64,000 nucleotides of DNA, taken from NCBI GenBank assembly GCA_027036135.1, contig JALVSY010000007.1, forward strand, positions 810,880-874,879. Direction: 5' to 3'. The notes below the pieces were generated by a model, which was not told where the DNA came from, searched no databases, and saw nothing but the letters and a program-made list of their open reading frames with translations. Positions 1-64,000 of this stretch are shown piece after piece. This DNA is from Pyrodictiaceae archaeon (GTDB lineage: Archaea; Thermoproteota; Thermoprotei_A; Sulfolobales; Pyrodictiaceae). The first letter of the stretch is position 1. The number at the start of each line of letters is the position of its first letter. Both the position numbers and the translations under genes were made by a program.

Positions 1-12
1 TATTAAAAATTC

Positions 13-2157
13 TTGCAGCCTCGAGCTATGTGTGGGGGCGTAGAGCTTACAGGTAAGGCGTCAAGGGGGGAGGCATTGGCGTTATCAGAGGTGCTAGTTG
101 CGAGGCCTGCTCAAGAAGTGACCCTGCTTGTGCCAATAGACAAGTTGTCCAGGGCAGTGAAGGCTCTTACGGAGTGCCGTTGTCTACACCCAGAGCCCCT
201 TGCTGTAGATCCCGCGTATAGGGCAATGATTCATCGTATTCGCGGCGACCTTGACTCTCTTGAGCAGAAGATTAGGCAGGCTCTCGAGGTAGCTGAGCAG
301 GCGCCGATGGAGGGCGAGGTAGGCGAGGAGACACTAAAGCTTGCGCGCGAGACTGATGTAGGACTTTCGAGACTCCTTGAGCAGCTAGGCGATGCCATAA
401 GGGGTATTGAGAGAATAGCTGAGAAACTTGCTCAGCTCCGCAACCCAGAGTCTGAGCTCTCAACTATGCTCCATGTTATAGAGTATTATAGCTTCCTTAA
501 GGTTGATATAGAGAAGGTGCGAAAGGGGCACATAATACGAGCAAAGATCTATCGGGTACCACTTGACCGTACTGATAGCTTCCGCGAAGAGGCATCCAAG
601 CTGGAGTCAGTACTTGTAGTAGAGCTTGGCACCATAGAGCCTAACAGAGTCACGTTCCTTGCTATCTATCCCGCTTGGCGAGAGGCTGATATCGGTCGTG
701 TTGCTGTGCGTAATAGGGCAGAGCTTCTCGAGATACCACGTGACTTGCCTCCAATACCGGCTGAGGCTCTGAGACAAGCAAGAGAAGAGCTTGAGAATCT
801 GCCTGCTCTCCTACAGCGCCACGTACCATTGCTACGTAGAGCATTAGTGCTTATCGACGCCGCGAAGAGGCTTGTAGCGATACTTGAGGTCGTGAAGCCG
901 CTGAAAACACTGGCAGTTATACACGGCTACGTAGCAGCTGGCAAGATGAAGGCACTAGAGGAGTCTATGAGGAGGAACAATGTTACCTACTCAGCCATAG
1001 TGGCGGAGACCGAGACAAACAATCATGGGCATAAAGAGGGTAAGGAGGAGAAGCTACCTCCATCGTATTTCAGAGTAGGCGGCTTCTTAGCACCCTTCGC
1101 AGATCTCCTAGGAATGGGGGGCTTTCCGCGTCCAAGGGAGATAGTGCCAGCAGCTGTTATGGCTATAACACTTCCAATAATATATGGGCTAATGTTCCCT
1201 GATCTCGGTCACGGAATCGTGCTAGTCCTCATAGGCTACTACTTGTTCTACAAGAAGATGAGGAGCGAGAACCTAGGCAAGCTAGTCATAATATTTGGCT
1301 CAGCAGCGATAATAACAGGGTTCCTTAGCGGCGAGTTCTTTGGCGCCTACCCTGCCCTAGTGAGCTGGCTAACACACATATGGCACGGCCACCCACCACT
1401 GGCAAGCCCACTGCACCCCATAGCCGAGGAAGTAGTAAAGGGAGGAGGCGAGATACCACAAGGCACAGTACAACACCTATTATACAACGCCATATACGTG
1501 TCACTAGCGATAGGCGCATTCGTATTAACACTGTCATCGATATTCGCCATGATAAACGGGATAAATCTGAGAGACAAGGAAATGTTAGTAGCTGGACTAG
1601 GTAAGACACTGGTATTCGGAAGCATAGCGTTAGCACTTCTAGGCGGCCCATTCGTGGTTCATGCTATGCATCCAATAGAAGCTGCTGCGCAGGTGCTCAA
1701 AGACGCTGGGCTGACACTAATACCACACACAATAATGGGCGCCACGGTGAGAACTCTCTTTGTCATAGGATTAATCATAGCAATGATAGCACCAATTATA
1801 TACGGTCATGGAAGCTTCGGCGAGAGAGGAATGGCGGGGTTCATGGAGGCCTTCGACCTATTACTAATGGCTATTGGTAATACAGCATCCTTCATGCGAA
1901 TTATGGGCCTCATGCTAGCGCACAGCGGCTTAATGTTCGGATTCTTAATACTTGCAGTAATCAGCGGCCCAATACTTGGACCAATAGTATACATATTTGG
2001 AAATATACTAGTAATAGGCCTGGAGGCACTAGTAGCGTATGCGCACTCGCTGAGGCTGCACTTCTACGAAATGTTCAGCAAGTTCTACATCGATGGCGGC
2101 AGACTCTACACACCAATAGAGATACCACCACGTGTAAAGATAGCAATAGAGGAGTAA
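13..2157 (+). CDS. atpI: A-type ATP synthase subunit I (a-subunit homologue)
   Basis: Membrane subunit of the archaeal A1A0 ATP synthase that carries the proton/sodium half-channels next to the c-ring. The first half is hydrophilic and helical with long Glu/Arg-rich coiled-coil stretches. From about residue 370 the protein has some seven to eight membrane helices, which is the normal architecture, and 714 aa is close to family length. The frame opens just after a TAA at 4-6. TTG 13 and ATG 28 have no ribosome site, so TTG 76 or GTG 91, after the purine run at 65-73, could be the true start. The other ATPase genes here (C, H) are on the opposite strand, facing it tail to tail. Family identification is firm; only the start is open. 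Confidence 0.93.
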   Translation: MQPRAMCGGVELTGKASRGEALALSEVLVARPAQEVTLLVPIDKLSRAVKALTECRCLHPEPLAVDPAYRAMIHRIRGDLDSLEQKIRQALEVAEQAPMEGEVGEETLKLARETDVGLSRLLEQLGDAIRGIERIAEKLAQLRNPESELSTMLHVIEYYSFLKVDIEKVRKGHIIRAKIYRVPLDRTDSFREEASKLESVLVVELGTIEPNRVTFLAIYPAWREADIGRVAVRNRAELLEIPRDLPPIPAEALRQAREELENLPALLQRHVPLLRRALVLIDAAKRLVAILEVVKPLKTLAVIHGYVAAGKMKALEESMRRNNVTYSAIVAETETNNHGHKEGKEEKLPPSYFRVGGFLAPFADLLGMGGFPRPREIVPAAVMAITLPIIYGLMFPDLGHGIVLVLIGYYLFYKKMRSENLGKLVIIFGSAAIITGFLSGEFFGAYPALVSWLTHIWHGHPPLASPLHPIAEEVVKGGGEIPQGTVQHLLYNAIYVSLAIGAFVLTLSSIFAMINGINLRDKEMLVAGLGKTLVFGSIALALLGGPFVVHAMHPIEAAAQVLKDAGLTLIPHTIMGATVRTLFVIGLIIAMIAPIIYGHGSFGERGMAGFMEAFDLLLMAIGNTASFMRIMGLMLAHSGLMFGFLILAVISGPILGPIVYIFGNILVIGLEALVAYAHSLRLHFYEMFSKFYIDGGRLYTPIEIPPRVKIAIEE

Positions 2158-2271
2158 ATGAGAAATAATTTTATTTACAAAATGATCTTTCCTATCCCAC
2201 ATGTTTTATGTCCCCGTGTCGTACATAAAATTAGTATCGGATGCCAGGATGCCAGAATAAGCTATGACTTA

Positions 2272-3285
2272 CTATAATGAGACGAGGTCCGTTACTCTTT
2301 GCTTTGGCTGCCTGCTATAAGCTAGTAGAGCGATTATGACAGAGTCCTCGGCGTCTAGCAATAATAGTTCAGCGAGACCTACGACTGGGTCATTCATTAC
2401 TGGTTCCCAAGTGAATATCTTCTTAGCTATTGGGCGTAGATGTTTCCTCACCTTTGCTATAAAGCCCTCTAGCGTACCGAGGTTCTCGGAGAGATTACCA
2501 TACCAGGAAGAGGTTAGTAGTCGCTTAGCTTGTTCCTGGTCAAACGATTCTACAACGTTACGTATTTCCCTACTTGATAACTTGTATGCAGCGAGGTATT
2601 TTAGGTAGGTATCTATTACTTGGCGTGCTGGCTTCATCTCTATAAGGGAGTACATCGTCTTAGCGGCAAGGATGTCCAGTCGTCCACCTATTAGTTCTCG
2701 CCCTAGCTCCGTTTCAGCAACGCCTAGTGCCTTGCTAAACGCCTTCATAAGCTCTATGTCGAGAGCTGTGCTAAGGGCTTCAGCGCTTCGCGCAGCAACC
2801 AAGACGTCATATGCAACGCTTAAACCTAGGCGACGAAGCACTTGAACCGGGTCGTTTATTCCTTCCTCAGTTAGTCGTAGAGCTTCCTGTACTAGCTTAT
2901 TCTCCGGCCAGAAGAGTTCATCACGACTAGGTATTTTTTCTCCTCGCTGCGCACGACGAACAATGAGCTCTACATCACGTATAATTGGTATAAGCGCGTA
3001 AGGTTTGTATAGGGTCACAGCTTGCTCCGGAAGAGAGTTCATTACTGCACTTAGTCCTTCAACAAACAACCTATACGCTGCACGTTCCACTTGGCTAGGG
3101 TTCGTGAACTCCTCGCCCGCGGGGAGGAACCTCGTGAGCTTCGTTGCCTGGAAGAGCTTTATAGTCGTCTCGTCCTCCGTATACTGTGCAAGAACAGCTC
3201 TAATATCATCCTCTATGCTCTGGGCCTTTGCAACAACAGTTTTTACATAAAGATATTCTGGGCCTAAGCCAGGAACTTGGCTCAA
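2272..3285 (-). CDS. atpC: A-type ATP synthase subunit C
   Basis: Central-stalk socket subunit (V-ATPase d homologue) that couples the rotor to the c-ring. All-helical soluble protein of 337 aa, normal for the family. It starts with TTG at 3285, eight bases after a GGTG ribosome site. That start overlaps by four bases the end of the upstream subunit H gene, which indicates translational coupling. The convergent atpI gene ends about 115 bp away, and AT-rich sequence between the two can terminate both. Confidence 0.9.
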   Translation of the reverse strand: MSQVPGLGPEYLYVKTVVAKAQSIEDDIRAVLAQYTEDETTIKLFQATKLTRFLPAGEEFTNPSQVERAAYRLFVEGLSAVMNSLPEQAVTLYKPYALIPIIRDVELIVRRAQRGEKIPSRDELFWPENKLVQEALRLTEEGINDPVQVLRRLGLSVAYDVLVAARSAEALSTALDIELMKAFSKALGVAETELGRELIGGRLDILAAKTMYSLIEMKPARQVIDTYLKYLAAYKLSSREIRNVVESFDQEQAKRLLTSSWYGNLSENLGTLEGFIAKVRKHLRPIAKKIFTWEPVMNDPVVGLAELLLLDAEDSVIIALLAYSRQPKQRVTDLVSL

Positions 3286-3647
3286 CCCTTAATCACCTTG
3301 GCTAGTGTCTCCAGTGCTCTCTCCACAGCCCTATCGCGATTTGCCATGAGTGTCTCGAGAAGTTCCCTTTCTTCCCTCTTCCCCCTTTCTTCAAGCTCTC
3401 TTGACAGACGCTCTATCTCTTTCTCAATAATCTCGCTTATCTCCTTCTTGGCATTAGCTGCTAGCTCCTCTGCCCTGGCTCGCAACTTTGCTGCAACATT
3501 CTCGGCATATTGAATGAGCTTGGCCGCGTCCTCATCGATTCCCTGCATTGCCTTGGAAGCCTCGTTTTCTATCTCCTCAACACTCTTGAGAATCTTGTTC
3601 GCGAGTTCCTCGGCCACTACCCTGGCACCCCGGGACATCGTTACCAC
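3282..3647 (-). CDS. atpH: A-type ATP synthase subunit H (peripheral stalk)
   Basis: Short (121 aa), nearly all-helical, Glu/Lys/Arg/Ala-rich protein with continuous heptad-like coiled-coil pattern. That is expected for the H (G-like) subunit, which pairs with subunit E in the peripheral stalk. It is too short for subunit E (about 190 aa). It sits directly upstream of subunit C with a 4-base overlap. GTG 3647 and ATG 3638 are both possible starts. The assignment rests on size, coiled-coil character and neighbours rather than on a signature motif. Confidence 0.72.
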   Translation of the reverse strand: MVTMSRGARVVAEELANKILKSVEEIENEASKAMQGIDEDAAKLIQYAENVAAKLRARAEELAANAKKEISEIIEKEIERLSRELEERGKREERELLETLMANRDRAVERALETLAKVIKG

Positions 3648-3789
3648 TAGTTCAAAGAATAAGAATGATTCGCTCTACATACATTCTCGTTAACCAACGC
3701 CTCGTAAGAGATAGTAGGAAGGCGGACAAAGAGGTAACAATGGGCCAGCAAAAATATCTAGGTAGCCCTAGGGCTGGACAAGAGACGCG

Positions 3790-6030
<2,241 letters not shown>

Positions 6031-6063
6031 CTAATCCAAGCTCGGTAAATAGGTGGCCTACAA

Positions 6064-7308
6064 GTGGAGAACAAGACCTGCTACGCTATAGTTGCATCTA
6101 GACTACGTAATAACACGTACATCGAGTGGCTTATGCATAATCTGAGTATACTTTCTGAGTCACTAGGAAGCTTCATAGGAGTCATGGATGATGAAAACTT
6201 ATCATCTAGCTTATCTTTGCTGGAGAAATGTGCTGGCATAGTGCTTGTGGTAGCAACAGGGGGCACTGAGCACGTAGTCCTAGAGCTGCGGGAGAAGCTG
6301 CAAGACAAAATGCTCCTTATTATAGCGCTACCCTATGCTAACAGCTTACCCGCTGTAATGGAGGTCGCACCTCTACTACGAAGATATAAACATACGGCGA
6401 TACACTACATGGACAAGTTCAATCCCGCATCTTATTATTTATTAAGAAGGATCATCAAAGCACTAAGAGCCACCACAAACATCCGTGAAGCAAGACTAGG
6501 CATAGTTGGCGGGATAAGCCCCTGGTTGGTGTATAGCAAGTTAAGCAATGAGAAGGCTAGAGAAATAGGCATTAAGCTTATAGAGATAGGGCTTGACGAG
6601 TTCATCAAGCTCTATAGGGAAGCTAAGCCCTCTGAGGAAATCCTTGAGAAAGTAACCACGGGCGCTACTAGGGTCTCCGTGAGCGAGGCCAGTATAACTA
6701 ATGCACTGAGAGTCTATACTGCTTTGAAAAACATTATTGAACGGTACAAGCTCCAAGCCTTAACAATCAAGTGTTTCGATTTAATAACCAGGCTGAATAC
6801 GACTGCTTGCCTAGCACTATCGCTCCTAAATTCTAGCGGATTCGTAGCTGGCTGTGAGGGCGATGTACCCGCGACTCTTGCAATGATGATTCTAAACCAG
6901 GTATCCAGCAAGCCAGCGTTCATGGCTAATCCAGCGAGGCTAAGCGATAACGGGGTCTTACTAGCTCATTGCACTGCGCCTCTCGTCTATGGACCCTATG
7001 AGCTAATGACCCACTTTGAGAGCGGCATAGGGGTTGGTATTTCAGCGAAATTCCCCATAGGTACCCCCGTAACTTTAGCGAGGCTTGACCCAGGCTCACT
7101 CAAGCTACGCGTAGGAGTTGGTGTTGTCGAGGCTTCGGGGCATCTTAGTAATTATCATTGTAGGACACAAGTGCTAGTTAGACTAGAGAATTCGAAAAGG
7201 CTATTAGAGGACAGTATAGGCAACCATTACGTGATTGCCCCGGGTAAATACGTTGAGGAGTTACGCTATGTCGCAAATCTCTTAGGCCTAGGCTACGAGA
7301 AGCTCTAG
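6064..7308 (+). CDS. L-fucose/arabinose isomerase-fold protein
   Basis: 414-aa protein resembling the fucose/arabinose isomerase superfamily. The conserved C-terminal signatures are visible: GCEGDVPATLAM near 263 and AHCTAP at 301-306, where the family carries metal/substrate-binding acidic and His residues. The N-terminal half has Rossmann-like alternating strands. GTG start at 6064 lies seven bases after GGTGG. No other sugar-catabolism gene is nearby, so the substrate cannot be named and it may not be a true isomerase. Confidence 0.6.
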   Translation: MENKTCYAIVASRLRNNTYIEWLMHNLSILSESLGSFIGVMDDENLSSSLSLLEKCAGIVLVVATGGTEHVVLELREKLQDKMLLIIALPYANSLPAVMEVAPLLRRYKHTAIHYMDKFNPASYYLLRRIIKALRATTNIREARLGIVGGISPWLVYSKLSNEKAREIGIKLIEIGLDEFIKLYREAKPSEEILEKVTTGATRVSVSEASITNALRVYTALKNIIERYKLQALTIKCFDLITRLNTTACLALSLLNSSGFVAGCEGDVPATLAMMILNQVSSKPAFMANPARLSDNGVLLAHCTAPLVYGPYELMTHFESGIGVGISAKFPIGTPVTLARLDPGSLKLRVGVGVVEASGHLSNYHCRTQVLVRLENSKRLLEDSIGNHYVIAPGKYVEELRYVANLLGLGYEKL

Positions 7309-7442
7309 CAAAAGATTCCTAGCAACACTGCTGTGAGTTTACCGTTTTCCCGAGTGGTAGTCGCCTAGTTTTGCCTAGAGAACGATTCTTTACTGGGCAG
7401 GTCATAGCAATAGACATGACAAGAATAGTGAGGGTTCTAGCC

Positions 7443-8780
7443 ATGACTAGGAAGAAGAGAGTAATAATAATGGGTGCTGGTGGAAGAGACTACCACGTAT
7501 TCAACATGATGTTCCGCAATAATCCGGACTACGAAGTAGTTGCGTTCACAGCAACTCAGATACCTGGCATCGAGTGGAGCAGGTACCCACCAAGCCTAGC
7601 AGGACCCCTGTATCCCGACGGTATACCAATATACCCAGAGGAGTGGCTACCCAAGCTGGTCAAGGATTTCGATGTTGACGAGGTAATACTTGCCTATAGC
7701 GATCTAACATACGATGAAATAGGGCATAAGCTAAGCATAGTGCTAGCTACTGGCGCCGACTTCCGCATAGTTGGTCCACGCGACACGATGATTCCGAGCT
7801 ATAAGCCAGTACTAGCTGTCACCGCGGTAAAGACAGGGGCTGGTAAAAGTACCGTGTCGAGAGCACTTGTCCGCGAGATTAAGAGCAGGAACCTTGTTCC
7901 AGCAGTAGTGAGGCACCCCATGGCCTATGGTGACCTAGAGGCCAAAAACCTCATAGTAATAAAGACCCGAGACGATATATCAAAGTACCCATTGACCATA
8001 GAGGAGAGAGAAGAGTACGAGCCATACATAGACCTAGGAGTCCCTGTCCTAGCGGGAGTAGACTACGGACTCGTTACACGCGAAGCCGAGAAACTAGGAG
8101 ACATAGTACTATGGGATGGAGGAAACAATGACTGGCCATTCATAAAACCGGATCTCTGGATAGTCGTAGCAGACGCTATGAGACCAGGCCTAGAAGCCTC
8201 TACCTTCCCAGGCGAGGTCAATGTACGAGCAGCAGACATGGCGATAATAACAAAGGCTAGCGAAGCCGGAGCAGAGAAAGTGAAGCAGGTAAAAGAGAAC
8301 CTACTAAGGCTGAACCCAAGGCTCGAGATAGCAATCGCTGATCTCGAAGTAACTGTTGACAAGCCCGAAGTGATAAAGGGCAAGAAAGTCGTGGTTGTAG
8401 AGGACTCGCCAACAGTGACGCACGGAGGAGCACCATACGCAGCAGGCTACGTGGCAGCAAAGAAGTATGGGGCAGAGATAGTTGATCCAAAGCCCTATGG
8501 CGTAGGTGTGATAAAAGAGATGTTCGAGACCTATAAACATATGGGGCCTGTAGTACCCTCAACAGGGTATACGGAGAAGCAGCTAAGAGACCTCGAGGAA
8601 ACATTGCGTAGAGTACCAGCTGACGTAATAATAATAGCTAGTCCTGCAAGGATAGAGAACATGATAAATCTTGACAAACCATATGTAAGAGTAAGCTACG
8701 AGCTCAAAGTACTAGAGGGACCAACGCCAAAAGACATCGTTGACAAGCTCTTAGAGAAGCACCCATTGCCGAGTCACTAG
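7443..8780 (+). CDS. cpgS: Cyclic 2,3-diphosphoglycerate synthetase
   Basis: ATP-dependent ring closure of 2,3-diphosphoglycerate to cyclic 2,3-DPG, a thermoprotectant known from thermophilic archaea. The protein shows an N-terminal Rossmann-like nucleotide motif (MGAGGRDYHVF) and a P-loop TGAGKST near 132-137. The length of 445 aa from the chosen ATG matches the Methanothermus enzyme family (about 460 aa). ATG 7443 is chosen because GAGGG lies eight bases upstream; an in-frame TTG at 7371 would add 24 weakly conserved residues. It ends facing the ModD-like gene over a T-rich spacer. Confidence 0.82.
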   Translation: MTRKKRVIIMGAGGRDYHVFNMMFRNNPDYEVVAFTATQIPGIEWSRYPPSLAGPLYPDGIPIYPEEWLPKLVKDFDVDEVILAYSDLTYDEIGHKLSIVLATGADFRIVGPRDTMIPSYKPVLAVTAVKTGAGKSTVSRALVREIKSRNLVPAVVRHPMAYGDLEAKNLIVIKTRDDISKYPLTIEEREEYEPYIDLGVPVLAGVDYGLVTREAEKLGDIVLWDGGNNDWPFIKPDLWIVVADAMRPGLEASTFPGEVNVRAADMAIITKASEAGAEKVKQVKENLLRLNPRLEIAIADLEVTVDKPEVIKGKKVVVVEDSPTVTHGGAPYAAGYVAAKKYGAEIVDPKPYGVGVIKEMFETYKHMGPVVPSTGYTEKQLRDLEETLRRVPADVIIIASPARIENMINLDKPYVRVSYELKVLEGPTPKDIVDKLLEKHPLPSH

Positions 8781-8864
8781 GCCTTTCTTCTTTTCTCCTA
8801 AAACAATCCATATTCTTACAACCAGAGTAACTCCTTCACAGGATTAGAAACAAGCGTATAGTAT

Positions 8865-9734
8865 CTAACCTAGGCCCTCTATCCGGGTTGTTAAGTCAAT
8901 CGGCTTCGCCCAGAACGGCGCGCTAGTGACTATTACGTCAACTCCTGTTACAGCATACTCCTCGATGTTTTTGAGAGAGATCCCTCCACCAACGGCTATT
9001 CTTATATTGTTATTAACTTTACGTATCTTGGTAACCATTTCACGAAGTTCGTCAGGCTCAACATGATCTAGCTGTACCTCGTCAACGACACCACTCCTAG
9101 CAACCTTTAATGCTTCATCGAGACTATCAACCTCGATAACCACTTGGCGCTCACCTATGAGTGAACGAGCTTCCTTGATTTTCTCTAATATTTTGTCTAT
9201 GCCCCTAGCAAGCCTGGTATGGTTGGGGAAGACTAGGACCGTATCGCTTATACCTACACGATGAAGAGTCGCGCCACCACACAGAACACAATGATAGTAG
9301 AGATGACGCAGCCCAGGCGGTGCTTTACGGGCAACAGCTATTACGACCTTGGGGTTTACTTTCTTGGCCTTTTCAACCATTAACCGCGTGTAGGTTGCTA
9401 CTCCAGAGCCTATGGATACGAGTGTCTGTGCTACTCTCCATCCCGCGTGTAATTGCCCGCCGCTGCCTCGTAGCGTCATTATTTCCTGGCCTGGCTCCCC
9501 CCAAGTGCCCTCGGGGGCTTCGTTCTCTACTTCGGCGCCTAGTCTCCTATAGACAGCTCCTGCTTCTTGTAGGCCGCAAATTACAGCCTTCTCGCGGAGC
9601 ACTATATGTGCTCTAGCTGGCTTATCTGCTATGCCTAGTATGGTTGTAGTAAGGTCCATGAAAGGTATATCTTCTCTTATCCATTCATCCACGAGGCTTA
9701 GTGGTAAATGAATTGAGGCCGTGCATCTCCCCAA
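8865..9734 (-). CDS. ModD-like nicotinate-nucleotide pyrophosphorylase
   Basis: Type II phosphoribosyltransferase fold of the NadC/ModD family. Visible signatures are DLTT near 27, ARKAPPGLR near 134-142, HRVGISD at 158-164 and a C-terminal glycine-rich GGGIS phosphate loop. The segment after HRxGxSD reads as in ModD (VFPNH) rather than the Lys-containing form of quinolinate phosphoribosyltransferase, so ModD is preferred over NadC. No nadA/nadB or molybdate transporter lies nearby to settle the role. TTG start at 9734 after a GAGGGGG site. Confidence 0.72.
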   Translation of the reverse strand: MGRCTASIHLPLSLVDEWIREDIPFMDLTTTILGIADKPARAHIVLREKAVICGLQEAGAVYRRLGAEVENEAPEGTWGEPGQEIMTLRGSGGQLHAGWRVAQTLVSIGSGVATYTRLMVEKAKKVNPKVVIAVARKAPPGLRHLYYHCVLCGGATLHRVGISDTVLVFPNHTRLARGIDKILEKIKEARSLIGERQVVIEVDSLDEALKVARSGVVDEVQLDHVEPDELREMVTKIRKVNNNIRIAVGGGISLKNIEEYAVTGVDVIVTSAPFWAKPIDLTTRIEGLG

Positions 9735-9828
9735 TGAGGACCCCCTCTCTGATGCTATCCTACAGCACCAGTAGTATTTTCAGAGAAAAATAAGTACCAC
9801 ACCATAATCTTTCAAGAAGGAAACACCA

Positions 9829-9891
9829 ATGCCAAGAGGCAATAGACTTAGAATACCTTCTCCGGGAAACGTATGCTTACACCTGGGGTGA
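9829..9891 (+). other. Possible 20-codon leader ORF upstream of aIF1A
   Basis: ATG at 9829 opens 20 codons ending in the TGA that lies inside the GGGGTGA ribosome site of the next gene. A TATA-like stretch near 9784-9794 would start transcription just upstream of this ATG. Stop and ribosome site overlapping is typical of coupled translation, but the peptide shows no recognisable family and may be chance. Confidence 0.25.
9885..9891 (+). promoter_or_regulatory. Ribosome binding site GGGGTGA for CTG-started aIF1A
   Basis: GGGGTGA complements the 16S 3' end as do the GGTG motifs before most genes here. It lies eight bases before CTG 9899, the usual spacing in this window, and 55 bases before the first TTG, so it supports the CTG start. 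Confidence 0.6.
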
Positions 9892-9898
9892 AGAAGCC

Positions 9899-10240
9899 CT
9901 GGCAAAGAAGAAGCGGAGACAAGAGGAAGAGAGCAAGAAAGAACTATTGTTACCGAACCCCGAGGAGGGTACAATGCTATGCGTAATCACTAAGATACTT
10001 GGAGCAGACCATGTACTTCTGCGATGTCAGGACGGTGTTGAGCGGAAAGCCAGGATTAAGGGCAGCATGAGGAGAAGGGTCTGGATGAGAGAGGGAGACA
10101 TAGTCCTTGCCGCGCCCTGGGACTTTAAACCGGATAGAGCTGATATAATTCATCGCTATACTCGCGACGAGCTAAAAAGATTAGTAGAAATGGGCATAGT
10201 CTCGGAAGAGCTACTGGAGTTAGCAGAGGAGCTAGCATAG
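9899..10240 (+). CDS. Translation initiation factor aIF1A (CTG start)
   Basis: OB-fold initiation factor that helps the 30S subunit scan and bind initiator tRNA. The core is unmistakable: CQDGVERKARI, MRRRVWMREGD, and a C-terminal helix after APWDF. The first ATG/GTG/TTG would start at TTG 9947 and delete the basic N-terminal tail. The frame upstream reads Leu-Ala-Lys-Lys-Lys-Arg-Arg-Gln-Glu-Glu, a typical aIF1A tail, and begins at CTG 9899 right after GGGGTGA. No other start codon exists in this stretch. That gives 113 aa, family length. Followed by RIO1 and a Pno1-like protein. Confidence 0.93.
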   Translation: MAKKKRRQEEESKKELLLPNPEEGTMLCVITKILGADHVLLRCQDGVERKARIKGSMRRRVWMREGDIVLAAPWDFKPDRADIIHRYTRDELKRLVEMGIVSEELLELAEELA

Positions 10241-10275
10241 GTATCAGAGAAAACCAAGATGCTTGCTCTTTTTGC

Positions 10276-10281
10276 GGGGTG
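10276..10281 (+). promoter_or_regulatory. Ribosome binding site GGGGTG for CTG-started RIO1
   Basis: GGGGTG ten bases before CTG 10292. The only in-frame alternative start, ATG 10376, has no comparable motif. Confidence 0.55.
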
Positions 10282-10291
10282 CAAGTAGGCC

Positions 10292-11098
10292 CTGGGTAGG
10301 CGTCGTAGAGAGAAGCGGCTTAAGGACAAGGATCTTTTTGAAACAGTCGAAGAGGTCTGGGACGCACAGACCCTTATGGCCGCCTACGAGGTAATGAGGC
10401 GGCTGCGCCTCGATAGATTCGCTGGCGTCGTGAGCGCCGGTAAAGAGGCGAGAGTATACAGGGCAATAGGGCGTGACGGCACTGAGTACGCTGTTAAGAT
10501 CTACCTAACAGCTACAGCCGAGTTCCGCAAAAGCATATACAAGTACCTCCTAGGTGACCCAAGGTTCCAGAACGTTGACGTGAGTAACACTAAGAAATTA
10601 TTCGCGGCATGGGCCCGTAAAGAGTTCCGCAACCTTAAGAGAATGTACGAGGCTGGTGTAAGTGTTCCTAGGCCTTATCTAGTCTATCAGAACATAATAG
10701 TTATGGAGTTTATAGGTAGAAACGGGCTCAGAGCACCACTTCTACACGAGATACAGAACAAGCTAGACACCGACGAGGCAGAGGAAATCTATTGGCAAGT
10801 AGTCAATAACTATAGGAGGATTTATTGCTGCGCAAAACTAGTCCACGCCGACATGAGCGAGTACAACATAATGCTCCTAGATAACAAAGTCTATATAATA
10901 GACGTGGCCCAGGCTGTTAGCCTAGAACACCCTAACGCAAGCGACTTCCTCCGCAACGATGCACGTAACATATCCAGGTTCTTCTCCAAGCTAGGCGTTA
11001 CGAGCGCAAATAGCCCCGAACAAATACTCAAAGAAATAACTTTATGCGAGAACATAGAGTGCCCGGAGCCTAGGGAGAAGAAAGCGGGAAAGCAATAA
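10292..11098 (+). CDS. rio1: RIO1-type serine/threonine protein kinase (CTG start)
   Basis: Atypical kinase that acts in late 30S subunit maturation. Seen: the flexible P-loop motif SAGKEARVY, invariant Lys in YAVKIY, catalytic HADMSEYNIM, and metal-binding IIDVAQAV. ATG 10376 would truncate the conserved N-terminal segment that precedes the ATP loop (ETVEEVWDAQTL). The frame runs back to TAG 10286-10288 with only one usable codon, CTG 10292, placed ten bases after GGGGTG. This gives 268 aa. Part of the aIF1A-RIO1-Pno1 group, probably one transcript. Confidence 0.93.
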   Translation: MGRRRREKRLKDKDLFETVEEVWDAQTLMAAYEVMRRLRLDRFAGVVSAGKEARVYRAIGRDGTEYAVKIYLTATAEFRKSIYKYLLGDPRFQNVDVSNTKKLFAAWARKEFRNLKRMYEAGVSVPRPYLVYQNIIVMEFIGRNGLRAPLLHEIQNKLDTDEAEEIYWQVVNNYRRIYCCAKLVHADMSEYNIMLLDNKVYIIDVAQAVSLEHPNASDFLRNDARNISRFFSKLGVTSANSPEQILKEITLCENIECPEPREKKAGKQ

Positions 11099-11140
11099 CC
11101 ACGCCTCCTTCTCCCAGTACACCGGGGGTGCGACAAGGAG

Positions 11141-11761
11141 ATGGAGAGCAGAGAGCAAGTAAGACAAGCAAAGAGCTACGCAATGCCGCCTAGCCTCCGC
11201 CTCTACGCAAAGATACCGCCAGAGAGAATAGGCGTACTCATAGGTGAAGGAGGAAAGGTAAAAACAGAGGTTATGCGCAGGACAAGGACAAGGATAACCG
11301 TTGATAGCACTACCGGGATGGTCATTATAGAGCCAGAGGCACCAGACGTAACACCATTCATGGTGATGAAGGCCCAGGAATTCGTGAAAGCAATAGCATA
11401 TGGCTTTAGCCCGGAAAGAGCCATGAGGGTTCTCGACGAGGATCAAATACTAGTCGTTATAGATCTAAAACAGCACGTAGGCGATAGCCCTAATCACCTC
11501 CAGAGAATCAAGGGGAGAATAATCGGGGAGAAGGGGAAAGCTAGGAAAACCATAGAGGAGATGACTGGCACATACATATCGGTTTACGACCACTACGTAG
11601 CGATAATAGGTGACTACGAGACAGCAAACATAGCTAAACAAGCCATAGAGATGCTAATACAAGGCAGGCAACACAGCACAGTATACAGGTTCCTTGAACG
11701 GGCTATGTTCACGCTGCGTAGAGAGCGAATGACACGACTATGGGAGAAACCTTACCCCTAA
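11141..11761 (+). CDS. KH-domain ribosome-assembly protein (Pno1/Dim2 family)
   Basis: Archaeal homologue of Pno1/Dim2, which binds the 3' end of small-subunit rRNA. Two KH domains are visible, with GxxG loops at GEGGKVK (about residue 32) and GEKGKAR (about 130). 206 aa is normal. ATG 11141 follows a purine-rich GGGGTG...AAGGAG stretch. Adjacent to RIO1, which in the known pathway works on the same pre-30S particle. Confidence 0.9.
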   Translation: MESREQVRQAKSYAMPPSLRLYAKIPPERIGVLIGEGGKVKTEVMRRTRTRITVDSTTGMVIIEPEAPDVTPFMVMKAQEFVKAIAYGFSPERAMRVLDEDQILVVIDLKQHVGDSPNHLQRIKGRIIGEKGKARKTIEEMTGTYISVYDHYVAIIGDYETANIAKQAIEMLIQGRQHSTVYRFLERAMFTLRRERMTRLWEKPYP

Positions 11762-11804
11762 TCCTCCTTATTTCAAGCCAAAAATATCAAATTACATATT
11801 GATT

Positions 11805-11877
11805 GTGAGGAGGGCCTGGATTACTGACCCTTTTGGAGTAAGGCTGGCTTGGGGATGAGGACTCTCCCGAAGACCGA
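11805..11877 (+). ncRNA. Candidate C/D box sRNA (weak)
   Basis: Box C-like GTGAGGA 11805-11811, 12 nt, then D' CTGA 11824-11827. After 27 nt comes ATGAGGA 11855-11861, 12 nt, then CCGA 11874-11877. Each C-like box has one mismatch and the D'-C' spacer is much longer than usual. A TATA-like AAATATC lies about 20 nt upstream. It fills the gap between two convergent genes. Confidence 0.22.
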
Positions 11878-11879
11878 GT

Positions 11880-13184
11880 CTAGCTAGATAGACTAGATAA
11901 TTTGTTTATTATTGAGTCTATTGTTGCTATATCCGTGTCGCTTAGTTTCACTATTATGTAGTAGCTTAGCTTTTCCGAGTCGAATACTAGTAGCGGAAGC
12001 TGGCCTGCAAGCTCGAAGGCCTTGATCCGTACTATATTGCTCTGATTTATTATTCGGTTCGTGTAGGTGTTCGTTTTATTACTACACATTGTTACGAGCT
12101 TGTTATATGCGTGTATGGGATCTAGGTGTCTTGATGCAATATCTCTATACATTATTAATGAACTACCATTCAGTGCTGGCTCGTATGCCATAAAGCCGAG
12201 GCCTATCTTCCCTTCATCATAGAGCCTTAAGACGTGTTGTAGCTGTGTACTAGATGATAATGAGCATAGTTGCTCCGGGTTACCAATAATTACTAGTATG
12301 GTGACATTCCTCTTAGTAGTCGAGATATTGAGCAAGGCGTTCTTAGTTATGGCTTCCTTCTTAATCCCTACTGCTCTGACTATTCTTAAGTCGTAGAGTA
12401 GCCAACCCATGCGCTTAAAGGTGTATAGATTATCGCTTATCTTTATCAGTGATGACATGAATTCTGTGAGATCATACTTGCTCCTAAGTATTGGGATGGG
12501 GTAAATGCTCCACGACGGGAACGTGTAGTTGTCTCTAACGATCTTCGCTGTTTCTATCTTTGTTGCAGCACGAATCGATAACTCTGGTAGTTCGGAGAAG
12601 AGCTGGGCCTTCTTGACAACAAGTATGTTGGGCAATGGATCCGCTACTAGGAGGAGTGCTTCCCTGTTAAAGCGAGGCGCGAGCATATTTTCGCCGCCAT
12701 AGCTGTAGGCATCATAGGCTAGTCTTGCGCATAGATCCGCCCTTACGGGGAAATATTTACCATTAACTGTCTTGTTTACAAGCATGTCTCTAAGGATCTT
12801 AGCGGGTTTCCCTCTAACCACTATATAGGGGTAAACTGGTAATCCATGAATCCCTATATCGTCTTCGTGAGCAATACAATACTTTGTGTCAAGGGGTAGC
12901 TGGGCAGCCCACTCGGCGCTAATCTGGAGGAGTATATGCTCGGCTAGGAGGCCTTGCTTATCAGTATAAACAACTATTACTGCATTCTTAGCGGATAAGC
13001 ATCCAGGAGTCGTTATTCTCGGGCTAGTCCACCAAGCCCACCAAATCACCGCCAATAGTGTAGCCAGTATAGTGATTCCTGCAAGAAGGAGAGCTGTTTC
13101 CTTTTTCACAACATGTTCCCGGGAAACAAAGCTTCCAGAATAACCGTAATAACCCCGCTGCAAGCAAGGATAGAGATAGTACAT
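11880..13184 (-). CDS. Membrane-anchored extracytoplasmic protein, unknown
   Basis: 434 aa, no family recognised. One hydrophobic segment near residues 29-52 (ALLLAGITILATLLAVIWW) follows a short basic stretch, then about 380 residues with several Asn-x-Ser/Thr sites and few charges clustered, as in an anchored protein facing outside. The start could be ATG 13184 or GTG 13109 (sequence VKKETALLL); neither has a clear ribosome site. It lies alone between the Pno1-like gene and a tRNA. Confidence 0.6.
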   Translation of the reverse strand: MYYLYPCLQRGYYGYSGSFVSREHVVKKETALLLAGITILATLLAVIWWAWWTSPRITTPGCLSAKNAVIVVYTDKQGLLAEHILLQISAEWAAQLPLDTKYCIAHEDDIGIHGLPVYPYIVVRGKPAKILRDMLVNKTVNGKYFPVRADLCARLAYDAYSYGGENMLAPRFNREALLLVADPLPNILVVKKAQLFSELPELSIRAATKIETAKIVRDNYTFPSWSIYPIPILRSKYDLTEFMSSLIKISDNLYTFKRMGWLLYDLRIVRAVGIKKEAITKNALLNISTTKRNVTILVIIGNPEQLCSLSSSTQLQHVLRLYDEGKIGLGFMAYEPALNGSSLIMYRDIASRHLDPIHAYNKLVTMCSNKTNTYTNRIINQSNIVRIKAFELAGQLPLLVFDSEKLSYYIIVKLSDTDIATIDSIINKLSSLSS

Positions 13185-13195
13185 GGGTGCTGTGA

Positions 13196-13320
13196 GGGGC
13201 CGTCGTCTAGCTTGGTCCAGGATGCCGGCCTGGGGACCAGTCCCCGCTAGGGCCGGTGTCCCCGGCCCTGCGTGGCCGGAGCGCCGGTGATCCCGGGTTC
13301 AAATCCCGGCGGCCCCACCA
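13196..13320 (+). tRNA. tRNA-Pro (GGG) with 46-nt intron at 37/38
   Basis: Acceptor GGGGCCG (13196-13202) pairs with CGGCCCC before A73 and an encoded CCA (13318-13320). The anticodon stem is CCGGC 13225-13229 with GCCGG 13283-13287. Loop bases CT-GGG-G give anticodon GGG at 13232-13234. The T arm is CCGGG-TTCAAAT-CCCGG. A 46-nt insertion (13236-13281) interrupts the loop at the canonical 37/38 site and itself holds an 8-bp hairpin (AGGGCCGG/CCGGCCCT). Archaeal introns of this sort are cut by the bulge-helix-bulge endonuclease. The exact splice points are inferred. Confidence 0.88.
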
Positions 13321-13483
13321 CTTCATAGTCTTTTGGCTTTGTTTTTATTCCCATTCTTGCTAACTATATGCATTTGTTGTCTTAATATTAATTAGTTTTT
13401 CTTACAATACCTCATAGTATAAGTAGTTCCCCAAGCACAGTAGATAGTCGGGATACGCACAAAGCTCCGTTTTCTATAGTGGG

Positions 13484-13750
13484 TTGTTCTCAATGATGAA
13501 TTCCAGGGCTTCAATGAGTATACGTATCGGAGTATTCATATCCGTCTTTGTGGCCATGTTCTTACTCATCTTTATACCATTTACATCAACTTGTGTACCG
13601 GGAGAACTCGTTGATCCCAGGGCCTTTTTGTCTAACCCGGATTGTAGGGCTTCCTCGGTTACAGCTATTCTTTTCTCTATGAGCATAGCCTTCGCTGGTG
13701 CCTGGCTAGCTTATGGCTTAACGGCTAAGCGCTACCTCTACACCTTATAG
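13484..13750 (+). CDS. Small two-helix membrane protein, unknown
   Basis: 88 aa with two hydrophobic segments (about residues 15-33 and 58-80) separated by a loop containing two Cys (TSTCVPGEL, NPDCRAS). TTG 13484 and ATG 13493 are possible starts. The opposite-strand frame over the same bases encodes no plausible protein. No family recognised; it could be a real small membrane protein or a chance hydrophobic frame. Its end overlaps by six bases the end of the broken methyltransferase. Confidence 0.42.
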   Translation: MFSMMNSRASMSIRIGVFISVFVAMFLLIFIPFTSTCVPGELVDPRAFLSNPDCRASSVTAILFSMSIAFAGAWLAYGLTAKRYLYTL

Positions 13751-14394
13751 CAGGAGCTGCTCAGCATCGGATTCGCTGCACCTTGGCTCCATTCTTGATG
13801 CAACCAGCATACCCATTGATGTTGGTACAATAATTGATAACCAAGACCTCTTTGATGCTTCTTCGAAGAAGCCAGTTGGAGGCCTTGGTACAAACGCGTT
13901 ATGGAAAAGCACCAAGCCCCTAGGCTTAAGCTTGTAGGCGAGCAAACGAAGAGCCTTAGCATAGGCACCTTTGTCTATATCAACAAATGCTATATCCACC
14001 GAACAATCCTCCACTCTCTCTCTAGGTAAGTAGTCGCATCACCCTCCACTACATCTATAATTACGCGACTTGACTTCATTTGTATCTCGCTAAGTACTTT
14101 GCGCGCATAGTGGGCCAGTATTGGGTCACGCTCTACAGCTACTATACGGCATCTTTTACGCATCTCCTCGCAGACAGGCTTAGCACCCATTAATAGCCAT
14201 AACGTAGAGTAACCAATTCCAGCTCCTAGATCTAGGAGAAAGAGGTCATTCGCGCCTCTTAGAGCATAGGCGTGACTTATGCTCTGTATCACGACGCCAT
14301 CTTCTTCCTCAATCGAGGGTATACCTAGCCGTGCTGACACTTCTGCTACGCGTTTAATGTATTGATACAGATTTTCATCCCAGTGTAGCGGCAT
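13745..14394 (-). pseudogene. SAM-dependent O-methyltransferase split by a -1 frameshift
   Basis: Two overlapping frames (14394-13990 and 14014-13745) join into one class I O-methyltransferase. The first half has SAM-binding motif I (LDLGAGIGYSTLW) and an acidic motif II. The second has the metal-binding VDIDKGAYAKAL and the post-motif strand GLVLFHNAF. The reading switches by -1 in a run of CT repeats at 14014-14023 (AG repeat on the coding strand), a classic slippage site. The second frame has its own GTG at 14014, so a split two-part gene or programmed shift is possible. It sits beside a decayed transporter. Confidence 0.75.
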
Positions 14395-14409
14395 AACCGC
14401 CTCTCCTTC

Positions 14410-14830
14410 CTAGGGTTTTAATAATATTAACACAGCTGATAAAAGAACCATTATGGCCTCTAGTGTTGGCAGCAATGATGGACTCTCGCCAAGCAATATA
14501 CAGGCTAGCATTGTCGCGCCTATTGGTTCAAGCAACGAGACGATAGTAACTCGTATGCTTTTACAAGGGAAAGAACACATACATATAATAGGGTATTATC
14601 ATAGTGGAGATCCTAAGCAGAATACCCCTGCTAGGTCATAGGCATTAGGGATTCACGCTTGGGCACATTACCAGTGGTACCTCTAGTGCTGCAAAGAGAG
14701 CTGGATATAGAGCCCGGTTTCTACAATACTGATACCTTCGCGAGAGGGCTTAGCGAACAAATAATAAGCAATACCCGAGCCAAGCTCATAAGCAGACCTA
14801 TTTTCTCCTAGCTAAGGCATTAACATTAAA
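14410..14830 (-). pseudogene. Degraded EamA/DMT-family transporter
   Basis: On the minus strand the end of an EamA permease is readable from about 14560 to the stop at 14410-14412: SLLEPIGATMLACILLGE, then a last hydrophobic helix. Upstream fragments in other frames continue the same architecture (IIPYYMYVFFPL, YDLAGVFCLG, ALFAALEVPLVM, GIAYYLFAKPS). They are separated by frameshifts and stops. At least three frame changes are needed, so this is a dead gene. No intact copy is seen here. Confidence 0.62.
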
Positions 14831-14888
14831 CCCAAGTAGAACAATAAACCTATTATTACTGGGATCCGTAGGGCACTACTAGTACTCT

Positions 14889-14949
14889 GCCTATGAGGAG
14901 GCCCGGCTTCAGCCGAGACCGTGATGCCCTGGGGGACGAAAGCCGAGGC
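14889..14949 (+). ncRNA. Candidate C/D box sRNA with variant boxes
   Basis: Box C ATGAGGA 14893-14899 (one mismatch), 13-nt guide, D' CCGA 14913-14916, 4-nt spacer, C' GTGATG 14921-14926, 16-nt guide, D CCGA 14943-14946. A GCC/GGC terminal stem (14889-14891 with 14947-14949) closes it. The order, spacing and 61-nt length fit an archaeal C/D sRNA, but both D boxes carry C instead of U at position 2. An AT-rich TATA-like stretch lies near 14848-14858. Confidence 0.35.
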
Positions 14950-14985
14950 AAAAAGGTGCCCTTGCTCGATACAGTGTGCTGCTTA

Positions 14986-15522
14986 TTACTTAGGGTCGAG
15001 CTTTGGAGGTGTTACTCCCCTCTGTCCTTGATATTTCCCGCTGTAGGGCTTTGCTACCGGGCTTGTGGTCTTCACGAAGAGTACATGGAGGAATCTTTGA
15101 CCAGGATAGAGTCTTATTGGGTAAGCAGAGCCTATGATCTCTATTGTTACTTGGCCGCAGAATCCCGCGTCAATAACCGTTGGTGGGACAAAGAGTCCTA
15201 GACGCGCGAATGTGCTTCTAACATTTACTAATCCAACTAAATCGTCTGGTAGACAAACTGTTTCAAGTGTCGTAGCGAGTACATGTTCATACGGGTTAAT
15301 AGTTATGCCCTTATCTGGGCTGGCTTTACGACATATGTAGTAACGTCCCTTGTCAAAGGGCTTTTTTGTGTCAAGCTCTGGTGCCTTGCTGTTAAAACGA
15401 CAGAATTCTTCCCCAAGGTGAAGGTCAACGCCGTTTTCTCTTATCGTGTCTTCAAACAAGGGCTCTATACGTAGCAAGTTTTTCTCAATGTACCAGGCTA
15501 TGTCTCTATCAGAGAGTATCAA
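14986..15522 (-). CDS. dcd: dCTP deaminase
   Basis: Converts dCTP to dUTP, feeding dTMP synthesis. Trimeric Dcd fold with signature RSTFARLGL near 102-110, catalytic-region VIDAGFCGQVTIE with the Glu near 128, and the C-terminal lid YSGKYQGQ. TTG 15522 is chosen over ATG 15534: it gives the family N-terminus ILSDRDI right after Met, and a GAGGGTGA site lies eight bases upstream, whereas that site would be only three bases from ATG. 178 aa. Partner of the dUTPase gene at 61.4 kb. Confidence 0.93.
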   Translation of the reverse strand: MILSDRDIAWYIEKNLLRIEPLFEDTIRENGVDLHLGEEFCRFNSKAPELDTKKPFDKGRYYICRKASPDKGITINPYEHVLATTLETVCLPDDLVGLVNVRSTFARLGLFVPPTVIDAGFCGQVTIEIIGSAYPIRLYPGQRFLHVLFVKTTSPVAKPYSGKYQGQRGVTPPKLDPK

Positions 15523-15615
15523 GACATATATCACCCTCTTAGCTCATAGTATTGTGAGACGTTATCGCGCTTATTCTTTGCACTCTCCCTTGGCGATTCT
15601 TCCTAGAAAGCTTAG

Positions 15616-16356
15616 TCATATAAGAGGAATAGGGGTTATGGATTTCGCGTTGCTGGCGTATTCTGAGCGATTTGGGCAATTCCAGGTACTTATCCCGCAG
15701 CACTCTATTCTAATTATTGACCCGTTGGGTGTTTTTAAGAGGAGGGCTCCACTTGGCGCTAGTCCCAGTGCCACTCCGCTTAATTCTCCTTTTTCTGTTA
15801 CTACGTGTACATTGCAGCCTCTTAGGAGGTCTCTTCTTGACGCTTCCCATAAGCAGTCCTCGGGTGTCACTAATGCTCTTCCAATCCCCTTTATTATTGC
15901 TGCATAGACCTCGCCTAGTCCTCCCCGGAAACCATAGCTTGATAACCGGGTGCCTCCAGGGGGTATGGGGTTATACACGTTGATACCTACACCGATGCGT
16001 AACAAGTTCCTTCTGTAAGTTACAAGTATTCCGCCTAGTTTTCCTCGCCCTATGTAGAGGTCATTTGGCCACTTTACTCGGATTATTCGCTTCGTTGATT
16101 TCGGTAGCAGTCTCTCAACCTCTTCCGCAACGCATCCTCCGGTTGCGACCGGTAACCATATGGGAGGAGGACCGTGTTGGGTAACGAAGGTGAGCCATGC
16201 GCCTCCTCTAGGGCTTATCCATTTACCACTTCTTCCTCTGCCCCTTAGCTGTTCTAGGGCTATTACGACGCCTGGAAGCTCTGGAGGAGCAAGTCTCATT
16301 GTAGTATCTACTCGGTCATATATCTCAATGCTCTGAGGCTCAAGTACTACTTCCAA
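15616..16356 (-). CDS. birA: Biotin-protein ligase (BirA class, no HTH)
   Basis: Transfers biotin via biotinyl-AMP to the Lys of a carrier protein. Motifs: biotinyl-AMP loop GRGRSGKW near 39-46, KWPNDLYIGRGKLGGIL near 94-110, and a small C-terminal SH3-like domain. It lacks the N-terminal DNA-binding domain of bifunctional BirA, as is normal for archaea. TTG start at 16356. Divergent from the biotin carboxylase/carrier/carboxyltransferase genes, its evident substrates. Confidence 0.92.
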   Translation of the reverse strand: MEVVLEPQSIEIYDRVDTTMRLAPPELPGVVIALEQLRGRGRSGKWISPRGGAWLTFVTQHGPPPIWLPVATGGCVAEEVERLLPKSTKRIIRVKWPNDLYIGRGKLGGILVTYRRNLLRIGVGINVYNPIPPGGTRLSSYGFRGGLGEVYAAIIKGIGRALVTPEDCLWEASRRDLLRGCNVHVVTEKGELSGVALGLAPSGALLLKTPNGSIIRIECCGISTWNCPNRSEYASNAKSITPIPLI

Positions 16357-16479
16357 GGTGATGGCCCCACATCTTTATATACGACGGATGTCGAGGGTCT
16401 GTATCGCCAAAAGTCTAAACCTTTAAATTTGGGCAAATATCATGGTTACTCGGCGTTTCTGGTAAGGGTGCTGACAACC

Positions 16480-17982
16480 GTGCCCCGCAGAGTCTTGATA
16501 GCAGCACGCGGTGAAATAGCTATTCGCGTAGCGAGAGCTGCTAGGGAGCTCGGATGGGAACCTATCACTATATACGAGGATGAAGACAAGCTTAGCCCCC
16601 ATGTGCGCGCTGGTGTTGAGTCCTTCCCCGTCAAGAGCTACACTGATGCCTACAGCATAATAGATGCAGCTATTAAAGCTGACGCTGACGTGATACACCC
16701 AGGTTACGGCTTCTTATCCGAGAATCCTGATTTCGCGGAAAAGGTTCTTGACCATGGAATTGGCTGGGCCGGGCCCAGTCCTAAATCAATGAAGCTTCTA
16801 GGGGATAAGAACGCCGCTAAATCGCTGGCAGAGAAGCTAGGCATACCTACCCTCTCGTGGTGCGAAGCGAGGAGTCCAGAGGAGGCAAGACGCTGTGCCG
16901 ATAAAATAGGCTACCCTGTCATACTGAAAGCCAGCCTAGCTGGCGGTGGTCGCGGAAGCAGGGTGGCCTATACGCCAGAAGAGGTTGAACAAAGCTTCAA
17001 GATAGTTGAGATGGAGGCCAAGCTGGGCTTCGGCAGCCCTGGGGTAATTTTTGTTGAGAAGTTCATCAAGAATGCGAGACATATAGAAGTACAAATACTA
17101 GGTGATGGCGCGGGAACAGTTCTCCACCTCTTTGAGAGAGAGTGCAGCCTCCAGAGAAGAAGGCAGAAAATAATAGAGGAAGCACCAAGCCCCTTTGTCG
17201 AGAGAATAGAGAGAACTAGGAGACTCCGCGAAGAACTAACTAAGTACGCTGTTGCTCTAGGAGAGGCTGTTGACTATGCAAGTGCAGGCACGGTGGAGTT
17301 CGTTGTAGACCAGCAAGGAAAACCCTATCTCATAGAAGTTAATACCCGTCTACAAGTCGAACACGGTGTTACTGAGGAGGTCACTGGCGTAGATATTGTG
17401 AAGCAACAACTACTGGTTGCTGCAGGGTACCCCCTCTCTATTAATCAGCACGACATTAGGCTTCACGGATGGGCTATAGAGGCACGCATATATGCAGAGG
17501 ACCCCATTAATGGATTTAGAGCCTCAGAGGGCATTATTCGCAGATACATAGAGCCACGTGGACCCGGCATAAGGGTTGACTCAGCAGCCGAGGAGGGTAT
17601 GCCCATAAACCCGAAATACGACACGCTCGTAGCAAAAGTTATTGCTAGGGGCTTCTCCCGTAACGAGGCCATATCGAAGCTCCGATGGGCCCTAAGGGAG
17701 ACACTAATAGCTGGCGTCGAAACAAATCTTGATCTCTTACGCGTCATAGTGGATCAGCCCTGGTTTGCTGACGCGGAGTACGATACAAGAATCGTTGAGA
17801 GAAGGCTACACGAGCTAGTATACGAGATACGGAGAAGAAGAGGAATAATTAAGTCAATAGCGGCGAAGCTCAATACGGATATCGTTACAAACGCATATGA
17901 ACTAACAAATGGCTCCGCTGCAGTGATGAACCATGGATATGGGTGGCCTTGGCCGCCGTGGAGGAGAGCAGGATACACCTAG
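16480..17982 (+). CDS. accC: Acetyl/propionyl-CoA carboxylase, biotin carboxylase subunit
   Basis: ATP-grasp enzyme that carboxylates carrier-bound biotin with bicarbonate. Seen: N-terminal ARGEIAIRVARAA, PGYGFLSENPDFA, the glycine-rich ATP lid KASLAGGGRGSR, ECSLQRRRQK, and EVNTRLQVEHGVTE with catalytic Glu/Arg. GTG 16480 is chosen: GGGTG lies nine bases upstream and the protein then begins like other biotin carboxylases. Earlier frames (16429, 16468) only add unconserved residues. 500 aa. Its end overlaps the carrier gene by 50 bp. Confidence 0.94.
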   Translation: MPRRVLIAARGEIAIRVARAARELGWEPITIYEDEDKLSPHVRAGVESFPVKSYTDAYSIIDAAIKADADVIHPGYGFLSENPDFAEKVLDHGIGWAGPSPKSMKLLGDKNAAKSLAEKLGIPTLSWCEARSPEEARRCADKIGYPVILKASLAGGGRGSRVAYTPEEVEQSFKIVEMEAKLGFGSPGVIFVEKFIKNARHIEVQILGDGAGTVLHLFERECSLQRRRQKIIEEAPSPFVERIERTRRLREELTKYAVALGEAVDYASAGTVEFVVDQQGKPYLIEVNTRLQVEHGVTEEVTGVDIVKQQLLVAAGYPLSINQHDIRLHGWAIEARIYAEDPINGFRASEGIIRRYIEPRGPGIRVDSAAEEGMPINPKYDTLVAKVIARGFSRNEAISKLRWALRETLIAGVETNLDLLRVIVDQPWFADAEYDTRIVERRLHELVYEIRRRRGIIKSIAAKLNTDIVTNAYELTNGSAAVMNHGYGWPWPPWRRAGYT

Positions 17983-18415
17983 GCTTCTTCGTCTCCGAAA
18001 GCTAGGAGAAAGACTCTATGAAGCCGAGCTAGTAACAGAGCATGGAGAAAGGCTAAGGCTACAAGTAAGAATTGATAATGACGTCATAGAGACTCCATTT
18101 GGCCGCTATCATTTATCAAACCTCGATATATCCGAGCACAAGCCTGCCCAGACAAGCAGTAGTGGCGAATCCTGGCTCGTAGAGTTCGACGAACACGAGG
18201 GCGTTCTTAGAGCAAAATTATCAATGAAGATAGTGGAGACTGTGAAGAAACCGGGTGACAAGATAAAGAAGGGCGACAAAATAGCAACGATAGAGACTAT
18301 GAAGATGCTTAACGATATCCACGCGCCATGCGATGGCGAGATAGTTGAAATAACCCAACCTGGCCAAGGCCTCTCACCCGGTAACATACTTGCGAGGATA
18401 AAGTGCGAGACCTAG
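17933..18415 (+). CDS. Biotin carboxyl carrier protein
   Basis: Carrier of the acyl-CoA carboxylase. The C-terminal biotinyl domain (about 88-158) has the attachment motif ETMKM with Lys124, where Thr replaces the more usual Ala, and the following hairpin NDIHAP. The N-terminal 85 residues form a less conserved domain with a polar linker (QTSSSGES). It starts inside the carboxylase gene at ATG 17933 or 17939, pointing to translational coupling and 1:1 synthesis. Confidence 0.9.
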   Translation: MDMGGLGRRGGEQDTPRLLRLRKLGERLYEAELVTEHGERLRLQVRIDNDVIETPFGRYHLSNLDISEHKPAQTSSSGESWLVEFDEHEGVLRAKLSMKIVETVKKPGDKIKKGDKIATIETMKMLNDIHAPCDGEIVEITQPGQGLSPGNILARIKCET

Positions 18416-18546
18416 TTCCAATACGCCCCATTTATTCACAATTATTTCCCCTTTAATTCCCTGCCCAAGGGTTCTTAGGATGCAATACTCTTCTACACAT
18501 ACACACATAGTATGTTGCCGGTAAAGGCGCTCCGGGTGTAATGGTC

Positions 18547-20085
18547 TTGGAGAAGCTGCGCGAGCTAGAAGAGCTTCGTAGACGCTTATCCTCGCCGGAC
18601 CCCGAGAAGGCTAAGAGGCAGCATGCCAAGGGCAAGCTGCTTGCACGAGAAAGGCTTGAGATGCTTCTAGACCCTGGTAGCTTTGAGGAGATACAGTGGC
18701 TAGCTACGACACGTAGTACCCTATTCGGCCTTGATAAGAAAAAGGTCCCTGGAGACGGAGTAATAGCTGGCTATGGTAAGGTCAATGGACGACCCGTCTA
18801 TGTGTTTGTCCAGGACTTTACTGTGATGGGGGGAAGCATAGGAGAAGCACATGCAGAGAAAATCGTGAGAACAATAGAGCTTGCAACAAAGAGCGGAGTA
18901 CCAGTCATAGGGATATGGGATTCCGGTGGCGCAAGGATACAGGAGGGCGTTGCCTCACTTCACGGCGTTGGAAGAATAATGAAAGCAATTGTTGATGCTA
19001 GTGGCGTGATTCCCCAAATCTCCCTAGTACTTGGCCCAGCAGCTGGCGGAGCCGCGTACGCACCTGCGCTCATGGATTTCACTGTAGTTGTTGACAACGT
19101 CACTTACCTCTTCGTCACGGGCCCCGAGGTAGTAAAGGAGGTTACTGGCGAGGAGATAGACTTCGAGGGACTTGGCGGAGCTAGAGTACATAGCCAAATT
19201 AGCGGCGTTGCACACTTCAGGGCAGGGAGCGAGGAGGAAGCATTCTCTCTTACAAAGAAGCTTCTAACTTACCTACCTGACAACAACGAGGCCCCATTAC
19301 CTGTGATTAATACTAGCGACCCTACTGACAGAGTAGATAAAGAGCTTGACTCGATTGTCCCGGAGGACCCCATGCGCTCCTATGATATGAGAATGGTGCT
19401 GGAAAAGGTATTCGATAAGGGCTCGTTATTAGAGGTACACAAGGAATGGGGCCAGAGCATCATTACTGCCTTTGCCCGCCTAGGGGGAATACCTGTCTGT
19501 ATTGTGGCCAGCCAGCCCCTAATAATGAGCGGCGCTATAGACATCAATGCCTCTTGTAAGGCTGCGCGTTTTGTAAGGTTCTGCGACGCCTTCAACTTAC
19601 CAATAATCACGTTTGTTGACGTACCAGGGTACATGCCGGGAACGCAGCAAGAGCATGGAGGAATAATTCGTCATGGAGCAAAGATGCTATATGCTTACTC
19701 GGAGGCAACTAGTCCGAAGATAACAGTCATCGTGCGCAAGGCATATGGGGGCGCCTACATATCTATGGGTAGCCGATCCATGGGCGCGGACATAGTATTC
19801 GCGTGGCCAACGGCCGAGATAGCTGTCATGGGTGCTGAGGCTGCTGTTAGGATACTTTACCGGAAGCAGTTAGCACGCTCACCACATCCAGAAGAGGAGA
19901 AAAAGAAACTCATAGAGGAGTTCAAAAAGACCTTCCTAAACCCTTATAGGGCAGCCGAACTAGGGCTTGTAGATGACGTAATAGCTCCTAGAGAGACGAG
20001 GCAGAAGCTCTATCGAGCAGTAACGATTCTATTGAAGAAGAGAGAGTGGAGACCGCCCCGTAAGCACGGCAATATACCGCTCTAG
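18547..20085 (+). CDS. pccB: Acyl-CoA (propionyl/acetyl-CoA) carboxyltransferase subunit
   Basis: Crotonase-fold carboxyltransferase that moves CO2 from carboxybiotin to acetyl- or propionyl-CoA to give malonyl- or methylmalonyl-CoA. About 512 aa with both N and C carboxyltransferase halves fused, as in PccB. Motifs include oxyanion-hole GGSIGEAHAEK, SGGARIQEGVASL, and PGYMPGTQQEHGGIIRHGAK. TTG 18547 has GGTG eight bases upstream, whereas ATG 18541 would sit only two bases from it, so TTG is preferred. A 130-bp gap to the carrier gene may hold its own promoter. The acyl specificity cannot be read from sequence alone. Confidence 0.93.
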   Translation: MEKLRELEELRRRLSSPDPEKAKRQHAKGKLLARERLEMLLDPGSFEEIQWLATTRSTLFGLDKKKVPGDGVIAGYGKVNGRPVYVFVQDFTVMGGSIGEAHAEKIVRTIELATKSGVPVIGIWDSGGARIQEGVASLHGVGRIMKAIVDASGVIPQISLVLGPAAGGAAYAPALMDFTVVVDNVTYLFVTGPEVVKEVTGEEIDFEGLGGARVHSQISGVAHFRAGSEEEAFSLTKKLLTYLPDNNEAPLPVINTSDPTDRVDKELDSIVPEDPMRSYDMRMVLEKVFDKGSLLEVHKEWGQSIITAFARLGGIPVCIVASQPLIMSGAIDINASCKAARFVRFCDAFNLPIITFVDVPGYMPGTQQEHGGIIRHGAKMLYAYSEATSPKITVIVRKAYGGAYISMGSRSMGADIVFAWPTAEIAVMGAEAAVRILYRKQLARSPHPEEEKKKLIEEFKKTFLNPYRAAELGLVDDVIAPRETRQKLYRAVTILLKKREWRPPRKHGNIPL

Positions 20086-20113
20086 ACCGCCTACCCTACC
20101 CAGGGACGTCGAC

Positions 20114-22309
20114 GTGTATAGCGCACTCCGCGAGTTCGAGGAATGGCTAATAGGGCTGAGAGAGACTGGGTATAGGGGATTAGTGCTTCTACACTCATCT
20201 ATCCTAAGCGCCGCGCTCGACGCCGTAAGCGATAGGCTTCATACCTTTTATAGCAACGTGACATGTATAGCTCCTAGGGAGCTTAGGCAGAAAGTCTCCC
20301 GGAACAAGTGCGCTCACTGGCTCAGTCCCTCCGCAATAGAAAGGCTTCTTGGTACCGATAACGAGGCCGTAGTGATTGCTGTACCTAGGCTTCTCCGCCC
20401 TAATCTCGTTGCTGCCGCTGCTGAGACAGTGGTTCGGGGAGGCGTACTAGTCATACTGGCGCCGATGCTTAGTGACTGGGAGCCAGGCGGCGAGATGACA
20501 ATAGGCAACTATAAGAGGTACTTGATTAAACGCCTCTACCGCTCGAGGAGCGTTTTCTGGGCCTGCCTAGACACCGATACCGTCTATTTAGCTAGGTTAC
20601 CGACCCGCTACACACAGCAAGAGAGAAAGGAGGAATATAGGCCAAGGAGCCACGTGAGCCGCGAGCTACTCCGCCTAGCCAGTAGCACGGATCAGGCAAG
20701 AGGCCTAGACGAACTCGTCTATCATTTTAGAACAATGCATGGAAGAGGAGCATTCATAGTAGGTGATCGTGGAAGAGGGAAGTCGGGACTACTAGGACTA
20801 TTCGCGGCCTATCTCATAAATAGCCACATGGTTGGGTTCTTGCCCGTAACGGCTCCCTCTCCTTGGAGTATTCAGAGCTTCTTTAACGTGCTGCTACACG
20901 CTCTTAGTCGCCTTGGTGTTAGAAGAGTAAAGGTACTGAGACAATCAGACCTAGTCATAGGCATTAATGGGCCCTGGTTCCGTATCCGATATCTTCCACC
21001 CGATCGCATGGAGACAGGCTCCTTCACAATAATAGATGAGGGAGCTGCACTAGGCCCGTTAAGACTTCGGCTCATTGCAGCCAAAGCTCCACGTCTCCTC
21101 ATAGCAACTACTATTCACGGTTATGAGGGTAGTGGCAGGGTACTAGCCAAGATAGTTGAGGACATAGTCCCGGCTCCAAGAATTAGAGTAGAACTATCAA
21201 CGCCTATACGCTATCTTCCAGGAGACCCTTTAGAAGAATGGATCTATACAACATTTATGCTAAGGATCGAGCCGAGAAAGCCTCCACGAGAGCTAGATAC
21301 TAGCAAGCTAGAGCTAAGGGTCGTTCAACGTGAACGACTCGTAGAAGATGAAGAGCTGCTTGAGAAGATTTACTCTATACTGGTCCTAGCTCATTACCGT
21401 AATGAGCCCGATGACTTGGCATTGATACTTGACGCGCCTCATCACATGCTCTTCGCGGCAACCATAGGCAAAGAGGTAGTAGCGGTAGCTGATGCCTCAA
21501 GAGAGTCTGGTAACGCGCCCTATGAGGCAAGAATAATGCCGGATCTCCTTGCAACAAGCAATCCGGAAGCGCTTCATCTATCTGGTTTAAGGATAGTACG
21601 CATAGCAGTGCATCCCGACCTTCAGCGAAGAGGTATTGGTTCAAAGCTGCTAAGCTTCATAGAAGACTATGCGGCGTCGATGAGCCTCGACTGGGTAGGA
21701 GCTAGTTTCGGGCAACCAGATGTAGTAAGGTTTTGGCTACATAATGGCTATGTCGTTGCCTATGTTTCGCCGCTGCCAAGCAAAGCGACGGGAGAACACA
21801 ACATAGCTGTAATAAAGCCATTAAATAATACATCCGAGAAAATCCTAGTAGCCATAGCCAAGGACATGGTAAAGAGGCTACTACTAGCTGGCCATACCCT
21901 TTATCGAGGCGTCCCAGCCGAAATAATGGCAACACTATTAGAGGGGGACAAGAAGCTATCTCAGAAACCACTAGCCGAGCTATCCCTTGAGCAACTTCAC
22001 CGAGTAAAGCTGGTGCTCTCGCACCAACTAGACGTGGAAGCAGCTCTCGACGCTTACTGGCTACTACTGGTAAACACAGCGCTAGAGAACGGGGGTCTCA
22101 GTCTTCTAGACCGCAATGAACGAGTTGTGGTAATAGCTAGGGTGATCCAGGGAAAGAGCCTGCGCGACCTAATGACGCTAACAAACAAAGACGCTGAAAC
22201 CGTAAAGATGCTGCTTTATTCTGCGCTCGAAAAACTCATAGAGAACACTGCTATAGACTCATTTAATGGGACTACTAATAGAGGAAGCGACAACAAAAAG
22301 AATGTCTGA
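20114..22309 (+). CDS. tmcA: tRNA/RNA cytidine acetyltransferase TmcA
   Basis: Makes N4-acetylcytidine in RNA using ATP and acetyl-CoA (TmcA/Kre33/NAT10 family). It has an N-terminal DUF1726-like region, then an RNA-helicase-type ATPase with Walker A GDRGRGKS at 217-224 and a DExx-like IIDEGAALG. A GNAT acetyltransferase domain follows around 470-570 (VRIAVHPDLQRRGIG), and then a tRNA-binding helical tail. 731 aa is family size. GTG start 20114. In thermophilic archaea ac4C is widespread and heat-related. Confidence 0.94.
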   Translation: MYSALREFEEWLIGLRETGYRGLVLLHSSILSAALDAVSDRLHTFYSNVTCIAPRELRQKVSRNKCAHWLSPSAIERLLGTDNEAVVIAVPRLLRPNLVAAAAETVVRGGVLVILAPMLSDWEPGGEMTIGNYKRYLIKRLYRSRSVFWACLDTDTVYLARLPTRYTQQERKEEYRPRSHVSRELLRLASSTDQARGLDELVYHFRTMHGRGAFIVGDRGRGKSGLLGLFAAYLINSHMVGFLPVTAPSPWSIQSFFNVLLHALSRLGVRRVKVLRQSDLVIGINGPWFRIRYLPPDRMETGSFTIIDEGAALGPLRLRLIAAKAPRLLIATTIHGYEGSGRVLAKIVEDIVPAPRIRVELSTPIRYLPGDPLEEWIYTTFMLRIEPRKPPRELDTSKLELRVVQRERLVEDEELLEKIYSILVLAHYRNEPDDLALILDAPHHMLFAATIGKEVVAVADASRESGNAPYEARIMPDLLATSNPEALHLSGLRIVRIAVHPDLQRRGIGSKLLSFIEDYAASMSLDWVGASFGQPDVVRFWLHNGYVVAYVSPLPSKATGEHNIAVIKPLNNTSEKILVAIAKDMVKRLLLAGHTLYRGVPAEIMATLLEGDKKLSQKPLAELSLEQLHRVKLVLSHQLDVEAALDAYWLLLVNTALENGGLSLLDRNERVVVIARVIQGKSLRDLMTLTNKDAETVKMLLYSALEKLIENTAIDSFNGTTNRGSDNKKNV

Positions 22310-22321
22310 GGCAAAATAGGA

Positions 22322-23017
22322 ATGAGCTTGCTAGCTATATTCGCTCTCATACTTAGTCTCAACGCGACTATTAATGCTCAGAGCTTGAATAGTACTTGCG
22401 GCAGCGTAAGTGTAAACGCGCTCGCGAGAGTAACAGAACCCGTCCAAGGGGTCATAACCGGTTATACGCCATTCTTGGTAATAACTTTGAGCGGCCAACT
22501 AGTCCCTGTCAACGCAACGCTAAAGGCAAGTGCACTAATCCCTCAAATGAGACAACAATTACCAATCGTCATCCAGTCTCTCTCGACACACAAGTTTATT
22601 ATCAAGACAATGAGTACAATACCTCTCGATTTCCCTGTACTCTACATAGTTGAGATAAAGGGATCAAGCAAAGCATGTAGGCTTGAAGTATTAGTAAAGC
22701 CTCCGAGAAGGATGCCAAAGAGTAATGCGAGACAAGAGAAAATGCTTGTTAAAAACCCTGCTGAAAAACAACTGACGAGATACGATCCTCTTGGCTTCCT
22801 GGACACAAATATCACTCCAGCAGAACGGGGCCATAATGTCTTAATTAGTCAATTACCGAGTCATCAATTAGGTGAAAAGAAGAACCTAAGCAAGTCCAGT
22901 AATAGGGATATTCTACTCTTTATAGCTGTAGCATTTCTAAGCACAGCGCTCATAATCACTGTTATGGACTACCTATCTTCTCGGAGAGGTATTCAGCAAC
23001 GCGTTTCGGGAGCATAG
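22322..23017 (+). CDS. Secreted, C-terminally anchored protein, unknown
   Basis: 231 aa. N-terminal signal-like helix (MSLLAIFALILSL) ends near an Ala-Gln at 19-20. A beta-rich middle with several Asn-x-Ser/Thr sequons is followed by a polar linker and a single C-terminal membrane helix (about 197-217) with a short basic cytoplasmic tail (SSRRGIQQR). No family recognised. Starts 12 bases after tmcA stops, so probably cotranscribed. Its last 56 bases overlap the convergent VTT gene. Confidence 0.62.
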   Translation: MSLLAIFALILSLNATINAQSLNSTCGSVSVNALARVTEPVQGVITGYTPFLVITLSGQLVPVNATLKASALIPQMRQQLPIVIQSLSTHKFIIKTMSTIPLDFPVLYIVEIKGSSKACRLEVLVKPPRRMPKSNARQEKMLVKNPAEKQLTRYDPLGFLDTNITPAERGHNVLISQLPSHQLGEKKNLSKSSNRDILLFIAVAFLSTALIITVMDYLSSRRGIQQRVSGA

Positions 23018-23660
23018 CGAGAATAGTTTGCTTTATAAGCTCAGCTAGTGCTGGTACAACACCTTTCTCGTTATAGGTTTCGATTATTTTTAGCCAATTT
23101 ATACGAATAATGATAATGGCGACTACTATGCTACCGATTATGAGGGCTGCCAGTGCCTCAGGGCTGAGACCCTCGCTGCCAGTGATCGATCGTATAAGGT
23201 CGCCAAATACGACTGCGAGAAAGGTTATTACTATTTTCCCAAGGGCTACCGCGATGAAGAAAAGTAACAAGTTGTAACCAGTGACCCCGAGCGGCACATA
23301 TAGTACGTCATCGGGTAATGGAAGCGCTGCGAATAAGAATAGAGCGAAGAAGACGCTTTTCTTGAATGCTTTCGCAAATATCTCAACGTTCTGGCGCGTA
23401 TTCTTGGGAAGAATTCGGCGAAAGCTCCTACCAAGCAAGAAGACTATGACCTTACCGAGGGCTGCGCCGACGCCTCCGCTTACTGCCACGAATACCTTCT
23501 CTACATCATTATGGAGATAGAGACCCCAGCCAGCTATAATGCCTAGGTACGGTACAGTCATGTATGGTATGGCGTTGCTAGCAAGCGATATTATGAATGC
23601 AGAGAGTACAGGGTTCTTTACCCCAATTATAGCCATGATTGTGTCAATAATGTTGCTCAA
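22962..23660 (-). CDS. VTT/DedA-like (SNARE-associated) membrane protein
   Basis: 232 aa, about five hydrophobic segments. The VTT-domain pattern is visible: an early small-residue-rich segment (SNAIPYMTVPYLG), GGVGAALGKVIVFLLGRSF, then LFAALPLPDDVLYVPLGVTGY. This is the signature stretch of DedA/TVP38/TMEM41 proteins, linked to lipid scrambling or transport. TTG start at 23660. Its end overlaps the convergent orphan by 56 bp. Substrate unknown. Confidence 0.72.
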   Translation of the reverse strand: MSNIIDTIMAIIGVKNPVLSAFIISLASNAIPYMTVPYLGIIAGWGLYLHNDVEKVFVAVSGGVGAALGKVIVFLLGRSFRRILPKNTRQNVEIFAKAFKKSVFFALFLFAALPLPDDVLYVPLGVTGYNLLLFFIAVALGKIVITFLAVVFGDLIRSITGSEGLSPEALAALIIGSIVVAIIIIRINWLKIIETYNEKGVVPALAELIKQTILAMLPKRVAEYLSEKIGSP

Positions 23661-23859
23661 AGCACTGAATACCCCGTGGAGCTCTCAATATATCCCGAAG
23701 TTATTCTTAGCCAGGCTGTTAAGAAGCCCCAGGGACCCAAGCCGCATAGCTTTAATTGAGGGAAATAATAATTTGTGCTACGAGGTGCATCCAGCATAGA
23801 TGGCGGGGTGAAGACTGCAAACGCGGCTGAGAGAATACAGTGCTGAGGCCCTCGATCAC

Positions 23860-24405
23860 TTACCGCCTTCTCCCAAGCATCCTAGCTAAGAGCTTTCTTG
23901 CTTCTTCAAGTGTCTCGTTAATACCTCTCCAGTGCCCTCCCCTCCAGTATACTTGGCCGCAGCGTGGACATATCCAGAACTCGTTATAGGACTCGTAGAC
24001 GCGGGGAGGAACTCGTCCCTTCACCTTAGGTTTTTCTATTCTCTTAAGAGGAGTGTTGCAAAGAGGGCATCTACTTCTATCCGGGTCTATCTCGAGCCTT
24101 ATACCGTAAGTCGCTCCTAGCTTGGCAAGGGCCTCTGCTATATTGTCGCTTACAAAGACCGCTTCAATACCACGGCGTAGTGCCCGCCTATATAGGCCAC
24201 GGTCACGAGTTACAATTATGCGCCCAGTAGTTGCTGCCTCATCTAGGATGCGTGAGTCGTGCCATCCCTTAGCATAGACAGTATCGTACCCCAGCATACG
24301 CAGCCAGCGTGCTAGCGAGCCAAGCATAGAGTCAACTATGAAAGCCGGCTCCCTATGCCTACGAGTAGCCAGAATCACGACTGACGAGTCCTTTTCAGAG
24401 GACAT
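23860..24405 (-). CDS. Mut7-C RNase-domain protein with zinc ribbon
   Basis: 181-aa protein of the archaeal Mut7-C (DUF82) family, a PIN-like nuclease fused to a zinc ribbon. The N-terminal part has the acidic/positive signature FIVDSMLGSLARWLRMLGYD and VTRDRGLYRRAL. The C-terminal ribbon has CPLC and CPRC pairs. ATG start 24405. Its RNA substrate is not known. First gene of a long minus-strand stretch that continues into the CBS array, with 170 bp between. Confidence 0.85.
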   Translation of the reverse strand: MSSEKDSSVVILATRRHREPAFIVDSMLGSLARWLRMLGYDTVYAKGWHDSRILDEAATTGRIIVTRDRGLYRRALRRGIEAVFVSDNIAEALAKLGATYGIRLEIDPDRSRCPLCNTPLKRIEKPKVKGRVPPRVYESYNEFWICPRCGQVYWRGGHWRGINETLEEARKLLARMLGRRR

Positions 24406-24575
24406 TTCTTCTTATTCGCCTCCCCGATAATTTTTCCTTTTCACCGATACCTATACCTAGAACAGAGTACTGTGCTTATTCCTCTTCCCTGTTTTTATCT
24501 CTCTACTTCATTTCTAAAACACTGGGAAGGTATGGCAAAAGACTGTTAGCATACACTGGAGACGAGGCCTTTACC

Positions 24576-25376
24576 CTAGGCTGTTTTTGACGCTATTAGA
24601 CGGACTAGTTCATCAAGGGTTATTATCCCGACTATTTTGTCCTCGTGCATTACTACTACTCCTTTACTATTCTTCTGCTTCATCTTATCATAGGCTTCTG
24701 CTGCACTAGCATCCGGAGTTACTATAGGTGGTCTCAGTCTCATTATATCGTCTACTAAGAGGTGCTCTATTCTCTCCTTACGATACTTCTCTGGCACTAT
24801 GTCATGAAAGGCTAGGAAAGCATCTGCTACCTCGTCGACTGTGACGTAGCCTACTAGTCTATTCTCCTCATCGAGCACTGGTATGAATAGGAGATTGTAT
24901 TGAAGCAATAGCTTTCTCGCGTGGAGAACCTTGTTTGTTGTCCTAAGTATCTCGGGTACCGTTATCATTGTATCAACCGCCTTTGTATCCGGTGCCACGT
25001 CGCGAACAAAGCTAGCTATCTCCCACCGAGTTACCAGGCCAATAACCTTCTCGTCTTCCACGACAGGGTAGCTTCCAACATTATCGCTTACCATCTTTCT
25101 CGCAACTTCGCCTACGCTTAGACTTGGAGGTATCGTCTTGGGATCAGGCGTCATAAAGCTTGACACATGCATGCGTCCAGGTACAAGGTTCCTTGTGCGC
25201 AGTGTCGCCAATTTGACCATTATGTCCTTCTTAGTCATAATACCTACTAGCTTCTCGTCCTCGAAGGCCAGTACACGATCCATATCGTAGCGCTTCATTA
25301 CCCTAACTGCATGCTCTAATGTCTCGTCTTTATCAACCGCCGGGTAATCGCGGAGCATTATCTCCTCTGCCTTCAT
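24576..25376 (-). CDS. CBS-domain-only protein 1 (four CBS domains)
   Basis: 266 aa made of four tandem CBS motifs (two Bateman modules) and nothing else. Each repeat shows the DETLEHAVRVM-type helix, a VVEDEKVIGLVT-type strand pair and a following Thr-x-x-Asp/Glu. Bateman modules bind adenine nucleotides, SAM or related ligands. Without a fused effector the target is unknown. ATG start after GGGGGGAGAG. Last of five consecutive CBS genes on this strand. Confidence 0.9.
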   Translation of the reverse strand: MKAEEIMLRDYPAVDKDETLEHAVRVMKRYDMDRVLAFEDEKLVGIMTKKDIMVKLATLRTRNLVPGRMHVSSFMTPDPKTIPPSLSVGEVARKMVSDNVGSYPVVEDEKVIGLVTRWEIASFVRDVAPDTKAVDTMITVPEILRTTNKVLHARKLLLQYNLLFIPVLDEENRLVGYVTVDEVADAFLAFHDIVPEKYRKERIEHLLVDDIMRLRPPIVTPDASAAEAYDKMKQKNSKGVVVMHEDKIVGIITLDELVRLIASKTA

Positions 25377-25472
25377 GGGGCTCTCCCCCCTATTCTACGA
25401 AAAAGGTGAAGGTTTTAATTCAACGATGAAAAGAAATGAAACAATGTTGAAGGAGCACTATGCCTTGTGCTA

Positions 25473-26324
25473 TTAGCTCTCAGCTATCGCTTGTAGAATA
25501 TTATGCTTAACAACGACTCCGAGAGGCTCGCGGTCACGAACAACTGGTACCGAACTAAAACCATGCCTTATCATCAGCCGAGCCGCCTCTGCAAGATCTT
25601 CGTCAGCCTCTACTGTTATTGGATCAGGAGTCATTATATCCTGAGCAGTCATTATGGTGTACTCGTAGACGGGGCCGAGCCTACCTTTTGGTAACTCCGC
25701 GAACCTTCTAACACTCTTAGCTTTCGGACGCGGTGCTGAAGGGAACTCTGATGCAAATGCTATATCGCTTGGAGCGATGATACCTATTACCTCTCCTGCA
25801 TCAACTACCAGGACTCTACGAGAGGGGTGCGAGTAGAGAAGATCAACTACATACGATACGCTATGAGCTGGGGAAGCTCTCGGCACGTCATCAAACATGT
25901 AGTCTGAGGCCTTGTATTTCCCTCTTAGCCTCTCCGCATAAGCTCTCACTATATCAGTCTTCGTTATTATACCTATAAGTCTGCCATTCTCATCAACTAC
26001 TGGCAAGCCACCTATATTGTGTTGGAGCATTAGCCTTGCTGCTTCACGGAGCGATCTACCACCAGCTATACTTATGACGTCACTAGACATAACATCCCTG
26101 ACAAATATAGAGTCAAGAGGCCTTGATGCAAGAGAGCCGCTTGCTACTTTTAGGAAATCGGTCTTCGTTATAATCCCTATGGGGTTCCCTGCTTCATCAA
26201 CCACCACTATACGGCCAACACGGTATCTGACCATAAGGTTCCTTACATGAGCTAAGTTATCACCGGGTTTTACAACAACTACGGGCGTAGACATGTATTC
26301 GTCAACACGGGGATACGAGGCCAT
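25473..26324 (-). CDS. CBS-domain-only protein 2 (four CBS domains)
   Basis: 283 aa, four CBS repeats (for example YMSTPVVVVKPGDNL, IGIITKTDFLKV, IGIITKTDIVRAY, and a degenerate third repeat with VVDAGEVIGIIAPSD). ATG 26324 is chosen because GGTG lies six bases upstream; GTG 26336 is inside that site. Intergenic gap to CBS 1 is about 96 bp. No enzymatic or DNA-binding domain. Confidence 0.9.
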   Translation of the reverse strand: MASYPRVDEYMSTPVVVVKPGDNLAHVRNLMVRYRVGRIVVVDEAGNPIGIITKTDFLKVASGSLASRPLDSIFVRDVMSSDVISIAGGRSLREAARLMLQHNIGGLPVVDENGRLIGIITKTDIVRAYAERLRGKYKASDYMFDDVPRASPAHSVSYVVDLLYSHPSRRVLVVDAGEVIGIIAPSDIAFASEFPSAPRPKAKSVRRFAELPKGRLGPVYEYTIMTAQDIMTPDPITVEADEDLAEAARLMIRHGFSSVPVVRDREPLGVVVKHNILQAIAES

Positions 26325-26406
26325 AGCGATCACCACTTAGTAAACCGGGCTACAATTAAAGTAAACAAAATAGTGAACGAAGAGATTCTTATCAGTAGCT
26401 TAAGCA

Positions 26407-27345
26407 CTATTTCTTCGTAGCAATTGCAAAGAGTATGTCTCGCTCAGTTATTATTCCGGCGAGCTGTCCATCATGGACAACTAATAAACTACTGACCCCT
26501 TTCTCTCGCATCAATGTTGCCGCGTCACCTACATCTGCGTCTGGACTAATTGTAACGTAGCCGCTTAAGCCAACGAGTTTGACTGGGGCTTTAAGTGCCT
26601 CCTCGATACTATCGCCTTCAATGTATCGGAATACGTCATGTGAGCCAAAGAAGCGGACAATATCCTTGGCTGTGACCATGCCCCATATCTTTTCTTCTTC
26701 TATTATTGGCAATCGTCTTATGCCATACTTTATCATTGTTTCCGCAGCATCCTTGACGCTGGCTTTCGAATCTATTGTTATAACGTTCTTGGTCATTACC
26801 TCCTCAACTTTTCGTCCAACTGTTTTCTCAGCGAGATGCTCTACGAGATCATGCTCCGTTATTATGCCCCAGAGTGTCATATCCTCAAAGACTACGGGTA
26901 ATACGCCAATGTTCTTAGTTACCATGGTCTCTATTATAGAGGCCAAGGTATCCCTAGTGGTAATGAATACTGGGTTAGGATTCATTACTGAGGCCACGTG
27001 CTCTTTAAGGAGCGCTGAGTAAATGTTACTCTTATGCCTATTTACTACTATATTGAACAGTTCTCCCCCGCCGAAATAATTTACAAGATCGGTTGCGGTG
27101 ACTATGCCCTCTAGCTTCTCCTGGCTAGGTGAGACAACTGGGAGAGCTCTAACATTATAGCGTGTTATCTCCTCTGCTGCCCCGAGTATAGTAGCTGTCT
27201 TTGTCGTTGTGTATACGGGTCTTCTAGCGAGTATCTTTGCGTCCTTCTCGCTCCGGTATATGCGGTCGCTGAAATTAGGCTTGCCGTCACTACGTAACCA
27301 TCGTATACCCTCTGGTCTTCTAGGAGGAACTACGTATCCTCTCAT
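26407..27345 (-). CDS. CBS-domain-only protein 3 (four CBS domains)
   Basis: 312 aa. About 45 N-terminal residues that look basic and unstructured (RGYVVPPRRPEGIRWL) precede four CBS repeats, with clear LEGIVTATDLVNYF, WGIITEHDLVEHL, WGMVTAKDIVRFF and LAGIITERDILFAI strands. ATG start six bases after GGAGGAG. The N-terminal extension is unique in this group and could contact RNA, DNA or a partner protein. Confidence 0.9.
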   Translation of the reverse strand: MRGYVVPPRRPEGIRWLRSDGKPNFSDRIYRSEKDAKILARRPVYTTTKTATILGAAEEITRYNVRALPVVSPSQEKLEGIVTATDLVNYFGGGELFNIVVNRHKSNIYSALLKEHVASVMNPNPVFITTRDTLASIIETMVTKNIGVLPVVFEDMTLWGIITEHDLVEHLAEKTVGRKVEEVMTKNVITIDSKASVKDAAETMIKYGIRRLPIIEEEKIWGMVTAKDIVRFFGSHDVFRYIEGDSIEEALKAPVKLVGLSGYVTISPDADVGDAATLMREKGVSSLLVVHDGQLAGIITERDILFAIATKK

Positions 27346-27415
27346 AGCTCTCTCCTCCCAGTCCCCAATGTTATTAAAGAGTTATAGCTACTGTGTCGGG
27401 ATAAAAACATGGTAC

Positions 27416-28204
27416 TCAATGATTAAGCCAGTAGGAAACAACATCACTTCTATCGACTACACCAATAAGTTTCTTATCATCACCAACTATGTATACCCTA
27501 CCTATATCGCGCTTAAGCATCAACTTAGCTGCATCAAGCAATGTGTGACTTTGGCTCAGGGTTATAGGGGGAGTTGACATAACCTCCTGCACAAGCGGCC
27601 CTTTACGATGACTATCCGCCTCGAAATCGGGCCTAGCATACCCATGTGTTATTAGATCGTGCTCAGCAACAACACCTATTATTACCCCGTTCCTCACCAC
27701 AGGTAGCGCGGCAAATCCATAATGCCTCATTAATTGCCATACCTTGGGAACCGGTGTATCCGGCTCAACATATATGACTTCTCTCTGCATAACCTCTGCT
27801 AATGGAACAAGGAGCTTATCACGATGATTCTCCGCAATGTACTGTATAGCATTCTCGAGGCCAAACACACCCAGATATCTTGACGACTCATCAACTACCG
27901 GAGCGTACCATTCATCAAGCTTAAGCATTTTTTCTAGAGCTGAGCGTAGGTTCTGCGAAGGGCTAAGAACCATGCGCGGATGCTCCATGAGATCCTTTGT
28001 CCTTGCCTCTGTACGCGTGGCAGAGACTTCAAGCAAAGCACTTCTCTTAACTATCCCTGCGAGGCGAAGCCGACGCTCATCTGTTACTACAGGTATTACT
28101 CTTAGTCTCTGCTCACGTATAAGGCGGCGGAGACCCCCAATACTTTCATTCGGTAGAACATAGGGATACTTAGGTGAGAATAAATCAACTACGTGGGGCT
28201 CCAG
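27416..28204 (-). CDS. CBS-domain-only protein 4 (four CBS domains, CTG start)
   Basis: Starting at the first conventional codon (TTG 28036) cuts the first CBS domain in half. The frame continues upstream through a clean CBS sequence (LRRLIREQRLRVIPVVTD and LRLAGIVKRSALL) to a TAG, and only CTG 28204 can initiate it. GGTG lies six bases before that CTG. With it the protein is 262 aa and has four CBS repeats like its neighbours. TATA-like sequence lies about 45 bp upstream. Confidence 0.88.
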   Translation of the reverse strand: MEPHVVDLFSPKYPYVLPNESIGGLRRLIREQRLRVIPVVTDERRLRLAGIVKRSALLEVSATRTEARTKDLMEHPRMVLSPSQNLRSALEKMLKLDEWYAPVVDESSRYLGVFGLENAIQYIAENHRDKLLVPLAEVMQREVIYVEPDTPVPKVWQLMRHYGFAALPVVRNGVIIGVVAEHDLITHGYARPDFEADSHRKGPLVQEVMSTPPITLSQSHTLLDAAKLMLKRDIGRVYIVGDDKKLIGVVDRSDVVSYWLNH

Positions 28205-28210
28205 GCTCTA

Positions 28211-28214
28211 CACC
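28211..28214 (-). promoter_or_regulatory. Ribosome site GGTG deciding the CTG start of CBS protein 4
   Basis: GGTG on the minus strand, six bases before CTG 28204, the same spacing as before ATG/GTG starts elsewhere in the window. Confidence 0.5.
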
Positions 28215-28291
28215 AATTATATTAACTCATGTAAAGTAGCTATTATACCTATAGACGAATACCAATGGTTAGATTTTGGCCCCGGGCCTCC

Positions 28292-28735
28292 TTAGGCTCT
28301 TATGTACAATAGTTCTATGAGACCCGGAGCATATCTTATTATATCGCTCCTCGTTATTATTCCTACAAGTTTCTCTTCTTTATTGATTACTGGTAAGTGA
28401 CCGATGCGCTTCCTGCTCATTAGATCAGCTGCAGCTGATAGTGGCGCATCCTCATATATTGTTATAGGGTTGGGCGTCATGACGTGTTTTACAAGTGCGC
28501 GGCTTGGATCGAGGCCTTTTGCCACTACTCTCCTAACAATGTCGCCCTCGGTCAATATGCCTATAATAAGGCCCCTTTCGTCGACAACAACGACGCTGCC
28601 GACATCGTTTTCAGCCATTTTACGAGCTGCATCGGCAATTGTTTCGCCTGGCTTACAGGTTATTACACGCGGAACCATCGCGTCTGCCACTCTGAGCTCT
28701 TCGGCCTCTTCGGGTGCTTGAACAGACTCAGACAT
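28292..28735 (-). CDS. CBS-domain-only protein 5 (two CBS domains)
   Basis: 147 aa, a single Bateman pair: first repeat with IADAARKMAENDVG and IIGILTEGDIVRRV, second with AADLMSRKRIG and LVGIITRSDIIRY. ATG 28735. First gene of the five-gene CBS array and the only one with two rather than four repeats, so the others may derive from duplication of such a unit. Upstream neighbour is taw3 on the same strand, about 100 bp away. Confidence 0.9.
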   Translation of the reverse strand: MSESVQAPEEAEELRVADAMVPRVITCKPGETIADAARKMAENDVGSVVVVDERGLIIGILTEGDIVRRVVAKGLDPSRALVKHVMTPNPITIYEDAPLSAAADLMSRKRIGHLPVINKEEKLVGIITRSDIIRYAPGLIELLYIRA

Positions 28736-28837
28736 TATTCATCACGCGCCGCGTTCCTTCTAACCGTGTCAGCGTTTCTTAGCCTTAAGAGGAATATAAG
28801 TTATAGTTCAGAGCCAATTATAAGGAATCATATAATA

Positions 28838-29473
28838 TCATAGTAGTCCTAGTCTTTTTGCTCTCTCTATGGCTGGTTGCCATAATTGCCTTGGTCTTCT
28901 TCTACGAAGCGCTTCTAAGAGTCGCTTATTTCTCTCCTTTGCCTTAGCTAGCACGTCGTTGACTATGCTCACTACTTGCGCTAATTTATTAGGCTTTATT
29001 ACTGCTTCGTTAGGAGTTGCTAGTAATATGTCTGCTCTAACTCCTGTACGTAGCTCGACGAGCAGGGGAGGGCCAAGAACCATTATGCCGCTATGCTTGA
29101 AACCTGCTTCTCGTGCTGCCTCTAGGATAATTCTAGCCTCTTCTAAGTCACTTACATAGACATGGTATATGGGGCCCTGCACACTTAGCCATAGATTGTT
29201 GGCATGAGGTTTTGACAGAGCCTCCTTTACCTCGTCCACGGTTATAGCGCTATGCTTCTTAAATATAGTCATTGTCTCCTCTTTTGCCCAAGGATATTCC
29301 GAGTCGATAATCGTTATTCTACCAGAACAGCTACTCTTAGTAAAGCTCTTGGGCCTTAGAAAGAACTCTACGAGTACATCTAGTATATCTGTATCAAGAT
29401 AGCCTATTTCCAGGTCTTCCCATAACCTGTGCCATGCCTTTATTTTCTCCTCGTTAAAGTTGCGCGACGCCAC
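28838..29473 (-). CDS. taw3: tRNA wybutosine-synthesis methyltransferase Taw3 (TYW3)
   Basis: SAM-dependent methyltransferase in the archaeal wyosine pathway at position 37 of tRNA-Phe. The hallmark SSCSGRI motif is at about 47-53, followed by the typical hydrophobic strand/helix pattern (LWLSVQGPIYHVYV, AAREAGFKHSGIM, ELRTGVRADILLA). 211 aa, family length. GTG 29473 is the only start ahead of the conserved region. No other wyosine gene (taw1, taw2) lies in the window. Confidence 0.88.
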   Translation of the reverse strand: MASRNFNEEKIKAWHRLWEDLEIGYLDTDILDVLVEFFLRPKSFTKSSCSGRITIIDSEYPWAKEETMTIFKKHSAITVDEVKEALSKPHANNLWLSVQGPIYHVYVSDLEEARIILEAAREAGFKHSGIMVLGPPLLVELRTGVRADILLATPNEAVIKPNKLAQVVSIVNDVLAKAKERNKRLLEALRRRRPRQLWQPAIERAKRLGLL

Positions 29474-29562
29474 CGAGGCCTTATCCCCCGGTACACTTGT
29501 GTAGCCGTGGGTGCGGTCTAGTGTTAAGTCTCTACTCCTCTACAGTATTTGGGCTCTGTTGT

Positions 29563-29582
29563 CGGGATTAGTAGAAATCCCG
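29563..29582. repeat. Perfect 7-bp inverted repeat in a divergent promoter region
   Basis: CGGGATT (29563-29569) and AATCCCG (29576-29582) with a 6-nt loop, in the 197-bp gap between divergent taw3 and the PhoH-like gene. It could be an operator or a hairpin in the PhoH leader. No T-run follows on either side, so a terminator is unlikely. Confidence 0.4.
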
Positions 29583-29669
29583 TTAGGCATGGACTAGAAG
29601 ATTGATAAGGGCTTGCTTTCTCCTAGTGCTTCTACGGGACGTAGAGATAAGAACCCTGGGTGGCGAACC

Positions 29670-30827
29670 ATGGGTGCTTTGCTTGATAAGCTTAAACCGA
29701 TGAGTAGAGGCCAAGAAGAGATGCTCAAGGCGCTTACTAGCGACGAGTACGAAATCGTGGGGCTGTTTGGACCCACTGGTAGTGGTAAGAGCTTGTTTAG
29801 TGTACTGTATGGTATAGACGCTGTCTCCGAAGGTAAGTATAGGAGGCTAATAATATCAAGACCGGTTGTTGATGTCGTGACTGGTAAGGAGCTTACAGCC
29901 CAGGAGCTTGGTGAGCAGTTTTACGAGATAGCGTTTGCGTATCTCCGAGACATTCTGTCAGAGTTTGTTGAGTGGAGTAGAGTCGAGGAGCTTATGAAGG
30001 AGGGGAAAATAGTATTCGCTGATACGCATTATCTCCGCGGAAGGACCTTCGATGACTCAATAATATTTCTTGACGATGCGCAAAACATTCCGCCGGAGAG
30101 CAGCATAGAGATACTTATGAGAATAGGTAGGAATAGTAAGTTCATCATAGCCGGCGACCCCGTGTTCCAGAAGCCTCATGGAGTAGAAAGGGATGGGGCA
30201 ACAGTTATGCGCGAGGTACTAATAGGCGAGGAAAACGCCAAGGTAATAGACCTAGGGCTCAAGGACATAGTTAGGCCGGGAGCTAGGAGAGGAATACGCC
30301 TCCTAATGGAAATGAGAATGAGGAATAGGCCGCTCAACGAGGCAGAGAAGAGAATCATCGATGCAGCGCGCATATATGCACCGGACGCTGATGTCATAAC
30401 TGTTGTAGAGTTCGTGGATGCGAAGAAACAGTTCGAGATAACAGCTGAGCATGTACCAGATGCACTTATAGTTGTCAAAGAGGGCTATCTCGGTAGGCTC
30501 GTCGGCAAGGGAGGAGAGAGAATACAGAAAATAGAACAAGATACTGAGATGAGGCTTAGAGCAGTAGAGCTAACATTAGACTTTACGAACATAATAAGAG
30601 CCGTTCACCCCGTCAGCTGGATATACAAGCACATAATCGACGCTGACTTCGAGGGACCATACCTAGCTGTAAGGGTTAGGAGCAGCGAGTTCGGCGCCTT
30701 CGTCGGCCAAAGAGGATTCCACGTAAAGTTCCTTGACGCTGTGTTCCGCAAACTGCTAGGCGTCGGAGTAAGAGCCTACGAGGTAGCAGAGGAGGAAGAA
30801 ACTGGGCGGAGAAGGAGAAGAAGATAG
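29670..30827 (+). CDS. PhoH-like ATPase with C-terminal KH RNA-binding domain
   Basis: 385 aa. N-terminal PhoH/superfamily 1-type ATPase: Walker A GPTGSGKS at 34-41, Walker B-like IIFLDDAQNIPP and sensor FIIAGDP. The C-terminal part has a KH-type loop (GYLGRLVGKGGERIQKIE) and a second glycine loop (FVGQRGFHVK). An Arg-rich tail ends it. ATG 29670 has GGGTGG six bases upstream; an upstream frame to 29613 adds unconserved residues. The fusion suggests an RNA-acting ATPase. The process is unknown. Confidence 0.85.
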   Translation: MGALLDKLKPMSRGQEEMLKALTSDEYEIVGLFGPTGSGKSLFSVLYGIDAVSEGKYRRLIISRPVVDVVTGKELTAQELGEQFYEIAFAYLRDILSEFVEWSRVEELMKEGKIVFADTHYLRGRTFDDSIIFLDDAQNIPPESSIEILMRIGRNSKFIIAGDPVFQKPHGVERDGATVMREVLIGEENAKVIDLGLKDIVRPGARRGIRLLMEMRMRNRPLNEAEKRIIDAARIYAPDADVITVVEFVDAKKQFEITAEHVPDALIVVKEGYLGRLVGKGGERIQKIEQDTEMRLRAVELTLDFTNIIRAVHPVSWIYKHIIDADFEGPYLAVRVRSSEFGAFVGQRGFHVKFLDAVFRKLLGVGVRAYEVAEEEETGRRRRRR

Positions 30828-30833
30828 CCCTCT

Positions 30834-30841
30834 TTTATATC
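30834..30841 (+). promoter_or_regulatory. TATA-like box before the putative metallopeptidase
   Basis: TTTATATC. Transcription about 25 nt downstream would begin near 30865, after the ATG at 30856, which argues for a start further inside at CTG 30919. Confidence 0.35.
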
Positions 30842-30918
30842 AAATACAAACATTGATGCGGAGCACCAATTACCCAACCACGTGCTACAACATTGCTACG
30901 GATCCGGAGGGGGCATCG

Positions 30919-31350
30919 CTGCCCCGGCTAAAGTTCATAACTGACGATAAGCTCCATAGAGCACTAGAACTTATTGTAGAAGAACTCGGCCTTAACCACA
31001 TTAGACTAGATAAGGTATACATTGTTTGGAGCAAAGGATCAAAAACTACGGCTCTTGCGCGCATATGGGGACTGCCATCACCCTTTGTAAGGCTTGGAAT
31101 ATGTGATCCTACATACGTAATAGAGCTTGTTTCAGAGAAATTTGCTAGACTCAGCTGCAATGACATTGTTGAGACTATTGTCCACGAGCTGCTCCATATA
31201 CCTAGGAGTTTTAGTGGTGGATTGAGACAGCACGGCGACTGGAGTAAAAAGAGGAATATGAGGAAACTCTTAAGCAGAATAAGCAACGAGACCAAGTACG
31301 AGGTATGCAGACTCGTTCGTGAATCTCTAAGAAGCCCTAATCTTGGCTAA
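30919..31350 (+). CDS. Putative zinc metallopeptidase (HExxH)
   Basis: HELLHIP motif (His89, Glu90, His93 from the chosen start) with a downstream SGGLRQHGDW whose His may be the third ligand. This pattern belongs to archaeal/phage putative metallopeptidases. CTG 30919 is preferred: GGAGGGGG lies five bases upstream, there is no ATG/GTG/TTG between 30859 and the conserved region, and the TATA-like box places the mRNA start after TTG 30853/ATG 30856. That gives 143 aa; the longer version is 165 aa. Substrate unknown. Confidence 0.72.
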   Translation: MPRLKFITDDKLHRALELIVEELGLNHIRLDKVYIVWSKGSKTTALARIWGLPSPFVRLGICDPTYVIELVSEKFARLSCNDIVETIVHELLHIPRSFSGGLRQHGDWSKKRNMRKLLSRISNETKYEVCRLVRESLRSPNLG

Positions 31351-31456
31351 TATAAGTCCTCCCAACTTCTTGGCAAAAAAGAACGACTTAAGAAGGGTAT
31401 AAGAACTGGTATCTGAAGCAGTATTCCATGTTACTAGTGGATGGTGCAAAACAGGA

Positions 31457-32182
31457 ATGGCCAAGATATATGTTCTGCGTGAACCAAGAAGGCATGACAA
31501 GGCCTGGAATATCTATGCGCTACGCGAGGCGGCTAGGCTAAAGAAGTGGTTTGACGGAGTATATTATAGTCCTAGGCTGAAGAGGCTCCTTGCTGTTTTC
31601 AGGCCGACACCTGGTACTCATGTAAACTTAGAGGTATTCGAGGAATTAAACGAGAGCGTGCTTCGAGACGCTTATCGCATGGAGTGCCCGCGTGGCTGCA
31701 ACCGTTGTTGCGTCTTCCGCAGCGGCGCATTCATCATAGAGAACGAGGTAAAGAAACTACCCCCTGATTTCCAGGAAAGAGTGCTAAAGCAGCCAAGCGA
31801 GCTAATTAGAACGCCTGGTGGCTGGGTACGTGTCTACAGGCTTGATACAGAGACCATGGGTAGGTGTATATTCTTTGACGTAGAGAGGGGAGAGTGTGAG
31901 CTTGAAAAGATGGGCGGTAAGGAGGCTAAGCCGATTGTCTGCTTACTGACTTATTGCACGGTATTCGCTTCGCGTAACGGCGAGAAGTACCTCAAGACAG
32001 GGTATCGCGAGATAGGTGATGGAAGAGTAGAGCTATACTATAAACGTGTAACAGAGCAAGAATGGAGAAGAATGGTTACAAGGATGGCTTCTACTTGGCT
32101 TCGTTTACGAAGGATCCACAAGGCAGTAAAAGAATCCGATGCAGCAATGAGGCGAAGCACTAGGTCTAAGCGAGTAGTCTAA
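31457..32182 (+). CDS. YkgJ-family Cys-cluster protein
   Basis: 241 aa with the YkgJ signature CPRGCNRCC (Cys77, 81, 84, 85) and further conserved Cys (GRCIFFD, GECELE, IVCLLTYC). This spacing binds zinc or an Fe-S cluster in the family. A basic C-terminal tail follows (RRSTRSKRVV). ATG 31457 with a GGTG ten bases upstream. Function is not established for the family. Confidence 0.75.
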   Translation: MAKIYVLREPRRHDKAWNIYALREAARLKKWFDGVYYSPRLKRLLAVFRPTPGTHVNLEVFEELNESVLRDAYRMECPRGCNRCCVFRSGAFIIENEVKKLPPDFQERVLKQPSELIRTPGGWVRVYRLDTETMGRCIFFDVERGECELEKMGGKEAKPIVCLLTYCTVFASRNGEKYLKTGYREIGDGRVELYYKRVTEQEWRRMVTRMASTWLRLRRIHKAVKESDAAMRRSTRSKRVV

Positions 32183-32211
32183 GAGGTCGTGAAGAGTAAA
32201 ACTCGGAGAGA

Positions 32212-33426
32212 CTACATGTGCATTACTGCTGTGTTCTCGCTCCGCTTGCTTATCGGGACTTGTTCCTCACCATACTCTGTTACATCGGCGTAGGGTCTTC
32301 TCCTCTTCTTCATAACCTTCTCTATAGCTGCCAGGAAGTCTGCCATTGTTACTATTTTTCTGTTTGCGCGTAGGGCAAAGTACCCTGCCTCTATTACTAT
32401 TGCTCTTATATCGGCTCCTGTCGCTCCCTCTGTTAGCCTTGCCAGCTGGGTGAAGTCAACATCATCTGCTAGTCTCATCTTCCTTGTATGTATCCTGAAT
32501 ATCTCTACTCTAGCCTTCTCATTGGGCGGAGGCACGTAGACTAGTCTATCGAACCTACCAGGTCTCAGTATCGCTGGGTCCAGTATGTCTATACGGTTAG
32601 TCGCAGCTATCACCTTTACGTTGCCCAGGGGGTCAAACCCGTCTAGCTCGGCTAATAACTGCATCAATGTTCTCTGCACTTCTCGTTCACCACTAGTGCC
32701 TATGTCTATTCTCTTAGCCGCTATGGCATCTATCTCGTCTATAAATACTATTGATGGGGCCTTCTTCCTCGCCAGCTTGAATACCTCCCTTACTATGCGG
32801 GCGCCCTCACCTATGTATTTGTGGACAAACTCTGAGCCAACGACGCGTATAAAGGTGGCATTACTCATTGACGCAACTGCTCTCGCAAGCAAGGTCTTAC
32901 CACAGCCAGGAGGTCCGTAGAGGAGCACGCCCTTGGGAGGCTCTATACCAAGCTCGCGGAAGAGATCAGGCTTTGTCAGCGGCAGGATAATTGCCTCGTA
33001 GAGCTCTCTCTTCTGCTCCTCTAAGCCGCCTATATCGTCGAAGCTGACCCTAGGCTTCTCCACGACCTCCATGGCACTCACGTAGGGATCCTCGTATTGC
33101 GGCAGTATCTCGACTATAGTTGAGCCTCTCTGGTTTAGTGCGACATAGGTTCCGGGCTTGAGCTTGCCCGGGTCAATATATGATGACACGTTAACTACGA
33201 GGTTAGGACCTGTACTACTCTTAACCACAGCTCTTCCATCGGGGAGCACGCTTAGCACAACGGCCTCTATTAGAGGAGGACTGAGAAGCTTATCGACTTC
33301 CATCTTGTAGCGTCTAAGCTCCCTTCTTAGCTCCATACGCTCAGCTTCTAGTTCTCGCAGCTTTCTCTCAAGCCTAATAATGTACTGTCTATACATCTCA
33401 TCGATGTTAGTATCTTGCTCCGGCAT
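32212..33426 (-). CDS. pan: Proteasome-activating nucleotidase PAN
   Basis: AAA unfoldase that feeds substrates to the archaeal 20S proteasome. N-terminal coiled coil (about residues 10-45), OB domain, then AAA with Walker A GPPGCGKT near 171-178, Walker B IVFIDEID near 226, and [22 protein letters not shown] 33426 is chosen (GGTGG nine bases upstream) over ATG 33450, giving 404 aa. The C-terminus reads Ala-Val-Met-His-Met and lacks the HbYX docking tail described for methanogen PAN. Confidence 0.94.
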
Positions 33427-33518
33427 AACCTGTATCCACCATTCATCCATATATTAGAAGCGTTATGAATACCTAAATAATGGTTTGTGCCTCGTCACTA
33501 CACTGGTGATACGCCAGC

Positions 33519-34112
33519 GTGTCTACACAGAGAAGGCGAGGAGAAGTACTATACTGCGAGATGTGCGGTGCACCAATTGAGGGGAGGGCCTACACTATTT
33601 ACGTTGACGGTGTTGAGATGATAGTCTGTGAGCGCTGCTATCGCAAATACATGTCAAGGGCCAGGAAGACCGCGACCGATACACCACTAAGGCTAAGACT
33701 TGCGCAGCCGAAGCCCAGGCACCAATCTCCGCAACCTAGAGAGCCGATACAGAGGAAGGAGCCCAGACAACCCAGGGCTAGGCCGAGAACTCGGAGAAGG
33801 AGGGGAACAGGTCTAGGGCTTGTCGAGAGATACGAGGTTGTTGAGGATTATGCTGAACGGGTAAGAAGAGCGAGGGAACGCTTAGGGTTATCGCAGAAGG
33901 AGCTGGCTCAGCGAGTTAAGGTGGGTGAGAACGTTATTAGGCGTATAGAGTCGGGGAGCCTTGTGCCTCCCGTAGACCTAGCTATGAGGCTTGAGCGTGT
34001 CCTCGGGGTTAAGCTCTTAGAGCCTGTCGTAGAAGAGGAGGAAGAAGCGCTTGAGGATACTGGTGAATTCCACTTAACACTCGGAGATGTAGCCGAGCTA
34101 CGAGAAGACTAG
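33519..34112 (+). CDS. mbf1: Archaeal multiprotein bridging factor 1
   Basis: 197 aa. N-terminal zinc ribbon (YCEMC and VCERC pairs), a basic Pro/Arg-rich linker (about 50-100), and a Cro-type helix-turn-helix (RERLGLSQKELAQRV, VIRRIESG) followed by an acidic tail. aMBF1 contacts the ribosome and/or transcription apparatus. GTG 33519 after GGTG. Divergent from pan, 70 bp apart. Confidence 0.93.
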   Translation: MSTQRRRGEVLYCEMCGAPIEGRAYTIYVDGVEMIVCERCYRKYMSRARKTATDTPLRLRLAQPKPRHQSPQPREPIQRKEPRQPRARPRTRRRRGTGLGLVERYEVVEDYAERVRRARERLGLSQKELAQRVKVGENVIRRIESGSLVPPVDLAMRLERVLGVKLLEPVVEEEEEALEDTGEFHLTLGDVAELRED

Positions 34113-34229
34113 GCCCCCCTTCGTGACCAGCAGCATTACATATAACTCCTATAAGGGGGTATGTGCAGACCCGTTTCTTATCACGGAGGAGTGAAGTTAC
34201 TAGACAATACACGAGGAAGAGAGCAAGCT

Positions 34230-35366
34230 ATGAGGAAACGAGGCGCAGAGAAGAGGGCTCTCCTAGTAGTTCCTAGGGATATTAGTGACTGGGAACTTAG
34301 AGAAGCCCTTGCCTTACTCGATACTGCTGGGTACCAGCTCTATGATCTCGTAAGATATAGGCGAGTTTCTCGATCAAGGCTCCTTAGCAAGGCTAAGCTA
34401 CACGAAGTAGCTGAGAAAGCTGAGGCTCTTCAGGGATACAAAGGCTCTAAGATAATTGTGTACGATGAGCTTCGGCCACGTGAGTACTTTAGGATTGTGA
34501 AGGAGGCCCAAGTAGAGACTATTGATAGAACGCTCCTTATACTTGAGATATTCGCTCTTCATGCAGGAAGTCGTGAGGCCAAGCTTCAGATAGAACTTGC
34601 CAGGCTTAAGCATCAATTACCTCTCATTAAGGAGGCTATACGCTTAGCTAAGCTCCGCGAGCTACCCGGATTTCTTGGGCCTGGAGGCTACGCTATTGAC
34701 GCGTATTACCGATATATGGTTTCAAGAATTGCGCGCATACGTAGAGAACTAGAGAAACTACGTAGACGTAGGGAGCTAGAGAGATCCAAAAGGAGAAGCA
34801 TCGGTTTGCCTCATGTAGCTATAGTAGGCTATGCCAGTGTTGGCAAAACAACGTTATTTAATAGAATTACGATGGAGCGTAAAGCCACGGGAGACGAGTA
34901 TTTCACCACGCTTTCTCCAAAGGTCAAAACAGCAAGCTTTGATGGCTCCAGGATAGCTTTTGTTGATACAGTTGGCTTTATTTCAAGGATACCCCTTGAG
35001 ATTATCGAGGCTTTTCACTCTACCCTAGAGGAGGCAGCAACTTCTGACATAGTATTATACGTTATAGATGTATCTGAGCGCGAGGATGTTATGATCGAGA
35101 AGCTCGGTGAGGGAATAGATACTCTTCGCCGAATAGGCGTTATTGATAAGCCAATGATCATAGCTGCAAATAAGGTTGATCTTCTCCAGAACATGGATGA
35201 TTTATCACATAGGCTTAGCCTTATTGAGGGGCTTGCTTCATCTATTTATCCCGGTCTCCGCGGCGTTATAGCTGTCTCGGCGATAACTGGTAAGGGGCTT
35301 GAAGAGCTGCTATGGCGGATAACCACCCTGCTAAGGAGTACGAGAAAGTATACGTATTACGCATAG
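34230..35366 (+). CDS. hflX: HflX-family ribosome-associated GTPase
   Basis: Two-domain HflX: the N-terminal HflX subdomain with the long basic helix ([16 protein letters not shown]), then a G domain with G1 [13 protein letters not shown]3 VDTVGF, G4 NKVD and G5 SAITG. 378 aa from ATG 34230. The frame extends to ATG 34161, but a TATA-like CATATAAC at 34138-34145 would start mRNA downstream of it, so 34191 (GTG) or 34230 are more likely. Its 3' end overlaps trm56 by 55 bp. Confidence 0.92.
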
Positions 35367-35908
35367 GCCACCGCCCCGAGAGAGATAAGAGAATAACCAC
35401 TCATGTCGGACTGGTTGCGAGAGCCTTTGGCGCTAATGGCTTTATCCTGGCCGATGTATGCGACGAGCACGTCATGCAATCGCTTAAGAAGGTCCTAGAG
35501 AGATGGGGTGGCGTACTCCACTTGGAATGCGGCGTGCCTGGAAAGTCCTATGTGAGGGCATGGAAGAGGAACGGGGGCGAAGTAATTCATCTTACCATGT
35601 ACGGTATACACGTAGATGATGTTATAGACTCTATACGGGGAAGCAAAAGGCCTAAGCTCATAGTTGTTGGTGCGGAGAAGGTGCCACCCTTCTACTACGA
35701 GGAGGCAGACTATAATGTCGCGATAGGCAATCAACCTCATAGCGAGGTGGCAGCTCTAGCCATATTCCTTGATAGGCTCTATAGGGGACAGGAGCTTCGA
35801 TTAGAGTTTCCCAACGCAAAGCTCCGCATAATACCTTCGCCGAGAGGCAAAAAAGTAGTAAGCCTGGAGAACACACCTAATACTAGTAGGGCTAGGCACG
35901 AGAAATAG
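35312..35908 (+). CDS. trm56: tRNA (cytidine-56)-2'-O-methyltransferase Trm56
   Basis: SPOUT-class methyltransferase specific for C56 in the T loop of archaeal tRNAs. Family motifs: [19 protein letters not shown], the knot region with VVGAEKVP and the last helix [17 protein letters not shown]. 198 aa. It starts 55 bp inside hflX at ATG 35312. Not in the Pyrobaculum-type group that uses a guide RNA for this site. Confidence 0.93.
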
Positions 35909-35929
35909 AACAAAGAGGTGCCTGGGGAC

Positions 35930-36457
35930 ATGGGTAGTAACGCTGAAGTAGAAAAGCTTTACCTCATGATAGAGAAGCTCTTGGACAAGAACGCTAGACA
36001 AGTATTCCAAACACTATTCGAAGAAGGAGAGGAGCTAACAGAGATAGATATTGCTGAGCGTACTGGGCTAAAGCTCAACGCTATACGGAGGGCGCTTAAT
36101 CTTCTTGCCGAACAAGGCCTGGTTGTATATAGGCGCCAGAAACACCTGGAGAAGAATAGACTAATATTCTATTGGAAGATAAACTATGAAGCCTTACCAG
36201 CCATAATAGAGGCTAGGAAGAGGGCTGCTCTCGATAAGCTTAAGACGTTGCTAAGCAAGGAGGAGGCAACTATGTACTACGTATGCCCCAATGACGGTAC
36301 CAGGTACACTTTCGAAGAGGCTCTAGAGCACGAGTTCACTTGTCCTCGTTGTGGCTCAATGTTAGTACCTGACCAGGATAGGGAGCTCAGGATACAATTG
36401 CTGCGCCAGTACATAGCAATGCTGGAGGCAGAGCTGAATGAATCCAACACTCGTTGA
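35930..36457 (+). CDS. tfe: Transcription factor E (TFE alpha)
   Basis: Homologue of TFIIE-alpha that stabilises promoter opening by archaeal RNA polymerase. N-terminal winged helix (about 1-85), then a zinc ribbon with [11 protein letters not shown] and CPRCG and a C-terminal helix. The first ribbon pair reads Cys-x-x-Asp instead of Cys-x-x-Cys. ATG 35930, eight bases after GGTG; 175 aa. Its last 20 bases overlap the C5-methyltransferase gene. Confidence 0.92.
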
Positions 36458-37394
36458 TCTCTTCTGTGGTGCTGGGGGCTTCGCTGAAGGATTTAGACAA
36501 GCCGGGTTCAGGGTACTTCTCGGAGTAGATAACGATCCAGCTGCCATACGTAGCTTCAAGGCCAATTTCCCGGAAGCAATAGCACTAGCCATGGATATCA
36601 AGGAGGTAAGTGGTTCTCTCATAGAGGAGCTTGTGGGAAGACCAGACGTAGTTATTGGTAGCCCTCCTTGCGAGCCCTATACTGGGGCTAATCCTCGTAG
36701 ACGAAGGAATCCAGTAGAGAGGCTATACGAGGACCCTGCTGGCCAACTAGTTATTCACTTTGCCCGCATCGTTGGTGAGCTAAGGCCCCGCGTATTCGTT
36801 ATGGAGAATGTGCCGGGGATCCTCGATGTAGAGAGCGAGATAAGAAAGATATTCAGGGACGCCGGTTACGACGAGATATACTTTAATGTGCTCAGGGCAG
36901 AGGACTATAATACACCTAGCCATAGGCTGCGCGTCTTTGTATCAAATATTAGGATAAAGCCGCCTAAGGCCCGGAGAAGAATAAGTGTCGAGGAGGCGCT
37001 AAGTGGGCTACCAGCGCCAGGCGCAGAGCTGCCACCAAACCACGAGCCCCCTAGCATGAGTCCTCGAAAAACTAGGCGAATCGCAAAGCTCCGCTGGGGG
37101 CAAGCACTTATATACTACGAAGGAGCTGAGGGTAGGCGGCTACCAAACCTTATCCGGCTAGACCCACGGCGTCATGCTCCAACGGTTCTAGGATCTAGTC
37201 GCTTCATACACCCCTATGAGAATAGGTTCTTAACTGTCAGGGAGCAGGCAAGGCTCATGGGGTTTCCGGACAACCATGTATTTCTTGGAGGGAAGGATGA
37301 ACAGTATAACCAGGTTGGCGAAGCGGTTCCAGTTCCGTTGGCTAGAGCCATAGCGGAGATTGTTTTAAGAACTCTTCGAGAGGGAGGCAACTAG
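36438..37394 (+). CDS. C5-cytosine methyltransferase (Dcm/Dnmt fold)
   Basis: 318-aa m5C methyltransferase. Motif [10 protein letters not shown] at 7-15, motif [11 protein letters not shown] with catalytic Cys78, motif VI MENVPG near 122, and C-terminal motifs IX/X ([20 protein letters not shown]). Motif VIII, normally Gln-x-Arg-x-Arg, reads Ser-His-Arg-Leu-Arg. The target-recognition region is short. Overlap with tfe and no adjacent restriction enzyme suggest a solitary enzyme. A DNA target is usual for the fold, but an RNA target (as with DNMT2) is possible. Confidence 0.85.
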
Positions 37395-37835
37395 TGGATA
37401 AAGTATTATAGCGGCCTCAGCAACCGGGCCTATTCTAGTCTCTAAATTAGTAGGATAGACTGCCTCACCAAGCCCCGCTATGTCCTTTCCGGGTGCTGGC
37501 TCACTACCGCCAAACACTAACAAGACCTTCTTCTCGTTGCTGAGTCTTGCTACTATTTCGCTAATGGGCAGCGACTCGCCATAGTCATGGGAGACTATGA
37601 TGACCTTGCTCGGATTGAAGGCTTCAACAGCGTCGCGCACATGGGGTAAGACGTAGAATCCCCTATTCAGGCGAAGAGCAAGCCTCATAACGTCGGGGAC
37701 ACCACTAGAAGCGGCTGCTCCGTAGAGCTTTGTCGCGATAAACTGTTTTAGGCCAAGTCCATAGACCAGCCGGGCCATATCGATTAGTCTTTGTGCGCTC
37801 GAGACATCGTGCATAGCTACCAGTATCTCCGCCAT
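37365..37835 (-). CDS. COG4080-like SPOUT/'RecB-family' small protein (DUF2122)
   Basis: 156 aa, resembling a small archaeal family annotated both as SpoU-like methylase and as RecB-family nuclease. It shows AMHDVSSAQRLIDMARLVYG, TKLYGAAASSGVPD and VFGGSEPAPGKDIAGLG, a knot-like pattern. ATG 37835 opens directly on the conserved strand; the frame upstream to 37892 is not conserved. Its end overlaps the convergent methyltransferase by 30 bp. Activity unproven. Confidence 0.62.
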   Translation of the reverse strand: MAEILVAMHDVSSAQRLIDMARLVYGLGLKQFIATKLYGAAASSGVPDVMRLALRLNRGFYVLPHVRDAVEAFNPSKVIIVSHDYGESLPISEIVARLSNEKKVLLVFGGSEPAPGKDIAGLGEAVYPTNLETRIGPVAEAAIILYPLVASLSKSS

Positions 37836-38053
37836 AACCGGTCCCGCTTCGGTAACGGAGGCAAGGAGGCGTTTAAAACCGTTGAGAAGCATGTATGGTG
37901 GAGGGCTCAGAACTTAAAGGTGTCAACATCTCTCTGTCCTTCAGCGAGTACAGCCCTCAGCATCTCCCCGGTGCTAGGAGGGCTAGGCGTCCTAAACCCT
38001 AATTCGGTTTCTCCTCGCCAATTTATTAGCTAGAGGAGTAGGGCGTGGTATGA

Positions 38054-38821
38054 GTGACTGAGAAGGAGAGAATTATTGCAATCAAGCTCCCGGAAGACAT
38101 ATATCGCGAGCTAGAGAGGAGGGCAAAGAGACTCGGTTACGGTCTTGTCAGCGATTATCTAAGGGATCTTATCTATAGAGAGCTTGGCTACAAGGACAGA
38201 GAGGAGCATATTAGAAGACTAGTCGAGGAAATAGTAGCGTCTCGGCTTAGTGAACTCGGGCAAGTCCCTAGTATTGATAAGGGTATTGCTAGGCTTGAGA
38301 AAAAGCTACAAGATCTAATAAATCCATGGACAGCAAAAATAGACCAATTATCGAGCAGGGTTGCGGAACTCTATGAGAAAATCGAGGCGCTTGAGGAGAA
38401 AATAAAGGCTCTAGAAGAAGCTGAGACGACTAGGAAGGAGCAAGTACAGAGATACCGAGCGCCTATTGAGGCTAGGAGGGAAACTAGGAGAAGAACCGCT
38501 ATAGAGAGACTACGAGAACAAAGCGTAGTATTTGAACACGATGTCCAATGGCTAAGGGATCGTGACGCTTTCTTCGAGAGGCTTAGGAGAGAGGGCGCCA
38601 TAGTACTTAACATAGGTGGCGAGAGAGTAGCCCTCGACCCAGCGTTCTGGCGCAATTTCAGAGAGAAAATAGAGCAACTACCGACACCAAACGATGAGGA
38701 GGTACGCGTATTGCTCACCGAGCCCCAGTATCAGCTCTTTAAGAAGCTAAAGGAGAATGGTCTCATATACTTTGATGCCTCGAAGAGAGCGTGGCGGTTC
38801 GTAGAGGAATTCCAAGAATAG
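38054..38821 (+). CDS. RHH-coiled-coil protein, probable DNA-binding regulator
   Basis: 255 aa in three parts. Residues 5-45 look like a ribbon-helix-helix DNA-binding domain (IIAIKLPEDIYRELERRAKR). About 75-130 is a long coiled coil (LSSRVAELYEKIEALEEKIK). The last 80 residues (VQWLRDRDAFFERLRREG onward) form a compact alpha/beta domain that could be a winged helix. GTG 38054. No family name recognised; the coiled coil would set apart or oligomerise two DNA-binding ends. Confidence 0.62.
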   Translation: MTEKERIIAIKLPEDIYRELERRAKRLGYGLVSDYLRDLIYRELGYKDREEHIRRLVEEIVASRLSELGQVPSIDKGIARLEKKLQDLINPWTAKIDQLSSRVAELYEKIEALEEKIKALEEAETTRKEQVQRYRAPIEARRETRRRTAIERLREQSVVFEHDVQWLRDRDAFFERLRREGAIVLNIGGERVALDPAFWRNFREKIEQLPTPNDEEVRVLLTEPQYQLFKKLKENGLIYFDASKRAWRFVEEFQE

Positions 38822-39051
38822 AGGCAATGCTCTTCGTGCCTCGGAGCCAAGTCACTCATCACTGCCGTAGTATTAGTTCAGGCGCTGGCGTATTCTTCAT
38901 AGGCCTAGATATGGGGGCTCGCTTAAGGGGCGAAATTCTTCATCCCCTTGGATCTGCTCGGCTGTAAGACTTCATTGCCCCCTTCTATAGTATTGTCTGT
39001 GTGTGTGTAAAAACGCTACCAAGAGGAGACTAATAGAGTTAAGGATGGGGA
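38822..39051. other. Intergenic region without a supported gene
   Basis: Convergent gap between the RHH-coiled-coil gene and ahcY. It holds a 6-bp hairpin (AAGGGG/CCCCTT near 38931-38955), a short TG repeat near 38998-39008, and on the minus strand a lone box C-like GTGATGA near 38855 without a proper D box. No ORF worth calling. Confidence 0.5.
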
Positions 39052-40302
39052 TTAGAGCTGCCAGCTCTGGAGATACTCTACCTGCTCCGGTATTAGGGAG
39101 TCTATTTCTATGCCCATGGCTTTTAGCTTAAGCCTTGCAACCTCCTTATCTATTTCATCGGGTACATTATACACCTTTTTCTCTAGCTTATCTTTGTTCT
39201 TGACAATATACTCTACGGCCAGTGCCTGGTTAGCAAAGCTCATATCCATGACTTCGCTTGGGTGACCCTCTGCTGCTACAAGGTTTACTAGCCTTCCCTC
39301 TGCCAAGAGGTATATTTTTCGCCCGTCTCGTAGCCTGTACTCGGTTATGTAGTTTCTAATAGTCCTCTTTGATACAGCTAGTTGCTCGAGGTCTGGTATC
39401 CAGATTTCCACATTAAAGTGTCCAGCGTTGGCAAGTATTGCTCCATCCTTCATTACCTCAAAGTGCTCTTTTCGTATGACCTTCTTGTTGCCCGTCGCCG
39501 TAATGAATATGTCGCCTATCTTAGCTGCCTCCCTCATAGACATAACGTCAAAACCATCCATTACAGCCTCAAGGGCTCTTATCGGGTCAACCTCCGTCAC
39601 AATGACACGGGCTCCAAGGCCCCTAGCCCTTATTGCTATTCCTCTACCAACCCATCCGTATCCTGCTACCACTACCTTCTTTCCAGCAAAGAGAATATTA
39701 GTCGCCCTCATTATTCCATCAAGAGCACTCTGCCCTGTACCATACCGGTTATCGAACATCATCTTAGTCCTCGCATCATTAACCGCTATAGCCGGATATT
39801 TGAGCACACCTTGCCTCTCCATAGCGCGGAGCCTAATAACCCCGGTAGTAGTCTCCTCTGTACCACCCCATACCTTCTCGGCTATCTCGGGGAACTCCTT
39901 ATGAAGAGTTGCGTGAAGATCGCCACCATCATCTATTACTACATTAGGCTCCTGCTTAGCAACCCACCTAATACAATCAAAATACTCTTTCTCGTTCATA
40001 CCTCTCCAGGCACATACCTCAATACCCTCCTGTGACGCGAGAGCAGCTGCTACATCATCCTGAGTGCTAAGCGGATTACTAGCCGCAAGAAACACCCTCG
40101 CACCTCCCTGTACCAGCGTGCGTACTAGCGCAGCTGTCTCCTTCGTCACATGCAAGACGGCTCCAACAACAATTCCTCTAAGAGGCTGCTCCTTGCCAAA
40201 ACGCTCCCGGATAAACCTCGACACAACGGGCATATGTTGCTCAGCCCATTCTATCTGAACCATACCCTGCTCAGCGAGACCTAGATCCTTCACCCTTGAC
40301 AT
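39052..40302 (-). CDS. ahcY: Adenosylhomocysteinase
   Basis: NAD-dependent hydrolysis of S-adenosylhomocysteine to adenosine and homocysteine, relieving product inhibition of the many methyltransferases encoded here. Seen: substrate-site [38 protein letters not shown], and NAD-binding GYGWVGRG at 214-221. 416 aa, archaeal length. ATG 40302 six bases after GGAGGAGGT. The downstream 230 bp to the RHH gene have no gene. Confidence 0.96.
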
Positions 40303-40420
40303 AGCTATACCTCCTCCGAAACCCTATGCTAAGCAGTGAAGAGGGTAGAGAATAAGAATAAAGCGTTCACAACACACCACTAAGCCCCTGACAGAGAAAA
40401 GAACTATTACCACATAGAAT

Positions 40421-40497
40421 TGGTGGGCCCGGGGGGATTCGAACCCCCGACCACCCGGTTATGAGCCGGGCGCTCTACCGGGCTGAGCTACGGGCCC
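40421..40497 (-). tRNA. tRNA with CAT anticodon (elongator Met or Ile2)
   Basis: 77 nt including encoded CCA. Acceptor GGGCCCG/CGGGCCC, D arm GCTC/GAGC, anticodon stem CCCGG/CCGGG around loop CTCATAA (anticodon CAT), and T arm GGGGG-TTCGAAT-CCCCC. No intron. It lacks the initiator pattern. Since Ile2 tRNAs are also transcribed with CAT and modified to agmatidine in archaea, Met and Ile2 cannot be separated by eye. Confidence 0.92.
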
Positions 40498-40759
40498 AGC
40501 GAATTCCCCAAGTAGCACTAATGCACTATACCTAGGCCTCTTTATCAACTTATCGCCGCCATCAGTATTACAACTTGACAATAACTATGGCAATATAACT
40601 CGGGAATATAATATACTAGGGATAATACATTGTACATGGAAAACGTATACCTTCCTTTAGAAAAGAATGATAATACCAAGCACGATAATCATACTATATG
40701 CTCAACTAATTCTACGCAGCAACTATCCACACGGAAAAAGAGCTAGAGGTGTGTTTGGG
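40498..40759. other. AT-rich divergent region between tRNA and cren7
   Basis: About 260 bp with several TATA-like stretches (for example ACTATATGC near 40693) that can serve cren7 on the plus strand and the tRNA on the minus strand. The frame continuous with cren7 reaches back to 40667 but is AT-rich and unconserved, so I do not count it as coding. Confidence 0.45.
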
Positions 40760-40948
40760 TTGGCGTGTGAGAAGCCTGTTAAGGTTCGTGACCCTACTAC
40801 TGGTAAGGAGGTTGAGATTGTACCAATAAAGGTGTGGCAGCTAGCACCCAGGGGCAGGAAGGGAGTAAAGATAGGCCTATTCAAGAGCCCAGAGACAGGC
40901 AAGTACTTCAGAGCCAAAGTACCAGACGACTACCCAATATGCAGCTAA
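40760..40948 (+). CDS. creN7: Chromatin protein Cren7
   Basis: Crenarchaeal DNA-bending chromatin protein. The SH3-like core is clear: [43 protein letters not shown] 40760 is chosen: GGTG lies eight bases upstream and the product is then 62 aa, the family size. It ends with an extra Cys-Ser. This gene is a strong marker for Crenarchaeota. Confidence 0.95.
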
Positions 40949-40982
40949 AGAAACAAAACAACTAATCTGGTTCAAACAACAT

Positions 40983-41015
40983 TCTTTTTATTTATTCCTT
41001 ATTTTATCTCTTATT
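40983..41015 (+). terminator. T-rich terminator after cren7
   Basis: A pyrimidine/T-rich stretch (TTCTTTTTATTTATT and TTATTTTATC) about 35 bp after the cren7 stop, typical of archaeal termination. Confidence 0.5.
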
Positions 41016-41131
41016 ATCTTAATACTCCCTAATAGTTATTCTCTAATCTTTACGAGTATAGATATTCGATTACATTGTAGTATTCCATTATTTACCCCGG
41101 ATTCCCCTAGGCTTCCATTGGTGCCTCCTCT

Positions 41132-42079
41132 ATGAGATGTGTTGTGCAAGCGCCTGCTAAGATAATCTTGCTAGGCGAGCACTGGGTAGTACATGGCTCA
41201 AAAGCAGTTGCAGCTGCTGTGGGACTTTATGCACGTGCCTTGGGCCAGAAGGCTGAGCAAGGGATAGTTGTTAGTAGTAAGAATCTCGGAATAGTGGAAG
41301 ACCTTACCTCATGCCATAAGTTTTGTAACCTATGGGAAGCTGCCCAGTATATAGCGGCTAGTGTTTCCCGTAAACCATGGCCCGCTAGGATACACATAGA
41401 GTCCGATATACCGATAGGAGCTGGTATGGGTAGCAGTGCTGCTGTTGCTGTCGCGTTTTCAGCTTGTTACGCTATACTTGGAGGGATTAAGCCCTCGCTT
41501 AACCTTGTTTTACGTGCTGCCTATGAGGCTGAAAAAATTGTTCACGGAAATCCTAGCGGGATAGATAATACGGTCTCAACCATTGGGGGCTTTGTTCTTT
41601 ATCGCAGAGGAGAGAATCCAATAAGGCTTAGCAACGTGGGCCTGAAAGGAACAAAACTGCTTATCATAGACACAGGTATTCCTCGGTCGACTAAGGTTGC
41701 TGTAGATATCTTCTCTACTAGGTTAAGAGCCCTAAATGGTCTCGGTGGGTCATTATTAGAGTTAGTGAATAAGGTTGTAGACGAAGCCATAATGGCTCTC
41801 AAAGAGGACGATGCTGCTAAGCTAGGCTTGTTACTAGATTTATCACACGGCTTACTAAATGCTATGGGTGTTTCTCATGAAGCACTAGAAACAGCTATAC
41901 ATATTGCAAGACGAAGCGGTGCTTATGGCGCAAAGCTTACTGGCGCAGGAATGGGCGGCACAGCGATAGCGCTTGTCCCATCCGAAAAAGCAGGTATTAT
42001 AAGCAGTCTGCTTCAGGAAAGAGGCTTCCGCGTATTCGAAGTAGAGATAGGTGTTAACGGCTTTACGATACAGTCATAA
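41132..42079 (+). CDS. mvk: Mevalonate kinase
   Basis: GHMP kinase of the archaeal isoprenoid-lipid pathway. Motifs: APAKIILLGEHWVVHG at the N-terminus, ATP loop DIPIGAGMGSSAAVAVA, NPSGIDNTVSTIGG with the catalytic Asp, and C-terminal KLTGAGMGGTAIAL. 315 aa. ATG 41132 follows GGTG by eight bases. No other mevalonate gene follows, unless the next ORF is related. Confidence 0.94.
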   Translation: MRCVVQAPAKIILLGEHWVVHGSKAVAAAVGLYARALGQKAEQGIVVSSKNLGIVEDLTSCHKFCNLWEAAQYIAASVSRKPWPARIHIESDIPIGAGMGSSAAVAVAFSACYAILGGIKPSLNLVLRAAYEAEKIVHGNPSGIDNTVSTIGGFVLYRRGENPIRLSNVGLKGTKLLIIDTGIPRSTKVAVDIFSTRLRALNGLGGSLLELVNKVVDEAIMALKEDDAAKLGLLLDLSHGLLNAMGVSHEALETAIHIARRSGAYGAKLTGAGMGGTAIALVPSEKAGIISSLLQERGFRVFEVEIGVNGFTIQS

Positions 42080-42213
42080 CACGGGGCATTTATAGCCAGC
42101 TAAAGTATGATTTAGCTGAGCTAAGTATGTAGCTTCAAGTATAAAAGCAGGGGTATTAATAAGGTGTTATTGTCTCACTTCTCACCTATCCCTAGCGTGG
42201 TACCTATAATGTT

Positions 42214-43011
42214 ATGATAGGGGGTGCCTTGGTAGCAGCACTAGGATTTAGCCGACAACTCCATACCGGGATAGTGCTTACTGCCACTGGTGTATCAAGG
42301 TGTGTAGAAATTGAGGCTTATACCGTACTTACACCTCTCCCTATGGTTAGCCAAGTTGGTATTGGGGTTGCATTTGACGTACCGGTGGCCGCAGAGGCTT
42401 GTGGTCTAGGTAGCCTAGGCCTTGACGAGGAAATAGAAATACACGTATATGGTAGAGGCCTCGCTTTCTCTACGCCTTCTCTGCAGTATTTATTAGAGGA
42501 TGTTGTTACAAAGGCTTATGTTGATAACGGAGAACTAAGTTTTCCAGAGCTTATCGACTCTGCTAATCCAATAACGGGAATGGAAACTATCATTGCTAGT
42601 CTGGAGGGAAGCACAATAGTTGTAAACAGTATACCCATTCCACTACATGAAGTTGCTGATCTATGGGGAGTTATAGTTAGACTAGATAGGCCGCTTAATA
42701 GAGAGAAAATAGTTGAAGGTATACTGACAAATATAGGAGTGTATGAGGACATAGTACTAAGCAATATTGACAATATGTTAGAGGCTTTATATATTATTAC
42801 CAATAAACTGTACGAGAATACCAACATGAGGTCAATGAGGCAAATTATTCGGAAAGCTGATAGACTAGGTGCTCTAAGCGTCTTTGTAGATGTATCAGGG
42901 CAATACATAGCCTTTCTCTTCGATAACTATGATGATGCGGCTAATGCATCCGCTGTATTGTCGCGCCAGGGAGCTGTACTCGAGGCCCCATTAACCGTCC
43001 TCGGTATATGA
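42214..43011 (+). CDS. Orphan, possibly degenerate GHMP-kinase-like
   Basis: 265 aa, not recognised. The N-terminal strands, a VGIGVAFDVPVAAEACGLG stretch and a C-terminal VFVDVSGQYIAFLFDN hairpin recall the two-domain layout of GHMP proteins. The Ser/Gly ATP loop (GxGSSAA) is missing, so kinase activity is unlikely if related. ATG 42214. It follows mvk by 135 bp, with a TATA-like AAGTATAAAA near 42138, so it is probably a separate transcript. Confidence 0.5.
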   Translation: MIGGALVAALGFSRQLHTGIVLTATGVSRCVEIEAYTVLTPLPMVSQVGIGVAFDVPVAAEACGLGSLGLDEEIEIHVYGRGLAFSTPSLQYLLEDVVTKAYVDNGELSFPELIDSANPITGMETIIASLEGSTIVVNSIPIPLHEVADLWGVIVRLDRPLNREKIVEGILTNIGVYEDIVLSNIDNMLEALYIITNKLYENTNMRSMRQIIRKADRLGALSVFVDVSGQYIAFLFDNYDDAANASAVLSRQGAVLEAPLTVLGI

Positions 43012-43094
43012 CATAGTAATTCATGTGAAGAAGCCCCGGGTTCTAGAAATTTCAAGGACTGTCAAGATATGGTATCTCTACACGGGGTTCTACT

Positions 43095-43541
43095 GTGCTA
43101 TTTCGGGTGAGCGCGAGATGCGTAATAATAAGGGATGGGAAGATATTGTTGCAGCTTAGTAAGAAAGGTGACTTCTATAGATTGCCTGGCGGGAGAGTTA
43201 AGCCAGAGGAGACCATTATACAAGCTCTCGGTAGAGAACTGAGAGAGGAACTAGGAATAGAGAAAATTGAGGACCCTGAACTCATATTCATAGTAGAGTC
43301 GTTCTACCGCAGGCACAGCGGTGTTGTGCACGAACTTGGGTTCTATTTCCTCTGCGACAAAATAGATACAAGTAACATAGTGCCCAAAGAGGATCACTTA
43401 CACATCGAGTGGGTGCCGCTAGAGAAAATAAGTCATGATAATTTGCGCCCAGCGGCGCTAGCGCCTTACATAGCGAAACTGGGGTCGCGGAGACCCGATA
43501 AGCCACTATATATAATAAACATAGATGTTGATAGTATTTAG
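43095..43541 (+). CDS. Nudix hydrolase
   Basis: 148 aa with a full Nudix box at about 33-55: LPGGRVKPEE, then RELREELGIE, giving the G-x5-E-x7-R-E-x-x-E-E metal-binding pattern. Hydrolyses a nucleoside diphosphate linked to some group; the substrate is not readable. GTG 43095. Ends 18 bp from the convergent eL33 gene. Confidence 0.85.
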   Translation: MLFRVSARCVIIRDGKILLQLSKKGDFYRLPGGRVKPEETIIQALGRELREELGIEKIEDPELIFIVESFYRRHSGVVHELGFYFLCDKIDTSNIVPKEDHLHIEWVPLEKISHDNLRPAALAPYIAKLGSRRPDKPLYIINIDVDSI

Positions 43542-43558
43542 TTACGTAAAAGTTTTCG

Positions 43559-43867
43559 CTAAGCAGTAAATACTGGTTCAACGCCCTTAGGATAGATATA
43601 GACATTCCCTCCACGTGCTTGGCCGGGCAGATTGGGCTTAAATACTGCAATTACTACTCCCTTGTCTCCATGAACATGTACTATTTTTCCTCTATACTCA
43701 TTACCCTTATTATCTCTGTATAGGACTCTCCACCCGATGAATCTTGAAGCCTCCTTCCTGGTTGTAACCCCGTCTATTCTTATCAATACCTGGTTCTCGT
43801 ACTGCGTATTAGAGCCAAGCCTGTACCCAACAACTATCCCAGTATACACCTTTGGCTTCTCGCTCAT
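43559..43867 (-). CDS. rpl35ae: Ribosomal protein eL33 (L35Ae)
   Basis: Archaeal/eukaryotic large-subunit protein. Family pattern: TGIVVGYRLGSNTQYENQVL, ASRFIGWRVLYRD, KIVHVHGDKGVVIAVFK and the end LPGQARGGNVYIYP. ATG 43867 (GGAG five bases upstream) gives 102 aa; the frame to 43891 adds eight residues that overlap the ribosome site. Confidence 0.93.
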   Translation of the reverse strand: MSEKPKVYTGIVVGYRLGSNTQYENQVLIRIDGVTTRKEASRFIGWRVLYRDNKGNEYRGKIVHVHGDKGVVIAVFKPNLPGQARGGNVYIYPKGVEPVFTA

Positions 43868-43963
43868 AAGCGCTCCAACCCCCAGCAGCATTAACCGTAA
43901 CTGGGTGTTTAAAAGTAGTGATACCTAGTTTCTAGCTCGGCCAGCTTATAGGAGGCGAGCAGC

Positions 43964-45316
43964 ATGAGCGCAAAAATCACTAAGCCACGAATAATAGTTG
44001 AGCCACCAGGGCCAAAAGCCAAGGAGATTATTGGAAAAGACGAGAAGTACCTAATGCAGAGCTTCGTGCGCTGGTACCCCCTTGTTGTTGAGAGAGCAGA
44101 GGACTACGTAGTTTACGATGTTGATGGAAACGCGTACATAGATCTCAATGCAGGTATTGCGGTCCTAAACGTAGGTTCAACAAATCCAGAGGTAGTAAAA
44201 GCAGCTACTGAGCAACTCAAGAAGTTCACTCATTATAGTCTGACAGACTTCTACTACAAGGTTGCTGTTGACCTAGCGGAGAGACTAGTTAACATCGCGC
44301 CGGTTGAGAAGCCTGCAAAGGTCTTCTTCACGAACAGTGGGGCTGAGAGCGTTGAGGCAGCAATAAAGGCGGCAAGATACTCGACTGGCCGCCAATACCT
44401 CATAGCGTTCCTAGGAGCCTTCCATGGACGAACCATGGGCGCAGTATCGCTTACAGCAAGTAAGCCTGTCCAAAGAAAAGGATTCGCGCCCTTAGTGCCC
44501 AGCGTCATTCATGTGCCCTATCCATACCCCTATAGATGCCCCTTCGGAACAGACGATCCAGAAGAGTGCGGTGAGAGAACGATAGGTTACATAGAGGAAT
44601 GGATCTTTGGCAAACTCGTTGATCCCTCAGAGGTGGCGGCAGTTATAGCAGAGCCTATTCAAGGCGAAGGCGGCTACATAGTTCCGCCGGACAACTTCTT
44701 CCCCAAGCTTGCTAGCCTGCTCCGGAAGCACGGGATACTGCTAATAAGCGACGAGGTACAAGCAGGCTTTTGCAGAACAGGTAAATGGTTCGCAATACAG
44801 CACTGGGGCGTCAATCCAGATATAATAACAACGGCTAAAGCCATAGCTGGTGGACTGCCGCTAGGAGCAGTAATAGGGACTGATAAGGCCATGAGCATCG
44901 GGCCAGGCGGTCATGCATCGACATTTGGTGGTAACCCTGTATCAGCTGCAGCTGCGCTAGCAGTAATAGACTTCATGGAGAGAAATAAGCTCTGTGAACG
45001 TGCAGCAAGGCTAGGAGAAAAGGTCATTAAGAGATTCAAGGAGGCTATGAACGAGCTCGAGATGATAGGTGATGTACGTGGCAAGGGCCTAATGATCGGA
45101 GTAGAACTGGTCAAGAACAAGAAGACAAAAGAGCCTGCAAAGAAAGAATTAGCCGAGATACTGATGAGGCTGTTCAAGAAAGGCTATCTCGTAATAGGCG
45201 CCGGTGTATCAAGCATAAGGATATCGCCTCCACTAACAATAGACGAGGATGCATTAATGAATGCAGTAGAAGCGATAATAGACGAAATAAGGCGTGTCGA
45301 GAAGGAGTCAACATAG
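43964..45316 (+). CDS. Class III PLP aminotransferase (ornithine/GABA type)
   Basis: 450 aa omega-aminotransferase. Motifs: FFTNSGAESVEAAIKAAR, FHGRTMGAVSLTASK, cofactor-pyridine contact SDEVQAGFCRTG (Asp263) and Schiff-base Lys292 in TTAKAIAGGLPLG. It resembles the thermococcal ornithine/broad-range aminotransferases and racemases, so the exact substrate is open. ATG 43964 after GGAGGCG. With glutamate dehydrogenase at 57.4 kb it fits peptide/amino-acid metabolism. Confidence 0.9.
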   Translation: MSAKITKPRIIVEPPGPKAKEIIGKDEKYLMQSFVRWYPLVVERAEDYVVYDVDGNAYIDLNAGIAVLNVGSTNPEVVKAATEQLKKFTHYSLTDFYYKVAVDLAERLVNIAPVEKPAKVFFTNSGAESVEAAIKAARYSTGRQYLIAFLGAFHGRTMGAVSLTASKPVQRKGFAPLVPSVIHVPYPYPYRCPFGTDDPEECGERTIGYIEEWIFGKLVDPSEVAAVIAEPIQGEGGYIVPPDNFFPKLASLLRKHGILLISDEVQAGFCRTGKWFAIQHWGVNPDIITTAKAIAGGLPLGAVIGTDKAMSIGPGGHASTFGGNPVSAAAALAVIDFMERNKLCERAARLGEKVIKRFKEAMNELEMIGDVRGKGLMIGVELVKNKKTKEPAKKELAEILMRLFKKGYLVIGAGVSSIRISPPLTIDEDALMNAVEAIIDEIRRVEKEST

Positions 45317-45417
45317 GAGAGGAATATACAGCCCACATAATTTATTTAATATTATCCGGATGGCTGCTTTGGAATAGTGATGAGGCTTACAAGGGGCCTA
45401 GCCGTGTGGGCAATGGG

Positions 45418-46179
45418 CTATGAACCCGCGGCTGAGTTTTTATTCTTCTCTTCTTTTGTCCCAAGTATCCGTGATAGCTTCTTCCTTGGAACTTCAAAAA
45501 CATTGGTAGCTATAAACGCTATATATTCATCATCCGGCATTATTCTCGGAAGTCCTATTCTCGCTGCTAGTGCTTGCTTGAAAGCCTCCTTGGCTATACG
45601 GGATCGTATCTCTCTCATAGCTATGGATTGAGCCACTCTTAGTGCGATGTAGAATCGTGCATACTTCTTCACTGTTCGTTCTTGTTCGGGAAAGACCTTT
45701 GGTAAGAGCTGGAGGAGCTTAATTAGCTTGTCCTCGTCCTCAAATCCTGTAACGACCTTAGTGGTTAGTACTCTTAGTAAACGTGCTACAGTGTTATCGT
45801 CTATTTGGCCTCCGAGCAAAAATAGGACAATTTTTCTTGCATCTTTGGGGCTTTTTTCGAGTATAGTGTTCGCTGCTTCCTCGAGAGTTTCTTCATAGTT
45901 AAAGAGTTTGTGAAAGAGTTCTGGGTTTTCCTCGTTAAGCATTAATGCGTATTTCGCTATGACATAGAGGGTTGCCATTTCCTTGTCCCATATATCGTTC
46001 GGCCATGCTTTACCTCGTAGCGGCTGAATTGCACGCTTACGGTAAGTGTCTTCAAGGATGCTTGTTGCTCTTTCCCTATCCGTTATTTTTTCCTGCAATA
46101 TACGTGATAACGCCTCCATCGCGGCATTGATTCTATTTCTCATTGATTCTCTTGCTTTACGAGGATTTAGACTTTCCAA
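45418..46179 (-). CDS. Crenarchaeal conserved helical protein (DUF2192-like)
   Basis: 253 aa, helical, highly charged, no catalytic motif. The general look and length fit a crenarchaeal family known as DUF2192; I am not certain. TTG 46179 is seven bases from GGTG. Its start overlaps by 23 bp the end of the small upstream gene, so the two are translated together. A Lys/Asn-rich tail ends it. Confidence 0.6.
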   Translation of the reverse strand: MESLNPRKARESMRNRINAAMEALSRILQEKITDRERATSILEDTYRKRAIQPLRGKAWPNDIWDKEMATLYVIAKYALMLNEENPELFHKLFNYEETLEEAANTILEKSPKDARKIVLFLLGGQIDDNTVARLLRVLTTKVVTGFEDEDKLIKLLQLLPKVFPEQERTVKKYARFYIALRVAQSIAMREIRSRIAKEAFKQALAARIGLPRIMPDDEYIAFIATNVFEVPRKKLSRILGTKEEKNKNSAAGS

Positions 46180-46420
46180 CCCCCAGCACCCTTGATACTA
46201 TGTTCTTTATTGCTAAGGCTGTTCCTTTGGGAGAGCCATAGGCTCGTACCCTGCCATCGCGATAAACTATTAGCTTTACATACCCATCTCTTAGCCTTAT
46301 ATAGAGTACTTGTTTAGCTTTATGTTGCTCAATACGAGATATCTCTGCCTCGGGCCAGCGCTCTCTAAGCCTTTTTACAAACTTTATGAGGGACTCCTCA
46401 CTAAACCATCTATACGGCAT
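46157..46420 (-). CDS. Small basic conserved-looking protein, unknown
   Basis: 87 aa, basic, alpha-beta-beta-alpha pattern (helix SLIKFVKRLRERW, strands KQVLYIRLRDGYVKLIVY, helix ALAIKNIVSRVL) that could be a small RNA-binding or dimerisation fold. ATG 46420 with GAGGG ten bases upstream. Overlaps the helical gene by 23 bp. No family recognised. Confidence 0.6.
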   Translation of the reverse strand: MPYRWFSEESLIKFVKRLRERWPEAEISRIEQHKAKQVLYIRLRDGYVKLIVYRDGRVRAYGSPKGTALAIKNIVSRVLGVGKSKSS

Positions 46421-46579
46421 AGTGTTATAACCCTCTACGGCCTCGTATTTGCCCGAGCCTCATCATTGACTCAGATCTGCGTGAGCAAGTCATTGGCCTG
46501 CATACTCCCCATAGGTTGTTCTGCCTTGCTTATAGATAATATTTCTAGCCTTTAATAACAAGTCTAAGAGGTGACGTAC

Positions 46580-46912
46580 ATGAAGCCCGCAACAGTGCTA
46601 AGCTACGAGGAAGAAGATATGCCGAGGCATGTTGCTATCTATCGTGCACGCTGTGGCACGGATGAATGTATACTGCTTTTCTACATGTACAGAGGAGCAC
46701 CGTACGCGGTAGTGGTGCCTGCTAGGCCCTCTCCTCTCTGTGGACTGGTGGACCTGGAAAACGCGAGAATAATCTCAAGGATAATAACGGATCTTGGTAT
46801 AACAAGTGCTTACTTACCAGCTTGCAAGGTCTCTTCGAGACTCTTGCGCGGCTCCATAAGAGAGACGATAAACATGTTGATTAGCCTAGGATTGATCGAC
46901 GAAATAGTTTAG
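46580..46912 (+). CDS. Small Cys-containing protein, unknown
   Basis: 110 aa with Cys at RARCGTDEC, PLCGL and PACK, a possible metal site or disulfides. ATG 46580 is six bases after GGTG. Alpha/beta pattern with a helical end (RETINMLISLGLIDEIV). Divergent from the small basic gene across about 150 bp. Its end overlaps the convergent orphan by 27 bp. Confidence 0.55.
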   Translation: MKPATVLSYEEEDMPRHVAIYRARCGTDECILLFYMYRGAPYAVVVPARPSPLCGLVDLENARIISRIITDLGITSAYLPACKVSSRLLRGSIRETINMLISLGLIDEIV

Positions 46913-47752
46913 CCCATTCAATTCCTGTTTGGTGTCAAGCGAGACGCAGAGGCCGGGGGCGCTGCACGCTCTCCTCCTAGCAGGATCAATTACTATTCTA
47001 TACGCAAGACCTTTGTTATCCATTATCTCTAGTATCCCGCTAGTATATACTATCTTTATGCTTCCAAGCATGGAGTAGCCCTTTACACTATACATGATGG
47101 CTTCTATTTCCTCTCTTACCAAGCCATTTACGTGACTTATTCTAATAGCTGTTGTTCTTGGATCTATTATTGCTCGCTTAGAGAGATATATTTTTCTCAA
47201 AGTATAGACAATGATGCTTGGCTCTAGGATTACATAGTTATCGAGCACGCTGAGGGCTTCAAGGCTCTTACGAGCAATATATACACCGCTGCGAATATCG
47301 CGTGAATAAGGCTCAGCCCGGGGCAAGGTTCTTGCGAGCCTTCTTATCCAGTATTCGTAGATTATACCGATAGCCTCATAAGTTAAGGAATTAAGACCTA
47401 GAGATCTAACCCTCTTGGCCTCACTAAGCCTAGAGGAGTATGTCCCGCTGTAATCTACTACTAGTGAGCTAGGCGGAGGGAGAGACCAGGCTGGCTCGCC
47501 TCTCGGATCAACCACGTAGACCGGTTTGCTGGGCTCCTCAAGCTCTGTTGAAACATTTGCTCTCAGAACCTCAACTGGTGTTCTAGACTCTACTACTAGT
47601 CTTAGGGGAATACGCTTGCCAAGACCAACTATTGTTAGGCGCCATTCTTTAACTCCAAGCCCAGCGTACAGTGTACGCAGGATAACGGCCGCATCAAAGA
47701 CCGAAGGCGGGGTGATTACGATAACGTGAGGGTTAAGGTTCTCTTCTATCAT
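46886..47752 (-). CDS. Orphan alpha/beta protein, unknown
   Basis: 288 aa, no family recognised, no membrane segment. Alternating strands at the N-terminus (HVIVITPPSVFDAAVILRTL, WRLTIVGLG) and a helical middle (YEAIGIIYEYWIRRLARTL). ATG 47752 is set by GGTGG eight bases upstream. That start lies inside the 5' end of the divergent SPOUT gene (27-bp head-to-head overlap). Both ends of this gene therefore overlap neighbours. Confidence 0.55.
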   Translation of the reverse strand: MIEENLNPHVIVITPPSVFDAAVILRTLYAGLGVKEWRLTIVGLGKRIPLRLVVESRTPVEVLRANVSTELEEPSKPVYVVDPRGEPAWSLPPPSSLVVDYSGTYSSRLSEAKRVRSLGLNSLTYEAIGIIYEYWIRRLARTLPRAEPYSRDIRSGVYIARKSLEALSVLDNYVILEPSIIVYTLRKIYLSKRAIIDPRTTAIRISHVNGLVREEIEAIMYSVKGYSMLGSIKIVYTSGILEIMDNKGLAYRIVIDPARRRACSAPGLCVSLDTKQELNGLNYFVDQS

Positions 47753-48175
47753 CCCAAGAACCACCTTAATTTACACGATGCCGCCTATATTGCGTATAGT
47801 ATTGGTTCCCTGCTCTATGTTGTAGCGCGTCCTCGGACAGAATATAAGCTTGAAATATTGCCGGAGAAGGTTAGGAATAGAATAATATTCCTAAGCAGTC
47901 TAGATGAGATTATAAACTACGAGCCTAAATCATTCTTCATAGTGCTTGAGACGTATGGTACTAGGTACCTTAACGAGATAGAGGCTCAACCTGATCGAGA
48001 CGTAGTGCTAGTAGTCGGTGCAGAGGATTACGGCATTCCTATTAACGAAGTAGCCAAATTGCCGCATAGTATAGTTGCTAGACTACCTACGAGCGTAGAA
48101 GGCATGAGCTATAATGTTGTCTCATCGCTGGTAATGGCTATTTATGAACTAAAAAGGAGACAGGAGAGTAAATAG
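47726..48175 (+). CDS. SPOUT/TrmH-type RNA methyltransferase, small
   Basis: 149 aa. The C-terminal knot motifs are clear: VLVVGAEDYGIP (motif 2) and ARLPTSVEGMSYNVVSSLVMAIYEL (motif 3, trimmed here in length). This is a minimal SPOUT fold without an added RNA-binding domain. The likely reaction is 2'-O- or base methylation of rRNA/tRNA using SAM. GTG 47726 with GGTG 11 bases upstream. Head-to-head overlap with the orphan on the other strand. Confidence 0.75.
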   Translation: MRVKVLFYHPKNHLNLHDAAYIAYSIGSLLYVVARPRTEYKLEILPEKVRNRIIFLSSLDEIINYEPKSFFIVLETYGTRYLNEIEAQPDRDVVLVVGAEDYGIPINEVAKLPHSIVARLPTSVEGMSYNVVSSLVMAIYELKRRQESK

Positions 48176-48299
48176 TACTCAGCTCTCGCTAGAGGTATTA
48201 GGAGCATAACCCAAGCATATACCTATAGACAAGTAGCTAATAGCTAGGTAAGCTCGTATGAGGTGATGTGGCGTAGGGCAAAGCCTCAAGATAACATTT

Positions 48300-49418
48300 A
48301 TGTCAAGGTACCCGCCAGCGCACTGCGGCGTAGGAGAGTATACACGAATGCTTGTCTCAAGCCTATATTCTATTCACCGAGACCTAGACATACTAGTTTT
48401 GGCTACTGAGCTCTCGGGCATAGAGCAATACCGGGAAGCAACTAGTGGCGCCTATGTCTATCCTGTGCTAAGAGAGAAAAGTAATGATTATACTAGATCT
48501 TTAGACGTATTAGCTGAGAAAAACGGTACTGACATTTTGCACATAGAGCACGAGTATGGTATATTCCGCGACGGATTAGGTCTATTAAGCGTTGTAGAGG
48601 AGGCTAAGAAGGAAAGACTCGCTAAGAAAGTAATAGTAACTCTACATACCGTATATCATCCATCATCTGGACGAAGTGATGCTTTGTTCTTCCAGAAGAA
48701 TCTACGCGCCAGGGCAATAGATGAGATAATAGTTCATAGTAGGCTCCAAGAATTCGAGCTCGAAGCCCAAGGCGTACCCATGGATAAGATCACTAGGATA
48801 CCTCACGGAACACTAATAAATCCTTATATCAGTGCGCCGCGAGATACGCTCTGCAAATCTCTCGGAATTAAAGGAGAGTGGCTCAGCGGCATCATATTAG
48901 TGACTCCTGGCTTCATTAGACCCGATAAAGGACTAGATGTATTACTCAACGCTCTGACCAGTATACGGTTCCCTTACACGTTTATTGTTGCGGGCGAGTT
49001 CAGGGACACAAAAATAAAAGAACTAGTAGAGAATAATAACAACACCATTGTTATCGAGAAATACTTATCACATGACGAGATACTAAAACTGATAGCCCTA
49101 TCAGATATGCTTGTCCTACCATATAAGGACAAGCCAGGCACATACTCAGTTAGCGGTATACTCCACCTATCCATGGGTAGTCTACGGCCCATTATTGGTA
49201 CTAGGGTTCCCCGTCTGATAGAACTCTATACAAGAGCCCCACGTATGTGCGTGACTCCTGGGAGCGCCAAGGATCTCGAGAAGCGCCTCAATTGGGCATA
49301 TGATAACTATGATTTGGCGACAGCCTATATGAGCGAGCTATACGCCTATGCTGCTAGGACTCAATGGATTCGTATGGCTCGGCGCCACTTAGTGCTCTAT
49401 AAAAAGGTTCTTAGTTAG
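48300..49418 (+). CDS. GT4-family glycosyltransferase
   Basis: 372 aa GT-B enzyme. N-terminal [18 protein letters not shown], a [12 protein letters not shown] strand, and C-terminal donor domain with [27 protein letters not shown] and [15 protein letters not shown] 48300 opens at the end of what should be the first strand. The same frame upstream reads Leu-Lys-Ile-Thr-Phe-Met without a start, while another frame has ATG 48265 beside GAGGTG; a lost base near 48290 is possible. Substrates unknown. Ends overlap folE by four bases. Confidence 0.85.
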
Positions 49419-49984
49419 AGGGGAAGCCTCGTAAACCTATAGGGCTTTATTATGTTGTAAACTTCTTCCTTGAGCGAGTCCTTAGATATAAAGGCTCCAC
49501 GAATAGCAGCAACAACCGTTGGCGATGGTGACCTTACGCCCCTCATAGTCATGCATAAGTGTATGGCCTCAGTCACAACCATTACATCAGGAGAACCTGT
49601 TGCCTTAATAACCTCGTCTGCTATTTGTTTCGTCATTCTCTCCTGTATCTGAAGCCTCCGCGAATACTTGTGCACTATCTTAACTATCTTACTTAGACCG
49701 ATGACCTTTCCTCGCGGCAAGTAAGCTACATGAGCCACGCCGAAGAATGGTAAGAGATGGTGCTCGCAAAGGCTAAAGAACCTTATACCACTAACCACTA
49801 CAAGGTCACTACTCTCAGTGAACCATGTATATTCCTCTTCAGCATCATATCCTCCTAGTATCTCTTCAAGCATATCAGCTACTCTTTGAGGCGTCTCCCT
49901 TAATCCCTCCCTATCAGGATTCTCACCTATAGCCTCAAGTATCATTCTAACAGCTCGCTTGACCTTCTCCTTGTCGATGTCCAT
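49415..49984 (-). CDS. folE: GTP cyclohydrolase I (FolE type IA)
   Basis: Converts GTP to 7,8-dihydroneopterin triphosphate, entry to pterins and 7-deazaguanines. Zinc ligands are visible in [12 protein letters not shown] (Cys73, His76) and [10 protein letters not shown] (Cys144). Other signatures: [20 protein letters not shown] and the C-terminal AIRGAF. 189 aa. The bacterial/eukaryal-type enzyme rather than the archaeal MptA. ATG 49984 after GGGGAG. Functionally linked to the PTPS-family gene at 62 kb. Confidence 0.94.
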
Positions 49985-50065
49985 AGGGCTCCCCGCACAG
50001 ATAGCTAGTGCGAGGCCATATTTAACTAACCCTCGTTAAAGGCGGTGCAGCCAAGAAGGTGCTTG

Positions 50066-50073
50066 TATAAATA
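50066..50073 (+). promoter_or_regulatory. TATA box for inorganic pyrophosphatase
   Basis: TATAAATA. With the usual 24-27 nt spacing the transcript would begin near 50093-50098, after ATG 50079, favouring ATG 50109 or 50118 as start. Confidence 0.45.
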
Positions 50074-50108
50074 CTTATATGTACGGGAAGCCGGCTTACT
50101 ATGAGTGG

Positions 50109-50648
50109 ATGAGAGTGATGACAAGCATACATGAACGCGTAGGACCCGGTAAAAACTCTCCAGACCTAGTTAATGTCTTAGTTGAGATACCAATGGGTAG
50201 CAACGTGAAATACGAGTTCGACGAAGAAAAAGAGATTATAAAGGTTGATCGCTTCTTATACACATCAATGGTTTATCCATTTAATTATGGATTCATACCG
50301 GGTACACGAGAGGAAGATGGAGACCCGGTAGACGTATTAGTAATATCAATGCTTCCAGTGCTTCCTGGTACTATTATTGAGGTAAAACCTATAGGTTTAC
50401 TCGAAATGGAGGATGAAGAAGGGCCGGATAGTAAGGTAATAGCTGTACCCAAGGAAAAAGTTGACCCCGTTTATGGAAAAATAAACTCCATCGACGAGTT
50501 ACCGGATGCCATTAAGTCGAAGATTAAGCACTTCTTTGAGCACTATAAAGAGCTTGAGCCAGGTAAGTGGACTAAGGTAACCGGGTTCAAGGGCCCCGAG
50601 GAGGCGAAGAAGAAGATAAAAGCAGCCATTGAGAGGTTCCGAGGCTAA
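50109..50648 (+). CDS. ppa: Inorganic pyrophosphatase (family I)
   Basis: Hydrolyses PPi released by polymerases and ligases. Family I motifs: [22 protein letters not shown], and the metal-binding [11 protein letters not shown], then [15 protein letters not shown] and a C-terminal helix. 179 aa from ATG 50109. The frame extends to ATG 50079, but the TATA box placement makes that start unlikely. Confidence 0.94.
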
Positions 50649-50654
50649 AGGCTC

Positions 50655-50670
50655 TGAGCTAGTTGGCTCA
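50655..50670 (+). terminator. Hairpin/T-rich terminator after ppa
   Basis: TGAGC/GCTCA inverted repeat with a 6-nt loop, followed within 30 nt by T-rich sequence (TTATTTATTAGTTCTTT). Confidence 0.35.
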
Positions 50671-50811
50671 TAGAGCATACTACTTATTTATTAGTTCTTT
50701 AATAGCCGTACTACACGAGGAAGTAAATAAAAACATATATAGTTACAAAATAATGATTTATACACAATAATTTCAATTATTAATAATTTCCTACCAGCAA
50801 GGTGCGCTAAT

Positions 50812-51732
50812 TTGAGGCTAACTCCCACATGCATAGCATGCACGCTTGCACGTCGAGCAGCTGAGCTAGAACAACTAGACATAGATAATAGGAAAAAGCT
50901 TGGAATATACCGAGATCTGCTCGACGCTGTTAACCTCTACATAGGACCCGATATAGAGGTAGCAGTCCTGGAATCAGTTGTGTTTCGCAGGTTTAAGACA
51001 CTTCTAGGAGGTAAGAACGTCTACGAGAACCTGATTAAGGAAAAGATTAATGCTGCTCAAACCAGGGCAAACGAGATCTACGAGATGCTTAAAGAAAAAC
51101 CACTTGAGGAAAAACTCCGCTTAGCCCTATATGCTAGTGCACTTGCAACAGGATATAATGTATTAGATGTGCCGGAGAAAGTTCTCCTAGAGCCTCCAGG
51201 CCCTGCAGATCTAGCCCTCATAGGTTCGTCGATAAAACTTGGTCGCGATGACTCTACGAAATTGATTAAGTACATAAATAGATTAGGAGAGTCCGGCGGT
51301 ACAGTCTATTATCTCTTTGCATCAGTAATGGAGCTCCCCTATGACAAAAACATTATTAGAATTCTTGTTGAGGATTTTGGATTAGATATTGTAGGCATTG
51401 TTAGGGGTGCAAGGTATAGGGATTTTGTCGTTGCTGAGGACTTAGAGAGCTATGGGCTAATAGAATATGTCTCAGAAGTCCTAGATATGGGTAGCGATTC
51501 CTTGACAGTAACTAAGGATGAACATCCACATATATATGGTCAGTTAAATGAGGCATCACTTGTATTCATAAAAGGCTCCGAGCAGGTTATCTATTTCCAC
51601 AATAACCCGCTTAAGTCTCCCAACGTATTAGCCTTTATGGCCCCATGTAGTGTTGTGGCTAGGGCTTTTGATGTACCTCTGAGGAGCCTAAATATAATAG
51701 TACAAAACATTGAGGAGAGTCAGTCAGGATAG
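50812..51732 (+). CDS. DUF89/ARMT1-like metal-dependent phosphatase
   Basis: 306 aa of the DUF89 family, proposed to clear damaged or reactive phosphometabolites. N-terminal TPTCIACTL with the characteristic Cys pair, an all-helical N-domain and an alpha/beta C-domain with the metal-site region (MELPYDKN, VKGARY-like VRGARYRDF, and KGSEQVIYFHNN). TTG 50812 is seven bases after GGTG. Preceded by 160 bp of AT-rich sequence that can hold its promoter. Confidence 0.82.
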   Translation: MRLTPTCIACTLARRAAELEQLDIDNRKKLGIYRDLLDAVNLYIGPDIEVAVLESVVFRRFKTLLGGKNVYENLIKEKINAAQTRANEIYEMLKEKPLEEKLRLALYASALATGYNVLDVPEKVLLEPPGPADLALIGSSIKLGRDDSTKLIKYINRLGESGGTVYYLFASVMELPYDKNIIRILVEDFGLDIVGIVRGARYRDFVVAEDLESYGLIEYVSEVLDMGSDSLTVTKDEHPHIYGQLNEASLVFIKGSEQVIYFHNNPLKSPNVLAFMAPCSVVARAFDVPLRSLNIIVQNIEESQSG

Positions 51733-51880
51733 GACTTCCTCATCCCTGTCCTAGCTTTTTGGTCAGCCGGGGTTCTATCACTCATCCAGCATATTTGGTA
51801 GGTAAGAAATTTCCTTAAATTATACTCTGCCAACTCGTCGCTGTTATTATAATATATAGTATGGGCTAAGATGAGAGAAA

Positions 51881-52645
51881 ATGATGAGAATCAAGGGCTT
51901 TGACCCGGTAAAGCTTGGTCTTCGATTAGAAGAGCTTGTTCAAAGAGGGTCTGATAGGAAGTACTATAGGTTTAGGGGAACAAGGTTCTATGGCGGAAGC
52001 TCTACTGGCGATGTGGTTGGTTGTAATCTTAGATGCATATTCTGTTGGAGCGGGAGAGCTAGGGATGACCCGCGGCTCGGATTCTTCGTTTCACCGGAGC
52101 AGGCATATGATCGGCTTAGCAACATAGCCCGAAGACATAAGTATAGGTATATACGGTTATCTGGTGGAGAGCCAACTATAGGTTGGCGGCATCTCCTTAG
52201 CCTCTTGGACTTCATTGAAAATTCTGATTTCATATTCATACTTGAAACAAATGGAATACTCATTGGCGCCTTGCGTGAGCGTGCACGGTCTCTAGCAAAG
52301 TATAGTAGAATGCATGTACGTGTGTCAATTAAGGCTTGTAACGAGGAATGGTTCGCTAAACTTACTCTAGCAGAGCCCAAGGCTTTTACTTATCAATTAA
52401 TGGCTGTTAATAATCTCTTAGACTATGGTGTTAATTTTCATGTAGCTCTCTTCATGTCCTACGGTGACGACGCTTGCTGGCGAAGTCTCCTAGAGCGCTT
52501 AATCAACATAGCTGGGCAGGAGATAGTAGACCTGCTAGAGCCTGAGTATTTAGTACTCTATCCTAATGTCAAGAAAAGGCTTCAACTATATGAGAAGATT
52601 CTAGGTATAAAACCTAGAGTGGTCTTTGAGCCGAAGAGGCGATAA
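51881..52645 (+). CDS. Radical SAM protein
   Basis: 254 aa. The 4Fe-4S/SAM motif GCNLRCIFCW (Cys48, 52, 55) has the canonical C-x3-C-x2-C spacing, followed by LSGGEPTIGW (SAM-binding GGE). The barrel continues to about 220 without an extra auxiliary-cluster domain. ATG 51881. The next gene begins two bases after its stop and also has several Cys, so they may act together. It could be an activase or a small-molecule/RNA-modifying enzyme. Confidence 0.82.
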   Translation: MMRIKGFDPVKLGLRLEELVQRGSDRKYYRFRGTRFYGGSSTGDVVGCNLRCIFCWSGRARDDPRLGFFVSPEQAYDRLSNIARRHKYRYIRLSGGEPTIGWRHLLSLLDFIENSDFIFILETNGILIGALRERARSLAKYSRMHVRVSIKACNEEWFAKLTLAEPKAFTYQLMAVNNLLDYGVNFHVALFMSYGDDACWRSLLERLINIAGQEIVDLLEPEYLVLYPNVKKRLQLYEKILGIKPRVVFEPKRR

Positions 52646-52646
52646 C

Positions 52647-53021
52647 ATGCCTAGAATGGATGTCAGTGCGATTGTTAAGCTTAGGGAATCAGTTAATCCT
52701 ATACTAGCGCTAATCGATCCATCGTTTGAGGTACTAGTAAGGTATTCGTGCATAATCTGTGGCGGAAGTCTTTTTAGTAAATATGTTGATAAATCCTTTA
52801 TCGAAGCATTACGGCAAGTTTTTCTAGACTTATATGCTTTATATAATTCATACGTCCCCTGGCTTCTTGTTGACGAGATAAAAATAAGTAAGGGTAATTG
52901 TCCTATAATTCGTAGCCTATTCTGCAATAATATATTATATAACCTTAATAAGAATGAATTAGTTATTAGTGTTGAATGTGATAAGATTCATTATAGGTGT
53001 GTTTTTAAATTAGAGGGCTAG
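52647..53021 (+). CDS. Small Cys-rich protein linked to the radical SAM gene
   Basis: 124 aa, unrecognised. Six Cys: SCIICGGSL, NCPIIRSLFC, VECDKIHYRC. ATG 52647 sits two bases after the radical SAM stop, in an operon arrangement. AT-richer than most neighbours. It may be a partner or substrate-binding subunit of the radical SAM enzyme (inference from position). Confidence 0.5.
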   Translation: MPRMDVSAIVKLRESVNPILALIDPSFEVLVRYSCIICGGSLFSKYVDKSFIEALRQVFLDLYALYNSYVPWLLVDEIKISKGNCPIIRSLFCNNILYNLNKNELVISVECDKIHYRCVFKLEG

Positions 53022-53038
53022 AAAACACAGCATGTTCC

Positions 53039-53093
53039 TCAGAAAGGTGGGCTCAGTCATTGCTTTCTGCTCCTCTGTGCGTAACTTCATCAT
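53039..53093 (-). ncRNA. C/D box sRNA (2'-O-methylation guide)
   Basis: On the minus strand: box C ATGATGA (53093-53087, perfect), a guide region, D'-like CAGA, 5-nt spacer, C'-like ATGACTGA, a 10-nt guide GCCCACCTTT, and box D CTGA (53042-53039, perfect). Total 55 nt, the usual archaeal size. A TATA box lies 28 nt upstream of box C. The segment is in a gene-free gap. Targets (rRNA or tRNA) cannot be searched here. Confidence 0.6.
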
Positions 53094-53120
53094 GCAGACT
53101 ATACTAATACTAAATCAAAC

Positions 53121-53127
53121 TATATAG
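53121..53127 (-). promoter_or_regulatory. TATA box of the C/D sRNA
   Basis: TATATAG-type box on the minus strand, 28 nt before box C at 53093. This is where a TATA element should be if transcription begins at the sRNA 5' end. Confidence 0.45.
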
Positions 53128-53367
53128 GTATCGAACAAAAACTAGAACTATTATATCACTAATGTATATGGGTCAGTGCTGCGCGGTTCCACATTTCTTT
53201 CTTCGGACCTTTCGAGCTTCGTCATTCCCGTATTCTATGTTTTGGGCCGAGCTTACTATTAGTTACTATCATTTTAACATGTGTTTATTCTAGATATACT
53301 CTCTCACTCAGATAATACCTTTAGTCCTAGATACGGCTTTGTATTACTCTATAAGTGGCGTAATACA
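53128..53367. other. Intergenic region before the TGT-like gene
   Basis: AT-rich gap. The frame of the downstream gene is open back to 53281 but shows no conservation pattern there. No other gene seen; it probably holds the promoter of the TGT-like gene. Confidence 0.4.
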
Positions 53368-54492
53368 ATGGGTGCATTCAAGCTTATCCTAGGGACACCT
53401 CTACAAGCTATACCGCGTCCTTGGCTATTGCTTCCCATAGAGGGTGTTATGGTGAATGCATATGAGATACTAAGTTATGGGTTGAGCAAGGTAAGGGGGC
53501 GTAACCTTAGAAGAATCCTCGGCATAGATAACACTGATATTGAGCTATGGATAGATAGCGGAGGATATCAATTCCTCTCGCGAGGACTTAACCCAGGTGT
53601 TGATAAAATAGCTAAAGTGTATAGAGAGGTTGATGCTGATTACTATATAAGCTTAGACTACCCCCCGGGCCCAAGGGACGATGAGAAGATAAGGGCTATG
53701 AAAATTGCTAAGACTGTTTCGAGCTTCATGAGTATGAAGAACATGTTGCGAGGATTAATAGAGGAAGGACGCCTAATCCCGGTGTTTCATTTATCCGTGG
53801 GGGAGTCGCTTAGGATACAGCTCAGAGTCTACGAGTCTCATAGCATTACAGCAGCGGTTGGTGGCTTAATTCCGCACTTTATGCAGCTGTCTGGTAAGGG
53901 TTCACGGCTCAAAGCAGTACTATTCTTATTGTTAATGCGTAAGATATGGAGAGGGAAGCTTCACGCGTTAGGCCTTGCATCAGCGGCTATTATACCGTTG
54001 CTTAAGAGTATTGGAATAGATAGTGGTGATACGCAGTCCTGGCGACATAAAGCTGCCTATGGCAAGATTATCATACCGACAATAGGTGAGCGTCATATAT
54101 CTAGCCGGCGCGTAAAATTTGGTCCATCTACTCTTCGCGAGGAAGAGTATCCTCTTTACAGGGAGTATTTGAATAAGGCTTCTCGTATACTACGGAAACA
54201 ACTTAGCCATGAAGACCTGGTGAATAGTTTTGAGGCTAGGGCTTTATTCAACTCATATATATTATTAGAGGTCGCTTCTAATGGCGCAAGATATAGAGGA
54301 CCCAGTAGGGCCTTCATGCGATTATTTGAGAGAATACAGGAGCTAAAGAACCGTGACCCGGGTAGCTTAGAGGAGGAATTAGCCAGACTACTGGAGCTTC
54401 GTGAGGAAGCAGTTGAGTACAGATCTGTGCGGAACGCTGAGAGAAGCACAGTTTCTGTTGGCACTATGGTTACAGAAGCGTCGGTTGCCTAA
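53368..54492 (+). CDS. TGT-superfamily (tRNA-guanine transglycosylase-like) TIM barrel
   Basis: 374 aa. TGT-type landmarks in order: DSGGYQFL (TGT has DSGGFQ/DSGSFQ), an ADYYISLDYPPGPRDDE strand like the archaeal CTxLDxPTP segment, VGGLIPH (substrate loop GGxxP), and LHALGLAS...DSGDTQSW, which matches the ...FGxGHP...DSAAY position. It lacks the zinc and PUA domains of archaeosine TGT. Candidates are an ArcTGT paralogue or a DpdA-like DNA transglycosylase. ATG 53368 preferred to the AT-rich upstream frame from 53281. Confidence 0.65.
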   Translation: MGAFKLILGTPLQAIPRPWLLLPIEGVMVNAYEILSYGLSKVRGRNLRRILGIDNTDIELWIDSGGYQFLSRGLNPGVDKIAKVYREVDADYYISLDYPPGPRDDEKIRAMKIAKTVSSFMSMKNMLRGLIEEGRLIPVFHLSVGESLRIQLRVYESHSITAAVGGLIPHFMQLSGKGSRLKAVLFLLLMRKIWRGKLHALGLASAAIIPLLKSIGIDSGDTQSWRHKAAYGKIIIPTIGERHISSRRVKFGPSTLREEEYPLYREYLNKASRILRKQLSHEDLVNSFEARALFNSYILLEVASNGARYRGPSRAFMRLFERIQELKNRDPGSLEEELARLLELREEAVEYRSVRNAERSTVSVGTMVTEASVA

Positions 54493-54608
54493 TCCTATCC
54501 TTTTGTTGGTCGAACCTGGTTCAAGTTCTACTAGATAATAAATACAAGAATTACATTAACGCTGCTTAAAATCGGGTACATTTCTAGTTGTGTAGCCTAG
54601 GGAAGGAG

Positions 54609-56786
54609 ATGGCGCTGTCAAGGATCAATAGCAAGGACTGTGATTACATAGTGGCTCTGGTGGGTGCACCAAATAGCGGCAAAACTACTCTCTTTAACGT
54701 GCTCACGGGGTCTAGTGAGTTTGTTGCTAATTGGCCCGGTGTTACTGTAGACGTACGTGCCGCCGTTATGAGAGTTGATAGTAAGAAGCTCTGTGTCGTA
54801 GACCTTCCGGGTACATATAGCATTAGCGGAGATACGGCCGAGGAAAGGGTCACGCGTAGCTTTCTTGCAGAAAATCCTGTTGACGTTATAGTTGTATTGG
54901 CTGATTCAACCATACTTGAGCGAAGTCTTTATCTACCATTAGAAGTAATGAGCGTTTATGATAATGTCGTGCTTGTATTAACTAAAGCTGATGAGGCAGA
55001 AAAGAAGGGAATCAGTATAGATGTTGAAGGCCTCTCACGCGAACTCGGAATCCCAGTAATAATGATAAGCGCATTGGAGGGTAGAGGCATAGAGGAGCTA
55101 CTGAGAATAATAATGGAATATATCGAATCGAAGCAACGACCTACTCGAAGAATAAAAATAGATTATGGAAGGTTGTCGCCTTATGTAGAGGAGCTTGCAA
55201 AGCACATTCGTAGACTGGGAGTAGATGAGAAAAGGGCGAAATGGTTTGCAGCAGCTCTTATTCAGGGCCATGAATGGGTTATAGAGGAGCTTAAGAAGCT
55301 TAGACACGATAATAAGAGTAATAATGATAATGGAAAAGATATTGAGGAACTAAAGAGGCTTGCAAAGCGTATTCGTGATAGGTTGCGCCAAGAGGGTATA
55401 GAGCCCATTGTTGAGATACCGCGGATATACTATGACTTAGCCGCTGCGCTTTACGAGAAATATGTTAGGAGAAGAGAAGAGGAGGTAAGGCTTTCACGGT
55501 TTGATAGACTGCTTCTACACCCGTTCTTAGGCCCGGTGATTAGCGGGTTAGCCTCTTTCGCAATAATATTGCTAGCCTATATTGTTGCTACTGGCTCACC
55601 TCTAGACTCACTGCTCGATGCTCTTGGGCTTCATAAGGCTGCTCGCCTCGTCTCAGAGTACAGCTTAGTTAACTTAGTAGCTGCTGGAATGAATTGGTTA
55701 GCGAGCATAGTTGAGTCTGCTATACCGAACCCGGTTATAGCTAGGATGATCGGTGAAGGAGTCCTCTCTTCAAGCTATGGTGTAGGGCTTGTAATAAGCT
55801 TCCTCCCCCTCGTAGCAGTCATGATGCTCATACTCGGTGTGCTCGAAGATAGCGGCATCCTAACACGGCTCGCGGCTGGCTTTGACAACGTGCTTAGGAG
55901 ATTCGGTGTTAGCGGAAAAGCCTTGTTCCCAGTACTTGTAAGCTTCGGGTGCAACGTGCCTGGAGTACTCTCTACGCGTATCATGGAGAACGAGGAGGAG
56001 AGAAGAGCAGTTATCTTTGCTCTCCCATTCATCCCTTGTTCTGCAAGGCTCACGGTTATCCTTGCCTTTGCCCATGTTTTCTTCAGCTCAGGTATAGAGA
56101 AGGCACTAGTAGTGCTCGTAGTTTACTCTATAGCTATTACGGCTTTCTTACTCACCCTCCGCCTCTTCGGGTACTTCGAGGGCCTAGAGCCATCAGAGCT
56201 TGTACTAGAGCTTACACCGATTAAGAAACCTAGTATGAGAGTTGTGTGGTGGTTCTTCTGGGATAAGATAAAGCACTTCCTTGTAAGAGCCGGCACAGTA
56301 ATCACAATTGCGAGCATAATTCTCTGGATACTGGCGAGCTACGGTCCTAGCGGGTATCTGAAATACAACGAGACTAGTTATAACCCAGGAGCAAGCTACG
56401 CGGCGAGCATAGGGAAGGCGATGGCTCCTTACGTGGAACCGGTATTTGGTGTCAACGAGTCGCTTGCCTGGAGGATTGGGTTTGGCCTACTAGGAGGCTT
56501 CCTTGCCAAGGAGGTATTTCTTGACTCTCTTGCAGCTGTCTCGCCTATGCATGGCAGTGGAGGGGAATTTGCTACACTGAAAGCATATAGTCTCGATCCA
56601 TGGACCGCATTAGCGCTTTTAATAGCAGTGACCCTCTATGTACCATGCATATCAACTCTAAGCGTAATTTATGCCGAGACACGGAGCGTCAAATTAACTA
56701 CCACTGTACTCCTATACGACCTTAGTGTAGCTAGCCTAGTAGCTCTCATTATAAGGCTTGTTGGTGATCTCTTGGCAATTCTATAA
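54609..56786 (+). CDS. feoB: Ferrous iron transporter FeoB
   Basis: G-protein-coupled Fe(II) importer. Cytosolic G domain with G1 GAPNSGKTTLFN, G2/G3 region NWPGVTVDV and DLPGTYS, G4 TKAD and G5 SALEG, then a spacer with a coiled coil. The membrane part has about nine helices, the conserved GCNVPGVLSTR and FIPCSARLTVIL gate Cys, and FLAKEVFLD. 725 aa. ATG 54609 (AGGG six bases upstream); TTG 54588 is an alternative. No feoA adjacent. Confidence 0.95.
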   Translation: MALSRINSKDCDYIVALVGAPNSGKTTLFNVLTGSSEFVANWPGVTVDVRAAVMRVDSKKLCVVDLPGTYSISGDTAEERVTRSFLAENPVDVIVVLADSTILERSLYLPLEVMSVYDNVVLVLTKADEAEKKGISIDVEGLSRELGIPVIMISALEGRGIEELLRIIMEYIESKQRPTRRIKIDYGRLSPYVEELAKHIRRLGVDEKRAKWFAAALIQGHEWVIEELKKLRHDNKSNNDNGKDIEELKRLAKRIRDRLRQEGIEPIVEIPRIYYDLAAALYEKYVRRREEEVRLSRFDRLLLHPFLGPVISGLASFAIILLAYIVATGSPLDSLLDALGLHKAARLVSEYSLVNLVAAGMNWLASIVESAIPNPVIARMIGEGVLSSSYGVGLVISFLPLVAVMMLILGVLEDSGILTRLAAGFDNVLRRFGVSGKALFPVLVSFGCNVPGVLSTRIMENEEERRAVIFALPFIPCSARLTVILAFAHVFFSSGIEKALVVLVVYSIAITAFLLTLRLFGYFEGLEPSELVLELTPIKKPSMRVVWWFFWDKIKHFLVRAGTVITIASIILWILASYGPSGYLKYNETSYNPGASYAASIGKAMAPYVEPVFGVNESLAWRIGFGLLGGFLAKEVFLDSLAAVSPMHGSGGEFATLKAYSLDPWTALALLIAVTLYVPCISTLSVIYAETRSVKLTTTVLLYDLSVASLVALIIRLVGDLLAIL

Positions 56787-56790
56787 AAGA

Positions 56791-57243
56791 TTACACTATG
56801 ACTACCGTGTTTCCTCTTCTCCTCTTAAGCTTCCTAAGAAGAGCATGTGCCTGTCTTCTTGTCGGTGTTAATGTATAGGCCTCTCTCTGCGGCGCTGGCT
56901 GTGCTAGAACATAACCCCTTACCGCGACTATTGTTATGCCTATTCCGAGCTTGTTTATCTCCTGCTTGATCCTAGTCAAGTCCTCTAAAAGCTCCTCAGG
57001 TTCCACAAAGGGAATCTCTATCACTGCTTCCTCGGTTCCCCTTTCCTCGTCCAAGCCATACACAACTACTCCCTGCCACTTTCTTGCAAATTCCTCAACG
57101 AGTCGTGTAAGTAGAGCCGTCGCTGGGTTAGGGCTGTACTCGCTCCACCCTCTCTCAGTTACAACATCGCTAAAGCGGTCAAGATCCATTATGACCACTG
57201 TGCCCTCTACAGGAGAGTAACCCTTATAGCCCCGCTTCCGCAC
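56791..57243 (-). CDS. Small palm/cyclase-like protein, unknown
   Basis: About 150 aa. A VVIMDLDRFSDVV strand resembles the first metal-binding strand of nucleotide-cyclase/GGDEF/polymerase palm domains. A helix, a hairpin (GVVVYGLDEERGTEEAVIEI) at the place of GGDEF, and a second helix/strand follow. The second acidic turn is not a canonical GGDEF. GTG 57243 is six bases after GGTG. It lies four bases from the convergent feoB stop. Function unknown. Confidence 0.55.
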   Translation of the reverse strand: MRKRGYKGYSPVEGTVVIMDLDRFSDVVTERGWSEYSPNPATALLTRLVEEFARKWQGVVVYGLDEERGTEEAVIEIPFVEPEELLEDLTRIKQEINKLGIGITIVAVRGYVLAQPAPQREAYTLTPTRRQAHALLRKLKRRRGNTVVIV

Positions 57244-57396
57244 CATTTCCACCACTCCTGAAAACACGTAAGCACCCCGCTTCTGTAACGTTGTGTTCTT
57301 GTAATTTTCCCCACTACTTTCTAAACAGTTAACGATTACGTTAAAAACTCTGCTGCAACAAATCTATCTACATGGACAGAACCAGAGGTGTAACTC

Positions 57397-58668
57397 GTGG
57401 CCCAAGACTCTCGTCGCCTCCTAGTCGAAGCAGAAAAGATCCTTCATCGTGCAGTAGTTGATCTCCTCGGATACGACGAAGACACATATGAGGCACTTCG
57501 TCACCCGGAGAGAGTTATACAGGTCAAGATCCCCGTCCGTATGGATAACGGCAAGGTCAAGGTATTCATTGGGTGGAGAAGCGAGCACAATAGCGCCCTC
57601 GGCCCCTACAAGGGCGGCATAAGGTATCACCCAGAGACAACAAAGGAGGAAGTAATCGCGCTTAGCATGATGATGACCTGGAAGAACGCTCTAGCAGGCC
57701 TCCCCTATGGTGGTGGCAAGGGTGGTATCCGCGTAGATCCACACGCTCTCTCAACACGCGAGCTCGAGCAGCTTTCACGTGGCTTCATAAGAGGAATATA
57801 CAAGTACATAGGCCCCGACAGGGACATACCCGCTCCCGACGTATACACGAACCCGCAGATAATGGCATGGATGATGGACGAGTACTATAGGCTCACCGGC
57901 GACAATGCCTTTGCAATGATAACTGGTAAGCCAAAGATACTAGGCGGTATGGAGACAAGGATCATCGCAACCGGTTTCGGTACAGCCGTGGCAGCCAGAG
58001 AGATAGCAAAGAAGCTGTGGGGAGGCATTGAGGGTAAGAAAGTAGCAGTACAGGGCTATGGCAACGCTGGCTACTATGCTGCAAAGTTCCTATACGAAAT
58101 GGGAGCGATAATAGTAGCTGTGAGCGACAGCAAGGGCGGTATCTATAGCAGCAAGGGACTAAACCCAGACGAGGTACTCGAGGTCAAGAAGAGGACAGGC
58201 AGTGTGATTAATTACGATAAGGCAGAGAAGAAGATAACTAACGAGGAGCTACTAGAACTCGACGTAGACGTACTAGTACCAGCAGCAATAGAGGACGTGA
58301 TAACAGAGCAAAACATGGACAAGATAAAAGCAAAGCTAATCGTGGAGGCAGCAAACGGCCCAACAACAGCAGAAGCAGACGTATACCTAACAACAAAGAA
58401 GGGCGTAGTAATAGTGCCAGACATACTGGCAAACGCCGGTGGCGTAATAATGAGTCACATAGAGTGGATGAACAACAGAATGGGCGGCTATATAAGCGAG
58501 GAAGAGGCAAAGCGCCGCCTCGAGGAAAAGATGGCACACAACGCTGTAGAAGTATGGGAGTTCTGGCACAAAGAACTAGACCCCAAGAAGCACACAATGC
58601 GCGACGCCGCCTACGCACTCGCGGTCAAGCGCGTAATAGAGGCAATGAAGCTACGAGGCTGGCTCTAA
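57397..58668 (+). CDS. gdhA: Glutamate dehydrogenase
   Basis: Hexameric NAD(P)-dependent oxidative deamination of glutamate. PYGGGKGGI with catalytic Lys108, [20 protein letters not shown], Rossmann GYGNAGYY near 220 and [13 protein letters not shown]. 423 aa, typical of hyperthermophiles. GTG 57397 six bases after GGTG. T-rich sequence follows the stop. Central to amino-acid fermentation and nitrogen metabolism. Confidence 0.96.
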
Positions 58669-58772
58669 GCCCACCGTACTTAATCTTTTTATCTCTTATA
58701 ACAATTCATTCCATTCTCTCCCTTATTTTATGTGAGTTGCTCGGTAGAGAAGGCAAGGATTCTAAAACAAGA

Positions 58773-59798
58773 TTAAGCTGAGATGAAACCGGGCTTAGCT
58801 CTCTCTACTACATCCCTGTTGACAAGGTTAGGTGGAACCCTTCCCCTCTTGAACGCTACGAGGTTCTCCAGCACAGCACATGCCATTGCCTCTCGGGCCT
58901 TGTGAGTGGCACTGCCAATATGTGGAGCTAGTACAACATTAGGGAGCCTTGTTAGTGGATGATCTGGTGGTAGTGGCTCTTCCTCGAAGACATCAAGAGC
59001 TGCAGCAGCTATCCAGCCCTCTTTCAACGCCTTGACTAGTGCACTGGTATCTACTACTGCTCCTCTAGCAGTGTTAACCAGTATCGCTGTTGGCTTCATT
59101 AGTCTTAGCTCTGGTTCTCGGATCATGTACCTAGTCTCAGGCGTAAGAGGTACATGAATTGACACTATATCAGATTCTCTTAGAAGCACATAGAGAGGGA
59201 CATACTCCGCGTTCAACTCTTTTTCGATATCTCTTGGCGCCCTTGAGCGGCTATAGTAGAGGACCCGCATACCGAAGCCCTTGGCTCCTATCCTGGCAAC
59301 AGCTCTCCCTATCCTACCGAAGCCGATAATTCCCAATGTTTTTCCGCGAAGCTCATATCCCAGCATGAGTTCAGGGTGCCAGCCTGTGCCGCTTCTCCTC
59401 CACTCACCTGACCTAACGTACGAGTCTGCCTTCACTATGTTACGGGCTGCAGTGAGGATAAGGCCCCAAGTAAGCTCAGCAACTGCTTCTGTTAATACAT
59501 CAGGTGTATTGGTAACGTATACGCCATGTTTAGTAGCGCATTCAACATCGATATTATCATAACCCACAGCATACTGAGCTACTATGCGTAATCTGTTCTT
59601 AGTACCTTCCTCAATAACTTTGCAATCTACTTTATCTGTTAGCAAGGAGACAATACCATCAACAACTCTAGCTTTTTCGACTAGAACATCATGCGGAGGA
59701 TGCCTCCACTCAGGCCACACCTCTGCATCGAATTCCTCAAGCATTCTCTCGAAACACGGCCCTGGGAGCCTGCGAGTAATGAAAATTTTTGGCCTCAT
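58773..59798 (-). CDS. gyaR: D-2-hydroxyacid dehydrogenase (glyoxylate reductase type)
   Basis: NAD(P)-dependent reductase of the glyoxylate/hydroxypyruvate/phosphoglycerate dehydrogenase family. YAVGYDNIDVE, NTPDVLTEAVAELTWGL, Rossmann GIIGFGRIGRAVARIG, VNTARGAVVD (catalytic Arg region), EEEPLPPDHPL and APHIGSAT with the catalytic His. ATG 59798 lies after GGAGGCGAGGG; the longer frame to 59882 is not conserved. 341 aa. Closest in look to archaeal glyoxylate reductases. Confidence 0.9.
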   Translation of the reverse strand: MRPKIFITRRLPGPCFERMLEEFDAEVWPEWRHPPHDVLVEKARVVDGIVSLLTDKVDCKVIEEGTKNRLRIVAQYAVGYDNIDVECATKHGVYVTNTPDVLTEAVAELTWGLILTAARNIVKADSYVRSGEWRRSGTGWHPELMLGYELRGKTLGIIGFGRIGRAVARIGAKGFGMRVLYYSRSRAPRDIEKELNAEYVPLYVLLRESDIVSIHVPLTPETRYMIREPELRLMKPTAILVNTARGAVVDTSALVKALKEGWIAAAALDVFEEEPLPPDHPLTRLPNVVLAPHIGSATHKAREAMACAVLENLVAFKRGRVPPNLVNRDVVERAKPGFISA

Positions 59799-59884
59799 GT
59801 AGTCTTCCCTCGCCTCCGCGGAACTGCATAGATAGTAGAGACTAAAATCAGTATCATGTTGCAACATGCCTAATTGATGCAACC

Positions 59885-60793
59885 CTATGGTGGAGATAAT
59901 ATATGTACAAAGCCGGCATGATCCGGCACTATCCTGAGCACGCCTTCCAGGGACTCTATTTCGCCCTTAACTATGACTCTAGAACCTGTGGGTATCTCCA
60001 TGTATCTTAGCCTAAACGTCATCATATGTATGTACTCCAGCCTAGTAGGTAGCGCTACATCTGTGCCGAGAATCCTCCTTATTCTCATTAAGTAGAAAGC
60101 TGGAGTGGAAAAACTAATCGAAGAAACGATATCAGCCTCAAGCACAGCTTCTCCAAGAACCTTTATAGGTGTACAACGTGCGGGCTTAGTGCAATATACT
60201 AAGCGCATATTATACTCAAACCCCTTATAGCGGCCAAAAAGTAAGCGCTGACTAGCTATAGCATTGTTTAAGTAGTAATCGCTGTTACTCCACGCATGCC
60301 CCCTGCCACGGAAAGGAAGAGTAATACCATCCTTTCTCAAGTCGCGGAGCGCTTTATAGACACGCTCTATACGTGGCCCGTAAGCCACGAGGTCTATGTC
60401 CTCTGCGTTCCTTGGGTCATAGGCTAAGCTCCCAGTCACACCTACTAGGTCCTCTCCCTCAGCTGACAAGTACTCCAAGAAGTCTAGAGCAGCTTTACAA
60501 AGCTTTGAAGAGCACATAGTCTTCAGACTTTTTGCAGCCCTAATGGGTGACAATAGCCTAGCATTACCCGGATGGGCTATAAATGCTCTTCTCCCACCCA
60601 GGCAGGGATGCCTAACTAAATTAAGACCTTGATCCAAGTGACTAGCTATGATCGGCTTATGTACTTTTTTCCCGGAGACCACTCTTGGTACGAAGAAGAA
60701 GCCAGGCAGTGGGTGAAAACAGCCTTTCACAAAACCTATGATGCCGTGTAGCCTAACTATCCAGGAATCTGTTGGCGCTATATCCTTGCACAG
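59885..60793 (-). CDS. Archaeal nucleotidyltransferase-fold protein (CTG start)
   Basis: 302 aa. The core holds the Pol-beta nucleotidyltransferase signature GVTGSLAYDPRNAEDIDLV (Gly-Ser and Asp-x-Asp). The family N-terminal strand pair (DSWIVRLHGIIGFVKGCFHP) lies upstream of the first conventional codon GTG 60730. Only CTG 60793 can start it, and GGAGGGAGG sits seven bases before. This start overlaps the end of the upstream gene by 16 bp. Role unknown; related archaeal proteins are uncharacterised. Confidence 0.8.
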   Translation of the reverse strand: MCKDIAPTDSWIVRLHGIIGFVKGCFHPLPGFFFVPRVVSGKKVHKPIIASHLDQGLNLVRHPCLGGRRAFIAHPGNARLLSPIRAAKSLKTMCSSKLCKAALDFLEYLSAEGEDLVGVTGSLAYDPRNAEDIDLVAYGPRIERVYKALRDLRKDGITLPFRGRGHAWSNSDYYLNNAIASQRLLFGRYKGFEYNMRLVYCTKPARCTPIKVLGEAVLEADIVSSISFSTPAFYLMRIRRILGTDVALPTRLEYIHMMTFRLRYMEIPTGSRVIVKGEIESLEGVLRIVPDHAGFVHILSPP

Positions 60794-61320
60794 GTTGGTG
60801 CCTCCCTCCTTGCACAGAGCGTTATAGCCTCATATGTTTTCCTTATAGCGTTGGACACATGTCTGAGAAGATATATGAGCTGAGGCAGGTTCTCTATAAT
60901 GGCCTTTCTATCCAGGGCACTAAACTTCTTGCAGTAATTCCACCTACATAGCTTTACGTCTGTGCCGCTTATCTCTAGCCTTGCGTGTCCTCGGTGAAAG
61001 AATATCTTTCCATCACGAAGAGATATCACTGTCTCCGGCTTCACGCGTATAAAGAAGAACCCGTTATTGTGCTCGTATATCCTCCAGGTAATACACAGCG
61101 CCTTTATTCTTCCCTCCGGCTTCTTCTCGTCAGCTATGCACTTTAACCGCCTAAGAGCAGTCGATAACGACTCAAGGCTATCGGACAAGCTGCTTAATAC
61201 CGTGTTTGCTCTGCTCTCAAGCAACGACTCTGCCGGCTTTATAGCACCTCTTATCCTCTGAGCAACCGTGCCAAGAACCGATGCTAGCTCCTCTAGCCTC
61301 TCAGTGCTCATCTTGCGCAC
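60778..61320 (-). CDS. Coiled-coil/mixed protein, unknown
   Basis: 180 aa, not recognised. Helical N-terminal third (ESLLESRANTVLSSLSDSLE), beta-rich middle (FFFIRVKPETVISLRDGK and HARLEISGTDVKL), helical end with three Cys. GTG 61320 or ATG 61311, both close to GGAGGCGTGGGTG. Its stop overlaps the nucleotidyltransferase start, implying coupled translation and perhaps a joint function. Confidence 0.58.
   Translation of the reverse strand: MRKMSTERLEELASVLGTVAQRIRGAIKPAESLLESRANTVLSSLSDSLESLSTALRRLKCIADEKKPEGRIKALCITWRIYEHNNGFFFIRVKPETVISLRDGKIFFHRGHARLEISGTDVKLCRWNYCKKFSALDRKAIIENLPQLIYLLRHVSNAIRKTYEAITLCARREAPTCARI
60801..60809 (-). promoter_or_regulatory. Ribosome site GGAGGGAGG before the CTG-started gene
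   Basis: Strong purine motif on the minus strand, seven bases before CTG 60793 and inside the end of the preceding gene. Confidence 0.55.
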
Positions 61321-61363
61321 CCACGCCTCCCAGTCTAAGGATTCAGTTATAAAAGCAGCTCTA

Positions 61364-61852
61364 TCAGCGCGGCACTGAGCCTACCCTTTCTCCCTGATAC
61401 AAGCCCGAGTATATGCTAGGCGAGGATGGCTCAACGCGGACAAGTACTAGCTGGGCTACTCTCGCTCCTCGCTCAAGTCTTATTCCTTTATCGTTTCCAA
61501 CAACTAAGAGCGCCTCTCCACGGCCACGGTATCCGGGATCCCAGAACCCACATGATAGGTGAGCACCCATTCGTAGAAGGGAGCTTCTAGGCATACACAA
61601 CCCTATAGCCGTTGATGGTACCTCGACAATGTCCTTAAATACTATCTTGTAGAAGCCCCTCCCTAAGAGCCACCACCCGCCTCTAGGCTCTAAGGCCTTG
61701 GTACGTGGCAATATGCGGTCCCTTACACCGAGGATACCCTCATCCATAAAGACATGTACCTCATCTACGCGGAGATCTATACCAGCTGGCTGAATTTGCT
61801 CAGCCCTTGCAGAAGGCACTGCACGCGATAACAGGTATCCTGGGAGCGCCAT
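61364..61852 (-). CDS. dut: dUTPase (DCD-like archaeal type)
   Basis: Hydrolyses dUTP to dUMP, preventing uracil in DNA. Trimeric Dcd/Dut fold: QPAGIDLRVDEV, PRSSLLRMGAHL, GFWDPGYRGRGEALL (catalytic Asp/Arg region) and C-terminal YSGLYQGERVG. 162 aa. ATG 61852, six bases after GGTG. Complements dcd at 15 kb. Confidence 0.88.
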   Translation of the reverse strand: MALPGYLLSRAVPSARAEQIQPAGIDLRVDEVHVFMDEGILGVRDRILPRTKALEPRGGWWLLGRGFYKIVFKDIVEVPSTAIGLCMPRSSLLRMGAHLSCGFWDPGYRGRGEALLVVGNDKGIRLERGARVAQLVLVRVEPSSPSIYSGLYQGERVGSVPR

Positions 61853-61956
61853 AGCTAGCACCTCTCCGTAACCCCTAGCCCTTGAGAAAGCTTGTAGGAT
61901 GCAAGAGAAGCCGGATTAAGGCTAAGGGCTCAACCCCTTGTAGAGGGGACGTCTAG

Positions 61957-62322
61957 GTGCCCTACGGCGTCTGCGTCTCAAAATGGGTCTCGGTAGCACT
62001 AAAGCTCTCCTCGCCCCATATACCAGGCGAGGCGCTTCATGGCCACGACTACCGGGTCAAGGTCTGTATTGAGGGCGAGCTAGGCGAGGACAACAAGGTT
62101 GTAGATCACTTAGAACTCCTGGTGCAACTAGATGATTGCCTTAAAGAGATAAATTATCGTTACCTCAACGAGGTCCTAGGGACGCAAAACCCTACAGCCG
62201 AGCTCCTTGCAAAGAGGATAGCCGAGTGTATATCGAGCAAGAATATCTTGAGAGGCAATAAGGTAGTACTTGTGGAGGCGTGCACTGCTTCCGAGCTATG
62301 CTCCTATTATAAGCCCCCGTAA
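61957..62322 (+). CDS. PTPS/QueD-family protein with ExxHGH motif
   Basis: 121 aa. Zinc His21, His28 and His30 are in PHIPGEALHGHDY. Where QueD has a Cys three residues before HGH, this protein has Glu25 in E-A-L-H-G-H. That ExxHGH motif defines PTPS-III enzymes, which cleave dihydroneopterin to 6-hydroxymethyldihydropterin in place of FolB. C-terminal VLVEACTASE carries the conserved Glu. GTG 61957. The pairing with FolE in the same window supports a pterin role rather than queuosine/archaeosine. Confidence 0.8.
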   Translation: MPYGVCVSKWVSVALKLSSPHIPGEALHGHDYRVKVCIEGELGEDNKVVDHLELLVQLDDCLKEINYRYLNEVLGTQNPTAELLAKRIAECISSKNILRGNKVVLVEACTASELCSYYKPP

Positions 62323-62387
62323 GCGTGTAGCAGCATTATATGTGATAAAGGGTAGCTTGGGTAATAGCTTTACTCTCGGGGAACATC

Positions 62388-63218
62388 TTGGAGAGCAGGG
62401 TGAGCATAGAGCGATTATCGACGGGAGTAGAGGGGTTTGACAAGCTCATACAGGGAGGGATTCCCCGTGGATTCTTTGTAGCAGTAGTAGGGGAACCTGG
62501 CACAGGTAAGACTATTTTCTCGATACACTTTATAGCTGAGGGTATACGTGTAGGTGATAAGAATATCTATGTAACGACAGAGGAGTCCAAGGAGAGTATA
62601 ATAAAACAAGCAGCTATGTTTGGCTTTGACTTTGAGCGGGCAATTAGGGAAGGCAAGCTAGTAATAATCGATGCCCTGATGGGGTATAGGGATGATCCAT
62701 GGAGTTTAGTAGAGCTAGACGTTGATCACTTAGTCAATAAGATTATTGAGGCAAAGAAGTACCTGGGATATGGGAGAGCAAGACTAGTCATAGACTCTAT
62801 GTCAGCTTTCTGGCTCGATAAGCCAGCTATGGCAAGGCGCTACAGTTACTATGTGAAACGGGTCCTCTATAGATGGGACTTCACAGCACTGCTCACAAGT
62901 CAGTACGCGGTGACAACAAGTCTTGGCTTCGGGTTCGGAATAGAACACGTAGCTGATGGAATTATAAGGTTTAGGAAAGGCATCGTTAGAGGAGAGCTAA
63001 GAAGGTACGTCATAATAGAGAAGATGAGGCAGACAGAGCATAGTCTAAGGATGCACGAAATAGAGATAATAAATGGCCGAGGGATGAGAATTAAGGCGCC
63101 AACTGCTTACCGCAAGGAGGATACAGTTCTTCCGACAAGTGTTGCTGCACGAATGCTTGCAGCAGAGCTAAGAAAGCTCCTAGAGATACCGGAGACAGAG
63201 CATGACGAGGAAAACTGA
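62388..63218 (+). CDS. KaiC/RAD55-like single-domain ATPase
   Basis: 276 aa RecA-fold protein. Walker A GEPGTGKT at 35-42, a YVTTEESKESIIKQA strand, Walker B-like RLVIDSMSAFW, and ALLTSQYAVTT/DGIIRF at the C-terminus. One KaiC domain only, with a basic C-terminal extension. Such archaeal proteins are not clock parts; some act in signalling or motility. TTG 62388. Followed closely by an orphan gene. Confidence 0.85.
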   Translation: MESRVSIERLSTGVEGFDKLIQGGIPRGFFVAVVGEPGTGKTIFSIHFIAEGIRVGDKNIYVTTEESKESIIKQAAMFGFDFERAIREGKLVIIDALMGYRDDPWSLVELDVDHLVNKIIEAKKYLGYGRARLVIDSMSAFWLDKPAMARRYSYYVKRVLYRWDFTALLTSQYAVTTSLGFGFGIEHVADGIIRFRKGIVRGELRRYVIIEKMRQTEHSLRMHEIEIINGRGMRIKAPTAYRKEDTVLPTSVAARMLAAELRKLLEIPETEHDEEN

Positions 63219-63270
63219 GGATACTTTCTAAAGCCTATCCAGGCCGCATCAGCCCCTGGGAGCGACAGGA

Positions 63271-63711
63271 TTGCGGCGCCAAGCAACGCTCTATGTAAGA
63301 TGGGGGAAAGGAGGACTAGAACTAGAGCCGAGCACTCAAACATTGATTATTAGGGCAAAGAACTATGAAATCATGCTTGAGCCCCGCTCTATATTAATTA
63401 GCGGCAAATACAGTGGGAAGAGAGAAATAGAGCATATAAATAGGAAAACAATATTCATAGATTTCGCCGAGAAGGTTGAGCCCCTTAATCCCCCGAGAAT
63501 AGACATATCGGCGCGTAACTATGTTGGCAACTTCGAGGTCATCTATACCGATCTAGGGTTCGAACACTATCTAACAATAATAACGCCGGCAGAGCACCTA
63601 TACGATTATGCTGTTCTAACAACAGAGGAGTTCATGGTATATATGCAGGCTAAACGCCAAGTCTTCTACGAAGAAGAGCCTTTTGAGAAAATAATACTCT
63701 ACATAAAGTAA
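63271..63711 (+). CDS. Beta-rich orphan protein
   Basis: 146 aa, no family recognised. Repeated beta strands (TLIIRAKNYEIML, SILISGKYSGK, TIFIDFAEKV, IDISARNYVGNFEVIY) suggest a beta-sandwich or barrel. TTG 63271 follows a weak purine stretch (GGGAGCGACAGGA). It lies 50 bp after the KaiC-like gene, so it may be its partner. Confidence 0.5.
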   Translation: MRRQATLYVRWGKGGLELEPSTQTLIIRAKNYEIMLEPRSILISGKYSGKREIEHINRKTIFIDFAEKVEPLNPPRIDISARNYVGNFEVIYTDLGFEHYLTIITPAEHLYDYAVLTTEEFMVYMQAKRQVFYEEEPFEKIILYIK

Positions 63712-64000
63712 GACGCATCAAGGGGACTAGCGCGCTATGGTTTTCCTCGCTCCTGTATTCTCCTCTCTATGTAGTTCAGGGTAGCACCTATTAGGTCCAA
63801 AGAAGAGGGTCACGTAAGAAAACACTCATCCACTATTGTTACCCGCGTATAGCAATCGGTTAGGATACCCGCTTAGGTGCTATGGCTCTCTCATTGTCAC
63901 CGAACCGACAAGTGGAATAGAAAATTCTACCTAAGACTAATCTAGTAATATCAGAGTATACTAGGACTCGGGTCTTCTCTTTCTATGAATCCAGATTAGA
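63712..64000. other. Terminal region without a supported gene
   Basis: About 290 bp to the window edge. The longest frame (32 codons, minus strand near 63740-63835) has no ribosome site and no recognisable sequence. No RNA motif seen. A gene starting beyond the edge cannot be excluded. Confidence 0.4.

Follow-up and report, generated by a model that had tools for sequence, protein, structure and literature searches.

In this Pyrodictiaceae genome the gene for translation initiation factor aIF1A almost certainly begins at a codon type that gene finders ignore (CTG here, ATA in a sister family). The locus raises two questions, namely whether CTG 9899 is the real start and, if so, what a weak start might do for a gene whose product participates in start-codon selection. 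The relevant features of the window (the whole analysed stretch of 64,000 nucleotides) are the following:

9829..9891, plus strand: upstream open reading frame of 20 codons, out of frame, with a stop that overlaps the Shine-Dalgarno motif
9887..9891, plus strand: Shine-Dalgarno motif GGTGA, 7 nt 5' of the CTG and inside GGGGTGA at 9885-9891
9899..9901, plus strand: CTG, almost certainly the aIF1A start codon; the homologous start in relatives is ATG, GTG, TTG, CTG or ATA, and in P. abyssi aIF1A it corresponds to residue 1
9899..10240, plus strand: aIF1A gene, 113 codons plus stop; a tail of about 23 residues, then an OB fold (PDB 5jb3, 4mno)
9947..9949, plus strand: TTG, which an automatic gene finder would pick, rejected here as start (no Shine-Dalgarno motif, codon unconserved)
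10292..11098, plus strand: Rio1 kinase gene, 268 codons plus stop, CTG start at 10292-10294, RIO1 Pfam domain
11141..11761, plus strand: archaeal KH-domain RNA-processing protein (Dim2/Pno1-like), ATG start, NF010328 and TIGR03665, third gene of the cluster

The upstream neighbour of aIF1A is a nadC-type QPRTase gene on the minus strand and, because that gene is divergent, aIF1A is the first member of a plus-strand cluster composed of aIF1A, Rio1 and the KH protein. The named relatives returned for comparison were Pyrodictium, Hyperthermus and Pyrolobus species.

Within the segment 9885-9950, the motif GGGGTGA is followed by AGAAGCC and then by CTG GCA AAG AAG AAG CGG AGA, the frame of which is that of the aIF1A domain. 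A GGTGA-type motif upstream of the aIF1A start is kept in most relatives. The 113-residue product read from CTG 9899 (LAKKKRRQEEESKKEL...) scores above the cut-off of the aIF-1A equivalog model NF003082 and covers model positions 2-108 of 110, whereas the match obtained from TTG 9947 begins only at model position 15. The OB-fold eIF-1a domain (PF01176, E 1.4e-20) spans residues 24-86 and is thus preceded by 23 residues, the corresponding tail of P. abyssi aIF1A being 22 residues long (PMC5103072), and residue 3 of the CTG-started product aligns with residue 3 of the P. abyssi protein (PDB 5jb3). No in-frame ATG, GTG or TTG occurs upstream of CTG 9899 in the 35 codons back to the preceding stop, and canonical codons are likewise absent up to the upstream stop in the CTG genomes G001, G002, G011, G014 and G018; the CTG genomes G004, G005, G010 and G017 carry at least one canonical codon a few codons upstream, without a properly spaced Shine-Dalgarno motif. 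Moreover, leucine codons at the start position in the Pyrodictiaceae are only CTG (10) or TTG (4), never CTC, CTA, CTT or TTA, a pattern that is not due to chance because, in a sample of four genomes, CTG and TTG together account for only 17-27% of the codons used for leucine.

That the real start lies elsewhere, at TTG 9947 or through a frameshift from ATG 9829, with CTG 9899 internal or untranslated, is what annotation programs would imply, since they would pick TTG 9947 and since the P. delaneyi annotation counts only ATG, GTG and TTG starts (PMC5556600). We nonetheless consider it extremely improbable. The genomes G001 and G002 encode an identical aIF1A protein and keep the CTG, but the position of TTG 9947 is not a canonical codon in either of them and their next canonical codon is an ATG at residue 26, where the OB fold starts; TTG 9947 lacks a Shine-Dalgarno match, and the N-terminal tail is homologous to that of solved aIF1A. 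The ATG at 9829 is an ACG in G002 and the reading frame that it opens is missing from G003 and G004; this frame, probably incidental judging from its distribution, was rejected as a start, directly or by frameshift, as it is not conserved among relatives. The combined production of a long and a short isoform was also discarded, given that the next canonical codon varies between genomes and has no Shine-Dalgarno motif.

The spacing of the GGTGA motif, the coverage of the family model, the structural alignment and the relatives therefore all agree with the earlier note, which had placed the start at CTG 9899 and had read in that frame a Lys-Lys-Lys-Arg-Arg tail upstream of TTG 9947; the outcome it had named as contrary to its proposal, a protein beginning at 9947 or later, falls on the unconserved codon without a Shine-Dalgarno motif. 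The contact of this basic tail with the 30S subunit, which it had presented as a family hallmark, is known for archaea in part only. The comparisons strongly support translation from CUG 9899, presumably by the ordinary initiator Met-tRNA, which would be placed there by the GGTGA motif.

The start of aIF1A was then read by eye in 113 genomes belonging to 11 families of the same order, yielding 51 TTG, 23 ATG, 17 ATA, 16 CTG and 6 GTG starts, so that ATG is present at just 20% of the genes and CTG or ATA at 29%. The distribution differs markedly between families. The 18 Pyrodictiaceae present CTG (10), TTG (4), ATG (3) and GTG (1), and such variation indicates that CTG itself is not indispensable. 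In family f3, which we take to be Ignisphaera-type and to include Ignisphaera aggregans as G021, the start is ATA in 17 of 18 genomes and ATG in the remaining one; 12 of the 17 ATA genomes have no canonical codon before the ATA back to the upstream stop, and GGTGA or a close variant lies 4-7 nt ahead of it. All 23 members of f11, presumably the Sulfolobaceae, use TTG, and family f9 shows TTG (14), ATG (11) and CTG (6), several of these CTG calls being less certain due to a nearby GTG or ATG. A non-ATG start on aIF1A is hence retained unusually often among relatives and, as far as alignments can establish it, constitutes a conserved weak start, a feature that appears wider than the earlier note saw.

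Start codons normally change fast, as can be seen from two congeners (G000 and G004, at an aIF1A distance of 0.13) in which they differ in 37% of 140 paired genes. By comparison, the ATA clade shows no codon change over 4.3 substitutions per site of the aIF1A tree, when roughly 12.6 changes would be expected at the G000/G004 rate (P of about 3e-6); this is a rough estimate, for the yardstick comes from another family, the tree was built on 110 columns and start calls are noisy. The rapid turnover in the Pyrodictiaceae is what might be expected if hyperthermophile ribosomes accepted any codon near a good Shine-Dalgarno motif and start codons simply wandered. We regard such relaxed drift as very unlikely, because ATA on aIF1A coexists in a single family with ATG on all 16 aIF1 genes used as control, and because CTG starts are not above background across the genome. 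In the Pyrodictiaceae, admitting CTG as an extra start adds genome-wide no more genes than admitting CTC, CTA, CTT or GTA, and Shine-Dalgarno-anchored counts do not place CTG above the control codons either, although the pairwise start census is conservative and does not call aIF1A itself. The ATG starts of aIF1 (SUI1) in the Ignisphaera-type family mostly lack a Shine-Dalgarno motif, unlike aIF1A in the same genomes, which suggests that the aIF1 mRNAs of this family may be leaderless.

The earlier note had overlooked the adjacent Rio1 gene, the CTG start of which is more conserved still. In 19 Pyrodictiaceae genomes Rio1 starts with CTG in 17, GTG in one and ATG in one, and CTG is also found in four f3 genomes; in the window, an in-frame TAG lies two codons upstream of CTG 10292, and residue 9 of the product aligns with residue 10 of solved Rio1 12ez. 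In G021 and G031 (L026 and L027), aIF1A and Rio1 share a frame with one TAG between them, giving frames of 382 and 391 codons. Since Rio1 is also CTG-started, the weak start is not limited to the initiation factor, and any reading that rests on the initiation factor alone is weakened. Having no role in start selection, Rio1 argues for a broader set of weak-start genes or for simple tuning of output.

The first of these alternatives holds that a few translation-related genes have weak starts in common and would thereby respond jointly to the stringency of initiation, irrespective of the factor behind it. Besides aIF1A and Rio1, with the latter's CTG in 17 of 19 Pyrodictiaceae and four Ignisphaera genomes, candidate members are a YchF/OLA1-like GTPase in G021 (G021:C1:1196892), which has an apparent ATA start behind GGTGA as does aIF1A in that genome, and perhaps LeuRS in the Pyrodictiaceae, which lacks a canonical start and in which, in G000 and G014, a GGTGG motif is followed by ATT. 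These three genes of G021 (aIF1A with ATA, Rio1 with CTG and the GTPase) are among only nine, out of 159 conserved open reading frames from 400 kb, in which no canonical start lies close to the conserved N-terminus. We find a joint set unlikely, as the genes are few and, except for aIF1A and Rio1, mostly sighted in single genomes, and as a CBS-domain gene also has CTG. The latter gene (27419-28204, minus strand) has four CBS-domain matches (PF00571) and an apparent CTG start at 28204, preceded by a GGTG motif and by a stop, and its CTG is kept in G004 and found at the aligned position in G014. The putative LeuRS (G000:C7:401955, outside the window) is a class I aminoacyl-tRNA synthetase that its N-terminus marks as leucyl-type; no canonical start lies close to this conserved N-terminus, and in G000 and G014 the motif GGGTGG/GGAGGGTGG is followed by ATT GCT TCG. 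Also outside the window, another gene resembling class I aminoacyl-tRNA synthetases (G000:C7:923349), which G004 conserves, is devoid of canonical start codons in the conserved N-terminal part, where a stop is followed by CCT TCG TCC behind GGGGTG.

Our preferred, if tentative, reading is that the weak start of aIF1A serves feedback homeostasis, an excess of the factor lowering its own synthesis. Under the proposed mechanism, the initiator Met-tRNA would begin aIF1A at CUG 9899 with a mismatch, entailing reduced output and dependence on stringency. The weak start would be a retained trait of aIF1A in this archaeal order, with CUG, AUA or UUG in place of AUG, and the mismatch at the first base (CUG, UUG) or at the third (AUA) would tie aIF1A output to the stringency of initiation. 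This stringency would be set by aIF1A together with aIF1, so that surplus aIF1A might repress its own synthesis much as IF3 does through the AUU of infC, and Rio1 would be a co-regulated weak-start neighbour. The comparative data (ATA in 17 of 18, TTG in 23 of 23 and CTG in 10 of 18 genomes) add weight to the notion of a selected weak start on aIF1A, and self-regulation through it is plausible. In P. abyssi, aIF1A cooperates with aIF1 in start selection and, when aIF1 is present, reinforces a dynamic, non-committed complex, which is the sign needed for negative feedback; when aIF1 is absent, the complex is more stable (PMC6237735). In yeast, on the other hand, the eIF1A tail favours weak sites (PMC5756025), which would result in positive feedback instead, and toeprints in S. 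solfataricus reveal no clear effect of aIF1A (PMC11698992). Also seemingly at odds with feedback are the plain ATG of aIF1, the best-known discriminator of weak codons, and the more conserved CTG of Rio1, which selects no starts.

Weak starts might otherwise merely fix a low ratio of aIF1A, and of Rio1, to ribosomes, without any feedback and with any weak codon sufficing. This would fit the variation of codon type between families and within the Pyrodictiaceae, as well as the same trait in Rio1, which is not an initiation factor; it fits less well with the single codon kept unchanged in the Ignisphaera family and in the Sulfolobaceae, even though the Shine-Dalgarno motif and other elements could tune the level. 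Because the P. abyssi and yeast data are opposed, we rate feedback homeostasis as a real possibility somewhat short of an even chance, and plain output tuning as somewhat less likely.

Bacteria already provide an example of an initiation-factor gene with a weak start, namely infC, which codes for IF3, starts with AUU in E. coli or with ATC in Streptomyces and is autoregulated by IF3 (PMC5472188). It is infC, and not eukaryotic eIF1, that by analogy appears as the closest parallel. Both infC and aIF1A are initiation-factor genes with a conserved near-cognate start other than ATG, GTG or TTG behind a Shine-Dalgarno motif (for aIF1A, CTG in 10 of 18 and ATA in 17 of 18 genomes of the respective families), both are often misannotated and both products participate in start-codon selection. 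The proteins, however, are unrelated, aIF1A being an IF1-type A-site factor and aIF1 the IF3-like one; furthermore, the aIF1A codon is CUG or AUA, its neighbour Rio1 has the same trait and its feedback is putative. The earlier note had turned instead to eIF1, which in yeast (SUI1) is likewise autoregulated through start-selection stringency, eIF1A tail mutations affecting it (PMC5756025). That comparison is not the best, since eIF1 relies on an AUG in poor Kozak context and on long-range scanning, whereas the aIF1A start is a CTG placed by a Shine-Dalgarno motif and the archaeal homologue aIF1 has ATG in the Ignisphaera family (16 of 16). Streptomyces sigR resembles aIF1A in its rare start codon (GTC, repressed by IF3), which serves there for regulation by initiation fidelity, but it is bacterial and not an initiation factor (PMC5472188). 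Closer in phylogeny, an ATC start has been proposed by comparison for the translation gene L12ae of the related crenarchaeon Staphylothermus marinus, a case that concerns one gene in one genome (PMC2678158).

In a limited literature search, which is no proof of absence, we found no earlier description of archaeal aIF1A or Rio1 genes that start with CUG or AUA. To our knowledge, reviews of archaeal start codons mention only AUG, GUG and UUG. If the present assignments are true, the family-wide AUA of aIF1A and the near-universal Pyrodictiaceae CUG of Rio1 would enlarge the archaeal set, account for truncated gene models without the basic tail and suggest that bacteria and archaea independently came to subject a start-selection factor to the stringency that it helps to set. 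It can be conjectured, with less assurance than feedback at aIF1A itself, that archaea own an infC-like feedback in which aIF1A retains CUG, AUA or UUG in several families so that its synthesis depends on initiation stringency, and Rio1 and a few other translation genes respond to the same signal.

Finally, both CTG starts of the cluster (9880-9904 and 10270-10296) lie within the pattern GGGGTG...GCCCTGG, in which the Shine-Dalgarno motif can pair with the start region at 37 C. The hairpin predicted for aIF1A at 37 C is gone at 90 C, where the aIF1A leader is predicted to be open and that of Rio1 marginally stable (-1.2 kcal/mol), and the aIF1A hairpin is thus unlikely near growth temperature. 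Most CTG aIF1A genomes of the Pyrodictiaceae have CC directly before the CTG.
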